A DNA stretch of 64,000 bases from Centipeda artemidis DSM 19719. GTDB lineage: Bacteria; Bacillota; Negativicutes; Selenomonadales; Selenomonadaceae. The DNA lies in NCBI RefSeq assembly GCF_000426665.1, contig NZ_AUFU01000009.1, forward strand, positions 1 through 64,000. Direction: 5' to 3'. Numbering within the stretch: position 1 is the stretch's first letter; each line of letters opens with the position of its first letter. This document shows positions 1-64,000 of the stretch, in pieces. Made by a program: the position numbers and the translations under genes. The notes under the pieces are model-generated. The model had not been told where the DNA came from. It saw only the letters and a program-made list of their open reading frames with translations, and ran no database searches.

Positions 1-33
1 GTTTCAATCCACGCACCCCTCGCGGGGTGCGAC
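1..33 (-). CRISPR. Leader-proximal repeat of a type I-C CRISPR array (array continues off the left edge)
   Basis: The first 33 bases read as a type I-C repeat: on the minus strand it starts GTCGC, has a GC-rich hairpin (GCACCCC pairing with GGGGTGC) and ends GTGGATTGAAAC. The conserved end is the type I-C crRNA handle. The side facing cas2 carries no further repeat, so this is the first repeat next to the leader and the array is transcribed leftward out of the window. Spacer number and content cannot be seen. Confidence 0.9.
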
Positions 34-206
34 AGCAAACGGTCCCACAAAGGGAACATTTTGCCACGTATTTATGGGTGTTACTCGCCACAAATACGAT
101 TTTTCTCGGCGGTTCGTCCCACGCCCCTCCTTTGGCACGGTTCTTCCGCCTATATTTTATCATGCGATTTTTTGTTCACTTCACCTTCGCGCTCATAAAG
201 AACCGC
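34..206 (-). promoter_or_regulatory. CRISPR leader of the active type I-C locus
   Basis: This is the stretch between the first repeat and the cas2 stop codon. It contains no gene and is locally AT-richer than its surroundings (around 145-175). A clearly related sequence occupies the same position in the decayed locus at 13851-14012, sharing blocks such as TTGCCAC, GCCACAAATA, CCCTCCTTTG and TATATTTTAT. Conservation of a non-coding stretch beside both arrays supports leader function: promoter for pre-crRNA and recognition by Cas1-Cas2 during integration. The exact promoter was not resolved. Confidence 0.75.
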
Positions 207-497
207 TCAGATGATGACGGCCGCCTCCAAGTCGTAAGACTCTTTGGTTCCGTAATGTTTCACCTTCGGCCCTTTATCCTTCCCGAGAAAATAAAACCGA
301 AGGCTGTCTTCCTGCAGGTCTATGATGTCGAGCAGGGCGAGTTCCAACTGTTTGCACTGCGTTGGGTCTACTTTGCACTCGAAGACCGAATTCTGCACAC
401 GCTGTCCATATGCCCGGCATTTCCGCGCAACTTGCCGCAGACGCCGCTTCCCTTCGGGATCGACGGTTTTGATATCGTAGGTAATCAAAACATACAT
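207..497 (-). CDS. cas2: CRISPR-associated endoribonuclease Cas2
   Basis: A 96-residue protein starting MYVLITYDIKT, the typical Cas2 beta-strand with the conserved acidic residue (D9 region), followed by a ferredoxin-like fold of normal family length. Cas2 dimers form the core of the Cas1-Cas2 integration complex that inserts spacers at the leader-proximal repeat. It is the last gene of the cas operon, 9 bases after cas1, and is directly followed by the leader and array, the standard type I-C order. Confidence 0.95.
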   Translation of the reverse strand: MYVLITYDIKTVDPEGKRRLRQVARKCRAYGQRVQNSVFECKVDPTQCKQLELALLDIIDLQEDSLRFYFLGKDKGPKVKHYGTKESYDLEAAVII

Positions 498-506
498 GAC
501 ATCCTC

Positions 507-1535
507 CTACTTCCATAGGAACGGCGGATATGCGTCGAGATCACCGCGCAGATGGCGTGCGAGGAGCATTGCCTGCACATGCGGTACAAGTCCCCTCTTC
601 AGCTTTTCCTCCATAAAGGGATGCGTAATGCTCGTCTCCTTGTGTGCGTGCCACGCTTCAAGAATTTTCTTCCGCCCGTCATCCGTGAGACGAACGGCGC
701 CGCTCTCCTCGGTTTTAAAATCCCTTCCGCAAATCTTTTTCGTATTGACCATCGAAAACGCCGTGCGGTCTGCCGTCGGACGAAGTTCTTCCATCATGTC
801 GAGCGCGAGCGACTGCCGCCCCGGACGATCGCGATGCAGAAAACCGACATAGGAATCCAGTCCGACGCCCTCGAGCGCGGATGCGACATCGTTCATGAGT
901 AGCGCATAGAGAAAGGACAGCAGGCAGTTCATGTTGTCGAGCGGCGGCCTGCGGTTGCGTTCCGTGAAGAAGAAATCCTCCTTTTGTTTGAGAATCATAT
1001 CGTCGAATAGGGAGAAGTACGCAACCGCAGCCTTCCCTTCGACACCGCGCAGTTCTTCTAAATCCTGCGTCTTCATCACTTCATAGCACGACGTTTGGAG
1101 GAATTCGCCAATACCTCTGAATTTCTCCTCGTCAATCCGCAGCACATGATCTCTGCTCGTGCGCTCGATGGTCCAACGTGCATTATATATTTTTCCGAGG
1201 ATAAAGTTCTGCGCAAGGGGCAGAGATTCCTCCTCGCTGTCCGCACGCCGGTACTGTTCTTTGCGCAAAAGGACGTTGCCGTTGGTCTTGCCAATGACGC
1301 GCGCTTGGAACCGGCCCTCCGGCGTCATGAACGTCAGCGCGATGTTGTCTTCGGCGCATTTTCTCATGAGCGCAGGGCTCGCCCCCGTATAGCCAAAGGT
1401 TGTAATCTGCTCAAAGTTATGGAGCGGAAAACGCGCGAGTTCCTTATTCTCGCGACGAACGACGACGTTGTTTCCGTCGAGCGCGAGATATGCCTCGTCT
1501 TGGTTGACATAAAGCGTGTTGAGGAGCGGTTTCAT
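507..1535 (-). CDS. cas1: CRISPR-associated integrase Cas1 (type I-C)
   Basis: A 342-residue Cas1 starting MKPLLNTLYV, with the N-terminal beta domain (about residues 1-90) and the alpha-helical catalytic domain containing the region NCLLSFLYALL, GLDSYVGFLHRDRPGRQSLALDMMEELRP, which holds the conserved histidine and acidic residues that bind metal. Cas1 catalyses spacer integration together with Cas2. The ATG overlaps the cas4 stop as ATGA, indicating translational coupling. Length and motifs are complete with no sign of decay. Confidence 0.97.
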   Translation of the reverse strand: MKPLLNTLYVNQDEAYLALDGNNVVVRRENKELARFPLHNFEQITTFGYTGASPALMRKCAEDNIALTFMTPEGRFQARVIGKTNGNVLLRKEQYRRADSEEESLPLAQNFILGKIYNARWTIERTSRDHVLRIDEEKFRGIGEFLQTSCYEVMKTQDLEELRGVEGKAAVAYFSLFDDMILKQKEDFFFTERNRRPPLDNMNCLLSFLYALLMNDVASALEGVGLDSYVGFLHRDRPGRQSLALDMMEELRPTADRTAFSMVNTKKICGRDFKTEESGAVRLTDDGRKKILEAWHAHKETSITHPFMEEKLKRGLVPHVQAMLLARHLRGDLDAYPPFLWK

Positions 1536-2191
1536 CCTTCGGCTAGCCTCCTCTCCAAATACCGTTTCGCCGACCCGAGCCGTTTCAGTTTCGGAATGCA
1601 GACCGTGCTGAGCGAACAGTTGGCGCAGCCTTTTCTCCGTTTGACCTCAGGCGTGTGTCCGCGTGCGATATACCGGCGCATCTGCGCAACCAGAACGGGA
1701 ATCTGCGCTTTCAGCTCATCCGAGATGTCCACCTTGACGCGCCGGCGAATCTCTCCGTAGTAAAGAAACCCGAAGGGAATCTCTGCCGCGAGCATATCCT
1801 CGAGGCAGAGTGCCTGCAGTGTCAGCTGAAGCACATCCTCATCTCCTTCCTTCGGCTTTCCTCTCTTGTACTCGACGGGGACGACGCGATACCGTCCCGC
1901 ATAAGACGGAATCGCAACACCTGCGTCATCTGCATGGAACTCAACGACGTCGCATGCGCCGGAGATGCCAAGGCGGTCGGACGCCACGCGCATACCGCGC
2001 ACGATGATTTTGCCGCCGCGCTTTTCCTTGATGTCCCCATCGTGCGCCTTTTCGTGGAGGGCGTTTCCCTCCACGGTCAATACGTTCTCCTGCCAGTGCT
2101 GCTCGAGATGAATCAGCCCCCATTGGCGCGGACAAAAGGCGTAATGCTGAATCTCCGAGAGCTGCAGATAGTCTTCCTCCGCATAGCCCAT
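1532..2191 (-). CDS. cas4: CRISPR-associated exonuclease Cas4
   Basis: A 219-residue protein from the ATG at 2191 (MGYAEEDYLQL). A longer open frame exists upstream but overlaps cas7 and is not needed. Cas4 features are an N-terminal cysteine (HYAFCPRQW), a RecB-like nuclease core (GNALHEKAH; VPVEYKRGKPK with the catalytic E-x-K) and a C-terminal cysteine cluster (KGCANCSLSTVC), which together with the first cysteine binds a 4Fe-4S cluster. Cas4 trims prespacers and helps select PAM-flanked ones. The start lies one base after the cas7 stop; the stop overlaps the cas1 start. Confidence 0.95.
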   Translation of the reverse strand: MGYAEEDYLQLSEIQHYAFCPRQWGLIHLEQHWQENVLTVEGNALHEKAHDGDIKEKRGGKIIVRGMRVASDRLGISGACDVVEFHADDAGVAIPSYAGRYRVVPVEYKRGKPKEGDEDVLQLTLQALCLEDMLAAEIPFGFLYYGEIRRRVKVDISDELKAQIPVLVAQMRRYIARGHTPEVKRRKGCANCSLSTVCIPKLKRLGSAKRYLERRLAEG

Positions 2192-2192
2192 A

Positions 2193-3092
2193 TCACTCGA
2201 CCTTACTGCCCTCGATATATTTCTCGATGCGAACGCCGCTGAGCGCGTAGAGGGCGCTGTCGTTAAACGTATAGTCCCCCAAGGATTTCGGCATGTCCAC
2301 GCCGTCTTTTTTATGCGCTTCGACACTCCGATGCACTTTTGCACTTGATGCGGCGCCGGTCTTATTGTGATGCTCTATCCAGTAGAACCGGTTCATCTCC
2401 ATGCTGCCCTCGGGGCGTGCCGACGAGGCGTCGTTCTCAAAGATTGTGAGCAAGGCCTCTTTGACCTTGCGCGCGTCCTCCTCGCTGAATCCTGTTTTTT
2501 CGGCAAGCTGGACATTGATGCTCCCCTGCACTTTGTAAACGCCGAAGTCCACGCGGTACTTCATGCCCATGGTATCCGAGCCCTTCTTATCCCCCGGCTC
2601 GTTATTGACGCTCTTGGTAATCTGAACGCCCGTGATGGTCACGGGGTCAAGGCTGACCGCCGTATGAATGGTCACGGGGCCGCGCACGCCGACGGAGACC
2701 GCGTCCACACCGGTGCCCGCCTTGAGCGCGAATACCTGTCCGAATGCACGGACGTCAAACCATGCCTTCGCGGCTTCTTCCGCAATGAGACGAATGCGCC
2801 CTTTTTCTTTATCCTTCATTTTCAACGGTTTTTCCATCGCAGGATTGCCTTCGACACGCGAACGGATGCTGTCGTAACCGTCGTCCACGCGTTCGTTGGA
2901 CTGGACGAGAATCACCTCTCCCACATCCTGCAGACGATTGCGCAGCTTTCTCTTGAGACATACGTCGGAGATTTCTCCGTAGCCGTCATAGTCCGTACGC
3001 GGTTGGTTGCCGTTTAGAGGGTCTCCGTTCGGATTTGAATGGTCCACGACGACGAACCCGATAAAATCAATTTTATTTGCTAATGCAGCCAT
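2193..3092 (-). CDS. cas7: Cascade backbone protein Cas7 (Csd2, type I-C)
   Basis: A 299-residue Cas7/Csd2-family RAMP protein starting [25 protein letters not shown]. The DHSNPNGDPLNGNQPR region, ARAFGQVFA-like stretch (DVRAFGQVFAL) and GVQITKSVN segment are typical of the I-C subtype. Several copies coat the crRNA in the surveillance complex. The start overlaps the cas8c stop by one base. A diverged, broken copy of the 3' half is found at about 14165-14570, so this locus has, or had, a paralogue nearby. Confidence 0.95.
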   Translation of the reverse strand: MAALANKIDFIGFVVVDHSNPNGDPLNGNQPRTDYDGYGEISDVCLKRKLRNRLQDVGEVILVQSNERVDDGYDSIRSRVEGNPAMEKPLKMKDKEKGRIRLIAEEAAKAWFDVRAFGQVFALKAGTGVDAVSVGVRGPVTIHTAVSLDPVTITGVQITKSVNNEPGDKKGSDTMGMKYRVDFGVYKVQGSINVQLAEKTGFSEEDARKVKEALLTIFENDASSARPEGSMEMNRFYWIEHHNKTGAASSAKVHRSVEAHKKDGVDMPKSLGDYTFNDSALYALSGVRIEKYIEGSKVE

Positions 3093-3493
3093 TATACATT
3101 CTCCTCTCTCTTCTCTTCCACTTTCTGCCGATTTTCTTTCCGCTCAAGTTCCATTGCATAATTTTGGCAAGAGAACCCCAACAGGAATTTCACATCGAGC
3201 GGCGCGTCCGAACTAAAGTCTTTGTCGTCGAACAGCCAACAGATTTTATCAATCAGCTTCCTCTCTTTACCGCCATATCGTTCCCTTTTCTGTTCGTACG
3301 GAAGCAGCTTTTTCCGCAGGGTCATCCATGTCGATGCCGGACGAACCGAAAAGATTTCCATATAGCGCATCGCATTGGTCGTGCGGCTCGCAAGCTCCTC
3401 CCGACTAAACGTCGCTCGCTCCATCTGGTCCGCGACTGAAAGAAGCCGGCCAAACAGATAGGACCTGTCTTTCTTTTCCTCGTCAAGCGCCAC
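3092..3493 (-). CDS. cas11c: Probable internally translated small subunit Cas11c within cas8c
   Basis: Within cas8c, the minus strand carries AGGAGG (3502-3507), then eight bases, then a GTG (3491-3493) in the cas8c frame at codon 513 (5029-3493 is 1536, a multiple of three). Translation from it would give a 133-residue, mostly alpha-helical protein beginning (M)[17 protein letters not shown] and ending at the cas8c stop. Type I-C systems are known to make Cas11c this way, with several copies bridging the belly of Cascade. The ribosome binding site and spacing are seen; actual translation is inferred. Confidence 0.75.
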   Translation of the reverse strand: MALDEEKKDRSYLFGRLLSVADQMERATFSREELASRTTNAMRYMEIFSVRPASTWMTLRKKLLPYEQKRERYGGKERKLIDKICWLFDDKDFSSDAPLDVKFLLGFSCQNYAMELERKENRQKVEEKREENV

Positions 3494-5029
3494 AGTATAC
3501 TCCTCCTTCACATGATTGAGCCGATTGCAGATAATGGCGCACGCCGGCTCAAGCAGCCGTCTGTGCCAACCGAAATAATCGTCAATCGCAGCTCTTTTCA
3601 CCGTTCTGCTGAGCGCCATTTTTGCCATATCGAGCGGCAGCGCCTGTCCCTGCACAATGGCGCAAAAGATACGCTCCAACTCCATTTTTAATTGATTGTC
3701 ACCGATATTTTCTCCATGACAGGCTTCGACCAGTCGCTTCGGTACCGGCACGCCAAAATACGCATAGGATTTTTCGGTCTCCTTGTCATAGCCGTGCTGG
3801 AGCCAGCGTCCGCAGCTGTGCCACTTCTCGATGCGCTCGATAAAGTCCTCGCCCGCCATCTCGCTGTAATAGCAGATGGAAAGGCGTCCGGGGGTTGCGG
3901 CATCGAGAATCATGACATTGACTTGACTCGTCTCCGCCCGTTTGAATTCGGCGCGATAGCCGTCCAGCGTGCGCTTCATGGACGCTGCCCAGTCCTCCAT
4001 CGTGACCGGCATCGATGGCGCTGCGTCCGCTGCCCGGCGCCGGCGCGTCATCCTTGCCGTATCGTCGAACGCGGAGGGAATTTCCTGCGCATGCCGCCCC
4101 CACGCAAGGAATACGCGCCCGTCGACGACGTACCCTTGATTGCGAATGAGCCACATGAGCGCATTCATCGCTTTCTGCGAGGTCTCATAACCGATGGAGA
4201 TGCACTCGTCCGCATCGGCAAACCGACCGCGAAATGTAAAGCCTTGGCTGTCGTTGGAGGAAATGATTTTCGCGCCGTCTCCCGCGAACCGAATTCCCTT
4301 CCCGTGTTTATCCGTCACGGGGAGCATCTCTCCCGTCGCATAGCAGAGTTTTTGCTCCATATCGGAAAAGTGATGCGTAAAAAACTGCCGGTATTTCTTT
4401 TGTAAATTGGTGTCTCTCCAAAGTTCCGGACAATCGTCGCCGTCGAGCTCCACACGAAACCGCACCATCGATTTCAGCACGTCGCCGGCAGCAGCCTTAA
4501 AAATCGGAGGCTTTTCCTGTTCCTTATCCGTCCACTTTTGAAGAATCTCCCCCTTGTCGTTACAATAGAGCACCTTCTTTGCAATCAAATCGCGAATCGC
4601 ATCATGCTCCGTAATGTAACGATAAACGGCGCGCACCTTAGGCTCGGCGTCCTCCGACTGCGCCCATGCCCCCAGCAGTTCCGCGTACTGCTCGTAGGCG
4701 CTCTTCCGGTCTTTTTTCTTCGCCGGGACAAACGCATGATAATCCCGCGCGATGTAGGACAGGTTGTCATGCAGCGGGTGCGGCGACGGGCTGGACGTCC
4801 GCGACGCCGAATCCGGCGTACAGGGAATGAGCGTCGGCTGCTGCCCCTTATCCGACACGACCTCGGCATGAATGAGCCGTCCGTCGCCGCTCAATGTCAT
4901 CTCAATCAGAGCGTTCTGCACGATATGTCCAACGGGAGGAAGGAGCGTCTTCATGCCGGCAGCGCCGACTTTGCCGGCGAACTGCTCGTTTTCGTTATAG
5001 GTTTGTACCAACTGCTCCATCCAGCTCAT
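3092..5029 (-). CDS. cas8c: Cascade large subunit Cas8c (Csd1)
   Basis: A 645-residue Cas8c/Csd1-type protein starting [14 protein letters not shown], with the subtype-typical segments [13 protein letters not shown], and MARMTRRR-flanked central region. In type I-C systems this subunit reads the PAM and contacts the 5' end of the guide. Its C-terminal alpha-helical part (about residues 513-645) is also expected to be made as a separate small subunit, see the internal start at 3493. The start overlaps the cas5c stop by four bases (ATGA). Confidence 0.95.
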
Positions 5030-5745
5030 AGACGCCCTCCTTCCAGCTCTTTGAGTTCTTCCTCCGCAAACGTAACGCTGTTCTTGTCAAACAGCTTGGT
5101 CGTTACCTTGCGCACATCGCGGACAAGGGTGCATTCCTCGGGGCGCGGGAAGCGGAGTATGCCGTCCTTCATCATCGGCTGCCATAGCCGCACTTGGAGC
5201 ATATTGCCTCCGGTCTCGTCGGCATACTTAAACCCGTGAAACATCGTACCGAGCGGCATCTCGCCCGCGTGGTCGTAATATCCCTCGCCTTCCCCATAGG
5301 TGACGGGCTCGACATAGCCCTGACACTCGCGCGTGCCGAGGAAGATATCGCGGCGCCCGCCGCGCTCCACCATGCGCTTTGCGATGTTGTGGTGCTTATG
5401 CTCATCCCTGTCCCCTGCAAGCTCTTTGCGATGCGTATTGAATTCGAAATGCGCGCGCACTTGATAGCAAACGTCGCTCAGATATTTGTAGACGGAGAGT
5501 TCATTTCCACCGCCGCCGTACTTTAACGGCTTTACCCCGCGCGACTGTGTGGCTATGCGATGCATCACCCTCACCTCGTCAATCACCCAAAAGATCGTGG
5601 GTTTCCAATAGATGCTCTCCGTGATGCCCTTGAGCGCCTGATAGGTCGGCACAGAGTACGAGGATCGTTCACCGCCAATCTTCGTGATGGGGTCAGTGAA
5701 CAGCGCCATCCTGCCGTATACTTGAAACTCGATTCCATTTCTCAT
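5026..5745 (-). CDS. cas5c: Cas5c, crRNA-processing endoribonuclease of type I-C
   Basis: A 239-residue Cas5 (Csd5/Cas5d) protein starting [19 protein letters not shown], with the N-terminal RAMP fold and typical [13 protein letters not shown] segment. Type I-C lacks Cas6, and Cas5c cuts pre-crRNA at the base of the repeat hairpin and caps the 5' handle. Its active site needs a tyrosine, lysine and histidine; a lysine-histidine rich stretch ([11 protein letters not shown]) is present at about residues 120-130, but I cannot assign the residues without alignment. No cas6 is seen in the window, which is consistent. Confidence 0.93.
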
Positions 5746-5759
5746 TTTATATCACCTCC

Positions 5760-8228
5760 TTAAATCATGAAGTACGCATTCGCCTGCTCCTCGAACTGCA
5801 CGCCGAATGCTTCACTGTAATATTCTTCGCGCAGCGCAATCACCCCGCTCTCCATGCGACTAATCGCCCCTAGTCTATCAAGGATTTTTATTTCGTATGA
5901 AAATAGATTGACCATGTACTGCTGTGCGCTCTTCAATCGTTTCCGATAATCCTGCCCCCACCCGACATCTTTTGATTCAAACGCCGTAATCAGCTCCTTT
6001 CCCGCAGCGTAAGGCACCAGTACAGCCTCTGCATGAGAATCTATGACTTCAAACGCCCGGCCTGCGTCGTGAAATGCGTGCGCAAAACCGGTATGTACCT
6101 CATCTCCGCGCTCCTTGCATACGCGCACCCCCGCGCGGTTGACGGACAAGAGGTCAAGCAAGGTATTCCCATCATGCAGGGGGTAGCCCATACGCCCCTC
6201 TATTTGCTCCTTATAAAATTTACGGAAGTATTCTTCCATCGCCTGGGGAGAGAGAATCCCGTCTGCCTCCTTCTCAAACAATAGTACGCGCGCAATTTTT
6301 TGTCCCGCTTGTATATCCTCAAGACGGCTGAGATTTTCATCGGCAAACGTAAAGACGCGCACAATCCCCTGCGCCAGCGCGCCGTGTCGATTGCAACGCC
6401 CAGCCGCCTGCGCAATGGAGGAAAATCCCGCGAGCGCGCGGTAGACGACGGGGAACGACACATCCACACCCGCTTCGACGAGCTGGGTACTGATGCAAAT
6501 AAGCCGCCTCTCAGGATGTTCTTTGCGGCACCTGAGTTCCTCTCGTACTTCTGCGAGGACTTTCTTACGATGTGCGGGACACATCTTCGTGCTCAGGTGT
6601 ACCGCGCGAATCTCTATATCAGCATCCTGAACGAGCTCAGATACCGCCTGATAGAGTTCCCGTGCCTGCTTCGTGAGGTTCACAATACAGAGCACATCGC
6701 CTTCTTCCTCCGCGCTCCTGCAAATCGCCGCGGCAATATCTTCCACGGAGCTGCCTCCGTCTCGGCAGCAATTTTCGATGCGCACGCGTCGGAATGCCTC
6801 GAACACTTCCGATATATCCGTTGTCAGCTCGGCGTCCCTCCCGGAATCAATCGGGAAATCCAGTTTTTCCAGCGGCGGCTGCGTCGCCGTGCACAGCACC
6901 GTTGTCGTCCGGCAGAAATCCTTGAGAAAGCTTATCGCAAGATTGAACATATAAGTGCATTTCACAGGCAGCGTCTGTATTTCGTCAAATATCAATATGC
7001 TGTCCTGCAGCGCGTGCAGTCTTCTGATGGAACTGTTTCCGCCGGCAAAAAGCGTATTAAGGAACTGCACCTGGGTCGTAAAGATCACGGGGACATCCCA
7101 GCGTTCCGTTAGGATGCGCCGCCAATCCATGCCCTCCGTGTCTTCTCCGTCATCCTCCTCTGAGATGACATTGGAGTGATGCTCTAGGATTGCCTCGTCC
7201 CGGTCAAATATCTCACGGATTTCCTTGGCATTTTGGTCGATGATACTGGTGTACGGAATCACAACGATAATCCGTTTCTTATGCCACCGCTTTGCATGCG
7301 CGAGCGCAAAACGCATACTTGCAAGCGTCTTGCCACCTCCCGTTGGAACGGTGAGCCGATAGATGCCCGGCGTCTGCTCCGCCGCATGCAGGCAGTCGTC
7401 GCTCATCTTTTGGCGCAGCTGTGCGATGCTCTTCGCCTTTTCTTCCCGCGGGGTGGGAAAGCCCGCAATCTTCTTTTCGAGCTTTGCAGAGAACTCTTCC
7501 CAAAGGGGCTCCGTCTCCCATGCGAATGTCAGACGGTCGCCCAGTTCAAACTCCGCACTGTCCAAGCGGTCCGCATCCACGAGCATACTAAAAAGAAGCT
7601 TGATAACCATACCCCAATAAAAATGGTAGACTTCATCCAGCTTCTCTTTACCGATATTCTCCTCCCATGCTGAGAGCTCACGAACAGAAGCTGCAAAAAG
7701 GCAGTCCAGCTCCTCCTCCGAGATAACCTCTCGAAAGAAATAGGCAATATCGACGCCCGAAAACACGTCCTCTTTACTCATCCGATGGAGGAAACTGTAT
7801 GTGTCCTTCCCGCCGGCAGCGCTCGTCAGCCCATGTTCGCCAAGATAGTTGAGGAGCCCGCTGTGATGTGAAAAGATCGCAAGGGCGGCGATCTCAATCA
7901 CGATACTGCTCATGTCGCCCTGTCCGCCGTATCTCTGCATTAATAACTGCCCGCCCGCCGAGGAATGATCCACAGAGCCCCTCCGACTATAGTCCCCGGG
8001 ATGCGCATGACTCCAAGAGAGATACTCTGCAAACGCCTCGCTGCATTTGCCTAGATCGTGCAGGATACCGATAAGATACGCTGTCGAGGAAAGCCCCGCC
8101 GCCTCGGCGGATGCCGACATCAGACCGGCAACGTGACGCAGATGCTCAGAAAGCGACTGCGCTTGGGGCGCGCCGTTTTTCCTATTCAAATCGTCTTTCT
8201 TCATATGTGCAAGATACACACGCGCCAT
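5760..8228 (-). CDS. cas3: CRISPR-associated helicase-nuclease Cas3 (HD plus DExH)
   Basis: An 822-residue fused Cas3. The N-terminal HD nuclease shows SLSEHLRHV, GILHDLGKCSEAF, DHSSAGG and FSHHSGL. The helicase part shows Walker A TVPTGGGKTLAS, a DExH-type box LIFDEIQTLP, and C-terminal motifs (RLICISTQLVEAGVDV, IAQAAGRCNRHG). Cas3 is recruited by Cascade at a matched target and degrades the displaced strand. It is the first gene of the operon; GGGAGG precedes the ATG. Only 43 bases separate it from the upstream pilC stop. All motifs are intact, so interference looks functional. Confidence 0.97.
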   Translation of the reverse strand: MARVYLAHMKKDDLNRKNGAPQAQSLSEHLRHVAGLMSASAEAAGLSSTAYLIGILHDLGKCSEAFAEYLSWSHAHPGDYSRRGSVDHSSAGGQLLMQRYGGQGDMSSIVIEIAALAIFSHHSGLLNYLGEHGLTSAAGGKDTYSFLHRMSKEDVFSGVDIAYFFREVISEEELDCLFAASVRELSAWEENIGKEKLDEVYHFYWGMVIKLLFSMLVDADRLDSAEFELGDRLTFAWETEPLWEEFSAKLEKKIAGFPTPREEKAKSIAQLRQKMSDDCLHAAEQTPGIYRLTVPTGGGKTLASMRFALAHAKRWHKKRIIVVIPYTSIIDQNAKEIREIFDRDEAILEHHSNVISEEDDGEDTEGMDWRRILTERWDVPVIFTTQVQFLNTLFAGGNSSIRRLHALQDSILIFDEIQTLPVKCTYMFNLAISFLKDFCRTTTVLCTATQPPLEKLDFPIDSGRDAELTTDISEVFEAFRRVRIENCCRDGGSSVEDIAAAICRSAEEEGDVLCIVNLTKQARELYQAVSELVQDADIEIRAVHLSTKMCPAHRKKVLAEVREELRCRKEHPERRLICISTQLVEAGVDVSFPVVYRALAGFSSIAQAAGRCNRHGALAQGIVRVFTFADENLSRLEDIQAGQKIARVLLFEKEADGILSPQAMEEYFRKFYKEQIEGRMGYPLHDGNTLLDLLSVNRAGVRVCKERGDEVHTGFAHAFHDAGRAFEVIDSHAEAVLVPYAAGKELITAFESKDVGWGQDYRKRLKSAQQYMVNLFSYEIKILDRLGAISRMESGVIALREEYYSEAFGVQFEEQANAYFMI

Positions 8229-8271
8229 ACAAGCCTCCCTGCCGATACTTCAAATTAGTTTGGCGAAAAAA
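8229..8271 (-). other. Short junction between pilC and the cas operon
   Basis: Only 43 bases lie between the pilC stop and cas3 ATG. They contain the cas3 ribosome binding site (GGGAGG on the minus strand) but I find neither a terminator nor a convincing sigma-A promoter. Either the cas operon promoter lies inside the end of pilC or cas transcription is fed by readthrough from the pilus genes. Confidence 0.6.
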
Positions 8272-9489
8272 CTACATCATCCGATCCATCGCCTCAAAGA
8301 CGGGCAGTAAGAATGACAGTACCCCGAAGAAAATCACGAGTCCGATCACGACGATCATGATCGGCTCAGCAAGCGCCTCAATGCGCGCCGCGAGCTGTTT
8401 CGACACACGTTTACAGTAGTCCGCCGACCGTCGCAGCAGCCTCTCGAGGTCACCCGCCGTCTCCCCCGCCGCAAGCATTCCCTGCAAAAGCTGAGGGAGC
8501 TGTCCCTCCTGTGCAAGCGCATAGGCAAGCGTGCGTCCCTGCATGAGACGTTCCTCCACGCGCCCGAGCGAGCGGACGAGCACGCAGTTCCCCGCCACAG
8601 AACGTGCTAAATGCACCGCGCAGTCCAGCCGTATACCGCTGTGCATCAGGATAGCTAGAGTTCTGAGGATCATCCCCCACGCCGAAAATCGCAGAAAGCG
8701 CCCCAATACAGGCACACAAAGCAGCAACGCATCCAAATAATACTGCAGCGCAGGCACACGCACGAGCGCAATCATTCCGACGAGGAGCAAAACGGCGGCG
8801 CCGGGGACGAGGTAGGGATGAGTCGTAAATACATCCGCAGCCTGCAACAGGAGACGCGTCGGAAGCGGCGGCTCCGCCCCGAGGTCGCGCAGGAGAGAGG
8901 CAAATACCGGCAGGATAAACATCGTCATGAGCACGATCGAAAATCCCGTCGCCACGAGCAAAAAGAGCGGATACGCAAGCGCGCTTTTCATCGACTCCCG
9001 CAGTGTATGCGCCTCCGTGAGGAACGCCGCCGTCTCCGCAAAGATATGATCCAACGTGCCGCTCTCCTCTCCCGCACGAACCATGCCGACAACACTCGGT
9101 GAGAACACCCTCGGTCGGCGCTCCATCGCCTGTGACAGCGCCGTACCGCACAGTACATCCGCATGGAGCGCGGCAACAAGCCGTCCGTAAGCAGATGCGG
9201 CATCCGCCCCCGCCGCGATCTGCCCCAGCGCCTCATGAACCGGCATCCCTGCAGCCAGCAGTGCCGCCAGTTCCTCAAAGAGTGCGATGCGCTCCTCCTC
9301 CGACGGCACATCAAGGCACCATAAGCGAATGTCCCCCACTCGCAGCAGACGACGCCGCTCCTTGAGATCGACCACCGTCAGCCCCTCTGCAGCAAGACTG
9401 CGCACTGCCTTCACAGGATGCTCCGCCGTAACCGTCCCCTTGACACGCGTTCCATCCGTCGCGCACGCACGATAGGAAAACGACTTCAT
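8272..9489 (-). CDS. pilC: Type IV pilus / type II secretion inner-membrane platform protein PilC (GspF family)
   Basis: A 405-residue protein with the two repeated GspF domains (about residues 65-190 and 270-395), each with FEELAALLAAGMPVHEAL-like and MVRAGEESGTLD motifs, and three hydrophobic segments (YPLFLLVATGFSIVLMTMF, a central one near 210-230, and IMIVVIGLVIFFGVLSFLL at the end). An N-terminal beta part matches the usual PilC cytoplasmic start (FSYRACATDGTRVKGTVTA). It anchors the assembly ATPases at the pilus base. Its ATG overlaps the pilT stop by four bases. The next pilus genes (pilin, pilM-O) do not follow; the cas operon does. Confidence 0.92.
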   Translation of the reverse strand: MKSFSYRACATDGTRVKGTVTAEHPVKAVRSLAAEGLTVVDLKERRRLLRVGDIRLWCLDVPSEEERIALFEELAALLAAGMPVHEALGQIAAGADAASAYGRLVAALHADVLCGTALSQAMERRPRVFSPSVVGMVRAGEESGTLDHIFAETAAFLTEAHTLRESMKSALAYPLFLLVATGFSIVLMTMFILPVFASLLRDLGAEPPLPTRLLLQAADVFTTHPYLVPGAAVLLLVGMIALVRVPALQYYLDALLLCVPVLGRFLRFSAWGMILRTLAILMHSGIRLDCAVHLARSVAGNCVLVRSLGRVEERLMQGRTLAYALAQEGQLPQLLQGMLAAGETAGDLERLLRRSADYCKRVSKQLAARIEALAEPIMIVVIGLVIFFGVLSFLLPVFEAMDRMM

Positions 9490-10484
9490 CGGATGCGCCC
9501 CTCTGCCCGCAGCGTCGCCTCCGCCATCGCCGCCGTCTGCATTCCCTGCGCTGCACCGCTCATCATCACGGAGTCAAGCTGCGCATAATGTCCCTGCCGA
9601 ATCATATTGCGTACGGCAGTCGTCGCGCAAAGCGCTTCGATCAGCGCAACGCGCCCGCCGGACACGCACGGCAGGAGCTGCTGTGCAAAGATGCCTGTTA
9701 CCGTATCGGCAAATGCCGCACGCACGGCATCACGCACATCCGCCGGGAACATACTCTCCACGCGGAGCGCCGTCTGCGCAGCACTGCGTGTATGGAGCGT
9801 ACCGAGCACGAGCACCCCCGTCGCCGCCGCCGAAAGCGCCGCCTCCATCGTCTCACGGTCGCGGATTTCGCCGATGAGCAGGATATCAGGATCCTCACGC
9901 AGCGCGCTCCGCACGCCCGCCGGAAAGGATAAAAAATCGCGCCCAAGCGCTCGCTGACTAATGAACGAGCGCTTAGGCGCAAATATGTATTCCATCGGAT
10001 CCTCGAGCGTCACAATATGCGCCGCCCGCGTTTGATTGATCTCCTCGAGCAGCGCCGCAATCGTCGTCGTCTTGCCCGAGCCGGTCGCCCCGCAGACGAG
10101 TGCCAGTCCTTCACGTGCCGCAGCGAGCGCACGGAGCGAAGCGGGCATCCCGATTTCCCCAGGCGTACGAATCCGCGCCGGTAAAAGGCGAAACGCAAGC
10201 GCAGGAACATCCCGTACCCTGTATACATTTCCACGAAATCGACGTCCCTCGTACTGCCACGAAAAGTCCACATCATGCTGTGCGGCAAGTACCGCCTGCT
10301 GCCCCTCAGAGAGCATCGAGGCCGTCAGCACATGCATAAAGTCTGCGGTCGGCGTCATCTCCGCCGCACACAGCACACCGTCACAGCGCATTTGTACTCG
10401 CTGATGTGCAGAGACATGGAGATCCGACGCCTCCGCCGCGATTGCCCGCCGCAGGATTTTCTCCCATTGCATCTGCTCATCCAT
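9486..10484 (-). CDS. pilT: Type IV pilus retraction ATPase PilT
   Basis: A 332-residue GspE/PilT ATPase from the ATG at 10484 (MDEQMQWEKIL), chosen because GGGAGG lies seven bases upstream; a longer frame starts at 10505. It has the N-terminal domain with ASDLHVSAHQ, Walker A GATGSGKTTTIAAL, Asp box EDPMEYIF, Walker B ILIGEIRDRETMEAAL and the histidine box GTLHTRSAAQT. These define PilT, which powers pilus retraction and twitching motility. Start and pilB stop overlap by eight bases. Confidence 0.92.
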   Translation of the reverse strand: MDEQMQWEKILRRAIAAEASDLHVSAHQRVQMRCDGVLCAAEMTPTADFMHVLTASMLSEGQQAVLAAQHDVDFSWQYEGRRFRGNVYRVRDVPALAFRLLPARIRTPGEIGMPASLRALAAAREGLALVCGATGSGKTTTIAALLEEINQTRAAHIVTLEDPMEYIFAPKRSFISQRALGRDFLSFPAGVRSALREDPDILLIGEIRDRETMEAALSAAATGVLVLGTLHTRSAAQTALRVESMFPADVRDAVRAAFADTVTGIFAQQLLPCVSGGRVALIEALCATTAVRNMIRQGHYAQLDSVMMSGAAQGMQTAAMAEATLRAEGRIR

Positions 10485-11715
10485 AGAGCGCCCTCCCGAC
10501 TTCATCCAGAGTCGTTTCTCCTCTGATCACCTTGACCACGCCGTCCTGCCACAGCGTCTCCACCCCGTCCTCCGCTGCCGCCGCATAGAGCGCCGCTTTG
10601 TCCTCCTCCCGCAGGATTGCGCTGCGAATGCGTTCGGAGACGGGCAGCACCTCATGGATCGCCATGCGACCGCTATAGCCCGTGCCGCGACAATGCGCGC
10701 AGCCCCGTCCGCGTGTGAGTTGCAGTCCCTCCTGATAAAACGCGCCGAGCTGTGCCGCTTCTTTTTCTCCCGGTGTATAGCGCTCACGGCAGTGCGGACA
10801 GATACGACGTACCAGCCGCTGCGCAATCACCCCCGAGAGCGTCGCCGCAAGAAGATAGCGCGGCACGCTCATTTCCGCCATGCGAAAGACCGCCGACACC
10901 GCATCCTCCGTGTGCAGCGTCGAAAAGAGCGCATGTCCCGTCAGCGCGATACGCACCGCCATCTCCGCTGTCTCTCGGTCGCGGATCTCACCGAGAAGGA
11001 TCTTCTGCGCATCCTGCCGGAGCGCCGCGCGCAGTCCTGCGACAAACGTCAGCCCCGCCTCCGGGTTTACCTGTATTTGGCTCACCCCATCGATGCGCCG
11101 CTCCACAGGATCCTCGAGCGTCATGATATTACAGCTCACATCGCTGAGCGCCGCAATCGCCGCATAGAGCGTCGTCGTCTTGCCCGAGTTCATCGGTCCG
11201 CAGAGGAGGAGCAGCCCCGTCGGGCGACGAATCAGGCTTTCAAAAAGTGAGAGATTCCGCGCGGAAAAGCCCAACTCCGCACAACCGAGAAACCGCGCGT
11301 CCGCATCCATAATGCGCACAACCATCCGCTCACCGTCCATAACGGGAAGCACCGCAACACGCATATCCACAACACGCCCCTCATGCGAGTGGGAGAGCTT
11401 ACCATCCTGCGGGCGGTTGCGCTTTGCCGTATCGATGCCCGCCATCACCTTGAGTCGCGCAATCACGACGGGCGCGAGCTCTCTTGGCAGATGCGGCGCA
11501 ATTTCCCGCAGCAGCCCGTCCACACGCAGGCGGATACGCATCCCGCCGCCCTGAGGCTCGAGGTGGATGTCCGTCGCCCCCTCGGAAAGCCCGGCTCCTA
11601 GAATCGCGTTCACGAGCGCAACAACTGGACTACCCTGTGCCCCACCCTCACGAGTGCCGGCGCGCAGATCACGCATCGCTGCCGCCACAAGTCTCTCCGG
11701 AAACACTTGCTCCAT
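10477..11715 (-). CDS. pilB: Type IV pilus assembly ATPase PilB/GspE, short form
   Basis: A 412-residue secretion ATPase: N2-type domain (GATDIHLEPQGGGMRIRLRVDGLL), Walker A LCGPMNSGKTTTLYAA, Asp box EDPVERRIDGVSQ, Walker B ILLGEIRDRETAEMA, and a tetracysteine zinc motif (CPHCRERY and CAHCRGTGYSGR). It lacks most of the N1 domain that makes typical PilB about 550 residues long, so it is a naturally short form or 5' truncated; no in-frame upstream coding was found before the truA stop 14 bases away. It should drive pilin polymerisation with PilC. Confidence 0.9.
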   Translation of the reverse strand: MEQVFPERLVAAAMRDLRAGTREGGAQGSPVVALVNAILGAGLSEGATDIHLEPQGGGMRIRLRVDGLLREIAPHLPRELAPVVIARLKVMAGIDTAKRNRPQDGKLSHSHEGRVVDMRVAVLPVMDGERMVVRIMDADARFLGCAELGFSARNLSLFESLIRRPTGLLLLCGPMNSGKTTTLYAAIAALSDVSCNIMTLEDPVERRIDGVSQIQVNPEAGLTFVAGLRAALRQDAQKILLGEIRDRETAEMAVRIALTGHALFSTLHTEDAVSAVFRMAEMSVPRYLLAATLSGVIAQRLVRRICPHCRERYTPGEKEAAQLGAFYQEGLQLTRGRGCAHCRGTGYSGRMAIHEVLPVSERIRSAILREEDKAALYAAAAEDGVETLWQDGVVKVIRGETTLDEVGRALYG

Positions 11716-11729
11716 GGCGTCCGCCCCTT

Positions 11730-12527
11730 TCAGTCCGGCACATCCGTGCGCCCCGCATAGTCTACATGGAGCAAATAAAGCCCGCAGGCGGGCGCCGTTG
11801 GGCTTGCCAAACGCCGATCGTGCGCTGCAAAAATCTCGGTGAAACGGTCCGTAGAAATACGCCCCAGCCCCACATGAACGACCGTGCTCATGATATTGCG
11901 CACCATATGGTAGAGGAACCCGTTTCCGTGCATATAGCAGGAAAGCTGCCCGCCCTCCTCATCGAGACGGATCTCATCCAGCGTGCGCACAGGCGACATC
12001 GGCGCGCCCCCCGCTGCACGAAACGAACTATAGTCGTGTGTGCCGACAAGCAGCCTGAGCACCGCACGCATAGCCTCCACATCGAGTGGACGAAAGATCT
12101 GCCACGCATAATTGCGCGTAAACGGATTCGGTACCGTACACCGCTCAATGCGGTAAAGATACGCCTTGCCTGTCGAAGAGTGGCGTGCACTAAAATCCCG
12201 TCCCGCCTCCCACGCCGCCGTCACCGCAATATCGGGCGGCAGGAGTCCGTTCACCGCACGCGGCAGCTGCGCAACCGGAATCCGCCCGTCCGTGAAGAAA
12301 TTAACCACCTGCCCATAGGCGTGTACGCCCGTATCCGTACGCCCCGCCGCCGCCAGCTCCACCGGTTCCCCGCAGACCTCCGCAAGCACCTTTTCCAGCA
12401 CATTTTGTACCGCAACAACAGGCAGTGATTGTCGCTGAAACCCATGGTAACGCGTACCGTCATAGGAAAGGCGCAGTGCGATATTACGCGCACGTGCCTT
12501 CATTATCTCCACATGCTCAGGGCGCAA
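11730..12527 (-). CDS. truA: tRNA pseudouridine(38-40) synthase TruA
   Basis: TruA of about 260 residues. Motifs: LRLSYDGTRYHGFQRQ, the catalytic aspartate in AAAGRTDTGVHAYGQVVNF, and FLYHMVRNIM near the C-terminus. It isomerises uridines in the tRNA anticodon arm. The start is ambiguous: TTG 12527 has GGAGG eight bases upstream, while ATG 12503 gives a family-like start (MKARARNIALRL) with only a tight GGAG. The gene overlaps the ecfT end if TTG is used. The pairing with ecfT is common in Firmicutes next to the ribosomal protein cluster. Confidence 0.93.
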   Translation of the reverse strand: MRPEHVEIMKARARNIALRLSYDGTRYHGFQRQSLPVVAVQNVLEKVLAEVCGEPVELAAAGRTDTGVHAYGQVVNFFTDGRIPVAQLPRAVNGLLPPDIAVTAAWEAGRDFSARHSSTGKAYLYRIERCTVPNPFTRNYAWQIFRPLDVEAMRAVLRLLVGTHDYSSFRAAGGAPMSPVRTLDEIRLDEEGGQLSCYMHGNGFLYHMVRNIMSTVVHVGLGRISTDRFTEIFAAHDRRLASPTAPACGLYLLHVDYAGRTDVPD

Positions 12528-13332
12528 GATACGAGCCTCCAAGACTCACGGCACAAACACCCGCCGCCCCAGTCAAAAAGATCGCAACCGCCGCGTAGTC
12601 GAGCCGCCCTATGCGCATCTCCTTCATCCGCGTACGCCCCTCGCCACCCTGATAGCACCGTGCCTCCATCGCAAGTGCCAGCTCGTCCGCCCGGCGAAAC
12701 GCCGAGAGGAATAGCGGCACGAGAATGGGCACAATCGCGCGCATTCGCCGCAGAATATTCCCCTGTTCGAAGTCCATCCCCCGCGCTTTCTGCGCCTTCA
12801 TAATGCGATCCATCTCCTCAAGAAGCGTCGGCACAAAGCGCAGCGCGATCGTCATCATCATCGAAAGCTCATGCACCGGCACACCTACACGCCGCAGCGG
12901 CGACATCAGCGCCTCCAGCCCATCTGTCAGACGCAGCGGACTCGTCGTCAGCGTGAGCAGCGTGCTCAGCAAAATGAGAAGGATCAGGCGCAATCCGATA
13001 TAGCCGCCGCGTGCAAGCCCCTCCCACGTCGCCATCAACACACCAAGCCGAAACGCTTCCTCCCCCGGCGTCATAAAGAGATGAACAAAGAAGGTAAAGA
13101 CAACAATCCACAGAATCGGACGAACCGAGCGCAGCTGCATCATCAGAGGCACACGAGACATCACCATCAGAACACCAACTGCGACGGAGAGGACGGCAAA
13201 TCCCGCCGGATTTTCCACAAAGAAAATAAGCAACAAGAACCCGATCAGTAAGAGGATTTTTACACGCGCATCCATGCGGTGCAGGAACGAATCCCCCGGT
13301 AAATATCTGCCGATTTGAATATCGTGAAGCAA
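12517..13332 (-). CDS. ecfT: Energy-coupling factor transporter transmembrane protein EcfT
   Basis: A 271-residue integral membrane protein with the EcfT start (HDIQIGRYLPGDSFLHRMDARVKI), several hydrophobic spans and the two coupling-helix motifs of the ARG type (KAQKARGMDF; LALAMEARCYQGG). EcfT joins two EcfA ATPases to exchangeable vitamin-binding S components. The start is a TTG with at best a weak, over-spaced GGAG, and no ecfA gene lies upstream: a degenerate CRISPR region begins about 50 bases away. The partner ATPases must be encoded elsewhere. Confidence 0.92.
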   Translation of the reverse strand: MLHDIQIGRYLPGDSFLHRMDARVKILLLIGFLLLIFFVENPAGFAVLSVAVGVLMVMSRVPLMMQLRSVRPILWIVVFTFFVHLFMTPGEEAFRLGVLMATWEGLARGGYIGLRLILLILLSTLLTLTTSPLRLTDGLEALMSPLRRVGVPVHELSMMMTIALRFVPTLLEEMDRIMKAQKARGMDFEQGNILRRMRAIVPILVPLFLSAFRRADELALAMEARCYQGGEGRTRMKEMRIGRLDYAAVAIFLTGAAGVCAVSLGGSYLAP

Positions 13333-13386
13333 ATCTTACCACACTCCGGTTCTTGTTGCCTATAATAATGTCGTTTCTATAATATC

Positions 13387-13850
13387 GTTTGAATCCATGC
13401 TGTTGTTAGGGCGACACGATACACTCTCGCTCTTGGTCTCAACGGATCGGCAATGTTTCAATCCACGCGATTCAACACAAGTTGCAACATCGCCGCCTCA
13501 AAAAACAAGCGCCCTCATCTTGGATATGACGATAGTATATCATACATAACGCAAAGGTACAAGTGTTTCAATTGCTATTCCCATAAAATTTTCAAAATCA
13601 ATTGAAAAGTTCTCATGAATTTTAATCTGCGTGACTGTGTCAAGTGAAGCAAGATTTTGTAGGCAAATCGTAGACAAATCTACAAGTGCCAATCCACGCA
13701 CTCGTCGGCGCGCGACCGTGCGAAGCAAATAACGCCCCAACCTGCAGATGGTTTCAATCCACACGCCGCATGCGCGGCGCGACCGTTCCAGCTCCGCCCC
13801 ACGCGCCTTGAGCTGTCGTTTCAATCCACACGCCGCATGCGCGGCGCGAC
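13387..13850 (-). CRISPR. Degenerate type I-C CRISPR array of the second locus
   Basis: Two identical 33-base repeats lie at 13751-13783 and 13818-13850 (stem CGCCGC/GCGGCG, ends GTTTCAATCCAC and GCGAC), separated by a 34-base spacer. A third, 31-base decayed repeat at 13686-13716 is separated by another 34-base spacer (13717-13750). Older remnants sit at 13387-13415 and 13455-13487. Between 13488 and 13685 no repeat is recognisable. Repeats decay with distance from the leader side (13851), as expected for an array no longer acquiring spacers. Confidence 0.88.
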
Positions 13851-14012
13851 GCAAAAGGTTCCATGGAAGGTTTCTTTTGCCACATATTCGTGGGTATTAC
13901 TTGCCACAAATATGTTTTTTCTCACCGTTTTGTCCCACAGCCCTCCTTTGATACGGTATTCCTCTTATATTTTATTACGGTATTTTCTGTTCACTCCACG
14001 TTCGCACACATA
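13851..14012 (-). promoter_or_regulatory. Diverged copy of the CRISPR leader
   Basis: This stretch aligns through its whole length with the active leader at 34-206: both share TTGCCAC, a GGGT-TTACT block, GCCACAAATA, CCCTCCTTTG, TATATTTTAT and TTTTCTGTTCACT/TTTTTGTTCACT, in the same order and orientation relative to the last repeat. It ends where cas2 would begin; a short cas2-end-like match (CATAAAGA) follows, then similarity is lost. Confidence 0.8.
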
Positions 14013-14164
14013 AAGAGTTACTCTAATAAAACCTATAGCAGTTTTTCCCAACACTTCATCTGCCAAACTACTAGAAAGAGATTCCCAGTATATCGGCATT
14101 CCTCCCCGCCCGCCCGCAGGGGATGCTCTCTACCCGAGGGTTCGGTCGCTCGGCGCACATTATA

Positions 14165-14570
14165 TCTGTCCTTCAGTTTAAGTACACCCTCTAGCGCATA
14201 AAGTACGTTATCATCAAATATGTAGTCCTCGAGAGACTTCGCTATATCTACGCCGTCTTTTTTATGCCCGGTGACACCCCGATGCGCTTTTCCGATCGAT
14301 AAGACATTAGTTTTATTGTTGTGTTCGATCCAAAATAAAGTCGACGCATCTCTATTGTCCCCTTAAGACGCGCCGATGAGTCGTCGTTTTCAAACATTGT
14401 TCGTAATACCTCTTTGAGTTTCCATACAGCTTCTAGCTTCTTCGCTAAATCCGGTCTTTTCGGCAAGTCGTGCATTGATGCTCCCCTGCACTTTTGTATC
14501 CCCCAAAATCAGCACGGTATTTCATGCCCATGGAATCCGCACTTTTTATCTCTTCCTCATTTTTCTATGA
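14165..14570 (-). pseudogene. Broken cas7 (csd2) fragment of the second type I-C locus
   Basis: The minus strand matches the C-terminal half of the intact Cas7. The best frame (14248-14475) reads LKEVLRTMFENDDSSARLKG and TIEMRRLYF, corresponding to VKEALLTIFENDASSARPEG and SMEMNRFYW in the intact protein. Nucleotide similarity continues both sides in other frames: left to about 14165 (region of the intact 3' end) and right to about 14570 (GATGCTCCCCTGCAC, TTCATGCCCATGG shared). Several frameshifts and stops break it. No cas1, cas4, cas8 or cas3 remnant was recognised. Confidence 0.85.
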
Positions 14571-14670
14571 TACCATCTCCTTAAGTTTCTACACACGTTA
14601 TCACTCCGGAACCAATTATTGCAATTATTGATATCGCCTTATAGAAATATCCCATACCTTATCGCTCCGA

Positions 14671-14703
14671 TTTCAATCCACGCCTCTCGTTCGAGATGCG
14701 ACA
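14671..14703 (-). CRISPR. Solitary variant type I-C repeat
   Basis: A 33-base sequence with the conserved ends TTTCAATCCACGC and GCGAC but a different stem (TCTCG pairing with CGAGA). It stands alone beyond the cas7 fragment, with no second copy within 100 bases on either side. It looks like a remnant of a third array end, or of the far boundary of the decayed locus. Confidence 0.75.
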
Positions 14704-14735
14704 CCCACCCCGCATGCTTATGCGAAGCAGCGGCT

Positions 14736-14759
14736 CGTCTTTTCCACAAAAAAGACGAT
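14736..14759. terminator. Hairpin with T and A runs
   Basis: TCGTCTTTT and AAAAGACGA form a nine-base inverted repeat with a six-base loop just after the solitary repeat. It could terminate transcription entering from the right, or simply be part of the decayed region. Confidence 0.4.
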
Positions 14760-14828
14760 GCCCTACGCGTATTCTAGCATAGGTCAGAGACCAATGCAAT
14801 TTATCTTTGTCCGCATGGCGCCCATCAT

Positions 14829-14857
14829 TTGAAAGAAAGTACTTTTCCTGCTATAAT
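14829..14857 (+). promoter_or_regulatory. Sigma-A type promoter for the U32 gene
   Basis: TTGAAA (14829-14834), a 17-base spacer and TATAAT (14852-14857) lie about 75 bases upstream of the U32 ATG. This is a near-consensus housekeeping promoter and likely drives the downstream plus-strand genes. Confidence 0.75.
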
Positions 14858-14930
14858 CATCATAACATGGGAGAATAGCCCCCCCCTTTGACAGGAGCGC
14901 GTTCTCCGATCAGAAGGAGTAATTTTCACG

Positions 14931-16877
14931 ATGCTGTTACACCGTAAATCCGTCGAGCTGCTTGCCCCCGCCGGCACATGGGACGCCATGACCGCGGGCA
15001 TCGAAGCGGGCGCGGATGCCGTCTATCTCGGCGGCAAACATTTCAATATGCGGCTCCACGAGGGCGATTTCAATTTTGACGACGAGCGGCTGAAAGCCGC
15101 GGTCGAATACGCGCACGCGCACAACGTCGAGCTCTATGTCACGCTCAACAACCTCATCAGCAACGAGGAGCTGCCCGCGCTGCGCGATTACCTCGCGTAT
15201 CTCGACGAGATCCGCCCCGACGCGATCCTCGTGCAGGACTTTGCCGTGCTCCAGCTCGTGCATGAAATGGGCGTCAGCGTCCCGCTGCACACGTCCGTCA
15301 TGATGAATACGCACAACGAGCACGCGATTGAAAAACTCAAGGCATACGGCATCACACGCATCGTCGTCGGCCGCGAGATGACGCTCTCCGAACTCGCGCT
15401 CTTCCGTGAGCGCACGGGCATCGAGGTCGAGTACTTCATGCACGGCGACATGTGCATCTCCGAGAGCGGTCAATGCATTCACTCGGGCGTCCTCTTCGGG
15501 CAGAGCGGCAACCGCGGTCGCTGCATGAAAATCTGCCGCTGGCCGTTCGCCCTCATCGACGAGGAGACGGGCGCGGTGCTCGACGAAAACAGTACCGGAC
15601 CTTACAAGCTCGCACTCAAGGACATGTGCATGTACCGCTCCATCCCCGCGCTGATACAGGCGGGCGTCTATTCGTTCAAAATCGAGGGACGGATGCGCTC
15701 GCCCGAGTTCATCGCGCGGCTTGTCTCGACCTACCGCCGCGCCATCGACACGTACATCGCCGATCCGAACGGATACACGACGGACGAGGAGGGCTGGCGC
15801 ACGCTCTACGATAACCGCGTGCGCGACTATACGACGACGTTCGCCTTTGGTCAGCCGACTGCCGTCGACATCGGCATGACAGGCGAGCGCGAGCCGCGCT
15901 TTTTCAGCAAGGCGGTCGAGGAGGCGGGATTCGACGACGATGTACTCCGCGCAGAGGAGCCCATCCGTGCGCGCGAGCTGTCGGAACATCGTCTCAGCGT
16001 ACGCGTCGGCACACCCGCGGCGGCACGCGCGGCGATCGACGCGGGCGCCGATACGGTCTACGTCGGCGGCGAAGCGCTCCGCCCGAACCGCCCGTGGAAA
16101 CTCCGCGACTACGCGGAGATCGCGGACTACGCGGGCGGAAAGACACGCGTCGTCGCCCTCACGCCGCGTACGACGATGCGGCGCGAGTGCGGCGAGATCG
16201 AACAGTTTTTCACCGCGCTCCGCGATCTTCCCGTGGACGGCATCATGGTCGGCAACCTCGGCACACTGAAACTCGCGCGGTCGCTCACGACGCTCCCCGT
16301 GCAGGCGGATCACTCGTTCAACATCTTCAACCATCTCGCCGTTTCGTTCCTGCGGGAAAACGGTCTCACGATGGCGACAGCCTCCTACGAGCTCTCCTTC
16401 CGCCAACTGCGCGACATCGCGGAGAACGCCGTGCTCCCCATCGAAGCGGTCGTGCACGGCTCGTACGAGTCGATGATCTGTGACTACAACTTCCCCGCGA
16501 TGTCCCTGCCCGCCTACAGCGAGCTCTCGCAGCCGGAGGTCATGGATCGGCATTACGCCTTCCGCAACGAGGCGGGCGGCGTGCATTCCATCCGCATCGA
16601 CCAGTACGGACGCAACCACATCTACTTTGCAAACGACCTCTGTCTCTACCCCTACCTTAAGAAATTCATGGGGCTCGGCTCCCTGCGCATCGAGGCACAG
16701 GACTACAGCCCCGCGCTCACGGGCGAGATCGTCCACATCTACCGCGCCGCGCTTGACCGCCTTGCCACAGGTGCGGACGGATATGATGAAGCGGATTTTC
16801 ATAGGCTCAAAGAACTCTCCCCGCGCCCGCTCGGCATCGGCACCTACCGGTTCCGGCAGAGCAGAAATTCCATCTAA
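14931..16877 (+). CDS. U32 family peptidase-like protein (RlhA/TrhP-type RNA hydroxylation family)
   Basis: A 648-residue protein. The N-terminal U32 domain starts VELLAPAGTWDAMTAGIEAG, has LNNLISNEE, and the family signature EYFMHGDMCISESGQC followed by GNRGRCMKICRW; these cysteines are conserved in the family. A second domain (about residues 355-640) repeats the fold (VGTPAAARAAIDAGADTVYVGG). Large two-domain U32 proteins include RlhA and TrhP/YrrO, which hydroxylate rRNA or tRNA; a peptidase role is historical. The exact substrate here cannot be told. AAGGAG precedes the ATG. Confidence 0.88.
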   Translation: MLLHRKSVELLAPAGTWDAMTAGIEAGADAVYLGGKHFNMRLHEGDFNFDDERLKAAVEYAHAHNVELYVTLNNLISNEELPALRDYLAYLDEIRPDAILVQDFAVLQLVHEMGVSVPLHTSVMMNTHNEHAIEKLKAYGITRIVVGREMTLSELALFRERTGIEVEYFMHGDMCISESGQCIHSGVLFGQSGNRGRCMKICRWPFALIDEETGAVLDENSTGPYKLALKDMCMYRSIPALIQAGVYSFKIEGRMRSPEFIARLVSTYRRAIDTYIADPNGYTTDEEGWRTLYDNRVRDYTTTFAFGQPTAVDIGMTGEREPRFFSKAVEEAGFDDDVLRAEEPIRARELSEHRLSVRVGTPAAARAAIDAGADTVYVGGEALRPNRPWKLRDYAEIADYAGGKTRVVALTPRTTMRRECGEIEQFFTALRDLPVDGIMVGNLGTLKLARSLTTLPVQADHSFNIFNHLAVSFLRENGLTMATASYELSFRQLRDIAENAVLPIEAVVHGSYESMICDYNFPAMSLPAYSELSQPEVMDRHYAFRNEAGGVHSIRIDQYGRNHIYFANDLCLYPYLKKFMGLGSLRIEAQDYSPALTGEIVHIYRAALDRLATGADGYDEADFHRLKELSPRPLGIGTYRFRQSRNSI

Positions 16878-16894
16878 TTCAAAAAAGGAGCGAT

Positions 16895-18214
16895 ATGGGA
16901 ACAACCTCCCGCGGCGACACGCACTACATTGGCGCCGCCGCCATCCTCGAAAAAAAGAAGAAATACATCATGCCCTGTCTCGGGCATTTTTACAGTGAAC
17001 CGCGGCAGATCGTGCGCGGCGAGATGCAGTACCTCTACGACAACGAGGGGCGGCGTTATCTCGACTGTTTCGCGGGCGTCTCCGTCATCAACTGCGGGCA
17101 CTGCAATCCGGAGATCACCGCCGCCGTCACCGCGCAGGCGGAGACACTCCAACACGTCTGCAACATCTACCTCACGGAGAACTTCGTCAACCTCGCCGAG
17201 CAGCTCGCGCGCATCACCCCCGGCGATCTGCAAAAGAGCTTCTTCTGCTCCACCGGCACCGAGGCAAACGAGGGCGCTGCGCTCCTCGCGCAGCTCTACA
17301 CGGGCAGCAGCGAGTTCATCGCCCTGCGCGGCGGACTGCACGGACGAACAAAGCTCACCATGAGCCTCACGGGCATCTCCATGTGGCGCACCGATCCGAA
17401 TCCCGTCGGCGGCATTCACTTCGTGCCGAATCCGTACTGCTACCGCTGTCCGCATCGGAAATCCGAAGCCGCCTGCGGTCTCGACTGCGCGAACGCCCTT
17501 GAGGACACCATCAAAAACGTAACGTCGGGGCATCCCGCCGCCTTCATCGCCGAGAGCATTCAGGGCAACGCGGGCATCATCGTCCCGCCGAAGGGATACT
17601 TCCGGCGCGTCAAGGAAATCCTTGAGCACTACGGCGCGCTCTTCATCGCCGACGAGGTGCAGACGGGCTTTGCGCGGACGGGGAAAATGTTCGCCATCGA
17701 GCATTTCGGAGTCGTCCCGGACATCATGACCATGGCAAAGGCGCTCGGCAACGGCGCGCCCATCAGCGCGTTCATCGCATCTGCGAAAATCGCCGACACT
17801 TATACGAAGCCCGGCGCATCGACGCTCGGCGGCAACCCCGTCTCCAGTACGGCGGGACTGGGCGTCATCCGGTATATCGAGGAGCATGATCTCATGGGAA
17901 ATGCGGACGTGCGCGGCAAGCAGCTCCGCAAGGGGCTCAGGGAGATTCAGCGCCGCCACCCCATCATCGGCGATGTCCGCGGTCTCGGGCTCATGGTCGG
18001 CGCCGAGTTCGTCCACGCGGACAAGGAGAAATCCCCCGCCGCCGCAGAACTCGACACCGTGCTCGAGGCGCTCAAAGACCGCGGCTTCATCGTCGGCAAG
18101 AACGGCGCCCGGCGCAACGTCATGGCATTCCAGCCGCCGCTCGTCATCACGAAAGAGAATGTGAACGACGTACTGAACGCACTCGAACTCACACTCACTG
18201 AGAAAGGATTCTAA
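16895..18214 (+). CDS. Class III (PLP) aminotransferase, AGXT2/GABA-transaminase-like
   Basis: A 439-residue fold type I aminotransferase: FFCSTGTEANEGA (phosphate binding), HGRTKLTMSLTG, the aspartate of FIADEVQTGFARTG and the PLP lysine in TMAKALGNGAPISAF. It carries a cysteine-rich insert (CYRCPHRKSEAACGLDC) known in a prokaryotic subgroup of omega-aminotransferases. It likely transfers amino groups between an omega- or beta-amino acid and a keto acid. AGGAG precedes the ATG; the next gene begins five bases after its stop, so they are one operon. The substrate is not decided by the sequence. Confidence 0.87.
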   Translation: MGTTSRGDTHYIGAAAILEKKKKYIMPCLGHFYSEPRQIVRGEMQYLYDNEGRRYLDCFAGVSVINCGHCNPEITAAVTAQAETLQHVCNIYLTENFVNLAEQLARITPGDLQKSFFCSTGTEANEGAALLAQLYTGSSEFIALRGGLHGRTKLTMSLTGISMWRTDPNPVGGIHFVPNPYCYRCPHRKSEAACGLDCANALEDTIKNVTSGHPAAFIAESIQGNAGIIVPPKGYFRRVKEILEHYGALFIADEVQTGFARTGKMFAIEHFGVVPDIMTMAKALGNGAPISAFIASAKIADTYTKPGASTLGGNPVSSTAGLGVIRYIEEHDLMGNADVRGKQLRKGLREIQRRHPIIGDVRGLGLMVGAEFVHADKEKSPAAAELDTVLEALKDRGFIVGKNGARRNVMAFQPPLVITKENVNDVLNALELTLTEKGF

Positions 18215-18219
18215 GGGAA

Positions 18220-18771
18220 ATGGCAAAAAGATTCTACGATCTGACCGTCGCAGGGTGCAAGCGTACCCTCCCCATCATCAACCTCAACGAAACACTCGCC
18301 ATCGCGGGCTTCGTCATGCTCGGCGACGTCGAGCTGTGCGAATGCTGCGCGCGCGACCTCGCGAAAAAGATTCCGCAGGAGACCGACATCATCATGACCG
18401 CCGAGACCAAGGGCATCCCCCTCGCCGCCGGACTTGCACGGCAGATCGGTATGCCCTACTACGTCACAGCGCGCAAATCCGTCAAGGCATATATGGAAGA
18501 TCCCATCTGGGTCGAGGACGAATCCATCACCACCATGGGCAAACAGCGGCTCTATCTCATGAACACGGACATTGAGCGCATCGCAGGCAGGAACGTCCTC
18601 CTCCTCGACGACGTGATCAGCACGGGCGGCTCCATGACTGCCCTGCGCAGTCTCGCCGAGAAAGCGGGCGGTCACGTCATCGGGCAAGCCGCCGTCCTCG
18701 CCGAGGGCAACGCAGTGAAACGAGAGGACATCATCTTCCTCGCCGAGCTGCCGCTCTTTGCCGCGGAGTAA
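18220..18771 (+). CDS. Adenine/xanthine-type phosphoribosyltransferase
   Basis: A 183-residue type I phosphoribosyltransferase with the PRPP loop VLLLDDVISTGGSM near residues 125-140, an ETKGIPLAAGLA segment and the flexible-loop region YVTARKSVKAYME. The fold resembles adenine phosphoribosyltransferase, but purine specificity is not decided. It is coupled tightly to the upstream aminotransferase and followed 14 bases later by lgt. The co-transcription with an aminotransferase may indicate nucleobase salvage and degradation products handled together, but this is inference. Confidence 0.85.
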   Translation: MAKRFYDLTVAGCKRTLPIINLNETLAIAGFVMLGDVELCECCARDLAKKIPQETDIIMTAETKGIPLAAGLARQIGMPYYVTARKSVKAYMEDPIWVEDESITTMGKQRLYLMNTDIERIAGRNVLLLDDVISTGGSMTALRSLAEKAGGHVIGQAAVLAEGNAVKREDIIFLAELPLFAAE

Positions 18772-18785
18772 AGGAGCGCCGTTCC

Positions 18786-19622
18786 TTGCATCAGTATCTT
18801 TTCTACATCGGGGACTTCCCCATCCGCGCCTACGGCGTCGTCATCTCCCTCTCCATCCTGCTCGCGACGGGTGTCGGCTACTTCCTCGCAAAGGCGGACG
18901 GCAGAGGCTATGAAAAACACGTCGCGGACATCGGCATCTACTGCGGCATCGCAGGGCTTCTCGGCGCGCGCCTGTGGGACGTGTTCTTCTTTGACTGGGA
19001 TTACTACCGGCATCACCTCACAGAGCTGCTGAACGTCTGGCAGGGAGGCATGGCGATACAGGGCGGTGTCTTCCTCGGCGTCGTGGTCGGCATCCTCTAC
19101 TGCCGCCGGCACCACCTTGACACCGTACATTTCATGGACGTCCTCGCCCCCGCCATCGTCTTTGGACAGGCGCTCGGGCGCTGTGCGAACCTCCTCAACG
19201 GCGACGCGTTCGGCGCGCCCACGGGCGGGAGCTTCGGCATCCTCTATCCCGAGAGCACACTCGCCTACCACACCTACGGCGCACAGGCGCTCTGGCCCGC
19301 AGAGGTATGGGAGGGACAGCTCGACATCGTTATCTTTGCCCTCCTGCTCGCATTCCGTGCCTACGGACACGCGCGCGGACAGTGTTTCGCCCTCTACGTC
19401 ATGCTGTATAGCGGCGTGCGCTTCCTCCTCGAGTATTTCCGCGGGGACTACACGGAGAAATACCTCGGACTCTTCACCAGCGCGCAGACGGGCGCCCTCG
19501 CATTCGGACTCCTCGCCCTCGCCGCGTTCGTGTGGCTTGGTTTTCGAAAAGAAAAGGAGACCGTGCCCGCCGAACAGCACGCCCCCGAAGAGCGGCGAAA
19601 AAAAGGGAAACATAGGAAATAA
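18786..19622 (+). CDS. lgt: Prolipoprotein diacylglyceryl transferase Lgt
   Basis: A 278-residue membrane enzyme that transfers diacylglycerol to the lipobox cysteine of prelipoproteins. It has seven or so hydrophobic spans, the N-terminal pattern FPIRAYGVVISLSILLA, the core GGMAIQGGVFLGV, and the Lgt signature GRCANLLNGDAFG (with the essential N and G residues) and HTYGAQALWPAE. The start is TTG (18786) with AGGAG eight bases upstream. The C-terminal tail is charged, as is common. It sits in the operon with the phosphoribosyltransferase. Confidence 0.95.
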   Translation: MHQYLFYIGDFPIRAYGVVISLSILLATGVGYFLAKADGRGYEKHVADIGIYCGIAGLLGARLWDVFFFDWDYYRHHLTELLNVWQGGMAIQGGVFLGVVVGILYCRRHHLDTVHFMDVLAPAIVFGQALGRCANLLNGDAFGAPTGGSFGILYPESTLAYHTYGAQALWPAEVWEGQLDIVIFALLLAFRAYGHARGQCFALYVMLYSGVRFLLEYFRGDYTEKYLGLFTSAQTGALAFGLLALAAFVWLGFRKEKETVPAEQHAPEERRKKGKHRK

Positions 19623-19635
19623 CGGAGGTATTTAT

Positions 19636-20052
19636 ATGCAGCTTGTTTACCCTGCGGTTTTTTATCCCGATCCGGATTCTACCGCATATTGTGTGACCGT
19701 CCCCGATCTTCCGGGCTGTGTAACGGGCGGAGCTTCACTCGCCGAATCGATTGCCATGGGGGCAGATGCGGCTTCCGGATGGATTCTAGGCGAGATTGAG
19801 GATGGAAAAGAAGCGCCCTCTGCAAGTAATTTCAGCGATATTCATCCCGATCCCGATATTGGAGAGGGTTTCGTCAGTCTCCTCTCTCTCGATATGGACG
19901 CATACGCCGCGAAATACGGGAAGAAGTCCGTGCGCAAGAACCTCACGATTCCCGCATGGCTCGATACGTTCGCCGCACAGAAAAAGCTCAACATCTCAAA
20001 AGTCCTGCAGGACGCGCTCACCGAGCTCTATCAAAAAGAAGCCGCCGTATAA
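19636..20052 (+). CDS. HicB-family antitoxin-like protein without a HicA partner
   Basis: A 138-residue protein starting MQLVYPAVFYPDPDS at an ATG preceded by GGAGG. The N-terminal half is the partial RNase H fold of HicB (CVTVPDLPGCVTGGASLAESIAMGADAASGWI), the C-terminal part (RKNLTIPAWLDTFAAQKKLNISKVLQDALTEL) is a ribbon-helix-helix like DNA-binding tail. HicB normally neutralises the mRNA interferase HicA, which is a 60-80 residue protein encoded next to it. No such frame lies between lgt and the terminator at 20066, so this is an orphan. Confidence 0.85.
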   Translation: MQLVYPAVFYPDPDSTAYCVTVPDLPGCVTGGASLAESIAMGADAASGWILGEIEDGKEAPSASNFSDIHPDPDIGEGFVSLLSLDMDAYAAKYGKKSVRKNLTIPAWLDTFAAQKKLNISKVLQDALTELYQKEAAV

Positions 20053-20065
20053 CAAACATGACTAA

Positions 20066-20109
20066 ACGGGGCGATTGCACTTTGATTCGTGCAATCGCCC
20101 CGTTTTCGT
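20066..20109 (+). terminator. Rho-independent terminator after hicB-like gene
   Basis: A perfect 15-base stem (ACGGGGCGATTGCAC with GTGCAATCGCCCCGT), eight-base loop and a T-rich tail (TTTTCGTTT) end the lgt-hicB transcript. flgE converges from the other side. Confidence 0.9.
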
Positions 20110-20125
20110 TTACCGAAATATTATA

Positions 20126-21712
20126 TTACCGCTTCATGTTAATCAGCGTTTCGAGCATCTCGTCGGAGACGGTGATGATCTTCGAGTTCGACTGGAAGCC
20201 GCGCTGTGTGATGATCATGTCGGAGAACTGATCGGAGATGTCGACGTTCGACATCTCGAGCGAGGACGGCGTAATTTTTGCGCCGGCAGTCTCAACAGTC
20301 TGAGGCTGAACGGTTTTCACGTTGGAATTGTTCGATTCCTGATAAAGATTTCCGCCAAGCTTTGTAAGTCCTGAAGGATTTGGGAATTTGGCAACGGCTA
20401 CCTGAGCCTCTGCTCTTCGAACGCCATTGGTATAGGTGCCCGTAATCACGCCGGATGTATCAATAGATACAGACGCCAACGTACCGTCGGTATAGCCGTC
20501 CGCAGCCGCTTTGATTGTATCATGCCCCGCATACTGGGTGAGCGGTGATTCGGAGTCGGCGAACTGAAGTGAAATTGTGTTGTTTTGCCTTGCTCCATTG
20601 GGCTTTGTATGCTCTGCTTTCAAGGTTGCAACTTCCGAACTGTTCGCCGTTGTGGACGGCGGTACAACAGGTGTTGTCACATGACTTTTCGGATCCGATT
20701 GCACTGTCTGTGTATCCCCGAGCACGCCTGCACGCAGTGCCCCGTCTTCGTCAAACGCAAGCATTGTTGCCGCTATTGTGTGCTTCGTCTTTGAACCGTC
20801 TGTGTTGGTCACCTCAGGATTCCCCGGTCTCACAATCCATGTGCTGGCACGCTTCGTAACGGCGTTCCCGTCCTTATCCGTATAGGTTACCGTCGTGGTA
20901 ATGGCTTTTTCCATAAAGACGACGCTCTCATGTTTTTTCCCCAAGGTATCGTAATAAGCAAATGACGTTACCTTCGGCATAGAACGACCAATCGTATATG
21001 TGCCGGATGTAACCGTCCGTTTCGTCCCGTCGCTCAGGCTCAGTGTAACCGGCTGCGCCTCACTTGCAGTGATATACATCCCGTCGTTCGCACTTGTACG
21101 CACAACCGCGGTTGGCGGAGTCGTACTTGTATCCGAGAAGGTATACCCTGTAATCATAGGTGTAGTGGAGTCTAGGTTCTCCGAATAGGTCGCCTTCTCC
21201 GTAGCCTTCGGCGGCATCATTTTTCCCGTCTCTACGACAATATTTTCCACCGCGCCTTCGGTGGATACTTTGCTGTGCTCCGTGGTCTTATTCACCCAGC
21301 CCTGCACATGGAGTCCGGAACCCGGCAAGACATAATTCCCCTTCGCGTCAAACTCAAAGGCACCGTTACGCGTGTAATAGGTCTGCTCTCCACGTTTCAC
21401 AATAAACGTCGAATTACCACCGGAAAGAGCGAGATCCGTATTCTTTCCCGTTCCCTGCACAGATCCGTCGGTAAAGATGGTATCTATACTGCCCACACTC
21501 ACGCCAAGACCAATCTGTTTGGGGTTCGTCCCGCCAATGGTCGTCCCCGGGGCTGCTGCCCCCGACAAGGTTTGCGACAGCATATCCTCAAACGTCACAC
21601 GCCCGGCCTTAAAGCCCGTCGTGTTGACGTTCGCGATGTTGTTGCCGATGACATCCATTCGTGTCTGATGGGATTTCAGCCCCGAGACACCCGAAAACAT
21701 AGAACGCATCAT
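20126..21712 (-). CDS. flgE: Flagellar hook protein FlgE
   Basis: A 528-residue hook protein. The N-terminus (MMRSMFSGVSGLKSHQTRMDVIGNNIANVNTTGFKAGRVTFEDM) and the C-terminus (MSNVDISDQFSDMIITQRGFQSNSKIITVSDEMLETLINMKR) are the conserved coiled-coil ends that pack in the D0 domain; the middle is the variable surface domain. It polymerises into the hook joining basal body and filament and is exported by the flagellar type III apparatus. AAGGAAGG lies upstream. The preceding gene (21788-22171) is the usual hook-operon companion, but flgD is not here. Confidence 0.95.
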   Translation of the reverse strand: MMRSMFSGVSGLKSHQTRMDVIGNNIANVNTTGFKAGRVTFEDMLSQTLSGAAAPGTTIGGTNPKQIGLGVSVGSIDTIFTDGSVQGTGKNTDLALSGGNSTFIVKRGEQTYYTRNGAFEFDAKGNYVLPGSGLHVQGWVNKTTEHSKVSTEGAVENIVVETGKMMPPKATEKATYSENLDSTTPMITGYTFSDTSTTPPTAVVRTSANDGMYITASEAQPVTLSLSDGTKRTVTSGTYTIGRSMPKVTSFAYYDTLGKKHESVVFMEKAITTTVTYTDKDGNAVTKRASTWIVRPGNPEVTNTDGSKTKHTIAATMLAFDEDGALRAGVLGDTQTVQSDPKSHVTTPVVPPSTTANSSEVATLKAEHTKPNGARQNNTISLQFADSESPLTQYAGHDTIKAAADGYTDGTLASVSIDTSGVITGTYTNGVRRAEAQVAVAKFPNPSGLTKLGGNLYQESNNSNVKTVQPQTVETAGAKITPSSLEMSNVDISDQFSDMIITQRGFQSNSKIITVSDEMLETLINMKR

Positions 21713-21787
21713 AATGAATCAACCTTCCTTTTCTGCGGCACGCTGCTTCACTCGTTCAGCAGCCAAGAGCTCCCCCGAAGGTCCGGC

Positions 21788-22171
21788 TCAGAGTATTGCC
21801 GCGCTGTCAATGTTCGTGAAAATATTGTCCTTCGCATGTTCGCCGTCGAGCACGGTGATGACAGTACGTTTTGGCACGGCGAGCACGAATGCGGTATCGT
21901 TCATGAGGATGAGCGCCTGCCGCGCTCCCTTCGCCGCCATGCGATCCACCATGCCGTCAAGGCGTTCGAGTTCCTGCGGCGAGAGCACGATCTCGCGCTC
22001 GGCGAGCCGCCGCACAGCGTGCCGTGAAAAATTCACGCGCCGCTCCGATGCCGCAAGCACGTCGGCAAAGCTCGTCCGTACATCCCCGTGCTCCTCCTTC
22101 TTCCCCCTGAGTTCCTGTGGCATCCCTGCCGATAGTGCACCGAGCGACTGCGGAACAGACATTGTTTTCAT
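21788..22171 (-). CDS. Small flagellar hook-operon protein (TIGR02530-like)
   Basis: A 127-residue protein from MKTMSVPQSLGAL; the ATG at 22171 was preferred to 22186 because GGAGG lies seven bases upstream of it. The segment FADVLAASERRVNFSRHAVRRLAEREIVLSPQELERLDGMVDRMAAKGARQALILMNDTAFVLAVPKRTVITVLD matches the small family found between flgD and flgE in Firmicutes. Its function is unknown; it probably assists hook assembly. Here the upstream gene is not flgD but an AT-rich gap, so the gene pair appears cut off from the rest of the flagellar cluster. Confidence 0.82.
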   Translation of the reverse strand: MKTMSVPQSLGALSAGMPQELRGKKEEHGDVRTSFADVLAASERRVNFSRHAVRRLAEREIVLSPQELERLDGMVDRMAAKGARQALILMNDTAFVLAVPKRTVITVLDGEHAKDNIFTNIDSAAIL

Positions 22172-22186
22172 TTCTCCACCTCCCAT

Positions 22187-22360
22187 ATTTTATAACATAA
22201 ATTATAACATATTTTTACTTACAATATTTATATCGTAATTTTTGTTTTCTAAATAAGCATATATATGATTTTATATGTTTTTCTAAATTGAAAAATACAT
22301 ATATGTTCTTGTCATACTATGTTTTATGACACTTTCGTATGATGTAACAGAGGTGATAGT
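22187..22360. promoter_or_regulatory. AT-rich divergent intergenic region with palindromic TATGACA motifs
   Basis: This 174-base stretch is strikingly AT-rich compared with all surrounding genes. It separates the minus-strand hook genes from the plus-strand 65-residue protein. Toward the latter it holds TGTCATA (22310-22316) and TATGACA (22325-22331), an inverted pair eight bases apart, and a further TATGACA at 22360-22366 overlapping the start codon. A TATAAT box on the minus strand lies near 22200. The inverted pair suits autoregulation by a ribbon-helix-helix protein. Confidence 0.5.
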
Positions 22361-22558
22361 ATGACAGGTAAATTGATCATCACAAAAAAGCCCCCGAAGG
22401 GCGAGGACGGCTATAAGATTTTTTCCATTCGCATCAAGGAGGAAATCTTCGACGGCATCGAGGATCTGTCCGCAAAAACGGGTCGCACACGCAACGAGCT
22501 GATCGGTATTCTATTGGAGTTTGGTTTGAGCAATGCCGAGGTCGGTACGGGGCGCTGA
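22361..22558 (+). CDS. Small ribbon-helix-helix-like (CopG/Arc type) protein
   Basis: A 65-residue protein starting MTGKLIITKKPPKGEDG; the segment YKIFSIRIKEEIFDGIEDLSAKTGRTRNELIGILLEFGL has the strand-helix-helix layout of CopG/Arc regulators (short beta strand IFSIRIK, helix 1 IFDGIEDLSAKTG, helix 2 RNELIGILLEFGL). AGAGGTG precedes the ATG. It is likely a DNA-binding regulator, perhaps of itself or of the flagellar genes opposite, or a lone antitoxin. No toxin-like partner frame is beside it. Confidence 0.65.
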   Translation: MTGKLIITKKPPKGEDGYKIFSIRIKEEIFDGIEDLSAKTGRTRNELIGILLEFGLSNAEVGTGR

Positions 22559-22603
22559 CGATATAAAATGCTTTCTTATTCTTCATAAAAATTTCCGCAC
22601 GCA

Positions 22604-22650
22604 AAAAACGCCGGCGGCAAAGGGTAAAACCTTCGCCGCCGGCGTTTTTC
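22604..22650. terminator. Bidirectional terminator
   Basis: AACGCCGGCGGC and GCCGCCGGCGTT form a strong stem with an extended AAGG/CCTT base, flanked by A and T runs on both sides. It serves the small plus-strand gene and the minus-strand ABC operon that converge here. Confidence 0.9.
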
Positions 22651-22672
22651 TAACAATCGTATTTTTACAAAA

Positions 22673-23290
22673 TCAATGTTCCGCAGTGTCCTGCAATTCC
22701 TCGACACGAATGATGCGCGTGCATATTTGCTTTGCAAGATGTTCGTTGTGAGTGATGACAATGAGCGTCATATCGTGCGCCGCCGCTTGCGTTTGTATCA
22801 CCGACCAGATCTGTGCCTGTGTAATAGGATCGAGACTTGCCGTGATCTCATCGGCGATGAGGACGCCCGTCCGAGGATTCAGCGCCCGCAGAATCGAGAG
22901 GCGCTGCAGCTGCCCGCCCGAGAGTTCGTGTGGGAAGCGCGATAGCCACTGTTCCTCTGCACCGATGGCGGTGAAGAGTTCGGCGGGAATGTCCCACGCC
23001 TCGGAGAGTGTTTTTGCCAGTCTCCAACGCGGATCCATGGCTTTCTCCGGGTGCTGATAGACGAGCTGCACGGGGCAGTAACCGCTCCGTGGGATCGGCT
23101 GCCCGTCCAGCGTGATCCTGCCTTCCTGCATCGGCAGGTAACCCGCGAGCAGGAGTGCGAGCGTACTTTTCCCGTAGCCGCTCGGTCCGAGCAGTGCCAC
23201 GCGTTCACCGCGTGCGATCTCGAGCGAGACATGGCGCAGAACAGGTGCGGCGCTCCCATATCGATAGGAAACATCCTGTATGGACAGCAT
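22673..23290 (-). CDS. ABC importer ATP-binding protein (DppF/NikE type)
   Basis: A 205-residue ATPase from ATG 23290, eight bases after AGGAGG. It has Walker A LLGPSGYGKSTLALLL, signature LSGGQLQRLSILRAL, Walker B VLIADEITASLD and the H-loop VITHNEH. The glycine-tyrosine replacement in Walker A (GPSGYGKS, usually GxSGSGKS) keeps the GKS. It lacks the C-terminal oligopeptide-binding extension of long OppF, as NikE-type proteins do. It is the fifth gene of the importer operon and probably pairs with the next ATPase. Confidence 0.88.
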   Translation of the reverse strand: MLSIQDVSYRYGSAAPVLRHVSLEIARGERVALLGPSGYGKSTLALLLAGYLPMQEGRITLDGQPIPRSGYCPVQLVYQHPEKAMDPRWRLAKTLSEAWDIPAELFTAIGAEEQWLSRFPHELSGGQLQRLSILRALNPRTGVLIADEITASLDPITQAQIWSVIQTQAAAHDMTLIVITHNEHLAKQICTRIIRVEELQDTAEH

Positions 23291-23291
23291 T

Positions 23292-24113
23292 TTACGCACC
23301 TCCCGCTGCAGTCATCCGCGCCACTTCCTCCGCCGTATAGCAGGCAAATCCATTCTGCGGCAGCGCCCGGTAGAGCGCCCGCGTATAGGGATGCGCGAGC
23401 GCCGTACCGTCTCCGCGAAATGCCGCCGCCGGAACCATATCGACACTGCGGCCTTCGTAAAATACGGCAACCGTATCCGCAACGAGGGCGGCAAGGTCAA
23501 TATCGTGTGTGATCAGCAGTACGCCTTTGCCTGTATCCGCGAGTTCCCGCAGGATCTGCAGTGCCTCGGCAGCGCTCCGGACATCCATCCCGGGCGTCGG
23601 CTCATCGGCAATGATGAGCTCGGCATCCGTCATCACGGCGGTCGAAAAGAGCACACGCCGCGCCATCCCGCCCGAAAGCTGGAACGGATACAGCGCGGTG
23701 ACATGTTCCTCCAAATGCAGGCGGCGCAGCGTCGCCTCCATATCCTCCTGCGTCCCATGCAGTCCGCGAATCTGTGTGCCGACGCGCATGAGAGGGTCGA
23801 GATAGGTCACGGACTGCGGGATCAGCGCGATCTCCCGCCCGCGCAGGGTCTTTTGTCGCGCGGCATCAAGCGGTGCGCCGGAGTAGCGCATCTCGCCGCT
23901 CATCACGGCATTGTAGGGCAAAATCCCGAGCACGGCATGCGCGAGCAGACTTTTGCCCGATCCGCTCGCCCCAACAACGGCGATGATTTCGCCGCGGTGC
24001 AGGCGCAGACTGACGTCGCCGACGCCTGACGAGAGCGTGTGTGTCAGCGCGTTCCGATACATGCGGAAGGACACCGAGAGGTGCGCGACCTCTAAAAGAA
24101 TCTCACCGGTCAT
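23292..24113 (-). CDS. ABC importer ATP-binding protein (DppD/NikD type)
   Basis: A 273-residue ATPase from ATG 24113 (MTGEILLEVAHLSVSF), eight bases after the AGGAGG; ATG 24119 is an alternative. Walker A VVGASGSGKSLLAHAVLG, signature LSGGMARRVLFSTAVM, Walker B LIIADEPTPGMD, H-loop LLITHDI. The region after Walker A with ALIPQSVTYLDPLMRVGTQI is typical of the dipeptide/nickel branch. It energises the two permeases of this operon. The signature has GGMARR in place of GGMRQR, a minor change seen in the NikD branch. Confidence 0.88.
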   Translation of the reverse strand: MTGEILLEVAHLSVSFRMYRNALTHTLSSGVGDVSLRLHRGEIIAVVGASGSGKSLLAHAVLGILPYNAVMSGEMRYSGAPLDAARQKTLRGREIALIPQSVTYLDPLMRVGTQIRGLHGTQEDMEATLRRLHLEEHVTALYPFQLSGGMARRVLFSTAVMTDAELIIADEPTPGMDVRSAAEALQILRELADTGKGVLLITHDIDLAALVADTVAVFYEGRSVDMVPAAAFRGDGTALAHPYTRALYRALPQNGFACYTAEEVARMTAAGGA

Positions 24114-24125
24114 ACGCATCCCCTC

Positions 24126-24977
24126 CTACGCCTGCCCGCGCTGCGGGTCAATGAGTTCGCGCAGTGCGGTACCCAACCGGTCAAACAGCAATACGACAAC
24201 GAGCAGCAAAAATCCCGGGAAGAACGCGAGCCACCACATGCCGAGGGCAAGGTAGCGCATCGATTCCGAGAGGATGATGCCGATCGCAGGCATGTCGAGC
24301 GGCAGTCCGTAGCCGAGAAAGCTCACCGCCGCCTCATGCATGATGGCATGGGGAAAGAGCAGTACCAGACCGATGATATACTGCGGCAGAATGTGCGGCA
24401 CGAAATGCCGCCGCGCCACGGTCAGCCACGAGTGCCCGTAATGCCGCGCCGCCATGATGTACGGCTCCGTGCGGAGCTGCATGACTTCGGCGCGGATCAC
24501 GCGCGTGAGCCGCGGCCAGTGCGTCACGACGATCCCGGTGGAAACGCCCGCAACGCCGCCGCCCAGCATGACCGAAATCATGAGGATCAAAAGGATGTGC
24601 GGAATCCCCATGCAGAGATCCACGAGCCAAAGGACAACCTGATCCACTTTCCCTCCAAAGGCGGCGGACAGCGTGCCGAGCAGCAGCGCAATACACGAGC
24701 TGAAGAACGCCGCGCCGAATCCGATTTGCAGGCTGATCGACATCCCCTTGACCGAGCGGGCAAACATATCGCGCCCCATATTGTCCGTACCGAAGAGGTG
24801 CGACATCGACGGCGCGAGATTCTTCTGCCCGTAGTTCACCGCATAGGCGCTCTCCGGCATCGTAACGCCCCAGAGGAACAGCCCGGCGAGAAAGACCGCC
24901 GCGATCACGGCAAAGATCAAATACCGCCGGCGCAGGTTCAGCCCTCCTGCTGCAGACAGTGCCAAAGCCTTCATCAT
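24126..24977 (-). CDS. ABC importer permease (DppC/NikC type)
   Basis: A 283-residue permease with a short N-terminal cytoplasmic segment, a first membrane span (LIFAVIAAVFLAGLFLWGV), the periplasmic HLFGTDNMGRDMFARSVKG motif characteristic of DppC/OppC proteins, four further spans and the EAA loop (TEPYIMAARHYGHSWLTVARRHFVPHI). ATG overlaps the preceding permease stop (ATGA), and GGGAGG lies eight bases upstream. Confidence 0.9.
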   Translation of the reverse strand: MMKALALSAAGGLNLRRRYLIFAVIAAVFLAGLFLWGVTMPESAYAVNYGQKNLAPSMSHLFGTDNMGRDMFARSVKGMSISLQIGFGAAFFSSCIALLLGTLSAAFGGKVDQVVLWLVDLCMGIPHILLILMISVMLGGGVAGVSTGIVVTHWPRLTRVIRAEVMQLRTEPYIMAARHYGHSWLTVARRHFVPHILPQYIIGLVLLFPHAIMHEAAVSFLGYGLPLDMPAIGIILSESMRYLALGMWWLAFFPGFLLLVVVLLFDRLGTALRELIDPQRGQA

Positions 24978-25960
24978 GACGTCTCCCTCCCCTCACGCAG
25001 ACGGGGATCGGCAATGCCGTAGAGGATGTTCGCAATGAGATTGCCCGCAAAGACGAATATCGCGCTGAAGATCGCGATGCCGAGCAGCAGCGAGAGATCG
25101 CCGCGCAGTCCCGCCAGCGTCACCGTGCCGCCGAGTCCGGGATAGGAAAACACCGTCTCCGCGAGAATCGCGCCGCCGAACAGCTCATTGAACGACGCAA
25201 ACTGCAAGGTAATTGCAGGCAAAGCGATATTGCGCAGTCCATGCCGCCGTACGCGCTGCCACAGGGATTCGCCCCGCGCCTCGGCAAAGAGCATATAGTT
25301 CGTGCTCATCACCTCGAGCAGCTTTTCCCTTGTTTGGAGCGTGATCGAGGAGATGCCCGTCACGCTGAGCGTGAGCGCGGGCAGAATCAGATGCCGGATC
25401 TGATCCGCCATCGTCACCTCCTCATGCAGTTTCCCGATGGGCGTTGCGAGCGCGAGCGGGAACCACTGCAGCTGAACGGAAAAAATCATCAAAAAGAGCA
25501 GCCCGAGCCAAAAGATCGGTACGGACACGCAGAGCAGAGAAAATCCTTGAATCGCCTTATCGAGCGCACTGTCGCGGTACATCCCCGATAGTACCCCGAA
25601 GACGAAGCCGATGACGCCCGAGAGCGCCCACGCCGTCATCATGAGAAGCAGCGTCAAGCGAAACTTTTCCCCGATGACATCGAGCACAGGCGCACGATAG
25701 ATGAAGGACATGCCGAAGTCCCCGTGCAGGATATGCCCGCCCCACAAGAGGAATCGGTCGAGCGGCGGGCGGTCAAAGCCCCAATACGCCGCAACCAGCG
25801 CATGCTGCTCCGCCGACGCTGTCTTATTCGCGAAGTACGCATCAATTGGATCGATCGGCGAGTGCGCCAGCAGGATAAAGCTGACGATGCTCACGGCGAT
25901 CAACAGCAGTATCAGCCGCAGCGTACTGCGTCCGAGGAGTCGTGCCATATGCGTCGTCAT
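24974..25960 (-). CDS. ABC importer permease (DppB/NikB type)
   Basis: A 328-residue permease from ATG 25960 (MTTHMARLLGRSTLRLILLL). The longer frame to 26056 overlaps the substrate-binding gene and is not supported; GGAAG lies just before the chosen ATG. It has six hydrophobic spans, the N-terminal LAHSPIDPIDAYF segment typical of the family, HGDFGMSFIYRAPV and an EAA-like loop (LFAEARGESLWQRVRRHGLRNIALPAI). It forms the channel with the next gene's product. Confidence 0.9.
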   Translation of the reverse strand: MTTHMARLLGRSTLRLILLLIAVSIVSFILLAHSPIDPIDAYFANKTASAEQHALVAAYWGFDRPPLDRFLLWGGHILHGDFGMSFIYRAPVLDVIGEKFRLTLLLMMTAWALSGVIGFVFGVLSGMYRDSALDKAIQGFSLLCVSVPIFWLGLLFLMIFSVQLQWFPLALATPIGKLHEEVTMADQIRHLILPALTLSVTGISSITLQTREKLLEVMSTNYMLFAEARGESLWQRVRRHGLRNIALPAITLQFASFNELFGGAILAETVFSYPGLGGTVTLAGLRGDLSLLLGIAIFSAIFVFAGNLIANILYGIADPRLREGRETS

Positions 25961-25964
25961 CCGC

Positions 25965-27545
25965 TTACTTCCACTGCCATTCGTCGATATTGGCAAGGAT
26001 ACCCATGCCCTGCCCGCGCTCGCCGACATGAAGCGCTCCAATATCCAGACGATCATTCACAAAATACGGCACCTGCACCGTTGCGATCCAGAGATACGGG
26101 AGATCGACCTTCGGTCCCGTCACGCCGTCCCACTGCGCCGCCTTGAACTCGTGCAGCGCCTCCTCGTTCGACGTTGCCGCCATCGCCTTGTCGATGTGCA
26201 TATCGACCGCGGGATTGTGATAAACGGCGGGGTTATTGATAACATTGACGCCGATCTGGGACGAGTGGAAGTAGTTATAGAGCGCCTGCGGCGTGTAGTC
26301 GCCGAACGCCCACGTCGTCGGGATGTTCCGCGCAACCTTGCGCGCCTCCGACCACGGCGTCGACTTCGCGATGATATTGATGCCGAGCTTCTTCGCATCG
26401 TCGGCGAGCGCAACCGCCGTGTTGTAGCGCTGCAGATCGTTGGCGCGCCCGTTGATGACGAACTCCGCCTTCACGCCGTTCTTCTCGCGGATGCCGTCGC
26501 CGTCCGTGTCCTTCCAGCCCGCGTCCTCGAGGATCTGCTTTGCCTCATCCACGCGGTTGTCAGGCTCCTGCAGATCGTTGTTCGCCCATGCAAGCGCCTC
26601 GGCAAAGTTCATCGTCGGCTTTGCAAATCCGCCGAGCCCATTCTCGATGATGGTCTTACGGTCGATGCCGATGTTCAGCGCACGGCGGATCGCGGGATCG
26701 CTCGTAACATTATTTCCGATGAGCACACCGTTTTCGTCATGCTCGGGTACCTGCGGCAGATTAATGCAAAAACTGTCGATCGAGTCCATGAGCACGAGGT
26801 TCATATGCGGCACGCTTGCGCCCGCAAATTCGGGCGGCGCGAAGATCAGATCCACCTGCCCCGACTGCGCCGCCGCAAGCACCGCGTCATCGCCGAGGTT
26901 CAGCACCGTGACCTTCTTCAGCTTCGGCTTCTCCCCATAGTAATACTCGTTCGGCTCCATGATGAGCTGCTGTTCCTTTTGGAACGAGACCACCTTCCAC
27001 GGGCCGCTGCCGACGGGCGCCGTCGCATAGCCCTCCTTGTAGGCGTGTTTCGGCACGATGCCGAGGCTTGCCGCCGTCTCGAGGAACACCGACCACGGCT
27101 TCGTCAGCGTGAACTCCACCTGCGTATTCGACAGCACACGCGCAGACGCCAGCGCCGTCAGATCCACGGCGCCGCCGGCAGCCTTTGCCGTCTCATAGGT
27201 GAATACGACGTCCTCCGCCGTCACCGGCGTGCCGTCCGAGAACTTCGCATCATCGCGCAGCGTAAAGACATACTGCATCCCGTCGGGCGACTGCTTGACC
27301 TCCGTCGCGAGCTCCTTCACGAGATTGTTGTCGCGGTCATGCCCCATGAGCGCGCTATGAAACGGATCGGGTCCCCACAGCCCCCAGCCTGCCGTCGGGT
27401 CAAATCCCTCGCCGACCATGTATTTACCGACAGAGATAACGATTTCCCCCTTATCGGCGCGTTCATTCTTCGGCTGCTCGCTTCCTCCGCAGCCGGCTGC
27501 GAGCAGCATCAGCGCCGCCATCAAATACATACAAAGCTTTTTCAT
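25965..27545 (-). CDS. Substrate-binding lipoprotein of a nickel/peptide-type ABC importer (SBP family 5)
   Basis: A 526-residue lipoprotein: signal peptide MKKLCMYLMAALMLLAAGC with a lipobox ending at C19, then a cluster C family 5 binding fold (YVFTLRDDAKFSDGTPVTAEDVVFTYE, SDPAIRRALNIGIDRKTIIENGLGG). Lgt encoded in this window would modify C19. It is the first gene of a five-gene operon. The family takes oligopeptides, nickel, or metal-chelate complexes; the GWGLWGPDPF start resembles nickel-type members, but I cannot settle the ligand. Confidence 0.88.
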   Translation of the reverse strand: MKKLCMYLMAALMLLAAGCGGSEQPKNERADKGEIVISVGKYMVGEGFDPTAGWGLWGPDPFHSALMGHDRDNNLVKELATEVKQSPDGMQYVFTLRDDAKFSDGTPVTAEDVVFTYETAKAAGGAVDLTALASARVLSNTQVEFTLTKPWSVFLETAASLGIVPKHAYKEGYATAPVGSGPWKVVSFQKEQQLIMEPNEYYYGEKPKLKKVTVLNLGDDAVLAAAQSGQVDLIFAPPEFAGASVPHMNLVLMDSIDSFCINLPQVPEHDENGVLIGNNVTSDPAIRRALNIGIDRKTIIENGLGGFAKPTMNFAEALAWANNDLQEPDNRVDEAKQILEDAGWKDTDGDGIREKNGVKAEFVINGRANDLQRYNTAVALADDAKKLGINIIAKSTPWSEARKVARNIPTTWAFGDYTPQALYNYFHSSQIGVNVINNPAVYHNPAVDMHIDKAMAATSNEEALHEFKAAQWDGVTGPKVDLPYLWIATVQVPYFVNDRLDIGALHVGERGQGMGILANIDEWQWK

Positions 27546-27589
27546 TAATAATCCTTTCTTTAAATCCTATGAGTTTTACGTCTTTTCGA

Positions 27590-27760
27590 ATGTCGAAAGC
27601 ATCTTCCCTCCTTTAACATGACCGATACGGGCACAGCTTCGACATTGCTCCGGCTTTTTCAGTCTCATCTTCCACATCATTTTAACATTTTTTGACCGAT
27701 CGTCAATCATTGAAAATGAAAATCTATAAATTCGTTGTTCAAATGATTCTGCATGTCGAA
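27590..27760. promoter_or_regulatory. Divergent control region of ABC importer and Crp/Fnr regulator
   Basis: For the importer (minus strand): TTGACG (27706-27701), 16 bases, TAAAAT (27684-27679). The palindrome TTGACCGATCGTCAA (27692-27706; arms TTGAC/GTCAA) overlaps that -35 box. In addition the eight-base motif TTCGACAT occurs three times: minus strand at 27590-27597, plus at 27638-27645 and minus at 27753-27760. The first copy sits in a TTTCGA/TCGAAA inverted repeat. These are candidate binding sites for the divergently encoded regulator. Confidence 0.6.
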
Positions 27761-27777
27761 AATCAACCGAAACATTT

Positions 27778-27806
27778 TTGCAGCCCTATTCATCCTATGT
27801 TATAAT
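27778..27806 (+). promoter_or_regulatory. Promoter for the Crp/Fnr-family regulator
   Basis: TTGCAG (27778-27783), 17-base spacer and TATAAT (27801-27806) lie about 35 bases upstream of the start. A TTCGACAT motif copy ends 18 bases before the -35 box, suggesting autoregulation. Confidence 0.65.
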
Positions 27807-27845
27807 CAATGAAAATATTTCTCCCTCTGTGCAAAGGAGTACATG

Positions 27846-28544
27846 ATGGCGACGAACGACACGAAAAACGCGGCACAGATTCTCGCAAAGACGTCCCTCG
27901 CAGCGGGAATGAACGAAGAGGATCTCGAGGAGTTGCTCGCCTCCGCCGAGGTGGCGCTGCGCACTTACCCAAAAGGCGCGATGATTTTTCACGACGGCGA
28001 TATGCCGCACTCGCTCTATATCCTGCTCGAAGGCGAGGTACATATCCTCAAGGATACCTACTCGGGGCGCCAAATCTTTATCTCGGAGATCGATCACCCG
28101 GGGGATATGTTCGGTGAGGTCTATGAAGTCCTGCGCCGTCCATATGACATGTATGTCCGTGCTGTGACGAAGGTGCGTCTGCTCGAGGTGTCGAGTCATC
28201 TATTCACCCTCGATGTTGGCGCAGCACCGCATCGCAGTGCGCTCATCGTCCAGCGCAATCTCATGAAAATCTTTGCAGGCAAGGCGTACGCAATGCACAC
28301 GAAACTCAAGATCCTCGCGAGCGGCACCCTGCGCGAAAAGATTGTGCGTTACCTCTTCCCCCATGTGGATGCAGAAGGCAACGTAACGCTCACTGTCAGC
28401 CGTGAATTTATCGCCGCATATCTTGCCGTCAGCCGCCCATCCCTCTCGCGCGAGTTGAGCACCATGCAGCGCGAAGGCATCATTGAGGCAACGGGACGCA
28501 AAATCCGCGTGCTCGACATGGATGTATTCGAATCGTATTTGTGA
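27846..28544 (+). CDS. Crp/Fnr family transcriptional regulator
   Basis: A 232-residue regulator from the ATG at 27846, six bases after AGGAG (ATG 27843 is only three bases away from it). N-terminal cyclic-nucleotide-binding-like beta barrel (ALRTYPKGAMIFHDGDMPHSLYILLEGEVHILKDTYSGRQIFISEIDHPGDMFGEVYEVL), dimer helix, and C-terminal winged helix with recognition region VSREFIAAYLAVSRPSLSRELSTMQREGII. It lacks the cysteine set of Fnr at the N-terminus, so an Fe-S sensor of that type is unlikely. Divergent from the ABC importer, which it probably controls. Confidence 0.87.
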   Translation: MATNDTKNAAQILAKTSLAAGMNEEDLEELLASAEVALRTYPKGAMIFHDGDMPHSLYILLEGEVHILKDTYSGRQIFISEIDHPGDMFGEVYEVLRRPYDMYVRAVTKVRLLEVSSHLFTLDVGAAPHRSALIVQRNLMKIFAGKAYAMHTKLKILASGTLREKIVRYLFPHVDAEGNVTLTVSREFIAAYLAVSRPSLSRELSTMQREGIIEATGRKIRVLDMDVFESYL

Positions 28545-28548
28545 CAAC

Positions 28549-28598
28549 AAAAAAGCGCTTGTACCAACGCATAATTACGTTGATACAAGCGCTTTTTT
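28549..28598 (+). terminator. Strong bidirectional terminator
   Basis: A stem of about 20 pairs (AAAAAAGCGCTTGTAcCAACG against CGTTGaTACAAGCGCTTTTTT) with an eight-base loop follows the regulator gene by five bases. Confidence 0.92.
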
Positions 28599-28781
28599 CA
28601 ATTAGGTCGATGATGTGACAGATATACGCCAAAATCCTGCCTCATACCGAAACCATCAGGCGATTGATTTGCCCACGATAATAGACGTACATAGGTCGAC
28701 CAAGGGCACGGCACGCCGCCCCCCCTAGAAGGCGCGCATGATTTGCAACATTTACCCACGACGTGAAATGCCGTACAGTAA
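28599..28781. other. Gene-free stretch with a truncated repeat copy
   Basis: No gene is supported between the terminator and the 124-bp element. At 28615-28644 lies a truncated copy of the right end of that element (GACAGATATACGCCAAAATCC compared with GACACAGCTATGCGCCAAAATCC). At 28741-28756 the block ATTTGCAACATTTACC resembles a block upstream of ald at 57432-57447. Confidence 0.55.
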
Positions 28782-28905
28782 GTGACGCGGAAGTTTGGAT
28801 GCAGAGCAAGGAATGAGAAAAACGCGAGGGAAGGCGTAGTTAAGAGCTACGTCGACCGAAGCGTTTTTCGCAATGACACAGCTATGCGCCAAAATCCCGC
28901 GTCAC
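28782..28905. repeat. MITE/REP-like palindromic element downstream of bioB
   Basis: A 124-base element bounded by near-identical 17-base inverted ends (GTGACGCGGAAGTTTGG at 28782-28798 and CCAAAATCCCGCGTCAC at 28889-28905). Inside, GAAAAACGC (28817-28825) pairs with GCGTTTTTC (28861-28869) and CGTAG with CTACG, so the whole element can fold into a long hairpin. It has no coding capacity and ends ten bases after the bioB stop. A truncated copy lies 140 bases away. Confidence 0.7.
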
Positions 28906-28915
28906 GTCTCACGCC

Positions 28916-29926
28916 TCAACGAGCGCCGCAAGTGCCTGTCATAGCCCTACAATCCTCATCCTTATTCGTCATGCCGAGTTCACGCAGCAGCTCCATGTCC
29001 TCCGCAATCGTTGTGCCGGAGGTAGTGAGCATATTGCCGGTGATGGATGCGGACGCGCCCGCCTTGAACGCGGTTGCGCCGTTCTCGGGGAGGAGCTTGC
29101 GTCCCGCACCGAGGCGGACGTTCGCCGTCGGGTTGATGAAGCGGAAGATCGCAATCGTGCGCAGGATCTCGTCGCCCGAGAGCGGCTCGAGATGCTCGAG
29201 CGCAGTTCCGGGGATCGCCATGAGGGAGTTGAGCGGGATGGACTCGATGCCGAGCTCTTGGAGCGCGAACGCCATCTCGAAGCGGTCGTCCCATGTCTCG
29301 CCCATGCCGATAATGCCGCCGGAGCAGACGCAGAGCCCTTCCGCCTGCGCGTCCTTGATCGTACGGATGCGGTCGGCATAGGTGTGCGTCGTGCAGATTT
29401 CAGGGAAATAGCGCTCGGAGGTCTCGATGTTGTGATGATAGCTCGTCACGCCGATCTCGCGGAGACGGCGGAGCTGGATGCGCGAGAGGAGTCCGTGCGA
29501 GGCGCAGAGGTCGATCGTAAGCGTGCGCTTGATCTCCTTGTAGGTATCGATCGCCTGTTCAAATTCTTTGCCGCTGAGCGCACCGCCCGAAGTGACGATG
29601 GAGAACCGATTTGCGCCCGCGTCCTGGTTCGCCTTTGCGTGCGCGATGATCTCTTCCTGCGGGAGGAAGCTGTAGGTCTCGACGCCCGTCTTGTGGCACG
29701 CCGCCTGCGCGCAGTATTTGCAGTTCTCGCCGCAGCGCCCGCTGCGCCCGTTCACGATGGTGCACAGATCGATATGGTTGCCGCAGAACTGCCGCTGAAG
29801 GCGGTATGCCCCCTCCTTGAGCTCTTCGAGCGGAGCTTCGAGGAACAGCGATCGGTCAGTGTCGCGTCCAAGACGATAGCCCGCGATGATCTTTTGTGTA
29901 AGTTCTGCGATATATCCTTTGCGCAT
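28916..29926 (-). CDS. bioB: Biotin synthase BioB
   Basis: A 336-residue radical SAM enzyme inserting sulfur into dethiobiotin. The 4Fe-4S motif is CGENCKYCAQ (CxxxCxxC), with YSFLPQEEI, the SAM-binding IVTSGGALSG, IDLCASHGLLS, SYHHNIETSERYF and GGIIGMGETWDDR that define BioB; the conserved arginine of NVRLGAGRKLL is present. Family-typical length. No other biotin gene is adjacent, so it is a lone bioB with its own regulated promoter at 29969-30014. Confidence 0.95.
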   Translation of the reverse strand: MRKGYIAELTQKIIAGYRLGRDTDRSLFLEAPLEELKEGAYRLQRQFCGNHIDLCTIVNGRSGRCGENCKYCAQAACHKTGVETYSFLPQEEIIAHAKANQDAGANRFSIVTSGGALSGKEFEQAIDTYKEIKRTLTIDLCASHGLLSRIQLRRLREIGVTSYHHNIETSERYFPEICTTHTYADRIRTIKDAQAEGLCVCSGGIIGMGETWDDRFEMAFALQELGIESIPLNSLMAIPGTALEHLEPLSGDEILRTIAIFRFINPTANVRLGAGRKLLPENGATAFKAGASASITGNMLTTSGTTIAEDMELLRELGMTNKDEDCRAMTGTCGAR

Positions 29927-29968
29927 ACAAAAATCCCTGCCTTATCATAAGTAATTTTTATCTTGCTT

Positions 29969-30014
29969 ATTATAAAACAGGAATCGTATCCCGTCAACTA
30001 AATATTTAGTTTAC
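29969..30014 (-). promoter_or_regulatory. bioB promoter overlapped by a near-perfect palindrome (candidate biotin operator)
   Basis: On the minus strand TTGACG (29997-29992), exactly 17 bases, and TATAAT (29974-29969) form a near-consensus promoter 43 bases before the bioB ATG. The 22-base palindrome 29993-30014 (arms GTCAACTAAAT and ATTTAGTTTAC, one mismatched pair) covers the -35 box, the classic layout for repression. The arms recall BirA sites (GTTAAC/GTAAAC type), but the usual 14-16 base gap between half sites is only 10 here. Confidence 0.75.
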
Positions 30015-30025
30015 CGTTTACTTTT

Positions 30026-30856
30026 TCACATATTTTCGAAGAGTTCCCGCAGCTCCGCATGAACGCGGGCGTCGTGCACGCAGACCTCGTTGATGAAATC
30101 CGTAAGATACTCCGAAAAGATGCCCTCCCGCACGCAGAGAGCGCGCAGTGCCGCCTTGCTCTCCTCCGGTGCGACGCTGTACTCGATGCGATGCAGGAGC
30201 CGCGCGAGTTCCCGCCGCGTCTCGGCGCTAAAGAGCAGCTTTAGATTCGCACCCGCCGCCGTACTGCGCTCCGCGCGCACAAGCCATGTGCGCGTCGAGA
30301 GGTCGTCATTGACATTTGCGAAGCCCTCACGCGCCCATTCCTCCCCCGCCGAGAGATCGTCGTCCCGATCGCCGGGCGTAAAGTGAATCTCCTTATAGAG
30401 CGCGTCGTTCAGGAGGCGCACGATCTCGGGCTTGGCATAGAGCCTACGCTCGCCGCGCACGGGGAAATCACCCGCGCGCAGGAGGTCGAGCATGCCGTGG
30501 TAGCGCACGTTCGGATAGCTCGTGTAGAGCGCCCCCGTCTCCTTGAGCCTGCGGTTCAGCGCCATGAGGACGTCGTAGGGTTCGTGTGCGAACTCGAGCG
30601 CAAACTCCGCGATGATCCGGTCGAACATTTCCTCGGGGAACGGCAGAATTTCTTTTTGGCAGTCCGTCACATGCCAGTGTATCCGAAGCGGCGCGAGCGT
30701 TTCATGTGCCGCGACCTCTTCGTAAGGCGTGACGGCATGAATCTCGGCGTCCGGGTAAAGCGCGCGCAGATGCGCGAGCCGCTCCGATCCGTCGATAATG
30801 AGGATCGTCAACCGCTCGGGGCTTTCGGTCAGCAGCTCCGCCAAATCCGTTTTCAC
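30026..30856 (-). CDS. Methyltransferase-like protein (class I fold) with atypical SAM loop
   Basis: A 276-residue protein. The first half resembles a class I methyltransferase: TILIIDGSERLAHLRALYPDAEIHAVTP, then LPFPEEMFDRIIAEFALEFAHEPYDVLMALNRRLKETGALYTSYPNVRYHGMLDLL, the usual motif IV-V region. The glycine-rich motif I (normally DxGxGxG) is replaced by IIDGSER, so SAM binding is unproven. The second half is all helical with unknown role. It overlaps the OGT-like gene by four bases and is likely a partner in the same modification pathway. Confidence 0.65.
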   Translation of the reverse strand: MKTDLAELLTESPERLTILIIDGSERLAHLRALYPDAEIHAVTPYEEVAAHETLAPLRIHWHVTDCQKEILPFPEEMFDRIIAEFALEFAHEPYDVLMALNRRLKETGALYTSYPNVRYHGMLDLLRAGDFPVRGERRLYAKPEIVRLLNDALYKEIHFTPGDRDDDLSAGEEWAREGFANVNDDLSTRTWLVRAERSTAAGANLKLLFSAETRRELARLLHRIEYSVAPEESKAALRALCVREGIFSEYLTDFINEVCVHDARVHAELRELFENM

Positions 30857-32304
30857 AATGCAAAGTCTCCGCGTTCTGCCCAGATACGCGCAATCGCTTC
30901 CTCGGCGGCACGCAGATATGCCGCCTCGTCCATCAGCGGCGACGTCTCCACCTGCGCACGGAGTGCCGCGCGTCCCGCGCGCACCTCGCCGATGCGTCCC
31001 GCGAGATCGACGGCGATCTGCTCATAGGCGCGTTCGTCCGCGCCGATCCACTCCGTATGTCCCGCCGCCGTGAGGATGCTCGCCCCCAACCGCGCGGCAT
31101 GGGTCTCTCCGCGCAGGGAGACGACGGGAACGCCCATGTAGAGTGCGGTCGCCGTGGATGCGCCGCCCGCATAGGGGAATGTGTCGAGCGCGATGTCGAT
31201 GTCGCCGTAGTCTGCGAGATAGTCCTGCTTGCCACGGCGCACGAAGATGCGCTTCATCGGCATCTTCATGCCGTCAAGCATCTCGAGGATGGTCGTCACA
31301 CGCAGGGGACTGTCCACGGCATCTTGGAGCACGAGACGCGATTTTGGCACCTTTTTGAGGATGCGCTCCCACACCTTCAGAACCGCCTCGTTGATTTTCA
31401 TAAAGTTTTGCAGGACGCCGAAGGTCACCGGCTCATCTGCTGGGCGCGCGGAGACCTTCGCGGCGCGCATCTCGGCGGTCGGCGTCATGACAAACGCGTG
31501 CGGGAGACGCAGCAGCTCCTCGCTGTAAAACTCCTCCGTCCCCGCCGGCGAGAGTACTTCGTCCGTCAGGAAGCCGTCGACAAAGGACACCCCCGTCGTC
31601 GCGAACCAGCCGATGCCGGAGATCTGCACGGGCGCAGGGCAGCGTGCGAGCACCATGAGCGTCATGCCGCCCTCGGTATGTCCGCCGAGGTCGACGAGCA
31701 CGTCGATCTCATCAGTGCGAATGCACTCCGCCTGCTCCTCGATGGAGATGTTCTCAAGAGACGCATAGCGTACGTCGGCGCACAGGGACTCCGTGAACGC
31801 ATCCGCGCGGTCGCTGAGCGAGTATGCGTAAATATCGTATTTTTCCCTGAGGCCGCGCATCAGCCCCGCGTAAAAGAGCGATGAGGACGAATCGAGGAAA
31901 TGCGGTGCGATAAAGCCGATGCGCAGACGCTCATGCCGTACGTTCTCACGCGGTGCAAGCGGTTCTTCGTGGCGGTAGAGCGTCGCGTACATGTCGAACT
32001 GCGCCTTGAGCTCCTTCGGCGTGAGGTTCGGCACGGCATGGCAGAGGTAGAGGTAGTTGGAGAAGTGCTCGCGCTGACTCCGCAGAAATTTATCCTCCGT
32101 CGCCGCTTCAAAATACGAGGCGAGCGCGCCCTCCGTATCGGCGAGCGCGCCGCAGCACGCGCCCATCATCTCGGAGAAGCGCCACTGTTCCTCGTCCGGG
32201 ATCTCGTTGTTGCGGCGCATGTGCAGGATCGCTTCAATCGCCTCATAGATGTATCCCGTGTGAATATCCTCGCGAATCGCGCTGTAGTCCTCCATCCAAC
32301 TCAT
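30853..32304 (-). CDS. OGT-like glycosyltransferase (GT41, SPINDLY family)
   Basis: A 483-residue protein: helical TPR-like N-terminus (about residues 1-125), then the GT41 catalytic domain with RLRIGFIAPHFLDSSSSLFY, VLVDLGGHTEGGMTLMVLARCPAPVQISGIGWFATTG, and the C-terminal nucleotide-sugar-binding part (VTFGVLQNFMKINEAVLKVWERILKKVPKSRLVLQD, DTFPYAGGASTATALYMGVPVVSLRG). Bacterial relatives glycosylate proteins such as flagellins, but the acceptor here is not shown. It shares overlaps with its neighbours on both sides, so it is cotranscribed with the metallophosphoesterase and methyltransferase-like genes. Confidence 0.87.
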   Translation of the reverse strand: MSWMEDYSAIREDIHTGYIYEAIEAILHMRRNNEIPDEEQWRFSEMMGACCGALADTEGALASYFEAATEDKFLRSQREHFSNYLYLCHAVPNLTPKELKAQFDMYATLYRHEEPLAPRENVRHERLRIGFIAPHFLDSSSSLFYAGLMRGLREKYDIYAYSLSDRADAFTESLCADVRYASLENISIEEQAECIRTDEIDVLVDLGGHTEGGMTLMVLARCPAPVQISGIGWFATTGVSFVDGFLTDEVLSPAGTEEFYSEELLRLPHAFVMTPTAEMRAAKVSARPADEPVTFGVLQNFMKINEAVLKVWERILKKVPKSRLVLQDAVDSPLRVTTILEMLDGMKMPMKRIFVRRGKQDYLADYGDIDIALDTFPYAGGASTATALYMGVPVVSLRGETHAARLGASILTAAGHTEWIGADERAYEQIAVDLAGRIGEVRAGRAALRAQVETSPLMDEAAYLRAAEEAIARIWAERGDFAL

Positions 32305-33473
32305 TGCTCTTTTTTCCTTTCCAGTCTAAAAAATGCGATTTCAGGCGGGCATCCGATGCGCAGAGGAAACCAGCTTCCGTTGCCCACGTGCACGTAGCCG
32401 TAGTTGTCGCCGATGCGCACCATGCCGCGCGTGTATTTGAATACGGGGAACAGCGGAAGCCCGAGGAAGCCGAACTGGCTCCCATGGGTATGCCCCGTGA
32501 GCGTCAGCGGTACATTGCCGCGTGCCGCCGCGTCGTCGATGAACTCCGGGTGATGCGCGAGCAGGACGGTCACGGCATCCGGCGGGACATCCGCCATCGC
32601 CGCATCGAAAAACGCCGCCTTCTGCGCCGCAAATCCGTCACCGTGCGCAAAGGGATAATCGACGCCTGCGATATAGATGCCGCGCCCCGGCACCTCAGCC
32701 GCACCGTTCAGCACGACCCGCACACGCCCCGCGCGCGCCATCGCGTCTACGATGCGCCGCCCGTCGTGATAGTATTCGTGGTTGCCGATGCAGTACCAAA
32801 TGCCGTTCGAATAATCTCTGACATGTGCGGCAAGCGTCTCTGCCGCCGCCTCATTTTGACGCTCATCGTCGAAGAGATCACCCGTCACGGCGAGGAGATC
32901 CGCGCCGCGCGCGGCGACCTCCCCGAGCAGCTGCTCAAAATCCTCCACGGAAAAATAGGGTCCCAGATGCATGTCGCTGATCTGCGCGACGACCATGCCC
33001 TCCGCCTCGTGCGGAAGGCGCGCGATGGGAATCGTATAGTCGTTTTGTACCGTATGCAGACGTTCGAAGAACGCGCCATATCCGCTGAGCAGCAGCCCTA
33101 CCGCAGGATAGGCGGCAGCACCCGTGAGCATCCGCCGCCGTGCGGGATCATACGGCGCAGCGAGCAGTCTGCGTCGCAGATACCGCAGTGTGACGCCCGC
33201 GACGACCGCCGCAAGCGTAATCCACTGCGCCGTAAAGAGCAGAATGATGAGAAACGCGACCGCCGCGCCCCACCCGTGCATGAATGCATTGCGAATGAAG
33301 AGGATCAGACTGCCGATACCGAGGATGTCAAACGCCGAGACGCCGAGACGCGCAAAGAACAGCCGCCGCCCCGCGGCGAGATAGCGCAGGAAATACAGCG
33401 ACGCGCCGAGGATCAGGCCGACCGCTCCGATGAGGATCAAAGTGAATATGAGCAAGGGCGCCCCTTTCTGCAC
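32301..33473 (-). CDS. Membrane-anchored metallophosphoesterase (YaeI-like)
   Basis: A 390-residue protein with about four N-terminal hydrophobic spans (residues 5-110), then a calcineurin-like phosphoesterase domain: VVAQISDMHLGPYF, VTGDLFDDER, IGNHEYYHD, TVLLAHHPEF and LTGHTHGSQFGFLG give the full set of metal ligands (D-x-H, GD, GNHE, H, GHTH). Close relatives hydrolyse lipid-linked or nucleotide pyrophosphates; the substrate is not clear. The catalytic domain would sit at the membrane surface. It starts five bases after the AEC transporter stop. Confidence 0.88.
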   Translation of the reverse strand: MQKGAPLLIFTLILIGAVGLILGASLYFLRYLAAGRRLFFARLGVSAFDILGIGSLILFIRNAFMHGWGAAVAFLIILLFTAQWITLAAVVAGVTLRYLRRRLLAAPYDPARRRMLTGAAAYPAVGLLLSGYGAFFERLHTVQNDYTIPIARLPHEAEGMVVAQISDMHLGPYFSVEDFEQLLGEVAARGADLLAVTGDLFDDERQNEAAAETLAAHVRDYSNGIWYCIGNHEYYHDGRRIVDAMARAGRVRVVLNGAAEVPGRGIYIAGVDYPFAHGDGFAAQKAAFFDAAMADVPPDAVTVLLAHHPEFIDDAAARGNVPLTLTGHTHGSQFGFLGLPLFPVFKYTRGMVRIGDNYGYVHVGNGSWFPLRIGCPPEIAFFRLERKKEQ

Positions 33474-33477
33474 GAAC

Positions 33478-34395
33478 TCAGATGCCGGTGAGCACCGAGA
33501 CGAGCGGTATGGTCGCCACCGAAATCATCGTCGAGAGCGCGATGATCTCCGTCATGAGCGGATAGGCGACCTTGTTGTAGAGCAGCGCGACCATCGCGAC
33601 CATGCCGCCCGTCGGCGCGGCGACGATGACGAGACTGCACCCGAGGATATACGGATTCGTGACGAAGAGTTTCATGATGAGGAGCAGCGGAATCGGGAGC
33701 ACCACCGCTTTCAAAAAGGTATAGAGGAGCAGTTTTCGATCCGTCAGCATATGGCGCACATGGATGTCCTTGAGCGACGCGCCGATCATCATCATCGCGA
33801 GCGGCGCCGTGAGCGCGCCGATCATCGTGAACGCCTGCATGAGCAGCGCCGGCGTCGGGATTTCGGCAAAATAGATCACGCACGCAATCAGCGATGCGAC
33901 AATGCCGGGGTTGATCAGCATACGGATGAGGTCTGCGCCGCGCCGCTTGTGAATGCTGATGGACGACACGCCGTAGACGAAGAACAGCAGATTCACGGGG
34001 ATGAAGAAGAGCGTCATATAGACGACCGCCTGATCGCCGTACACGCCCTGCACGAGCGGCAATCCCATAAAGAGCGAGTTGTTGAACCAGAACGAGAGGT
34101 TCACCGCGCCGCGCAGACGCCCGCGAAACCGCAGGATGAGCGGCAGGAGGAAGCCGACGATGCACATCATGGCGAGCAGTACGGCGTACGCCGTATAGGT
34201 CTCGATGACCTGCGCGAGCCCCATGTGTTCCTCCGCGTGCATCGCGGCGGAGATGATGAGCGCCGGACATGCGATGTTGACAATCAGCGAGGAAAACTGC
34301 TCCTGATTGTTCGGGATGATGATGTTGTACCGCCGTGCAAGCGCGCCCGCAAAGATCATTAGAAAAAATACGACCATCTGGCCTAAAATGAGCAT
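33478..34395 (-). CDS. AEC family transporter (auxin efflux carrier/malate permease type)
   Basis: A 305-residue integral membrane protein with about ten hydrophobic spans and the bipartite AEC fold; segments NPGIVASLIACVIYFAEIPTPALLMQAFTMIGALTAPLAMMMIGASL and CSLVIVAAPTGGMVAMVALLYNKVAYPLMTEIIALSTMISVATIPLVSVL are typical. Members export organic acids, including malate. It lies 35 bases after uvrA in the same direction and directly before the phosphoesterase. Confidence 0.87.
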   Translation of the reverse strand: MLILGQMVVFFLMIFAGALARRYNIIIPNNQEQFSSLIVNIACPALIISAAMHAEEHMGLAQVIETYTAYAVLLAMMCIVGFLLPLILRFRGRLRGAVNLSFWFNNSLFMGLPLVQGVYGDQAVVYMTLFFIPVNLLFFVYGVSSISIHKRRGADLIRMLINPGIVASLIACVIYFAEIPTPALLMQAFTMIGALTAPLAMMMIGASLKDIHVRHMLTDRKLLLYTFLKAVVLPIPLLLIMKLFVTNPYILGCSLVIVAAPTGGMVAMVALLYNKVAYPLMTEIIALSTMISVATIPLVSVLTGI

Positions 34396-34430
34396 CTTAA
34401 ATTACCTTCTTCATTTCCCATTCCCACAGT

Positions 34431-37262
34431 TCAATGCTTCTCTTCCAAGAGGGGCTTTAGAAATTGCCCCGTGTAGGATTCTTTGACCTTGACGATCTGC
34501 TCGGGCGTTCCCTTCGCCACAACGGTACCGCCGCGTACGCCGCCCTCGGGACCAAGGTCGATAACATAGTCCGCCGCCTTGATGACGTCGAGGTTGTGCT
34601 CGATCACGACGACCGTATCCCCGCCGTCTACGAGACGCTGGAGGATGACGAGCAGCTTATGAATATCCGCCGCGTGCAGTCCCGTCGTCGGCTCGTCGAG
34701 GATGTAGAGCGTCTTGCCCGTGCTGCGCTTGGCGAGCTCCGTCGCGAGCTTGACGCGCTGCGCCTCGCCGCCCGAGAGCGTCGTCGCGGGCTGCCCGAGC
34801 CGGATGTAGCCGAGCCCGACATCGCGAATGATCTCAAGCTTGCGTGCGATGCGCGGCACATTTTGAAAAAACTCCACCGCCTCGTCGATCGTCATGTCGA
34901 GCACCTCGGCGATGGTCTTGCCCTTGTAATGCACTTCGAGCGTCTCGCGGTTGTAGCGCGCGCCCTTGCATACCTCGCACGGGACGTAGACGTCCGGGAG
35001 GAACTGCATCTCGATCTTGAGGATGCCGTCGCCGCGGCACGCCTCACAGCGCCCGCCCTTGACGTTGAAGCTGAACCGCCCCGCCTTGTATCCGCGCATC
35101 CGCGACTCTGAAACTTGGCTGAACAGCTCGCGAATCGCGTCAAAGACGCCCGTATACGTTGCAGGATTCGAGCGCGGCGTGCGCCCGATCGGCTGCTGGT
35201 CGATGTTGATCACCTTGTCGATGTGCTCAAGTCCCTTGATCTTCTTGTGTTTGCCGGGCTTTCCCTTCGCACGATAGAGGCGCGAGGCGACGCCGCGGTA
35301 GAGAATCTCGTTGACGAGCGTGGATTTGCCCGAGCCGGAGACGCCCGTGACGAGCGTCAGCGTGCCGAGCGGGAATTTCACGTTGATATTCTTGAGGTTG
35401 TTCTCCTGCGCGCCGACGATTTCGAGCGCGTTCCCGTTCCCCTTGCGCCGCGTCTCCGGCACAGGGATGAATTTTTTCCGCGAGAGATATGCGCCCGTCA
35501 CGGAGGCGGGAACGCGCATAATCTCCTCAGCCGTGCCCTCCGCGACGACCTCGCCGCCATGTTCGCCCGCGCCGGGGCCGATGTCGATGATGTGGTCGGC
35601 GGCATACATCGTGTCCTCGTCGTGCTCGACGACGATGAGCGTGTTGCCGAGGTCGCGCAGGTGCCGGAGCGTCGCGAGCAGGCGGTTGTTGTCGCGCTGA
35701 TGCAGACCGATGCTCGGCTCGTCGAGGATGTAGAGCACGCCCATCAGCCCCGAGCCGATCTGCGTCGCGAGCCGAATGCGCTGTGCCTCGCCGCCCGAGA
35801 GCGTCCCCGCCGCACGCGAGAGCGTCAGGTAGTCAAGCCCCACGTCGAGCAGGAAATGCAGACGCGCGTGGATTTCCTTCAATATCTCCACGGCAATCTT
35901 CGCCTCGCGCGGACTGAACTCCTGTGCCGCCGCCGTGAGAAAATCGTCCGCCTCGTGAATGGTCAGCGCGGTGAGCTGTGCGATGTTCTTCCCGCCGATC
36001 GTGACGGCAAGCGTTTCGGGCTTCAGACGTGCGCCCCGGCACGCCGTACACGGGGTATCCGTCATGTAGTCCTCGTAGCTCTCGCGCATCTCCTCGGAGT
36101 CCGTCTCGCGGTAGCGGCGCGCAAGCGCGGGCAGGACCCCCTCGAACGGGACGTTGTACTCCTTCTCCTCGCCGAACATGTTGACATAGCGAAAGGAGAC
36201 ATATTCGTCGGGTGCGCCGTGCAGCAGGAGATGCTGTGTCTTTTTGTCCATGCGGTTCCACTGCGTGTGAACGTCGTAGTCATGCGCGTCGAGGAGCGCA
36301 GAGATCGCACGCATACTGTAGGAGTTCGGGTTTTTCGAGAGCGGCGCAAATACGCCGTCCGCAACGCTGAGCGTCGGGTCGGGCAGAACGAGCTCGGGAT
36401 CGAACTCCTTGTGACTGCCGAGTCCCGTGCAGACGGGACACGCACCGAACGGACTGTTGAACGAGAACATGCGCGGCGCGATCTCAGGCAGAGAGATGCC
36501 GCAGTCCACGCAGGCAAAGTTCTCGCTGAACATGAGGAGTTCGCCGTCTACGATCTGCACATAGACGACGCCGCCGCCCGCGCGCAGGGCAGTCTCGAGG
36601 GAGTCCGTGAGACGGCTCTCCATCCCTGCACGCACGACAAGGCGGTCAACGACGACCTCGATGGTATGTTTCTTCTGCTTTTCGAGTGCGATTTCCTCGC
36701 CGAGGTCGCGTACCTCGCCGTCGATGCGGACGCGCACATAGCCGTCGCGGCGAATCCGGTCGAGGATCTTGCGGTGCTCGCCCTTTTTCCCGCGCACGAG
36801 CTGCGCCATGATGAGCAGCTTTGTCCCGTCGGGCAGCGCCTTAATCTGGTCGACCATCTGGTCGACGCTCTGCTGCGCGATGGGCTTGCCACAGCTCGGA
36901 CAGTGCGGGCGCCCCACGCGCGCGTAGAGCAGACGCAGGTAGTCGTAAATCTCCGTGACCGTGCCGACCGTCGAACGCGGGTTGTGGCTCGTCGTCTTCT
37001 GGTCTATCGAAATCGCGGGCGACAATCCTTCTATATTATCCACATCGGGCTTGTCCATCTGCCCGAGAAACTGCCGCGCATAGGCGGACAGCGACTCGAC
37101 GTAGCGACGCTGCCCTTCGGCGTAGATCGTGTCGAATGCGAGCGAGGATTTCCCCGAGCCGGAGAGCCCCGTCACGACGACGAGTTTGTCGCGCGGGATT
37201 TCGACGTTGATATTCTTGAGGTTGTGGGCGCGTGCGCCCTCTATTTTAATGCTTTCGTTCAT
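34431..37262 (-). CDS. uvrA: Excinuclease ABC subunit UvrA
   Basis: A 943-residue UvrA from ATG 37262 ([14 protein letters not shown]), with AGGGG four bases upstream, overlapping the last 17 bases of uvrB; a start at 37307 is less likely. It has two ABC ATPase modules (Walker [14 protein letters not shown] and [13 protein letters not shown]; two LSGGEAQR signatures), the zinc-binding CPSC and [17 protein letters not shown] cysteines and the UvrB-binding region. It recognises bulky DNA damage in nucleotide excision repair together with UvrB. Confidence 0.97.
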
Positions 37263-39306
37263 ATTTTCCCCTATTTTTCTTTGGAAGTTCGCCCTCCAAT
37301 TCGACAATCATATCGCGCAGTTCCGCCGCCCGCTCAAATTCGAGGGCGCGCGACGCCTGCTGCATTTCGCGCAGGAGACTCTTGACGAGGTTCTCCCGCT
37401 CCTTTTTGCCGAGTTTTTTCTTTTTCCCATCCTTTTTCCCATAGGGCGCAGTCCCCTCGGCTGCGACCAATGTCATCTCGATGAGCGGGACGACGGGCTT
37501 GACGATGGTCTTGGGCACGATGCCGTGTTCTTTATTGTAGGCTTCCTGTATCTCGCGGCGGCGTTCCGTCTCGTCGATCGCGCGCCGCATGGAGCCGGTC
37601 ACGACGTCGCCGTACATGATGACGTGTCCGCTCGCGTTGCGCGCGGCGCGTCCGATGGTCTGGATGAGCGAGGTGTCGGAGCGCAGGAAGCCCTCCTTGT
37701 CCGCGTCGAGGATCGCGATGAGCGAGACCTCGGGCATGTCGAGTCCCTCGCGCAGTAGGTTGATGCCGACGAGAACGTCGAACTCGCCCGCGCGCAGGTC
37801 GTGAATGATCTCCGCGCGCTCGATGGTCGCGATGTCGGAATGCAGATAGCGCACCTTCACCCCCGCCTCGCGCAGGTAGTCGGTCAAATGCTCCGCCATG
37901 CGCTTTGTCAGCGTTGTGACGAGCACGCGCTCACGGCGCTCGATGCGCAGCCGAATCTCCGAGAGCAGGTCGTCGATCTGCCCGTCGAGCGGGCGCACCT
38001 CGACGACGGGGTCGAGCAGTCCCGTCGGGCGGATGATCTGCTGCGTCACCTGCTGTGCCTGCTGCATCTCGTATTTCCCAGGCGTCGCCGAGACGTAGAC
38101 GATCTGATTGACGCGCGCCGCGAACTCGTCGAACGTCAGCGGGCGGTTGTCGAACGCCGACGGCAGGCGAAACCCGTTGTCCACGAGCGAGACCTTACGG
38201 CTGCGGTCGCCGCCGTACATCGCGTGAATCTGCGGCAAGGTCACATGGGACTCGTCGATCATGATGAGAAAGTCCTCGGGGAAGTAGTCGAGCAGTGTGT
38301 ACGGCGTTTCGCCCGCTTTGCGGTGCGTCAGATGCCGCGAGTAGTTTTCGATACCGGAGCAGTAGCCCATCTCCTGCATCATCTCGAGGTCGTAATTCGT
38401 CCGTTGCTCGAGCCGCTGTGCCTCGAGAAGTTTCCCCTCGCCCTTGAGCATGGCAAGCTGCTCTTCGAGTTCCGTGCGGATATCCGCCATCGCGATTTTC
38501 ATATCCTCGTCCTCGGTGACGTAATGCGACGCGGGAAAGACCATCGAATGCAGGCGTTCTCCGTAGATTTCGCCCGAGACTACGTCGAACTCGATGATGC
38601 GCTCCACCTCGTCGCCGAACATCTCGATGCGCACGCCGCGGTTGTTGTACCCCGCCGGGAAAATCTCTACGACGTCGCCGCGCACGCGGAACCGTCCGCG
38701 CTCAAAGGCGATGTCGTTGCGCTCGTAGCGGATGGAGACGAGTTTTTGCAGAATCTCCTCGCGCGGGATCGTCTGCCCCTTGTGCACGGAGAGCACCATC
38801 TCGTGATAGCTCTCCGGCGAACCGAGACCGTAGATGCAGGAGACGCTCGCCACGATGATGACGTCGCGCCGCTCGAACAGCGAGCAGGTCGCGGAGTGGC
38901 GCAGCTCGTCGATCTCGTCGTTGATGGACGCATCTTTCTCAATGTAGGTGTCCGTCTGCGCGATGTATGCCTCCGGCTGGTAGTAATCGTAATAGCTGAC
39001 GAAATAGCCGACGTAATTATTTGGAAAGAACGATTTGAACTCGCTCGCGAGCTGCGCGGCGAGCGTCTTGTTGTGCGCGATGACGAGCGTCGGACGCTGC
39101 ACGCGCTCAATCACCTTTGCCATCGTGTAGGTCTTGCCCGTGCCCGTCGCGCCGAGCAGCACCTGCGCCGTCTGCCCGTTCTCAATGCCGCCTGCAAGAT
39201 CGGCGATCGCGTGCGGCTGATCCCCCATCGGCTCAAAGGGCGCAACAACCTTGAACGGGATCTCCTCCCCCAAATTCGTCGTATTGAGTTTTGGAACCGT
39301 CGCCAT
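37246..39306 (-). CDS. uvrB: Excinuclease ABC subunit UvrB
   Basis: A 686-residue UvrB, ATG at 39306 seven bases after GGAGG (a GTG three bases earlier is also possible). Helicase motifs: [16 protein letters not shown], the damage-probing beta hairpin region ([21 protein letters not shown]), [11 protein letters not shown], and [26 protein letters not shown]; a C-terminal UVR coiled coil ([31 protein letters not shown]) binds UvrC. It verifies damage handed over by UvrA. First gene of the uvrB-uvrA operon. Confidence 0.97.
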
Positions 39307-39468
39307 CACACGCCCTCCTTTATGCCGCTTCGTAAAAAATCATTTCTCCATTATACGATTTAAGGATACGAATAGCAATAGACAGCCATAGAAAAAGCCG
39401 GAAGAGAGCAGAAAGGCATATTGGCGCCATGGTTTATCGCCAAAATTTGAGCGCCGGCGTTTCATTTG

Positions 39469-39497
39469 TTGACAAAAGGGGCAGGCTGTAATAAGAT
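39469..39497 (+). promoter_or_regulatory. typA promoter
   Basis: TTGACA (39469-39474), 17 bases and TAAGAT (39492-39497) lie about 47 bases upstream of the typA ATG in the 237-base gap between divergent uvrB and typA. GGGGAGG follows as ribosome binding site. Confidence 0.65.
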
Positions 39498-39543
39498 AGA
39501 AAAGCTATTTTTGAACGGGTACCTTGGGGAGGTTAATTTTTAT

Positions 39544-41361
39544 ATGAGTACAAATGAGAAGCTGCGCAACATTGCGATTATCGCACACGTTGACCACGGC
39601 AAGACGACACTGGTCGACGCGATGCTGCGTCAGAGTCATGTGTTCCGCTCGAACGAGCAGGTCGGCGAGCGCGTGATGGACTCGGGCGACATTGAGCGCG
39701 AGCGCGGCATTACGATTCTTTCGAAAAACACGGCGATTCTCTACGACGGCATCAAGATCAACATCGTGGATACACCCGGTCACGCGGATTTCGGCGGCGA
39801 GGTGGAACGCGTCCTGAACATGGTGGACGGTGTCCTGCTCCTCGTGGACGCGTTCGAGGGGCCTATGCCGCAGACGAAATATGTGCTGCGCAAGGCTCTG
39901 GAGCAAAAGCTCAAGCCCATCGTTGTCATCAATAAAATTGACCGTCCGGATCAGCGTGTGGATGATGTGTACGACGAGGTACTCGAGCTATTTATGGAAC
40001 TCGATGCGGACGACGATCAGCTCGACTTCCCCGTCATCTATGCGACGGCGCGCGACGGCATTGCAAAGTTCAACATGGAGGACGAGAGCGACAGCCTCGA
40101 GCCGCTGATGCAGACGATTGTGAAGGAGATCCCCGCGCCGCAGGGCGACGCTGAGGGGCCTTTGCAAATGATGGTGACGACGCTGGAGGCGGACGACTAT
40201 GTCGGTCGTGTGGCGATCGGGCGCATCATCCGCGGCTCTGTGAGGCCGAATCAAAACGTGGTCGTCATCAGCGGCGATCATGAGACGAAGGCAAAGGTCG
40301 GCAAGGTCTATGTCTATCAGGGGCTCAAGCGCGTAGATGTGACCGAGGCGGGCATGGGTGAGATCGTTGCGCTGACAGGTCTCGGCGATGTGAGCATCGG
40401 CTATACGGTCGCGGATGCGGAAAATCCGGAGGCGCTGCCGACCATCAACATCGACGAGCCGACGCTCTCCATGACGTTCGGCGTCAACACGAGTCCGTTC
40501 GCGGGACGCGAGGGACAGTTCGTGACGTCGCGTCATCTGCGCGACCGTCTCTTTAAGGAAATCGAGACGAACGTCGCCATGCACGTCGAGGAGACGGACT
40601 CGGCGGATGTGTTCAAGGTCTCGGGGCGCGGTGAGCTTCATCTCTCGATTTTGATTGAGCAGATGCGCCGCGAGGGTTACGAGCTGCAGGTCGGCAAGCC
40701 CGAGGTGGTCTACAAGACCATCAACGGACAACGCTGCGAGCCGATGGAAAATCTGACTGTCGAAGTGCCGCAGGAGTACATGGGCGCCGTCATGGAGGCG
40801 CTCGGCACACGCAAGGCGGAGCTCTCGAACATGACGGAGCTCTCGGGATACATCCGCATGGAGTTCTTCATTCCCGCGCGCGGGCTGATCGGCTTCCGCT
40901 CGGAGCTCCTCACGAGCACAAAGGGCAACGGCATCATGAACCATATCTTCCACGGCTATGTACCGTACAAGGGGGATATGAGCGGACGTTCGCACGGCTC
41001 GCTGGTCGCATTCGAGCAGGGAGAGACGACGGGCTACGGCATTTTCTCCCTCCAAGACCGCGGCACGATGTTCATCTCGCCGGGACAGCAAGTCTACGAG
41101 GGTATGATCGTCGGCGAGAACTCGCGCGACATCGACATGGACATCAATCCGTGCAAGAAGAAAAATGTCACGAATATGCGCACCTCGGCATCGGATGAGG
41201 CGATCCGCCTCACCCCGCCGCGCATCCTGAGTCTCGAGCAGGCGCTTGAATACATCAACGACGACGAGCTCGTCGAGGTGACACCGGAGAACATCCGTCT
41301 GCGCAAGGCAATTCTCGACCGTACGGCACGCGGACGCGCGGCAAAGAACGCACGCAAATAA
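39544..41361 (+). CDS. typA: Ribosome-associated translational GTPase TypA/BipA
   Basis: A 605-residue GTPase from ATG 39544 ([28 protein letters not shown]), nine bases after GGGGAGG; the longer frame to 39466 would start inside the promoter. G domain motifs: [36 protein letters not shown]-like domains III and V follow, and a C-terminal TypA domain with [20 protein letters not shown]. It acts in 50S assembly and stress adaptation. Followed by a clear terminator. Confidence 0.96.
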
Positions 41362-41383
41362 AAGATACGTCAAACAACACACA

Positions 41384-41426
41384 AAAAGAGGATACTGCAC
41401 GAATGATCCGTGCAGTATCCTCTTTT
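41384..41426 (+). terminator. Terminator after typA
   Basis: AAAAGAGGATACTGCAC and GTGCAGTATCCTCTTTT form a perfect 17-base stem with a nine-base loop; T-rich on both sides, so it also serves the converging HD-GYP gene. Confidence 0.92.
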
Positions 41427-41446
41427 CTCTTTGATTGATGCTATGC

Positions 41447-42610
41447 TTAGAGTGCGCTGACCTCCGCCGCTGTCATGATCTCAACGACGGTGATATCCTT
41501 AACCGTATTGAGGTCAAGGAATCCGCCCGAATCAAGCTGCACAACAGGCATTGCAGTGACACGCGACTCGTCGATATAAACGATACGCCCTGCTGTTCCG
41601 TCCGAAAGTCGCAGCCAACAGCCGTTGAGGGCGGCGTTGAGCTTGCGCATGAAGAGCACCGCGTATTCCGAGTCGAGTTTCCCATCGAGCACGTCCGCAT
41701 AGAGCACCTTAAACACCTCGAACGGTGCGCGCTTTTGTGCGTAGGCGCGGCTTGACGCCATGGCGTCGTAGCTGTCGAGGACGGCAAGCACGCGCCCAAA
41801 TGTCGATATCTGCTCTCCCTGAAGCGCCGACGGATAGCCCGATCCGTCGCTGCGCTCATGGTGCTGAATAATGCCGTTCATCAGGTCACTGCGCCCTGCG
41901 AGAGGGCTGCCCTCAACGAGCTTAAAGCTGTCCACGACATGATTCTTCATGAGGTCAAACTCCTCGTCTGTGAGTTTTCCCTTCTTTTCCAAAATTTCAT
42001 GCGGGATAAACTGTTTTCCTATATCGAGGAAGAGCCCTGCAAGCACAAGATTTTGACGATCAATGCCCGAGAGGTGCATCCATTTTGCCATCAGTCCACC
42101 GAGAATGGCGAGATGCACGCAATGGTGAATGTTGTAGTCTCCCTCTTGGTTCATACTGTAAATCATGGAGACGGCAGTCGCCCCCTCCTTGTAAAGGTCG
42201 CGCAGGCGCGAACTCGCCATGACAGGCTGAAGGATGTCCATGTTGAGCTTGCCCGTGAGTGCCGCATCCGCAAAGAGTTTTTCCATTTCTCCGTAGACGA
42301 ATTTATAATCCTCTTCGTATTTGGTGTCCACGAGAGCATCGCGCTCCGGCAGCACCGCAATGTTAAAGAGCGGCTCTTTTTCCTCGGCGGCACGCTCCAC
42401 CTTTGCCGCCTTTTCCTTCTGCACGGCACTCAGAATACTGTCCTCATCGACATAAACTGACGCAACCTCCTTTTCCTTCAGAAGGTTGATCATCTCACGG
42501 TTGAGAACGGTTCCGCCCTCAATGAGAACAACGTCCGTGTCTCCCTCGTAGACCGTACGACCGATCAGCATGTCCGGCAAGAGGCTCCGGACGGCAAACG
42601 CTTTTAACAT
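41447..42610 (-). CDS. HD-GYP domain protein with altered HD motif
   Basis: A 387-residue cytosolic protein. The N-terminal region (about 1-130) is unrecognised; the rest is an HD-GYP domain (HHCVHLAILG, GKQFIPHEILEKKGKLTDEEFDLMKNHVVD, IIQHHERSDGSGYPSALQGEQIS). HD-GYP enzymes hydrolyse cyclic di-GMP. The HD pair itself reads FLDIGK where HDxGK is expected: the metal-binding histidine is leucine (codon CTC instead of CAC). Other ligands remain. It may be a binding protein rather than an active phosphodiesterase. No receiver or membrane domain is seen. Confidence 0.85.
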   Translation of the reverse strand: MLKAFAVRSLLPDMLIGRTVYEGDTDVVLIEGGTVLNREMINLLKEKEVASVYVDEDSILSAVQKEKAAKVERAAEEKEPLFNIAVLPERDALVDTKYEEDYKFVYGEMEKLFADAALTGKLNMDILQPVMASSRLRDLYKEGATAVSMIYSMNQEGDYNIHHCVHLAILGGLMAKWMHLSGIDRQNLVLAGLFLDIGKQFIPHEILEKKGKLTDEEFDLMKNHVVDSFKLVEGSPLAGRSDLMNGIIQHHERSDGSGYPSALQGEQISTFGRVLAVLDSYDAMASSRAYAQKRAPFEVFKVLYADVLDGKLDSEYAVLFMRKLNAALNGCWLRLSDGTAGRIVYIDESRVTAMPVVQLDSGGFLDLNTVKDITVVEIMTAAEVSAL

Positions 42611-42653
42611 AATGGCTTTCTCTCCCTTTTCCTGTTGTGTAAAATTCCCCGAT

Positions 42654-45125
42654 TTATTTTACAACGATGTTCACGAGCTTCTTCGGCACGCAGATGACCT
42701 TTACGACGGTCTTTCCCGCGGTCAGTTCCTTTGCCCGCGGCAACTCCACGACGATCCGCTCCATCGATTCCCTGTCAAGATCGGCGGCGATCTTCACGCG
42801 GTCGCGCACTTTCCCGTTGATTTGGAGAACAACTTCGATCTCATCCTGTACCAACGCTCCTTCGTCATACTGCGGCCACGACTGCGCGTGAACGTTCCCT
42901 ATAAAGAGCCGCGACCAAAGTTCCGCCGTAATATGCGGTGCAAAGGGTGCGAGCATACGCACAAGTGCAGAGGCCGCTTCCCGTGCCAGTCCCGGATGCA
43001 GCGCACGGTCTTGGAAGGCATAAAATGCATTGACCAGCTCCATAACGGAGGAGATCGCCGTGTTGAACATGAATCGGTCGCGTACATCCTCCGTGACCTT
43101 CTTCACGGTACTGTGGAGTACACGGCGCAGCTCCGTCTCCTCGGTACTAAGGGCGTCGGTATCATAGGCATCGGATGCCGATCGGATCGTCTCCTCAAAC
43201 TGCCCCAGGATACGCCATACGCGGCTGAGGAAGCGGAACGCCCCCTCGACGCCCTGATCGCTCCAGTCGAGGTCACGCTCGACGGGCGCGGCGAAGAGGA
43301 TGAAGAGTCGCGCCGTATCTGCGCCGTAGCGATCAATGATCTCTTCAGGCGAGACGACGTTGCCGAGCGACTTGGACATCTTCGCGCCATCCTTAATAAC
43401 CATGCCCTGCGTCAGGAGGTTCGTGAACGGCTCGTCGAAGTCGAGCATCTCCGCGTCGCGCAGCACCTTTGTAAAGAAGCGTGCATAGAGGAGATGCAGA
43501 ATCGCGTGCTCAATGCCGCCGATGTACTGATCGACCGGCGCCCAGTAGTTCACGGCATCGCGGTCAAACGGACGCTCCGCATTGTGCGGGTCAGCGTAGC
43601 GGAAGTAATACCACGACGAGCAGATGAACGTATCCATCGTATCCGTCTCGCGCGTCGCATCGCTGCCGCATTTGGGGCATTTGCAGTGCAGGAAGCTCTC
43701 GCTGCTCGAGAGCGGCGACACCGCTCCCTGTGCGAACGAGACGTCTTCGGGCAGCCGCACAGGAAGTTCGTTCTCGGGGACGAGTACCTCTCCGCACTGC
43801 GGACAGTTCACAATCGGAATTGGCGCCCCCCAGTATCGCTGACGCGAGATCAGCCAATCGCGCAGGCGATAGTTGACGCGGCGTTTCCCGAAGCCGCGTT
43901 CCTCCGCCTCGTCCATGATCGCCGACATTGCCGCGTGCATCTCCATCCCCGTGAACCTGCCGGAGTTCACGAGCACGCCGTCCTTTTCGACGTATGCCTC
44001 TGTCATCTCGTCAATGTTCAGCGCGCGATCCTTTGGCTGCAAGGTAAGAATCTTTCGGATGCCGTACTTTGTCGCGAACATCCAATCGCGCTGATCGCCC
44101 GACGGTACGCCCATGACGGCACCTGTGCCGTACTCGAAGAGGACGTAGTTCGTGATCCAGATCTCAACCTGCTCGCCGTTGAACGGATTTGTGCAGTAAA
44201 CGCCGGTGAAGATCCCCTCCTTCTCCGACTCGCTCGAGGCGCGCTCGATGTCCGACTGTCTGCGCACGCGCGTGCAGAATGCGCGAATCTCGTCCGCCTT
44301 TGGATTGCCCTCACAGATCTTCTCCACAAGCGGATGCTCCGGCGCGAGCGCAAGGAACGTAATGCCGAACGCCGTATCGGGGCGTGTCGTATAAACGGGA
44401 ATCTCCGTATCAAGGGCGGGGGCAGGCAGTTGGAATTCCAGTCCCTCGCTGCGCCCGATCCAGTTCTCCTGCATTGTCTTGACGCGCTCCGGCCATCCCG
44501 GCAGCTTGTCAAGGTCGGCAAGCAGCTCGTCCGCGTAGTCCGTGATCTTAAAGAACCACTGTGCGAGATTTTTCTTCTGCACCTCGGACTTGCAGCGCCA
44601 GCACTTCCCATCTTCTACCTGCTCGTTCGCGAGCACCGTGCCGCAGGTATCGCACCAGTTGACCGACGCTTCCTTCTTATAGGCGAGTCCTTTTTTATAA
44701 AAGAGTTCAAAAATCCACTGCGTCCAACGATAGTAATCCTCACGACAGGTCACGACCTCGCGGTCCCAATCGTAGGAGAGCCCCATCGCGCGCTGCTGGC
44801 GCTTCATATTCTCGATGTTTGCATATGTCCACGCGGCGGGATGTACATTGTTCTTGATCGCCGCGTTCTCCGCCGGCATCCCAAAGGAGTCAAACCCCAT
44901 CGGATGCAGCACATTATAGCCCTCCATCGTACGGAACCGCGCCACAACGTCCCCGATCGAGTAATTCCGGACATGCCCCATATGGAGGTTGCCCGAAGGA
45001 TACGGAAACATCTCGAGCACATAGTATTTCGGTTTTTCGGGATCCTGCTGCGTCCGACAGCTATGCTCCTTGTCCCATATCTCCTGCCATTTTGCCTCGA
45101 TCTCCTGTGGCCGGTATCTCTCCAC
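42654..45125 (-). CDS. leuS: Leucyl-tRNA synthetase
   Basis: A class Ia synthetase of 823 residues from GTG 45125 ([20 protein letters not shown]). The HIGH motif is [12 protein letters not shown], the KMSKS motif [11 protein letters not shown], zinc-like cysteines (CDTC, CWRC) occur near residues 160-185, and the editing CP1 domain shows TTRPDTAFG. The open frame continues upstream to 45209, but that part encodes a terminator-like hairpin in the mRNA leader and lacks a ribosome binding site. GGAGG lies 12 bases before GTG, slightly far, so the exact start is not certain. Confidence 0.95.
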
Positions 45126-45158
45126 GTTCCTCTTGCTCCTCCCAAAATACAATGGCAA

Positions 45159-45256
45159 AACTGCGTTCCTCACAAGAAATTGAACGCAGTTCATAGTCTT
45201 CTTAGTCACATATATAGATATAATGTATTATACCTTAAAGCAAGGGAAAGCGTCAA
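45159..45256 (-). promoter_or_regulatory. leuS promoter and leader hairpin (possible attenuator)
   Basis: Minus strand: TTGACG (45256-45251), 18 bases, TATAAT (45232-45227). About 30 bases downstream the leader holds a perfect ten-base stem, AACTGCGTTC (45191-45182) with GAACGCAGTT (45168-45159), followed by TTTGCC. This resembles an intrinsic terminator placed before leuS. I see no T-box sequence, so any attenuation would use another signal. Confidence 0.6.
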
Positions 45257-45356
45257 TCACTATTCCAATTCCACAGTAAAAATAATTAGGACTTTTTTCT
45301 TATATTTCACTATGCATACATGTTATGGCGGCGGTGCATCTCATGTATTTTTATGT

Positions 45357-45362
45357 TATAAT
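45357..45362 (+). promoter_or_regulatory. -10 box of the TSUP transporter gene
   Basis: TATAAT at 45357-45362 with a TG-rich extension upstream; no good -35 box was seen. Transcription would start near 45369, which excludes the ATG at 45363 and makes 45378 unlikely, supporting TTG 45402. Confidence 0.5.
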
Positions 45363-45401
45363 ATGCGAAATAATCCGATGCATCCAAAGGGGGATTTTCG
45401 C

Positions 45402-46154
45402 TTGGACACATATCTTTCAGGCGTCGCTGCGCACACAGGTCCCGCACTCGCTGTTTTCTGCGCGGCATTCATTCAGTCCATCACGGGATTTGGTCTCGTC
45501 ATCATCGCCGCCCCCCTGCTCATGTTCTTTTACGAGCCAAAGCTCACTGTCCCCATCATGCTGCTCATCGCGTGCAGCAGCAACTCGGTGCAGGGTTTTC
45601 TCATGCGGCGGCAGGCAAACTATCCGCTCATCGGAACGCTCTATCTCGGTATGCTGCTCGGTCAGCCCTTCGGTTTTTTCTTCTTCACATATATCTCCAA
45701 CGACGCACTCAAGGTATTCATCAACGTTGTTGTTCTGCTGACGCTGCTCCTCATGCATGTTTCGCATCGGCGCATCCCCCAGTGCCGCCGCAACACGATC
45801 ATCACGGGAATGCTCTCGGGGTTCACCGCCATCACGACGGGGATGGGAGGTCTTCCCTTTCTTATCTATCTCGCGTATACGGAGATGCCCGCCGACGTCT
45901 TTCGCGCCACCTGCTTCATCTACTTTTTCCTCGGCAACGCGACTTCGCTTGTCAGCTATCTCGTCGGCGGCTACCCGCTCACGGATGCGTTCAATCAGTT
46001 TCTCTATCTCCTGCCTGCGCTCGTCACCGGCATCATCGCCGGACATTTCTCCATGCGCTATATCCCCGCATCTTTCTTCCGTAAATTTATCTTCGTCATC
46101 CTCTACATCGCTTCGATCTACACGATTATCTCAATCGTGGGGAAATCACTTTGA
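45402..46154 (+). CDS. TSUP (TauE/SafE/DUF81) family membrane transporter
   Basis: A 250-residue protein from TTG 45402, eight bases after AAGGGGG. About eight hydrophobic spans, with the two repeated TSUP segments (FIQSITGFGLVIIAAPLLMFFYEP and GFTAITTGMGGLPFLIYLAYTEMPADVFRATCFIYFFLGN). Family members move sulfite, sulfonates, or organosulfur compounds, or other organic anions. The substrate is unknown here. An open frame reading leftward through the leuS antisense joins it only by chance. Confidence 0.85.
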   Translation: MDTYLSGVAAHTGPALAVFCAAFIQSITGFGLVIIAAPLLMFFYEPKLTVPIMLLIACSSNSVQGFLMRRQANYPLIGTLYLGMLLGQPFGFFFFTYISNDALKVFINVVVLLTLLLMHVSHRRIPQCRRNTIITGMLSGFTAITTGMGGLPFLIYLAYTEMPADVFRATCFIYFFLGNATSLVSYLVGGYPLTDAFNQFLYLLPALVTGIIAGHFSMRYIPASFFRKFIFVILYIASIYTIISIVGKSL

Positions 46155-46156
46155 TG

Positions 46157-46195
46157 CCATAAAAAAACGCGGTCAATTGACCGCATTTTTTATGG
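46157..46195. terminator. Bidirectional terminator between TSUP gene and chemoreceptor gene
   Basis: CCATAAAAAA and CGCGGTCAA pair with TTGACCGC and TTTTTTATGG, giving a nearly continuous palindrome; A and T runs on both flanks serve the two converging genes. Confidence 0.9.
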
Positions 46196-46204
46196 ATACG
46201 TTTC

Positions 46205-48313
46205 TCAGCGAATCGAACGAAGAACCGCTTCCAATTCATCAAAGCGCCGCCCCAGGCTCTCTCCGAGCTCTGCCGCTTTTTCGATGGACGCGCCGGAACT
46301 TTGAACTGCACTCAGCGCACCGTCGAGATTCCGACGCAGGGTCTCGATCTGTCCGTCAAAGCCGTGTTCAAAGTTCTCAACCTTCTCCTCAAACTCCTGA
46401 TTCGTCGCAAGCATTTTGTCAATCTCCTGCACATCGCGCAGGAGCTGCGTAATCGCCTCATCGGAAGCCTCCAGGCGTTCGCGCGTATTCTCGGAGAGCT
46501 TTCGTACCTCTCCTGCCACAACGGCAAACCCGCGTCCCGCCTCGCCCGCACGAGCGGCTTCGATCGCGGCGTTGAGCGCAAGGAGATTGATCTGTGCCGA
46601 GATCTCCGTAATCATCTGCATAACCTGTTCGATTTTTTTTGTACTCTCTGTGAGGGTCTGCAGCTTTGGTGTGATCTCAGCGTTGCGGTCAAGGAGTTCT
46701 TTGGTCATATCCCCTTGCCCGCCAAGACTGCTGCCCAGAGTCCCCACAAGTTCCGAAACATTTCCGGCGCTCTCGGAGACACGCGTCATCGTCTCCGCCA
46801 ACCCGGCCATTTGGCTCCGATAGGACGCGAACTCACCAATGATGCCGTCCTTCAAATCGCCGATAATCTGCATGTGGGTGATTTCACGCGTGAGGAACGA
46901 CTTTTGACAGTCTGCATAGATCGTCGGGAAATGATCCAGATAGTTGTCTTCAAATTTTTCGCCGGACATCCGATAAAAGAAAATTGCCGTCAACGTCTCG
47001 TTGAGATGCACCCCCGAGATTTCGCCAAGTGCAGAATACCCTGCCACAGGAATGCCCGCGAAGAGATCTGCGCCCGCCAGTTCGGCCGAAAAAACAAGCC
47101 GCCGCGATACACAGTCGTTGAGCACTGCACCGATCGGCGTCGGTTTCCCCTTTGCGAACGCACGATAATCCGCTTTGAGCGTTTCGATGAGCTTGGTTCG
47201 ACGCACCAAACGAATTTCTTCACCTGCCGTGATATCGCAGTAAAGACGCAGGCTCTTAGTCTTCTCATCGATGCTGTGCAATGCCCGGATACAAAGCTCA
47301 CGTCCGATACGTGTTGCAAAATTATAGCCTGCCATAGCATCTATAAGCCCGGAGATGTCGGAAACATGCAGCTCTTTCATCAACACATCGGCAAAGGACA
47401 CCGGATGTCCGTCGGTATCGGCAACAGTATCCACAGTGCGGAATGTCGAATCCGATCCGATAACGGTCCATTTCTTCCCCGTGTCCTCTACCGCCTGTGT
47501 CTTAAAGATTGCATAGCGGTAACCTTCGGCAAGCTTGACAACAAGAACGGCCGCATGGTTCTCAAGAACCTTTTTCCCATCGTAGATGTAGGTATGCGAG
47601 AAATCCAGCGCACCGCCCGCACTGCCGCCAATGTAGGGGCAAGGCAAGATTCCTGCGTCATAGATCCCCTTGAGCACGAAGGACTCGCACGAACTCACTC
47701 CGTCGACATAAACAAAGGCGAACGTATCGTCAAACCGTACGGGAAACGGAATACTCTCGTGGCGCAGATCTTCACGTATGCGCCGGGTACGCTCTGCCGG
47801 TGTTAGCTCGGATACGCCCCGCCGCATGTCGTCGTTATGCAGAGAGAGCGTCAGCATATGTGACTGCACGATCATCCGCTGAGAGAACGCCTGCAGCAGG
47901 ATCTTTGCACGCCCTTCCTTCGCATCTAAGTAATAGGACCGCGAGCCCTGTTCATAGGCAAGCTCCCCGCAGGTCGTCATGAGAAGGATCTTCACATTGG
48001 GCGGTGAAGCTGCGGATACGGCACGTGAGACGTCTTCCATTGAAAGATCCGCCGAAACGAATCCCAAAACAACGGCAGGTCCGCCCGGCAAGTCATATAG
48101 TTCCCGCAGCCGCTCCGCCGTCAGCTCCGCGCGCGAAAGATACGCTGTCTTGATGTCTGCGCCGACGACCGACGCCCCGAGGCTCTCAAAGGGTACGTGT
48201 GCTTTGGCAGGCGCATCTTTGGGCGTATCCCCGGACGTCAGCGGCTTTGCCTTAATCCGATCCGCGAGAGATACTTCCGACTCCTCTTTTTTCTTCCCCA
48301 AAAAACCGAACAT
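46205..48313 (-). CDS. Cytosolic FIST-domain methyl-accepting chemotaxis protein
   Basis: A 702-residue soluble protein without membrane spans. Residues about 65-270 are a FIST_N domain ([45 protein letters not shown]), residues about 270-460 a FIST_C-like domain ending in [23 protein letters not shown] and [30 protein letters not shown], and the C-terminal about 230 residues the MCP signalling coiled coil with the hairpin tip [46 protein letters not shown] domains are thought to bind small ligands, likely amino acids. It should signal through CheW/CheA to the flagella. Confidence 0.9.
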
Positions 48314-48354
48314 ATTTACTTCCTCCCTCTCTCTGTTTTCCTCATTATATCACG

Positions 48355-49707
48355 TCAGCGCGTGCGGTGCAAAACGCGATAGACGAGCATCGGTACGATG
48401 AGCATCGGTACGCCAAGATAGAGTGCGGCACGCAGCTCGGGCGTAAAGATCATGAACACGAGACAGAGCACCTGCGCCCAAATGCCGAAGAGCGTCACAT
48501 AGGGGAACAGCGGCATACGGTAGCGCAGCAATGAGACCTCTCCCCGTGCCTCGAGTGTGCGCCGCCGCCGATATTGGCTCCAGCAGATCGAGATCCACGC
48601 CGCCGCCCCCGAGAATCCGGAGAGCGCGAGCAGATAAGTGTAAAGTGCAGCATGGGGGTTCGCTGCATAGATGCCGATGACCACCCAGCAAAAGGCGATG
48701 GATGCATAAATTGCACGCGAAGGAATTCCCTTCCCGTTCAGCCCGCCAAGTATCCGCGGTGCCATCCCCATCGTCGCGAGGGCGTGAACCGTGCGCGCCG
48801 CACCGTATAGTCCCGAGTTCGAGCACGAGATCGCCGCCGTCAGCACAACGAGAGAGAAGAATGCCGCAAGCTGCGAAAATCCGTGCGCTTCGAGCGCTGC
48901 CGCAAACACACTCTCCGTGAGCGTTGCCCGATCCCACGGCAAAATGGAGATGAGCAGCGTGATGGGAACGATGTAGAGTGCGATGATGCGCCACGTCACA
49001 TTGCGCACTGCAAACGGAATGCTGCGTGCGGGATCCGCCGTCTCCCCCGCTGCAAGCCCGATGATCTCCGCCCCCTGGAAGTTGACAAGGATAATGACCA
49101 TCGTGAGCGCGATGCTCCAATATCCATGCGGGGCAAAGCCCCCGCTGCCGAGGAGGATGCGCGTGCCGATAAAGCCCTCCTCCCCGATGAGTCCGAGACA
49201 AATGAGGAGCGCAACGATACTAAATGCCACGAGCGCAAGAATCTTACAGAGCGAGAGCCAAAACTCGCTCTCCCCAAATTTATCCACACGGAACAGATTA
49301 ATGACTGTCACGATGAGTCCGAAGAACACCGCCCACCAAATTGTCCCGACCTCGGGCAGGAATGAGTTCATGATGATGCCCGCCGCGATCATCTCTGAGG
49401 GGACATAGGAGACCCACGTCACCCAGTACGACCACCCGACGCCGCACGCCCACGCCGCCGAAATATTTTCCCGCGCATAGACAACAAACGAACCGGACAG
49501 CGGTTTCTCTACCGCGAGTTCCGCGAGACAGAGCATAACCGCGAGGACGATGAGACCGCCGAGCAGATACGAGATCACGGATGCAGGTCCCGCCTGCTCG
49601 ATCACATAGCCCGTACCGAGAAAATATCCGCTCCCGATGACGCCGCCGATGGAGATGAGCTGAAGATGCCGATGCTTCAGCTTACGCTGCATGGTCGATT
49701 CGCTCAT
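48355..49707 (-). CDS. APC superfamily amino acid permease (AAT/GabP-like)
   Basis: A 450-residue permease from ATG 49707 (MSESTMQRKLKHRHLQLISIGGVIGSGYFLGTG); a GTG at 49734 extends the frame by nine residues. Twelve hydrophobic spans and the family start (LKHRHLQLISIGGVIGSGYFLG), EMIAAGIIM and FQGAEIIGLAAGETADPARSIPFAVRNVTWRI match amino acid/polyamine permeases of the AAT group (proline, GABA, lysine, aromatic). Specificity is not clear. No terminator is obvious between it and the chemoreceptor gene. Confidence 0.87.
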   Translation of the reverse strand: MSESTMQRKLKHRHLQLISIGGVIGSGYFLGTGYVIEQAGPASVISYLLGGLIVLAVMLCLAELAVEKPLSGSFVVYARENISAAWACGVGWSYWVTWVSYVPSEMIAAGIIMNSFLPEVGTIWWAVFFGLIVTVINLFRVDKFGESEFWLSLCKILALVAFSIVALLICLGLIGEEGFIGTRILLGSGGFAPHGYWSIALTMVIILVNFQGAEIIGLAAGETADPARSIPFAVRNVTWRIIALYIVPITLLISILPWDRATLTESVFAAALEAHGFSQLAAFFSLVVLTAAISCSNSGLYGAARTVHALATMGMAPRILGGLNGKGIPSRAIYASIAFCWVVIGIYAANPHAALYTYLLALSGFSGAAAWISICWSQYRRRRTLEARGEVSLLRYRMPLFPYVTLFGIWAQVLCLVFMIFTPELRAALYLGVPMLIVPMLVYRVLHRTR

Positions 49708-49802
49708 TGCCTTGATAACACAACCTTTCTTCACATTTGAACACAGTCCTTAAAAAACCGCTTTCATCATACTACAAGACCGCGGCGATTACTATCATTT
49801 AT

Positions 49803-49831
49803 TTGACAAAAACGTAAATTTTTATTATGAT
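49803..49831 (+). promoter_or_regulatory. Promoter for the secreted DUF protein and yigZ
   Basis: TTGACA (49803-49808), 17-base spacer and TATGAT (49826-49831), about 34 bases before the ATG, in the divergent gap to the permease. Confidence 0.8.
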
Positions 49832-49864
49832 TTGATTATCCATAGTTAAGGAGGCCGTTACATT

Positions 49865-50491
49865 ATGAAATTTAGAGCCTTATTGCTTGCGCTCGCCCTC
49901 GTTTTCGGCACTGCGGGAATTTCCTCTGCTGCCGTCACCGACCACCGCGAGACTGCGGTAAACCTCTCCGTCGCCTATCCCGTGCTCAGTCTTGACGACA
50001 CGGCTGCCGCAGATCGCATCAACGCCGACATCCGGGCGTTCGCGGAAAGCTACCGCGCACAGTTTGAAAGCGGCGCATTCTACCGCGGTGAGCTCGGCTA
50101 TCGCGTCCACCTCGACGACGACAATTTCCTCTCCGTGACGTTTTCCGACCTGCGCTATGCCCTGCGCGAGAACACGCCCGTGCGCCGCGACTACGGCTTC
50201 GTCTATTACAAAAAGACGGGGCAGAGGCTTCCGCTTGCGTTCTTCGTGCATGTCACACCGTCTGATCTCGACGGCGAAGCGGTCAGCGGACACCTCTACA
50301 ACGAACAGGGCCGCAACACCCCCATCCGACCGGAAAAATCCGTCCAAGAGGTTCCCGTCAACTACTTCCTCGGCGGGCGCGGCTTCGTCTGCCCCATTTT
50401 CCAAGCAGGCGAGCTCACAGCGAGCACAGGGCCGACCTACATTCTGCTCGACGCCTCCATCGTCGACTACTTCAACCGTAAAAACAAATGA
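49865..50491 (+). CDS. Secreted protein, DUF3298/DUF4163-like
   Basis: A 208-residue protein with a cleavable signal peptide (MKFRALLLALALVFGTAGISSAAV, cut likely after SSA). The mature part (VNLSVAYPVLSLDDTAAADRINADIRAFAESY; RYALRENTPVRRDYGFVYYKKTGQRLPLAFF; PTYILLDASIVDYFNR) has the layout of the beta-rich DUF4163/DUF3298 pair found in RsiV and PdaC-type exported proteins. Function unknown. The stop overlaps the yigZ ATG (ATGA), so the two are translationally coupled. GGAGG precedes the start. The family assignment is by eye. Confidence 0.65.
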   Translation: MKFRALLLALALVFGTAGISSAAVTDHRETAVNLSVAYPVLSLDDTAAADRINADIRAFAESYRAQFESGAFYRGELGYRVHLDDDNFLSVTFSDLRYALRENTPVRRDYGFVYYKKTGQRLPLAFFVHVTPSDLDGEAVSGHLYNEQGRNTPIRPEKSVQEVPVNYFLGGRGFVCPIFQAGELTASTGPTYILLDASIVDYFNRKNK

Positions 50492-51147
50492 CCATTGCGT
50501 CCTATATCACCGTTAAGACAGGGGAGACGCCGATCGCAGGCGTCTCCCCTGTTATATATGAAATTGAGCGCTCTCGCTTCCTCTCCTATGTTCGTCACGC
50601 CGAGGAGGAGAGCGATGTTCGCGTTTGGCTCGAGGAGATTCGAAAGAAGCATTTTGATGCTCGCCACATGCCATATGCCTTTGTCTGCGGTGCATCCGCC
50701 GAGAAGCAGCGTTCGAGCGATGACGGCGAGCCCGGCGGTACGGCGGGCAGCCCCATCCTCGAGGTGATCAAGGCGCGCGGCATCAGGGATGCAGCCGTCG
50801 CCGTCGTCCGCTACTTCGGCGGCATCAAGCTCGGCGCGGGCGGTCTCATCCGCGCTTACGCACACGCGGCGGGACTCGGCCTCGATGCCGCAGAAAAAGT
50901 CCGCATGACGCCCCTGCGCACCGTACGACTGCATATCGGCTACGATCTCCTCGCCCCCATTGAGCGCTATATCCGCGACGCCGCACTCCACACGGGCGAA
51001 ACCGTCTATACGGACGAGGCAACGCTGACGCTCCTCCTCCCCCCGGAGGACTGCGACGCACATATACGCGCGCTGACCGACCGCACGGCGGGGCGCGCCG
51101 TTTTCGACCGGGGCGACACTGATTTTGTTGCCGTTCCGCTTCCATAG
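50488..51147 (+). CDS. yigZ: YigZ/IMPACT family protein
   Basis: A 219-residue protein with the N-terminal UPF0029 domain (IERSRFLSYVRHAEEESDVRVWLEEIRKKHFDARHMPYAFVCG, SSDDGEPGGTAGSPILEVI, VAVVRYFGGIKLGAGGLIRAYAHAAG) and a C-terminal ferredoxin-like domain. Related to the yeast Yih1/IMPACT family; the bacterial role is undetermined. The start overlaps the preceding stop. Residues 11-22 (TGETPIAGVSPV) are encoded by a perfect 14-base inverted repeat, an extra insertion relative to the usual family start. Confidence 0.88.
   Translation: MTIASYITVKTGETPIAGVSPVIYEIERSRFLSYVRHAEEESDVRVWLEEIRKKHFDARHMPYAFVCGASAEKQRSSDDGEPGGTAGSPILEVIKARGIRDAAVAVVRYFGGIKLGAGGLIRAYAHAAGLGLDAAEKVRMTPLRTVRLHIGYDLLAPIERYIRDAALHTGETVYTDEATLTLLLPPEDCDAHIRALTDRTAGRAVFDRGDTDFVAVPLP
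50518..50552 (+). terminator. Terminator-like hairpin inside the yigZ coding start
   Basis: ACAGGGGAGACGCC and GGCGTCTCCCCTGT form a perfect 14-base stem with a seven-base loop, followed by TATATATG. It begins about 30 bases into yigZ. The tail has few T residues, so it could be a partial terminator after the DUF gene or only an mRNA structure. Confidence 0.5.
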
Positions 51148-51188
51148 CACCCGTATTTTTCCATAGAGAAAAACTTTCAAAATCATAG

Positions 51189-51217
51189 TTCACCCATCTT
51201 CAACTCTATGCTATAAT
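51189..51217 (+). promoter_or_regulatory. Promoter of the ThrE-like gene
   Basis: TTCACC (51189-51194), 17 bases, TATAAT (51212-51217), about 45 bases before the ATG at 51262. Confidence 0.6.
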
Positions 51218-51261
51218 GTGTAAAAGTTGTAATTAGATGAGAAAGGCACACGGTAGGTTCT

Positions 51262-52590
51262 ATGGAAACAGCGCGCATTCAAGACGCGTCCTGCGACGAC
51301 AATAAAACGCTCAACCGCAAGATGAAGATCATGCTCGACATCGGGCAGACCCTTATGGAGAACGGTGCGGACTGCGGGCGCATCGTCCGCGATATGACCC
51401 GTACGGCGGCGCATCTGCGCATCCCACAGGAACAAATTCAATCGCACGTCACCTATACGACCCTCATGCTGAGTGTCAGCGACAGCAACCGCTCCTTCAC
51501 GCAGTTCCGCAAGTGTATGAAGCACAATGTCAACCTCGCCGTCATTGCCGCCGTCAGCAAGCTCACGTGGCGCATCCTGCGCGGCAACACCGCCATGCAT
51601 CCCATCGAGCGCGCCATCGAGCGCATCCGTCAGCGCCCGCTCTGCTATCCGGACTGGGTAATCGCGCTCGGCGCCGCGATTGGCTCGGGCGGTTCGTGCA
51701 AACTCTTCGGAGGGAGTTGGTTCGAGGCGCTGATCGCAACAATCGCTGCATTCGCAGGATTTATCTCCTACCGGCTCAGCACACAGAATGCATTCAACCC
51801 ATATGCATGTGCCATGATCACAGGCTTTGTCGCGACGCTCTGCGCCTGGATCATCCCCACCGTACTCGGGCTTCCCATCATGTGGTACGCACTCGTCGCG
51901 TGTACCATATTCCTCATGCCGGGCTTCCCGTCGGTCAATGCCGCGAGCGACATGCTCAACCGTTTCACCACCTCCGGCATGACGCGTGCCATGGACACCA
52001 TGCTCATTATCGGCGGGCTCACATTCGGCATTGCCTTCGCCATTCTCGTCGCGGGCGTGCACAACATCTCGGACGTGCATATCCAGCCGACCGATACCTA
52101 TCTGAACCAAGCGGTTGCCGCAGCGCTCGCGGCGGGCGGCTTCTCCGTCATGTTCAACACGCCGAAAAAACTGCTCGCCGTCGTCGCCCTTGAGGGCATC
52201 GTGACCATGCTGATCCGCAATGTCATCATGCTCGAGTTCGGACTGCCGCAGGCGATCGGCTCGTTCGTCGCTGCCGCCGTCGTCGGCATCGCAGCACTGA
52301 AGATCATCCACATCGTTCACACGCCGAACACCGTCCTCATCATCCCGCCCGTCATTCCGCTCGTTCCGTGCGTCCTCCTCTACCGACTCCTTTTCGCTAT
52401 TCTCCACATACAGACCATCTCCGTGGAGGAGCTGCTCGAGGCACTGCGCTTCGGCGTCGACGGCATCACGATCATCCTCGCCATCGTCGTCGGCGTCTCC
52501 ATCCCGAACATCTTCATCCAAAAACGCATGGAGCGCGCACAGCAGCGCGAAATCGACGCCATCATCGCGGCACGCGAAGCCGAGGGATAA
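51262..52590 (+). CDS. ThrE-family threonine/serine exporter (fused DUF1212 and DUF3815 domains)
   Basis: A 442-residue membrane protein. The N-terminal DUF1212 part (LDIGQTLMENGADCGRIVRDMTRTAAHLRI, THVTYTTLMLSV-like SHVTYTTLMLSVSDSNRSF) is cytosolic and is followed by about ten hydrophobic spans; LMPGFPSVNAASDMLNRFTTSGMTRAMDTML and the final DUF3815 portion (VVALEGIVTMLIRNVIM, NTVLIIPPVIPLVPCVLLYRLL) match the second domain. ThrE exports threonine and serine by proton motive force; relatives also export other small solutes. Fused two-domain forms are common. Confidence 0.88.
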   Translation: METARIQDASCDDNKTLNRKMKIMLDIGQTLMENGADCGRIVRDMTRTAAHLRIPQEQIQSHVTYTTLMLSVSDSNRSFTQFRKCMKHNVNLAVIAAVSKLTWRILRGNTAMHPIERAIERIRQRPLCYPDWVIALGAAIGSGGSCKLFGGSWFEALIATIAAFAGFISYRLSTQNAFNPYACAMITGFVATLCAWIIPTVLGLPIMWYALVACTIFLMPGFPSVNAASDMLNRFTTSGMTRAMDTMLIIGGLTFGIAFAILVAGVHNISDVHIQPTDTYLNQAVAAALAAGGFSVMFNTPKKLLAVVALEGIVTMLIRNVIMLEFGLPQAIGSFVAAAVVGIAALKIIHIVHTPNTVLIIPPVIPLVPCVLLYRLLFAILHIQTISVEELLEALRFGVDGITIILAIVVGVSIPNIFIQKRMERAQQREIDAIIAAREAEG

Positions 52591-52651
52591 CACACCGCGG
52601 CATTTTGCACTGCCCCGGCACATTGGACGCCTTTACCATTACCGTTCTCAA

Positions 52652-52695
52652 CGCCCCCCAAAGATTGACGCCGTCACATCAATCTTTGGGGGGCG
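52652..52695. repeat. Perfect 17-base inverted repeat at the hxlR 3' end
   Basis: CGCCCCCCAAAGATTGA (52652-52668) and its exact complement (52679-52695), with a ten-base loop. The right arm is the end of the hxlR coding sequence, the left arm lies in the convergent gap to the ThrE gene. There is no T tract, so it is not a typical terminator on the plus strand; it could protect both transcript ends. Confidence 0.6.
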
Positions 52696-53050
52696 CTGCC
52701 GTGCCATCAATCATGTGTTTTTTTGAAATCGTTTCTTGATAGTGCCGTCCCCAAGTGCAAAGTTCCTTCAAAACAGGGCGGATTGTCATGCCGAGAGCGG
52801 ACAGCGCATATTCCACTTTCGGCGGCGTTTCCGGATAGACGGTTCTTGTGATCATTTTTTGTTCTTCCAGCGTCTGCAGCTGCCGTGCCAGTGTCTTCGT
52901 CGCAATAGGCGCCAATTGTCGCCGCAGTTCATTGAAACGAACGGGTCCTTTGGATATCTGCCAAAGGAGTTTCAGTGTCCACTTCCCGGTCAATATATTT
53001 AAGCAGACTTCCATCGGGCATCGATCCGCAGCTTCCATCGCCTTTGCCAT
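52679..53050 (-). CDS. HxlR-family transcriptional regulator
   Basis: A 123-residue winged-helix regulator from ATG 53050 (MAKAMEAADRCPMEVCLNILTGKWTLKLLWQI), seven bases after AGGAGG; the longer frame to 53182 overlaps the divergent gene and is not used. GPVRFNELRRQLAPIATKTLARQLQTLEEQKMITRTVYPETPPKVEYALSALG is the classic HxlR DNA-binding region. The N-terminal cysteines (C11, C16) recall redox or aldehyde-sensing HxlR proteins. It is divergent from the amidohydrolase gene, which it probably controls. Confidence 0.9.
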   Translation of the reverse strand: MAKAMEAADRCPMEVCLNILTGKWTLKLLWQISKGPVRFNELRRQLAPIATKTLARQLQTLEEQKMITRTVYPETPPKVEYALSALGMTIRPVLKELCTWGRHYQETISKKHMIDGTAAPPKD

Positions 53051-53174
53051 AATTCGGCCTCCTCTGCCGGTGTCAAAAATGCCGCTAAACGTCAAAAAAG
53101 TGCCTTCTTGCGGCGCCTTCTCTATCGTGCTATGGTTGATTATAACAGAAAACGCATAAGAAAGGCAGGGTTTT

Positions 53175-53978
53175 ATGGTCATCGATAATCACGAACACGT
53201 CATGCTGCCGACGTCCCTCCAGATTCAAAAGATGGACGAGGCGCAGATCGACAAGACAATTTTATTCACAACGACGCCGCATGTCGAACGGGCGAAAACA
53301 GCCGCACTGAAAGATATCGACAAAGAAATGGCCGTCTTGTACCGCGTGCTCGGCGGAACGTATACACCGGAAGAGCGGCGCGCGCAAATGAAAGCATGCA
53401 TCGTCGAATTAACGAGTGCAATCGCTTCTGCGCCGGATCGTTTTTTCGGGTTCGGCCCCGTTCCTTTGGGCTTATCCCTACCGGACACATCCGCATGGAT
53501 AGAACAACATGTCGTCCGCAACGCGCTGAAAGGCGTCGGCGAATTCACGCCCGGCTCCGATGCGCAGATGGAGGAGCTCACGCCGATATTTGCCGCACTT
53601 TCTTCTTTCCCCGGGCTGCCCGTATGGGTGCACACATTTCATCCCGTCGGGATCGGCGGTCTCAAGATCCTCATGCGTCTATGCGAAAAATACCCGTCGG
53701 TTCCTGTGATATTCGGTCATATGGGCGGCATTCATTGGATGGAGGCCATAGCATTCGCGAAAAATCACAACAATGTATATTTGGATTTATCGGCAGCATT
53801 CACAACGCTCTCGGTGAAATGTGCGCTGACGGAAGTCCCGGAAAGATGCCTCTTCGGTTCGGATGCTCCCTTCGGCGCCCCCGTCCTTTGCAGGCAGCTG
53901 ATCGAATACGTCAGTCCATCCGCCGCAGCAACCGAAATGGCCTTAGGGAATAATATCGCGCGTCTCCTTCAACTTTAA
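53175..53978 (+). CDS. Amidohydrolase (amidohydrolase 2 / TIM-barrel metal-dependent hydrolase family)
   Basis: A 267-residue protein starting MVIDNHEHVMLP, where HEH is the HxH metal site. The barrel continues with VWVHTFHPVG, PVIFGHMGGIHWMEAI and FGSDAPFGA (catalytic aspartate), the family pattern of amidohydrolase-2 decarboxylase-like or lactonase enzymes. The substrate is unknown. Divergent from hxlR with a 124-base gap, suggesting HxlR-controlled detoxification or catabolism. Start codon preceded by GCAGGG. Confidence 0.82.
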   Translation: MVIDNHEHVMLPTSLQIQKMDEAQIDKTILFTTTPHVERAKTAALKDIDKEMAVLYRVLGGTYTPEERRAQMKACIVELTSAIASAPDRFFGFGPVPLGLSLPDTSAWIEQHVVRNALKGVGEFTPGSDAQMEELTPIFAALSSFPGLPVWVHTFHPVGIGGLKILMRLCEKYPSVPVIFGHMGGIHWMEAIAFAKNHNNVYLDLSAAFTTLSVKCALTEVPERCLFGSDAPFGAPVLCRQLIEYVSPSAAATEMALGNNIARLLQL

Positions 53979-54138
53979 GCGACGGCAAAACGAACGCGCG
54001 GCATGTTTCCATTGGTCGTATATCGTCTATTGAAAATTCTTTGCACGAATCCGATCTCGAAAAAAAGATAACGGCTCTCCTGTTTTTGTGTTATGATAGA
54101 TTTAGCTTTTAGATATATGGGACATGGGAGGACCTATC

Positions 54139-55770
54139 ATGACACCGTATGACATTCTGAACAATCCGTTCCTCAACAAGGGCAGCGCCTTCACCGAGGA
54201 GGAACGCGACCGCCTCGGTCTGCGGGGACTCCTGCCGCCCGCCGTGCAGACGCTCGAGGAGCAGGCGGCGCAGGCGTATGAACTCTATCAAAAGAAAGCA
54301 TCACCCCTGCAAAAACGCGAGTACCTCATGCGCATCTTCTCCATCAACCGCACGCTCTTCTTCAAAGTGTTTGCCGAGCACGTCGAAGAGATGATGCCCG
54401 TCGTCTACGATCCTGTCATCGCCGAGAGTATCGAAGGGTACAGCCACGAATTTATTGATCCGGAGTACGCCGTCTACCTCACCGAGAATGATGAAGCACA
54501 GTTCAAGGATATCCTCCACCGTGCTGCGGGCGACCGCAAAATCCGTCTGATCGTCGTTACGGATGCCGAGGAGATTCTTGGCATCGGCGACTGGGGAACA
54601 AACGGCGTCGATATCTCCGTCGGCAAGCTCATGGTCTACACTGCGGCAGCGGGCATCGATCCCGCCTGCGTGCTCCCCGTCGTCCTCGACGTCGGCACGA
54701 ACCGCAAAACACTGCTCGCCGATCCGCTCTATCTCGGCGTACGAAAGAATCGGCTCACGGGCGATGCCTATCACCGCGTTGTCGCTTCATTCGTGGACGC
54801 CGCGGAGAGTCTCTTCCCCGGTCTCTATCTGCACTTTGAAGACTTCGGGCGCGATCATGCGACCGCCCTTCTGCGCGAGTATCGCCCCCGCATTGCGACA
54901 TTTAACGACGACGTGCAGGGGACGGGGATCATCTCGCTCGCGGGTATCCTCGGCGCGCTGCGCATCAGCAAGGAAAAGCTGACAGATCAGACTTACATGT
55001 GCTTTGGTGCGGGTACGGCAGGCGTCGGCATCGCAAATCTTGTGATGAGCGAAATGATCGCGCAGGGGCTTTCCCCGGAGGAGGCGCGCAGGAGATTCTA
55101 CCTTGTGGATCGGCAGGGGCTGCTCTTTGACGATATGAACGATCTCACCGAGGAGCAGCGCCCCTTTGCCCGCAGCCGCAGCGAGTTCCCGCAGGGAGCG
55201 CCAAGCGCCGATCTCCTCGGTGCCGTGCGGGCGGTACATCCGACGATTCTCGTCGGCACTTCCACTGCCCCCGGCACATTCAGCGAAGCGGTTGTGAAGG
55301 AAATGGCGTCACATACCGCGCGCCCCATCATCTTCCCGCTCAGCAACCCGACCAAACTCGCCGAAGCGACTGCGCAGGATCTTCTCCGATGGACGGACGG
55401 AAAGGCACTGATTGCAACGGGCATCCCGTACGATCCCATTGACTTTGGCGGCGTCACCTACCGCATCGGACAGGCGAACAACGCGCTCATCTACCCGGGC
55501 GTCGGTCTCGGCGTGCTTGCTGTGCGGGCAAAACGGCTCAGCGACCGCATGATCTCCGCCGCCGCACACGCACTCGGCGGACTCGTTGACCCTGACTCCC
55601 CCGGCGCCGCCGTGCTGCCGCCCGTCTCGCGTCTCACCGAATTCTCGATCACTGTCGCAGAGAAGGTCGCCGCATGTGCCGTCGAAGAAGGACTCGCCGA
55701 ACAAACAGACATCGGCAAGGCAATCGACGCGATCCGCTGGACACCCGAATATCGTCCGCTGAATATCTAA
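54139..55770 (+). CDS. NAD-dependent malic enzyme or malolactic enzyme
   Basis: A 543-residue protein from ATG 54139 ([28 protein letters not shown]), with GGGAGG upstream; the ATG at 54124 is not needed. The malic fold is clear: [86 protein letters not shown] and the NAD-binding [12 protein letters not shown]. The length and N-terminal LNNPFLNKG resemble both malolactic (malate to lactate) and MaeA-type (malate to pyruvate) enzymes; sequence by eye does not separate them. Confidence 0.9.
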
Positions 55771-55784
55771 AACTTCGATTGAAT

Positions 55785-55828
55785 AAATAAAGAAACAGAG
55801 CATATGTCTTTGCTCTGTTTCTTTATTT
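55785..55828 (+). terminator. Terminator after the malic/malolactic gene
   Basis: AAATAAAGAAACAGAGCA and TGCTCTGTTTCTTTATTT form a perfect 18-base stem with an eight-base loop. The TTTCTTTATTT tail fits termination on the plus strand. Confidence 0.85.
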
Positions 55829-55865
55829 CATCTCACACAGCATATATTTTCAGAAAGGATCACCT

Positions 55866-57275
55866 ATGTCATCGGAATTTCAATTCGAACGCCGTATTGA
55901 CGCAAAGCTCCTGCTCTCCCTCCTCGCGGCGGGTCTGATGTCCTTTACAGGCGTCGTCATTGAGACGGCAATGAACGTCACCTTCCCGACACTGATGCAG
56001 GAATTTGACATCGGTATCTCCGTCGTTCAGTGGATCACGACGGGCTATCTGCTCATGCTTGCCGTGATCATCCCTCTCTCAGCTTTTCTCAAGGCACGAT
56101 ACGCAATGCGGCGGCTGTTCTTCACGGCGAGTCTCCTCTTTCTCATCGGCACGCTGCTGGGAGCATTCGCGAACAGTTTCGCCATGCTGCTCGTCGGGCG
56201 CCTGCTGCAAGGTGTGGGAACGGGCATTGCCCTCCCTCTCATGTTCAATATTGTACTCGAGCAGGCACCGTTCGACCGTACGGGAATGATGATGGGCGTC
56301 GCCTCGCTCATCTGTGCGCTTGCTCCTGCCGTGGGGCCGTCCTTCGGCGGGTGGGTTGTCGAGACCTTTGGATGGCGCAAAATCTTTCTCTCGCTGCTCC
56401 CCGTCCTCATGCTTTCATTTATCGCGGGCATGTATGCGATTCGCCAATCATCCGCGCTCAATCGTCCCTCCTTTGATGCGTTGTCTTACGTTTTCCTCTC
56501 ATTGGGATTTATCGCACTCATTCTCGCAACGAGTTTCGCAGGAGACGACGGGTGGAGCGATCCAAAAATTCTTGCTCTCCTCGCTGCATTTATCCTGCTC
56601 CTCGCCGCGTTCGCCCGGCGATCAAGAGGGAGCAAATCACCGCTCATCCGGCTCTCCATCTTTGGCGACGCCCGCTTTACACTCAGCGTTCTCGCGCTCC
56701 TCCTCGTTCAGTTCATCACGCTCGGACTCGGTTTTCTCCTGCCGAACTTTTCTCAGCTCGTACATGGAGAATCCCCCTTCACCGCAGGCTGTATCCTCCT
56801 GCCGGGGTGTATTGTCGGTGCGATTCTCGCCCCGTTCGGCGGTCGTATGCTCGACACGTACGGAGCACGCCGCCCCATCGTCTTCGGCTGCACGCTGATT
56901 GCCCTCGCCTCGTTCGCCTTTGCGCTCGACCTCCCTGCATCGACAACGCTCTCACTCACGGCGATCTATGTTGTCTATACGATTGGACAAGGATTTGCAG
57001 CGGGCAACATTATGACGAACGGTGTGCGCTTGCTTACGTCCGCACGCCAAAGTGACGGAAATGCCGTCTGCAACACGCTCCAGCAACTCGCAGGTGCAGT
57101 CGGAACCGCCGTCGTCTCGAGCATCGTCGCGGCAGGACAGCAAACCGTCCCCGCGTCGCTCCCGGACGGTACCATGACCGGAAGCCTGAACGCCCTCTAT
57201 TTCCTCTTCGCCTGCGCCGTCTTTGCCCTTATCGCAATGTTCATCGCATTAAAGGGAACGACACGACAAAATTAA
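55866..57275 (+). CDS. MFS transporter, DHA2 (EmrB/QacA-like) drug efflux family
   Basis: A 469-residue permease with about fourteen hydrophobic spans. The N-terminal motif (LSLLAAGLMSFTGVVIETAMNVTFPTLMQEF, with QWITTGYLL), motif A-like LKARYAMRRLFF and motif C-like GPSFGGWVVETFGWRKIF mark the DHA2 group. It probably expels hydrophobic or cationic compounds. It stands alone between two terminators; AAGGA precedes the ATG. Confidence 0.88.
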   Translation: MSSEFQFERRIDAKLLLSLLAAGLMSFTGVVIETAMNVTFPTLMQEFDIGISVVQWITTGYLLMLAVIIPLSAFLKARYAMRRLFFTASLLFLIGTLLGAFANSFAMLLVGRLLQGVGTGIALPLMFNIVLEQAPFDRTGMMMGVASLICALAPAVGPSFGGWVVETFGWRKIFLSLLPVLMLSFIAGMYAIRQSSALNRPSFDALSYVFLSLGFIALILATSFAGDDGWSDPKILALLAAFILLLAAFARRSRGSKSPLIRLSIFGDARFTLSVLALLLVQFITLGLGFLLPNFSQLVHGESPFTAGCILLPGCIVGAILAPFGGRMLDTYGARRPIVFGCTLIALASFAFALDLPASTTLSLTAIYVVYTIGQGFAAGNIMTNGVRLLTSARQSDGNAVCNTLQQLAGAVGTAVVSSIVAAGQQTVPASLPDGTMTGSLNALYFLFACAVFALIAMFIALKGTTRQN

Positions 57276-57288
57276 TCACCGAATACGA

Positions 57289-57320
57289 ACAACCGGCGCA
57301 GCAGTTTGTGCCGGTTGTTG
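57289..57320 (+). terminator. Probable terminator after the MFS gene
   Basis: AACAACCGGC and GCCGGTTGTT form a ten-base stem with a 12-base loop. The downstream sequence has few T residues, so termination strength is uncertain. Confidence 0.55.
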
Positions 57321-57384
57321 TGTCCAAGTTTGACCCAATACCGCCAAAAGAATCTTATGTATACAAAAGTAAATGCGATTCTTT

Positions 57385-57459
57385 TTACTTGACAAAACTA
57401 TCTGAATTATAATAAAATGCTAACTAGGGTAATTTGCAACGTTTACCTGCCGTGTAAAC
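57385..57459 (+). promoter_or_regulatory. ald promoter region with GTTTAC-N7-GTAAAC palindrome
   Basis: A TTGACA box (57389-57394) is followed 18 bases later by TAAAAT (57413-57418); an overlapping alternative is TTTACT (57385-57390), 17 bases, TATAAT (57408-57413). The leader then carries GTTTAC (57441-57446) and GTAAAC (57454-57459), an inverted pair that could be an operator or a hairpin in the mRNA. AGGAGG follows directly before ald. Confidence 0.6.
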
Positions 57460-57490
57460 CTTCTGTTATGTATGTGTAGGAGGAAAAAGC

Positions 57491-58609
57491 ATGATTGTTG
57501 GCGTTTCGAAGGAAATCAAGAACAATGAGTTCCGCGTCGGTATGACCCCTGCGGGTGTCGAGGCAATGCGCCGTGCCGGTCACACGGTACTGATCGAAGA
57601 GGGCGCCGGGGTCGGCAGCGGGTTCACCGATGCCGATTATAAGGCAGTTGGGGCAGAAATCATCTCGGATAAGAAGGCGCTCTTCGATAAATCAGAAATG
57701 ATCGTCAAGGTCAAAGAGCCGCTCGAATCCGAATACGATCTCTTCCACGAGGGACAGATCCTCTTCACCTACCTTCACCTCGCGGCAGAGCCGGCGCTGA
57801 CCGAAGCGCTCCTCAAGAAGAAGGTTGTCGGCATTGCTTATGAAACCGTCCTCGGCAGAAACGGCGTCGGACTCCCCCTCCTCGCTCCGATGAGCGAGAT
57901 CGCAGGGCGTATGTCCGTACAGATCGGTGCACAGTTCCTTGAGAGCCGTTACGGCGGCAGCGGCGTTCTCCTCGGCGGCATCGCAGGCGTTGCGGCGGGA
58001 CAGGTCGTCATCATCGGCGGCGGCAACGTCGGCACGAACGCGGCAAAGATCGCCGTCGGTCTCGGTGCACGCGTCACCATCATCGACCTCTCCATTGAGC
58101 GTCTGCGTTATCTCGACGAGATCTTTGGCGGCCGCGTGATCACAGAGTACTCCTCGAGCTACAACATCGCAAAGTGGGTGCGCGAGGCAGACCTGCTCAT
58201 CGGCTCCGTCCTCGTTCCGGGCGGCCGTACCCCGACCCTCGTCACCGAGGATATGGTCAAGACCATGAAGAAGGGTTCCGTCATCGTTGACGTCGCCATC
58301 GATCAGGGCGGCTCCATCGAGACCTGCGATCATGTGACGACGCATGAGGATCCGACGTTCGAGAAGCACGGCGTCATTCACTACTCCGTCGCAAACATCC
58401 CGGGTGCCGTTTCCCGCACCTCCACGCTCGGCATCACGAACGCAACCATTCCCTATGCGGTCGCTATCGCATCGAAGGGCTACAAGGCTGCGCTTAAGGA
58501 AGTGCCGGGACTCAAATCCGGTCTCAACACCGTGGACGGCCATCTGACGAACAAAGCCGTCTCCGAGGCGCTGAACATTCCGTTCGAGGAAATTGACAAG
58601 TTCCTCTAA
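57491..58609 (+). CDS. ald: Alanine dehydrogenase
   Basis: A 372-residue NAD-dependent L-alanine dehydrogenase (alanine to pyruvate plus ammonium). [47 protein letters not shown] is the family start, the catalytic H (TYLHLAAEP) and K (MIVKVKEP) are present, and the NAD-binding loop is [19 protein letters not shown] precedes the ATG. The neighbouring APC permease and alr make an alanine module: uptake, racemisation and deamination. Confidence 0.96.
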
Positions 58610-58633
58610 TCCCTTGAACGATTGAATCCTGAA

Positions 58634-58682
58634 GAGCTGTTTCACCTTGCATCTCCGTGCTCCGTGAAACAGCTCCTTTTGT
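58634..58682 (+). terminator. Terminator after ald
   Basis: GAGCTGTTTCAC (58634-58645) and GTGAAACAGCTC (58664-58675) with a CTTTTTG tail. It separates ald from the permease gene that begins 20 bases later. Confidence 0.85.
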
Positions 58683-58702
58683 AAAAAAAGTGGGAGAGTT
58701 TT

Positions 58703-60082
58703 ATGCATTTCTGGAAAAAGAAAACACTGGAGGACTTCAGTGCGCAGCGTGAGGGCAGTAAGCTGATCCGCACGCTCAGCACTCTTGATCTTACCTTCCT
58801 TGGCATCGGCGGCATCATTGGCGCAGGCGTTTTCGTCCTGACAGGTATTGGTGCCGCGAAATATGCCGGCCCGGGCATTGTCCTATCGTTCATTGCCGCA
58901 GGGCTTCTCTGTATGTTGGTCGGTCTCGCGTACGCTGAGCTGGCCTCACTGATCCCCGTTGCGGGCAGCGCATATGCCTATACCTTCGCCGCACTCGGCG
59001 AGGGCATGGCGTTCCTCTGCGGATGGTCGCTCATCATCGGCTACATCGTCACGGCGAGTGCCGTTGCCGTCGGATTTTCCGCCTACTTCTCAGGAATGAT
59101 GGCGTCGCTCGGGATGGAGATCCCAAAAGCGCTGACGACAACCATGCCGGAGGGCGGTCTCATCAATCTCCCCGCTGTGGCCATCACACTTGTACTGGGG
59201 CTGATCCTGGCGCACGGCACAAAGGAAAGTGCAAAGCTCAACATGGCGCTGATCCTCATTACACTCTGCGCGATCGTTGCTTTTGTCGCCGTCACCGCCC
59301 CCCATGCTGTTGCGGATAATCTGGATCCCTTCCTGCCGTTTGGCCCCGGAGGGATCATGGCAGGAGCTGCCGTCGTATTCTTCTCCTTTATGGGATTTGA
59401 CACCGTAGCAACCTCGGCGGAAGAATGCAAGACACCGGAGAAGAGTCTGCCGATTGGCATTGTGCTCTCTATCTTCGTCTGCATCTGCCTCTATGCCGCC
59501 GTCGCGCTCGTCCTCACGGCAACCATCAACTACACAGATCTCGATCGTGCAGATCCCGTGGCCTACTGCCTGCGGCTCATCGGCTATACGGGGCTTGCGA
59601 ACTTCGTCACCGTTGGCATCCTCGCGGGCATGATCACGACACTCATCGTCTACATCTTCGGACAGGCACGCGTCTTCTTCGCAATGTCGCGCGACGGCTT
59701 CCTGCCCATGGCTCTCTGCAAAATCCATGAGGACTATGGCACGCCGTACGTCATCACGCTCGTCGGCTCTCTCTCGATTGCGATCATTGCGGGATGCGTT
59801 CCGATGCTCTACATCGTCGAGCTCGCGAATACGGGCGTTTTGACGGCATTCCTGCTCGTCTTTGTCGGACTCATTGCGCTGCGCCGCAATGCGCCCGAAC
59901 TGCCGCGCACGTTCCGGTTCCCGATGCTCTACGTCCTTGCCCCGATCGGCATCGTAGTCTGCATCTACCTGATCTACGCGCTGTCCATTACGACAAACGT
60001 CATCTTCTTCGTCCTGCTGCTGCTCGGACTTGGGTTCTACTACACCTACGCTGAAAAGCACCGCTGCTGGGAGAAAAGATAA
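58703..60082 (+). CDS. APC superfamily amino acid permease (YfnA/CAT-like)
   Basis: A 459-residue permease with about twelve spans, starting MHFWKKKTLEDFSAQREGSKLIRTLSTLDLTFLGIGGIIGAGVFVLTG, which is the family start of YfnA and bacterial cationic/neutral amino acid transporters. AYAELASLIPVAGSAYAYTFAALGE and FFSFMGFDTVATSAEECKTPEKSLPIGI are the APC consensus segments. Next to ald and alr it may import alanine, but that is inferred from position. Its promoter was not identified; the preceding terminator could be partly read through. Confidence 0.88.
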   Translation: MHFWKKKTLEDFSAQREGSKLIRTLSTLDLTFLGIGGIIGAGVFVLTGIGAAKYAGPGIVLSFIAAGLLCMLVGLAYAELASLIPVAGSAYAYTFAALGEGMAFLCGWSLIIGYIVTASAVAVGFSAYFSGMMASLGMEIPKALTTTMPEGGLINLPAVAITLVLGLILAHGTKESAKLNMALILITLCAIVAFVAVTAPHAVADNLDPFLPFGPGGIMAGAAVVFFSFMGFDTVATSAEECKTPEKSLPIGIVLSIFVCICLYAAVALVLTATINYTDLDRADPVAYCLRLIGYTGLANFVTVGILAGMITTLIVYIFGQARVFFAMSRDGFLPMALCKIHEDYGTPYVITLVGSLSIAIIAGCVPMLYIVELANTGVLTAFLLVFVGLIALRRNAPELPRTFRFPMLYVLAPIGIVVCIYLIYALSITTNVIFFVLLLLGLGFYYTYAEKHRCWEKR

Positions 60083-60102
60083 CCCCCGTTGATATTCCTC
60101 AT

Positions 60103-60143
60103 GACCGGGATACCCTCGCATACGCGTCGGCATCCCGGTTTTT
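60103..60143 (+). terminator. Terminator after the permease gene
   Basis: ACCGGGAT (60103-60110) and ATCCCGGT (60132-60139) with inner pairing and a TTTT tail. Confidence 0.8.
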
Positions 60144-60226
60144 AATTGTCCACCGTATCACGCCGCCTTTTAGAAACACCCGCGCACTTTTTTCGTGCAA
60201 AAATCTTTCATCACGAGATGAATACA

Positions 60227-60255
60227 TTGCATAATGGCGCAACGTACGGTAGAAT
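60227..60255 (+). promoter_or_regulatory. alr promoter
   Basis: TTGCAT (60227-60232), 17 bases, TAGAAT (60250-60255), about 58 bases before the alr ATG. The 231-base gap otherwise contains only the upstream terminator. Confidence 0.65.
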
Positions 60256-60313
60256 AGGCAGGAACCACAAAGAAACCGCAATCATACAATGATTTTTGAA
60301 AGGGAGTGCATCT

Positions 60314-61420
60314 ATGCCCAGTCGCGCGGCATGGGTCGAGATCAATCTCGGTGCAATCGCACATAACTACGGCGAAATACGTAAACATATTCAAAAGGAT
60401 GCAAAACTCTGTGCAGTCGTCAAGGCAGACGCTTACGGGCACGGTGCGATCGCCGTGGCACGCAAGGCGATTGCCGCCGGCGCAGAATATCTCGCGCTCG
60501 CTACAATTTCCGAGGCGCTGAAGCTGCGCGAGGCGGGCTTTACAACGCCGCTCCTTATCCTCGGGTTGACAAAGGCGGAAAACTCCTTTGACATCGTCGA
60601 CGCGGACATCACACAGACCGTCTGCCGTCTTGATCTTGCAGAGGCGCTCTCTGCGGAAGCCGTCTGTCAGAATAAAACGGTCAAGGTGCATCTCGCGGTC
60701 GACACGGGGCTTGGGCGCATCGGCGTCCGTCCCGAGGATGCGGCGTCAATGGCACGGGCGATCATCTCCCTCCCGAACGTGGAGCTCGAAGGAGTGTTCT
60801 CCCATTTCGCCCTCGCCGACACTGCGGACAAGTCCTTTGCGATGCAGCAAGTTCGTCTCTTTGCAGAGGCATGCGATGCCATCGAGCACGCGGGCATCCA
60901 CATCCCCATCCGTCACATCGCAGAATCGGCAGCGATTCTCGATCTGCCCGACGTACATTTTGATATGGTGCGTGCGGGCATCATCCAATACGGCATCTGG
61001 CCGTCGAGCGAAGTCACCCGCCCCATCACGCTGCGCCCTGCGATGAAGTTCTGTGCGCGCATCGTCTATATCAAGACCGTCGCGCCGGGTGACTCCGTCG
61101 GTTACGGGCGAGCATTCATCGCCCCGCGGGAGACGCGCATCGCGACGATCTCGGTCGGCTACGCAGACGGTTTCTTGCGTGCATATGCGGGCGGTTCGGT
61201 AGAGCTACACGGGAGACGTGCCCCCATCGCGGGGCGCATCTGCATGGATCAGTGCATGATCGACGTGACGGACATCCCGGAGGCGGCAGTCGGTGATGTG
61301 GTGACGCTCTTCGGTTCGGAGACGCTCACCGCCGACGAAGTCGCCGCACGCGCAGGTACGATCAGCTATGAGGTGCTTTGCCTCGTCTCGAAACACGTCT
61401 CGCGGATTTACATGAAGTAA
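60314..61420 (+). CDS. alr: Alanine racemase
   Basis: A 368-residue PLP enzyme from ATG 60314 (MPSRAAWVEINLGAIAHNYGEIRKHI), with AAAGGGAG upstream; the ATG at 60296 is not supported. The PLP lysine lies in CAVVKADAYGHGA, and the tyrosine of the other face in SVGYGRAFI; GRICMDQCMIDVTD is conserved. It supplies D-alanine for peptidoglycan. With ald and the permease it also allows D-alanine to be used as a nutrient. Confidence 0.97.
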   Translation: MPSRAAWVEINLGAIAHNYGEIRKHIQKDAKLCAVVKADAYGHGAIAVARKAIAAGAEYLALATISEALKLREAGFTTPLLILGLTKAENSFDIVDADITQTVCRLDLAEALSAEAVCQNKTVKVHLAVDTGLGRIGVRPEDAASMARAIISLPNVELEGVFSHFALADTADKSFAMQQVRLFAEACDAIEHAGIHIPIRHIAESAAILDLPDVHFDMVRAGIIQYGIWPSSEVTRPITLRPAMKFCARIVYIKTVAPGDSVGYGRAFIAPRETRIATISVGYADGFLRAYAGGSVELHGRRAPIAGRICMDQCMIDVTDIPEAAVGDVVTLFGSETLTADEVAARAGTISYEVLCLVSKHVSRIYMK

Positions 61421-61437
61421 AATTTTTCCCAAAAAAC

Positions 61438-61484
61438 AAGACCGATCTGCTTCTGCACTAAGTGCAAGCATATCGGTCTTTTTC
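61438..61484 (+). terminator. Terminator after alr
   Basis: AAGACCGATcTGCTT and AAGCAtATCGGTCTT form a 15-base stem with an inner mismatch, inner pairing GCAC/GTGC and a TTTT tail. Confidence 0.88.
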
Positions 61485-61534
61485 GTTGCTCCGCGCTCAT
61501 TTTTCAGCACTTCCCCGCGTCTGTCCATTCTTAT

Positions 61535-61563
61535 TTGTGCAAATTCTTTCTTTATGGTAAAAT
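61535..61563 (+). promoter_or_regulatory. Promoter of the NCS2-like permease gene
   Basis: TTGTGC (61535-61540), 17 bases, TAAAAT (61558-61563), about 44 bases before the start. Confidence 0.6.
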
Positions 61564-61607
61564 AGAAATGTTTTTTAGACAACGGCAGATAAGCTAGGAG
61601 AACGGTG

Positions 61608-62885
61608 ATGAGCAGCGACAAAAAAGCGATGCTGCGCGCGTGCTGCGCGATGCTTCCGCTTGCCCTCGTCGCCGCGCTCACGCTCGTCCTCGTTGCTTCC
61701 TTGCTCGCGCGCGCGGGCGTGCCGCTGCCGGCGGCATATGCGGTGAGCATTGTCTCCGCCGCGCTCGGCACGCTGCTCATATCGCGCGGCGGGCGGACGC
61801 TGATTGCGCTCCCCTCTCCCGCGATTGCGGCATGGCTCATCTACGAGGAGATCATCGCGCGCGGGCTCGCGTGGCAGGAAGCGCTCGGCATCGTCGCCGT
61901 TGTTTCCCTGCTCTACGCACTGCTCTTTCATGCAGAGCGCGAGACGCATCCGATCGATCTCCTGCCGCCGATTGTCCGGACGGGGCTCGTCCTCGGGCTC
62001 GGATTCTCCATGCTCGTGACGGCGTGCCTCTACGCGCGCATCCTGCTCCCCTCGCCGTGGGCGCTTACGATGGGCGGCGCACTCTCCGATCCGCTGATGT
62101 ACTACACGATCGTCGGCATCGTGCTCACGCTCGTGCTGCATACGATGCACGTGCGCGGCGCCGTGCTCATCGGCATGGCGATCGTCGGCGCGCTCACGCT
62201 GCTCGAAGGCTTTTGGGAAATTCCCGCCGCGCCGTTCCTCCTGCCGGAGGGACTCGATCAAACGCTCGGGGCGTTCACGTTCCCCATGCGCATCGAAGCC
62301 GCCGTCACGGTCGGCGTGACACTCTTTTTTGCGCTCATGGTGGAGAGCGGTGCATCGCTCGCCGCGGTGGAGTCGTTGTCGGAACGCGGCTCGTACCGCG
62401 TTCTGACGCGGCTGCTCGGCGCGAATTTCGGCGCGGCGCTCCTCGGGGCGTTCCCGCTGACGATCGCGCCGCTCTCGGCGGTGCTTCCCGCGCGGGAGGA
62501 AGGGCGCATCGGGGGCATCCCGTTCACGGCGTGTGCCTTTGCTCTGCTGCTCGTCCTGCTGCTGCCGTGTGCGCCGCTCGCGCAGGCGATTGCGGATTTC
62601 CCCGCGATGCCCGCCGCCGCACTCTTTTGCTTTGGACTGATGCTCTTTACGCGCGGTCTGCGCCTCCTGCAGGCGTCGCCGGAGCCGCTCACATGGGGCG
62701 ATGCCCTCGTGCTGGCAATATTTTTCCTCGCGAGCTACGATATCAAGGTCTCGCTGATGGATTCTCTGCTCGTCTGCATCCTGCTCGGCATCGCGCGCGG
62801 CACATGGCTCAAAACGCGTTGGGGAACCGTCGTCCTCACCGTGCTGCTGCTCTTCTTTTTCTTGGTCAAATTCTCATCGATATAG
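61608..62885 (+). CDS. Membrane protein, divergent NCS2/AzgA-type permease-like
   Basis: A 425-residue protein with about twelve hydrophobic spans. The layout (paired spans, then VTVGVTLFFALMVESGASLAAVESLSERGSYRVLTRLLGANFGAALLGAFPLTIAPLSAVLPAREEGRIGGIPFTACAFALLLVLLLPCAPL) follows AzgA-like purine permeases, where FxDxxxTxGTL and a TESxxG motif are expected. These residues are mostly replaced, so transport of purines cannot be assumed. ATG 61608 follows GGAG; a GTG at 61605 overlaps. It precedes the glucosaminidase gene by 13 bases. Confidence 0.55.
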   Translation: MSSDKKAMLRACCAMLPLALVAALTLVLVASLLARAGVPLPAAYAVSIVSAALGTLLISRGGRTLIALPSPAIAAWLIYEEIIARGLAWQEALGIVAVVSLLYALLFHAERETHPIDLLPPIVRTGLVLGLGFSMLVTACLYARILLPSPWALTMGGALSDPLMYYTIVGIVLTLVLHTMHVRGAVLIGMAIVGALTLLEGFWEIPAAPFLLPEGLDQTLGAFTFPMRIEAAVTVGVTLFFALMVESGASLAAVESLSERGSYRVLTRLLGANFGAALLGAFPLTIAPLSAVLPAREEGRIGGIPFTACAFALLLVLLLPCAPLAQAIADFPAMPAAALFCFGLMLFTRGLRLLQASPEPLTWGDALVLAIFFLASYDIKVSLMDSLLVCILLGIARGTWLKTRWGTVVLTVLLLFFFLVKFSSI

Positions 62886-62898
62886 GGGGTTCACTTCT

Positions 62899-64000
<1,102 letters not shown>

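Follow-up and report, generated by a model that had tools for sequence, protein, structure and literature searches.

A decayed type I-C CRISPR locus near an apparently intact one in Centipeda artemidis DSM 19719

The 64,000-nucleotide stretch of the Centipeda artemidis DSM 19719 genome analyzed here (the window; the start of contig NZ_AUFU01000009.1, hereafter C8) carries degraded CRISPR-Cas sequences at positions 13387 to 14703 in addition to a type I-C locus at positions 1 to 8228. The question is whether the degraded sequences come from a second I-C locus that once worked and died, from a copy that has been decaying ever since it arose, or from an array that is still in use.

The apparently intact locus (1 to 8228, minus strand) comprises the last repeat of an array, its leader, and cas2-cas1-cas4-cas7-cas8c-cas5-cas3. 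In comparison with the NCBIfam I-C models, Cas1c, Cas7/Csd2, Cas8c/Csd1, Cas5c, Cas4, and Cas2 scored above the curated cutoffs and the Cas3 core and HD domains were found; by these models the locus is predicted to be a complete I-C system. The window begins at the first base of C8, within this live array. The end of contig C23 and the start of C8 both fall within arrays of the same orientation, and other contigs had no such repeats; the live array probably continues from C8 onto C23, a join that would span a gap in the assembly within the array. Two types of repeat hairpin, GCGCCCCGTGCGGGGCGC and GCACCCCTCGCGGGGTGC, are arranged in blocks in the live array (C23 10761 to 11527 and window 1 to 33). 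Most sister loci have one dominant type, and the mix could reflect recombination between arrays. Near the far end of the live array, directly upstream of nadE, an apparent integrated mobile element (C23 404 to 8025) contains ParA- and ParB-like, replication-like, and tyrosine-integrase-like genes, named from translations only.

Pairwise alignment and tblastn showed that the remnants listed in the earlier note are real. They comprise degenerate I-C repeats with two spacers of 34 nt, a complete leader, and the 3' part of a cas7 broken by frameshifts, all on the minus strand. The array begins at its leader-distal end with the most degenerate repeat (13387 to 13417, 21/33 matches to the genus repeat), followed by a repeat (13455 to 13488, 22/33) in which the first 14 nt alone are intact and the proper hairpin is gone. 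It is then interrupted by an A+T-rich stretch (13505 to 13680) with a 14-nt inverted repeat (13566/13594), possibly an inserted sequence. The third repeat counted from the leader (13686 to 13716, 26/33) is degenerate with a hairpin still possible, and next to it are spacer S2 (13717 to 13750), the second repeat (13751 to 13783), the newest spacer S1 (13784 to 13817), and the first, leader-proximal repeat (13818 to 13850). The first and second repeats are identical, with a hairpin of -15.4 kcal/mol in which a C-G pair of the genus repeat is replaced by a compensatory G-C pair. The hairpin and the 3' handle GTGGATTGAAAC of these two repeats are of I-C type, the older repeats being degenerate. 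The pattern GTTTCAATCCACRC occurred 13 times in the genome, always on the same strand, compared to 0 for the reversed control.

The diverged leader (13851 to 14012) is separated from the cas7 (csd2) fragment (14193 to 14550) by 180 bp (14013 to 14192) at the place of the deleted cas2-cas1-cas4, where neither tblastn nor blastn revealed a remnant of these genes. Beyond cas7, at the place of the lost cas8c-cas5-cas3 (14551 to 14669), tblastn gave no convincing remnant of the three genes. The layout of array, leader, and cas genes in the same orientation as the live locus was thus as had been noted, whereas the likeness to positions 1 to 8228 is only partial, with cas2, cas1, and cas4 missing before cas7 and cas8c-cas5-cas3 after it. 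Since cas8c, cas5c, cas3, cas4, cas1, and cas2 are all absent, this is a relic and not a system, and it produces no Cas proteins. A promoter scan of the relic gave no more matches than shuffled sequence. On the cas3 side, an orphan repeat (14670 to 14702, minus strand) has a different stem and matches the genus repeat at 25/33 and the live repeat at 27/33 positions. Its stem sequence is the third of its kind, and no exact repeat core was seen at this position in sister loci.

The relic leader aligned to the live leader (34 to 206) with 77 to 79% identity and a local score of 182, compared to a shuffled maximum of 40, and is homologous to the I-C leaders of the genus. Six derived states are common to the relic and live leaders at columns that are invariant in ten other sisters. 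Strict conservation of the relic leader was rejected, as it is changed at 10 of the 84 columns invariant across 12 functional leaders; column changes numbered 20/98 in the relic versus 14 in the live leader. Because the scores of the leader search dropped to background beyond the genus, no intact relative of the relic locus was found.

The cas7 fragment aligned to live cas7 (2242 to 2591) with 71 to 73% identity (70.6% over 360 nt, E 9e-42). It matched the live Cas7 protein by tblastn (E 9e-29), and live Cas7 matches TIGR02589; hence it is of the Cas7/Csd2 I-C type, as a fragment only. These alignments agree with the view in the earlier note that there were two related I-C loci and that one of them died, the other being apparently intact; this view holds with the corrections given here. 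Within about 370 nt, relic cas7 contains 10 indels, 9 of them frameshifting. The differences between relic and live cas7 at codon positions 1, 2, and 3 were 0.13, 0.19, and 0.48, compared to about 0.12, 0.10, and 0.46 to 0.58 between functional sister genes and live cas7, an almost nil excess at the first position and a present one at the second. Because the differences concentrate at third positions, as between functional sisters, relic cas7 is judged from its codon pattern to have diverged under selection as a working gene and to have died later, not to have decayed from birth. A rough estimate of the distance accumulated after its death would be 0.05 to 0.13 substitutions per site.

The genes between the two loci are duplicated as well. 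An intact pilC-pilT-pilB-truA-ecfT cluster (8272 to 13332, minus strand) has a decayed second pilC and ecfT beside the live array on C23. The decayed pilC, between nadE and the array (C23 9837 to 10071 and 10336 to 10401), is similar to window positions 8273 to 8523 and 8833 to 8898, and the decayed 5' end of ecfT (C23 10475 to 10594) to 13204 to 13320. Both remnants match the copies of their own genome above those of any sister (289 versus 182 for pilC, 121 versus 101 for ecfT). Their differences from the intact copies at the three codon positions, 0.27, 0.22, and 0.34 in pilC and 0.25, 0.16, and 0.34 in ecfT, form a flatter pattern, which is why the pil copy on C23 is taken to have decayed from birth. 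Given the presumed C23-C8 join, the order would be U32 - dead I-C - ecfT..pilC - live I-C - ecfT'..pilC' - nadE, and the unit of I-C plus ecfT-truA-pilB-pilT-pilC would form a tandem pair with reciprocal loss. A partial copy of the live I-C locus, made by simple duplication and decaying ever since, could explain the matching order and orientation and the duplicated ecfT and pilC flank. However, the third-position excess in cas7 requires a long functional divergence, unlike in the flatter pilC and ecfT remnants, and the relic repeat carries its own compensated stem, so we regard such a dead-on-arrival copy as improbable.

The neighbors of the relic point to the place from which it came. In Selenomonas sp. 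F0473 and 10 of 12 other sisters, nuoA of the nuo operon lies upstream of the U32-family gene, and in six sisters the trp operon abuts the cas3 end of the I-C locus with its trpA end. In the source genome, nuoA is instead joined to trpA on C6 (about 33100 to 33640), and U32 adjoins the relic locus, with the junction at 14703 to 14828. From these two pairs of junctions, it follows that an inversion would have brought U32 next to the native I-C locus, the nuoA-trpA junction on C6 being its likely reciprocal breakpoint. As one inversion accounts for both junctions, the now-dead locus would once have stood at trpA; no I-C relics were found at this trp site on C6. The neighbor on the array side in F0473 now lies on C1 and the old ecfT neighbor on C3, both without repeats.

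Between the live locus and F0473, the cas genes show unusually little divergence, with third-position differences of 0.12 to 0.22 (0.28 in cas3) compared to 0.27 to 0.51 in core genes. Live cas3 (5760 to 8228) is a mosaic relative to F0473, with both ends at species-level distance and the middle much closer. Its 5' third (750 nt) is at core-gene distance (0.38 versus 0.22, P = 9e-6), and the contrast was not seen against four other sisters. The closeness of the cas genes together with the mosaic cas3 implies introgression, and the live locus seems to be native in part, overwritten by sequence of the F0473 lineage; the direction is our reading, and transfer from this lineage into F0473 could also have occurred.

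We therefore consider it probable that the relic comes from a once-functional, likely native I-C locus tied to U32 by inversion, in tandem units with reciprocal loss, and that the surviving I-C locus was largely overwritten by F0473-lineage sequence. The inversion would have joined the native genus locus to U32, and the unit of I-C and ecfT-truA-pilB-pilT-pilC would have become a tandem pair. The unit beside nadE would have kept CRISPR-Cas and lost pil/ecfT, and the unit beside U32 would have kept pil/ecfT and lost cas. F0473-lineage sequence would have replaced much of the surviving locus, and the presence of a working second set would have made the native I-C set dispensable. Several points count against this explanation: relic cas7 groups beside live cas7 and F0473 with a weak bootstrap of 48; the array-side neighbor of the relic, ecfT, is not native, so that more than one rearrangement is needed; the introgression may have gone the other way; and the C23-C8 join would span an assembly gap. 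Alternatively, the I-C unit beside nadE could be a circular donor fragment integrated by a single crossover in the ecfT-pil region, making the tandem without duplication of native I-C. This would give ecfT..pilC - I-C - ecfT'..pilC' directly and suits the resemblance of the live cas genes to F0473; however, the donor must have had pilC joined to cas3, whereas in F0473 the I-C locus lies at trpA and pilC elsewhere, and the native-like 5' part of cas3 suggests overwriting of a native copy. We find this route unlikely.

The noted decay gradient exists, with older repeats at 21 to 26/33 to the genus repeat and the two newest at 29/33, and degeneration of trailer-end repeats is also common in other CRISPR loci (PMC5491264). 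The conclusion drawn from it, an array frozen long ago, is not supported by the two newest repeats, which are identical at 33/33 positions with an intact, compensated hairpin. A frozen array would decay evenly, and the gradient ending in two undecayed identical repeats therefore indicates a young leader end. If both repeats had stood since cas7 died, the chance of 0/33 differences would be about 0.04 at 0.05 substitutions per site and 0.0002 at 0.13. This identity argues against long freezing, with the caveats that the distance since the death of cas7 is roughly estimated (the chance would be 0.14 at 0.03 substitutions per site) and that the leader itself is decaying.

It is conceivable, although somewhat unlikely, that only the cas genes are dead and that the leader and newest repeats still serve the intact I-C proteins in trans. 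The improbable repeat identity agrees with this, as do live Cas5c and Cas1c, intact by family models, and trans use of an array without cas genes is established for the Enterococcus faecalis orphan CRISPR2, served by CRISPR1-Cas (PMC5491264). On the other side, the relic leader is loosening too, good repeats number only two, and gene conversion could likewise keep them alike. The relic leader and these two repeats may still give crRNAs for the live Cas proteins. The fuller version, in which the array kept acquiring spacers and giving crRNAs via the neighboring, partly introgressed I-C proteins after its cas genes had died, evolving its own compensated stem, seems doubtful.

Neither spacer led to a target. 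The 20-mer of S1 had no match in viral contigs, the 18-mer of S2 matched two, neither match extending, and no spacer matched phages. S2-repeat-S1, compared with 14 genus genomes, gave nothing but repeats among the matches listed, and the stem variant CGCCGC/GCGGCG was found in no other species of the genome collection searched. An anti-cas orphan array was rejected, as the relic spacers matched no cas gene of any compared locus with up to 8 mismatches. In this the relic differs from the I-F orphan arrays described in Escherichia coli (PMC8616872), in which the spacers are anti-cas; it resembles them as an array remaining after cas loss. Like E. faecalis CRISPR2, it is an array lacking cas genes of its own, in a species that carries a related complete locus as well; unlike the relic, which has two good repeats and is known from sequence alone, CRISPR2 is of type II and its spacers were shown to work in trans (PMC5491264). 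With the I-C loci of oral Selenomonas and Centipeda (F0473, S. noxia, S. infelix, and C. periodontii), it shares the leader, 3' handle, cas7, and orientation, and it differs in the reduction of the cas operon to a frameshifted cas7 piece, in its stem, and in its chromosomal neighbors.

No paired I-C loci with one decayed were found in the literature searched. The process, decay of CRISPR-Cas beside a related locus, is ordinary in kind; the case is distinctive in that its history, with inversion, tandem units, and replacement, has been preserved. If the array did go on working through its neighbor, an immigrant Cas set would have captured a native array. That a related locus has replaced a native CRISPR-Cas is usually deduced from trees. 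In this genome, the locus that was replaced, the junction of the inversion, the duplicated and reciprocally lost flanks, and the mosaic cas3 are preserved close together, and the case lets the order of events in immune-locus turnover within one subtype be worked out.
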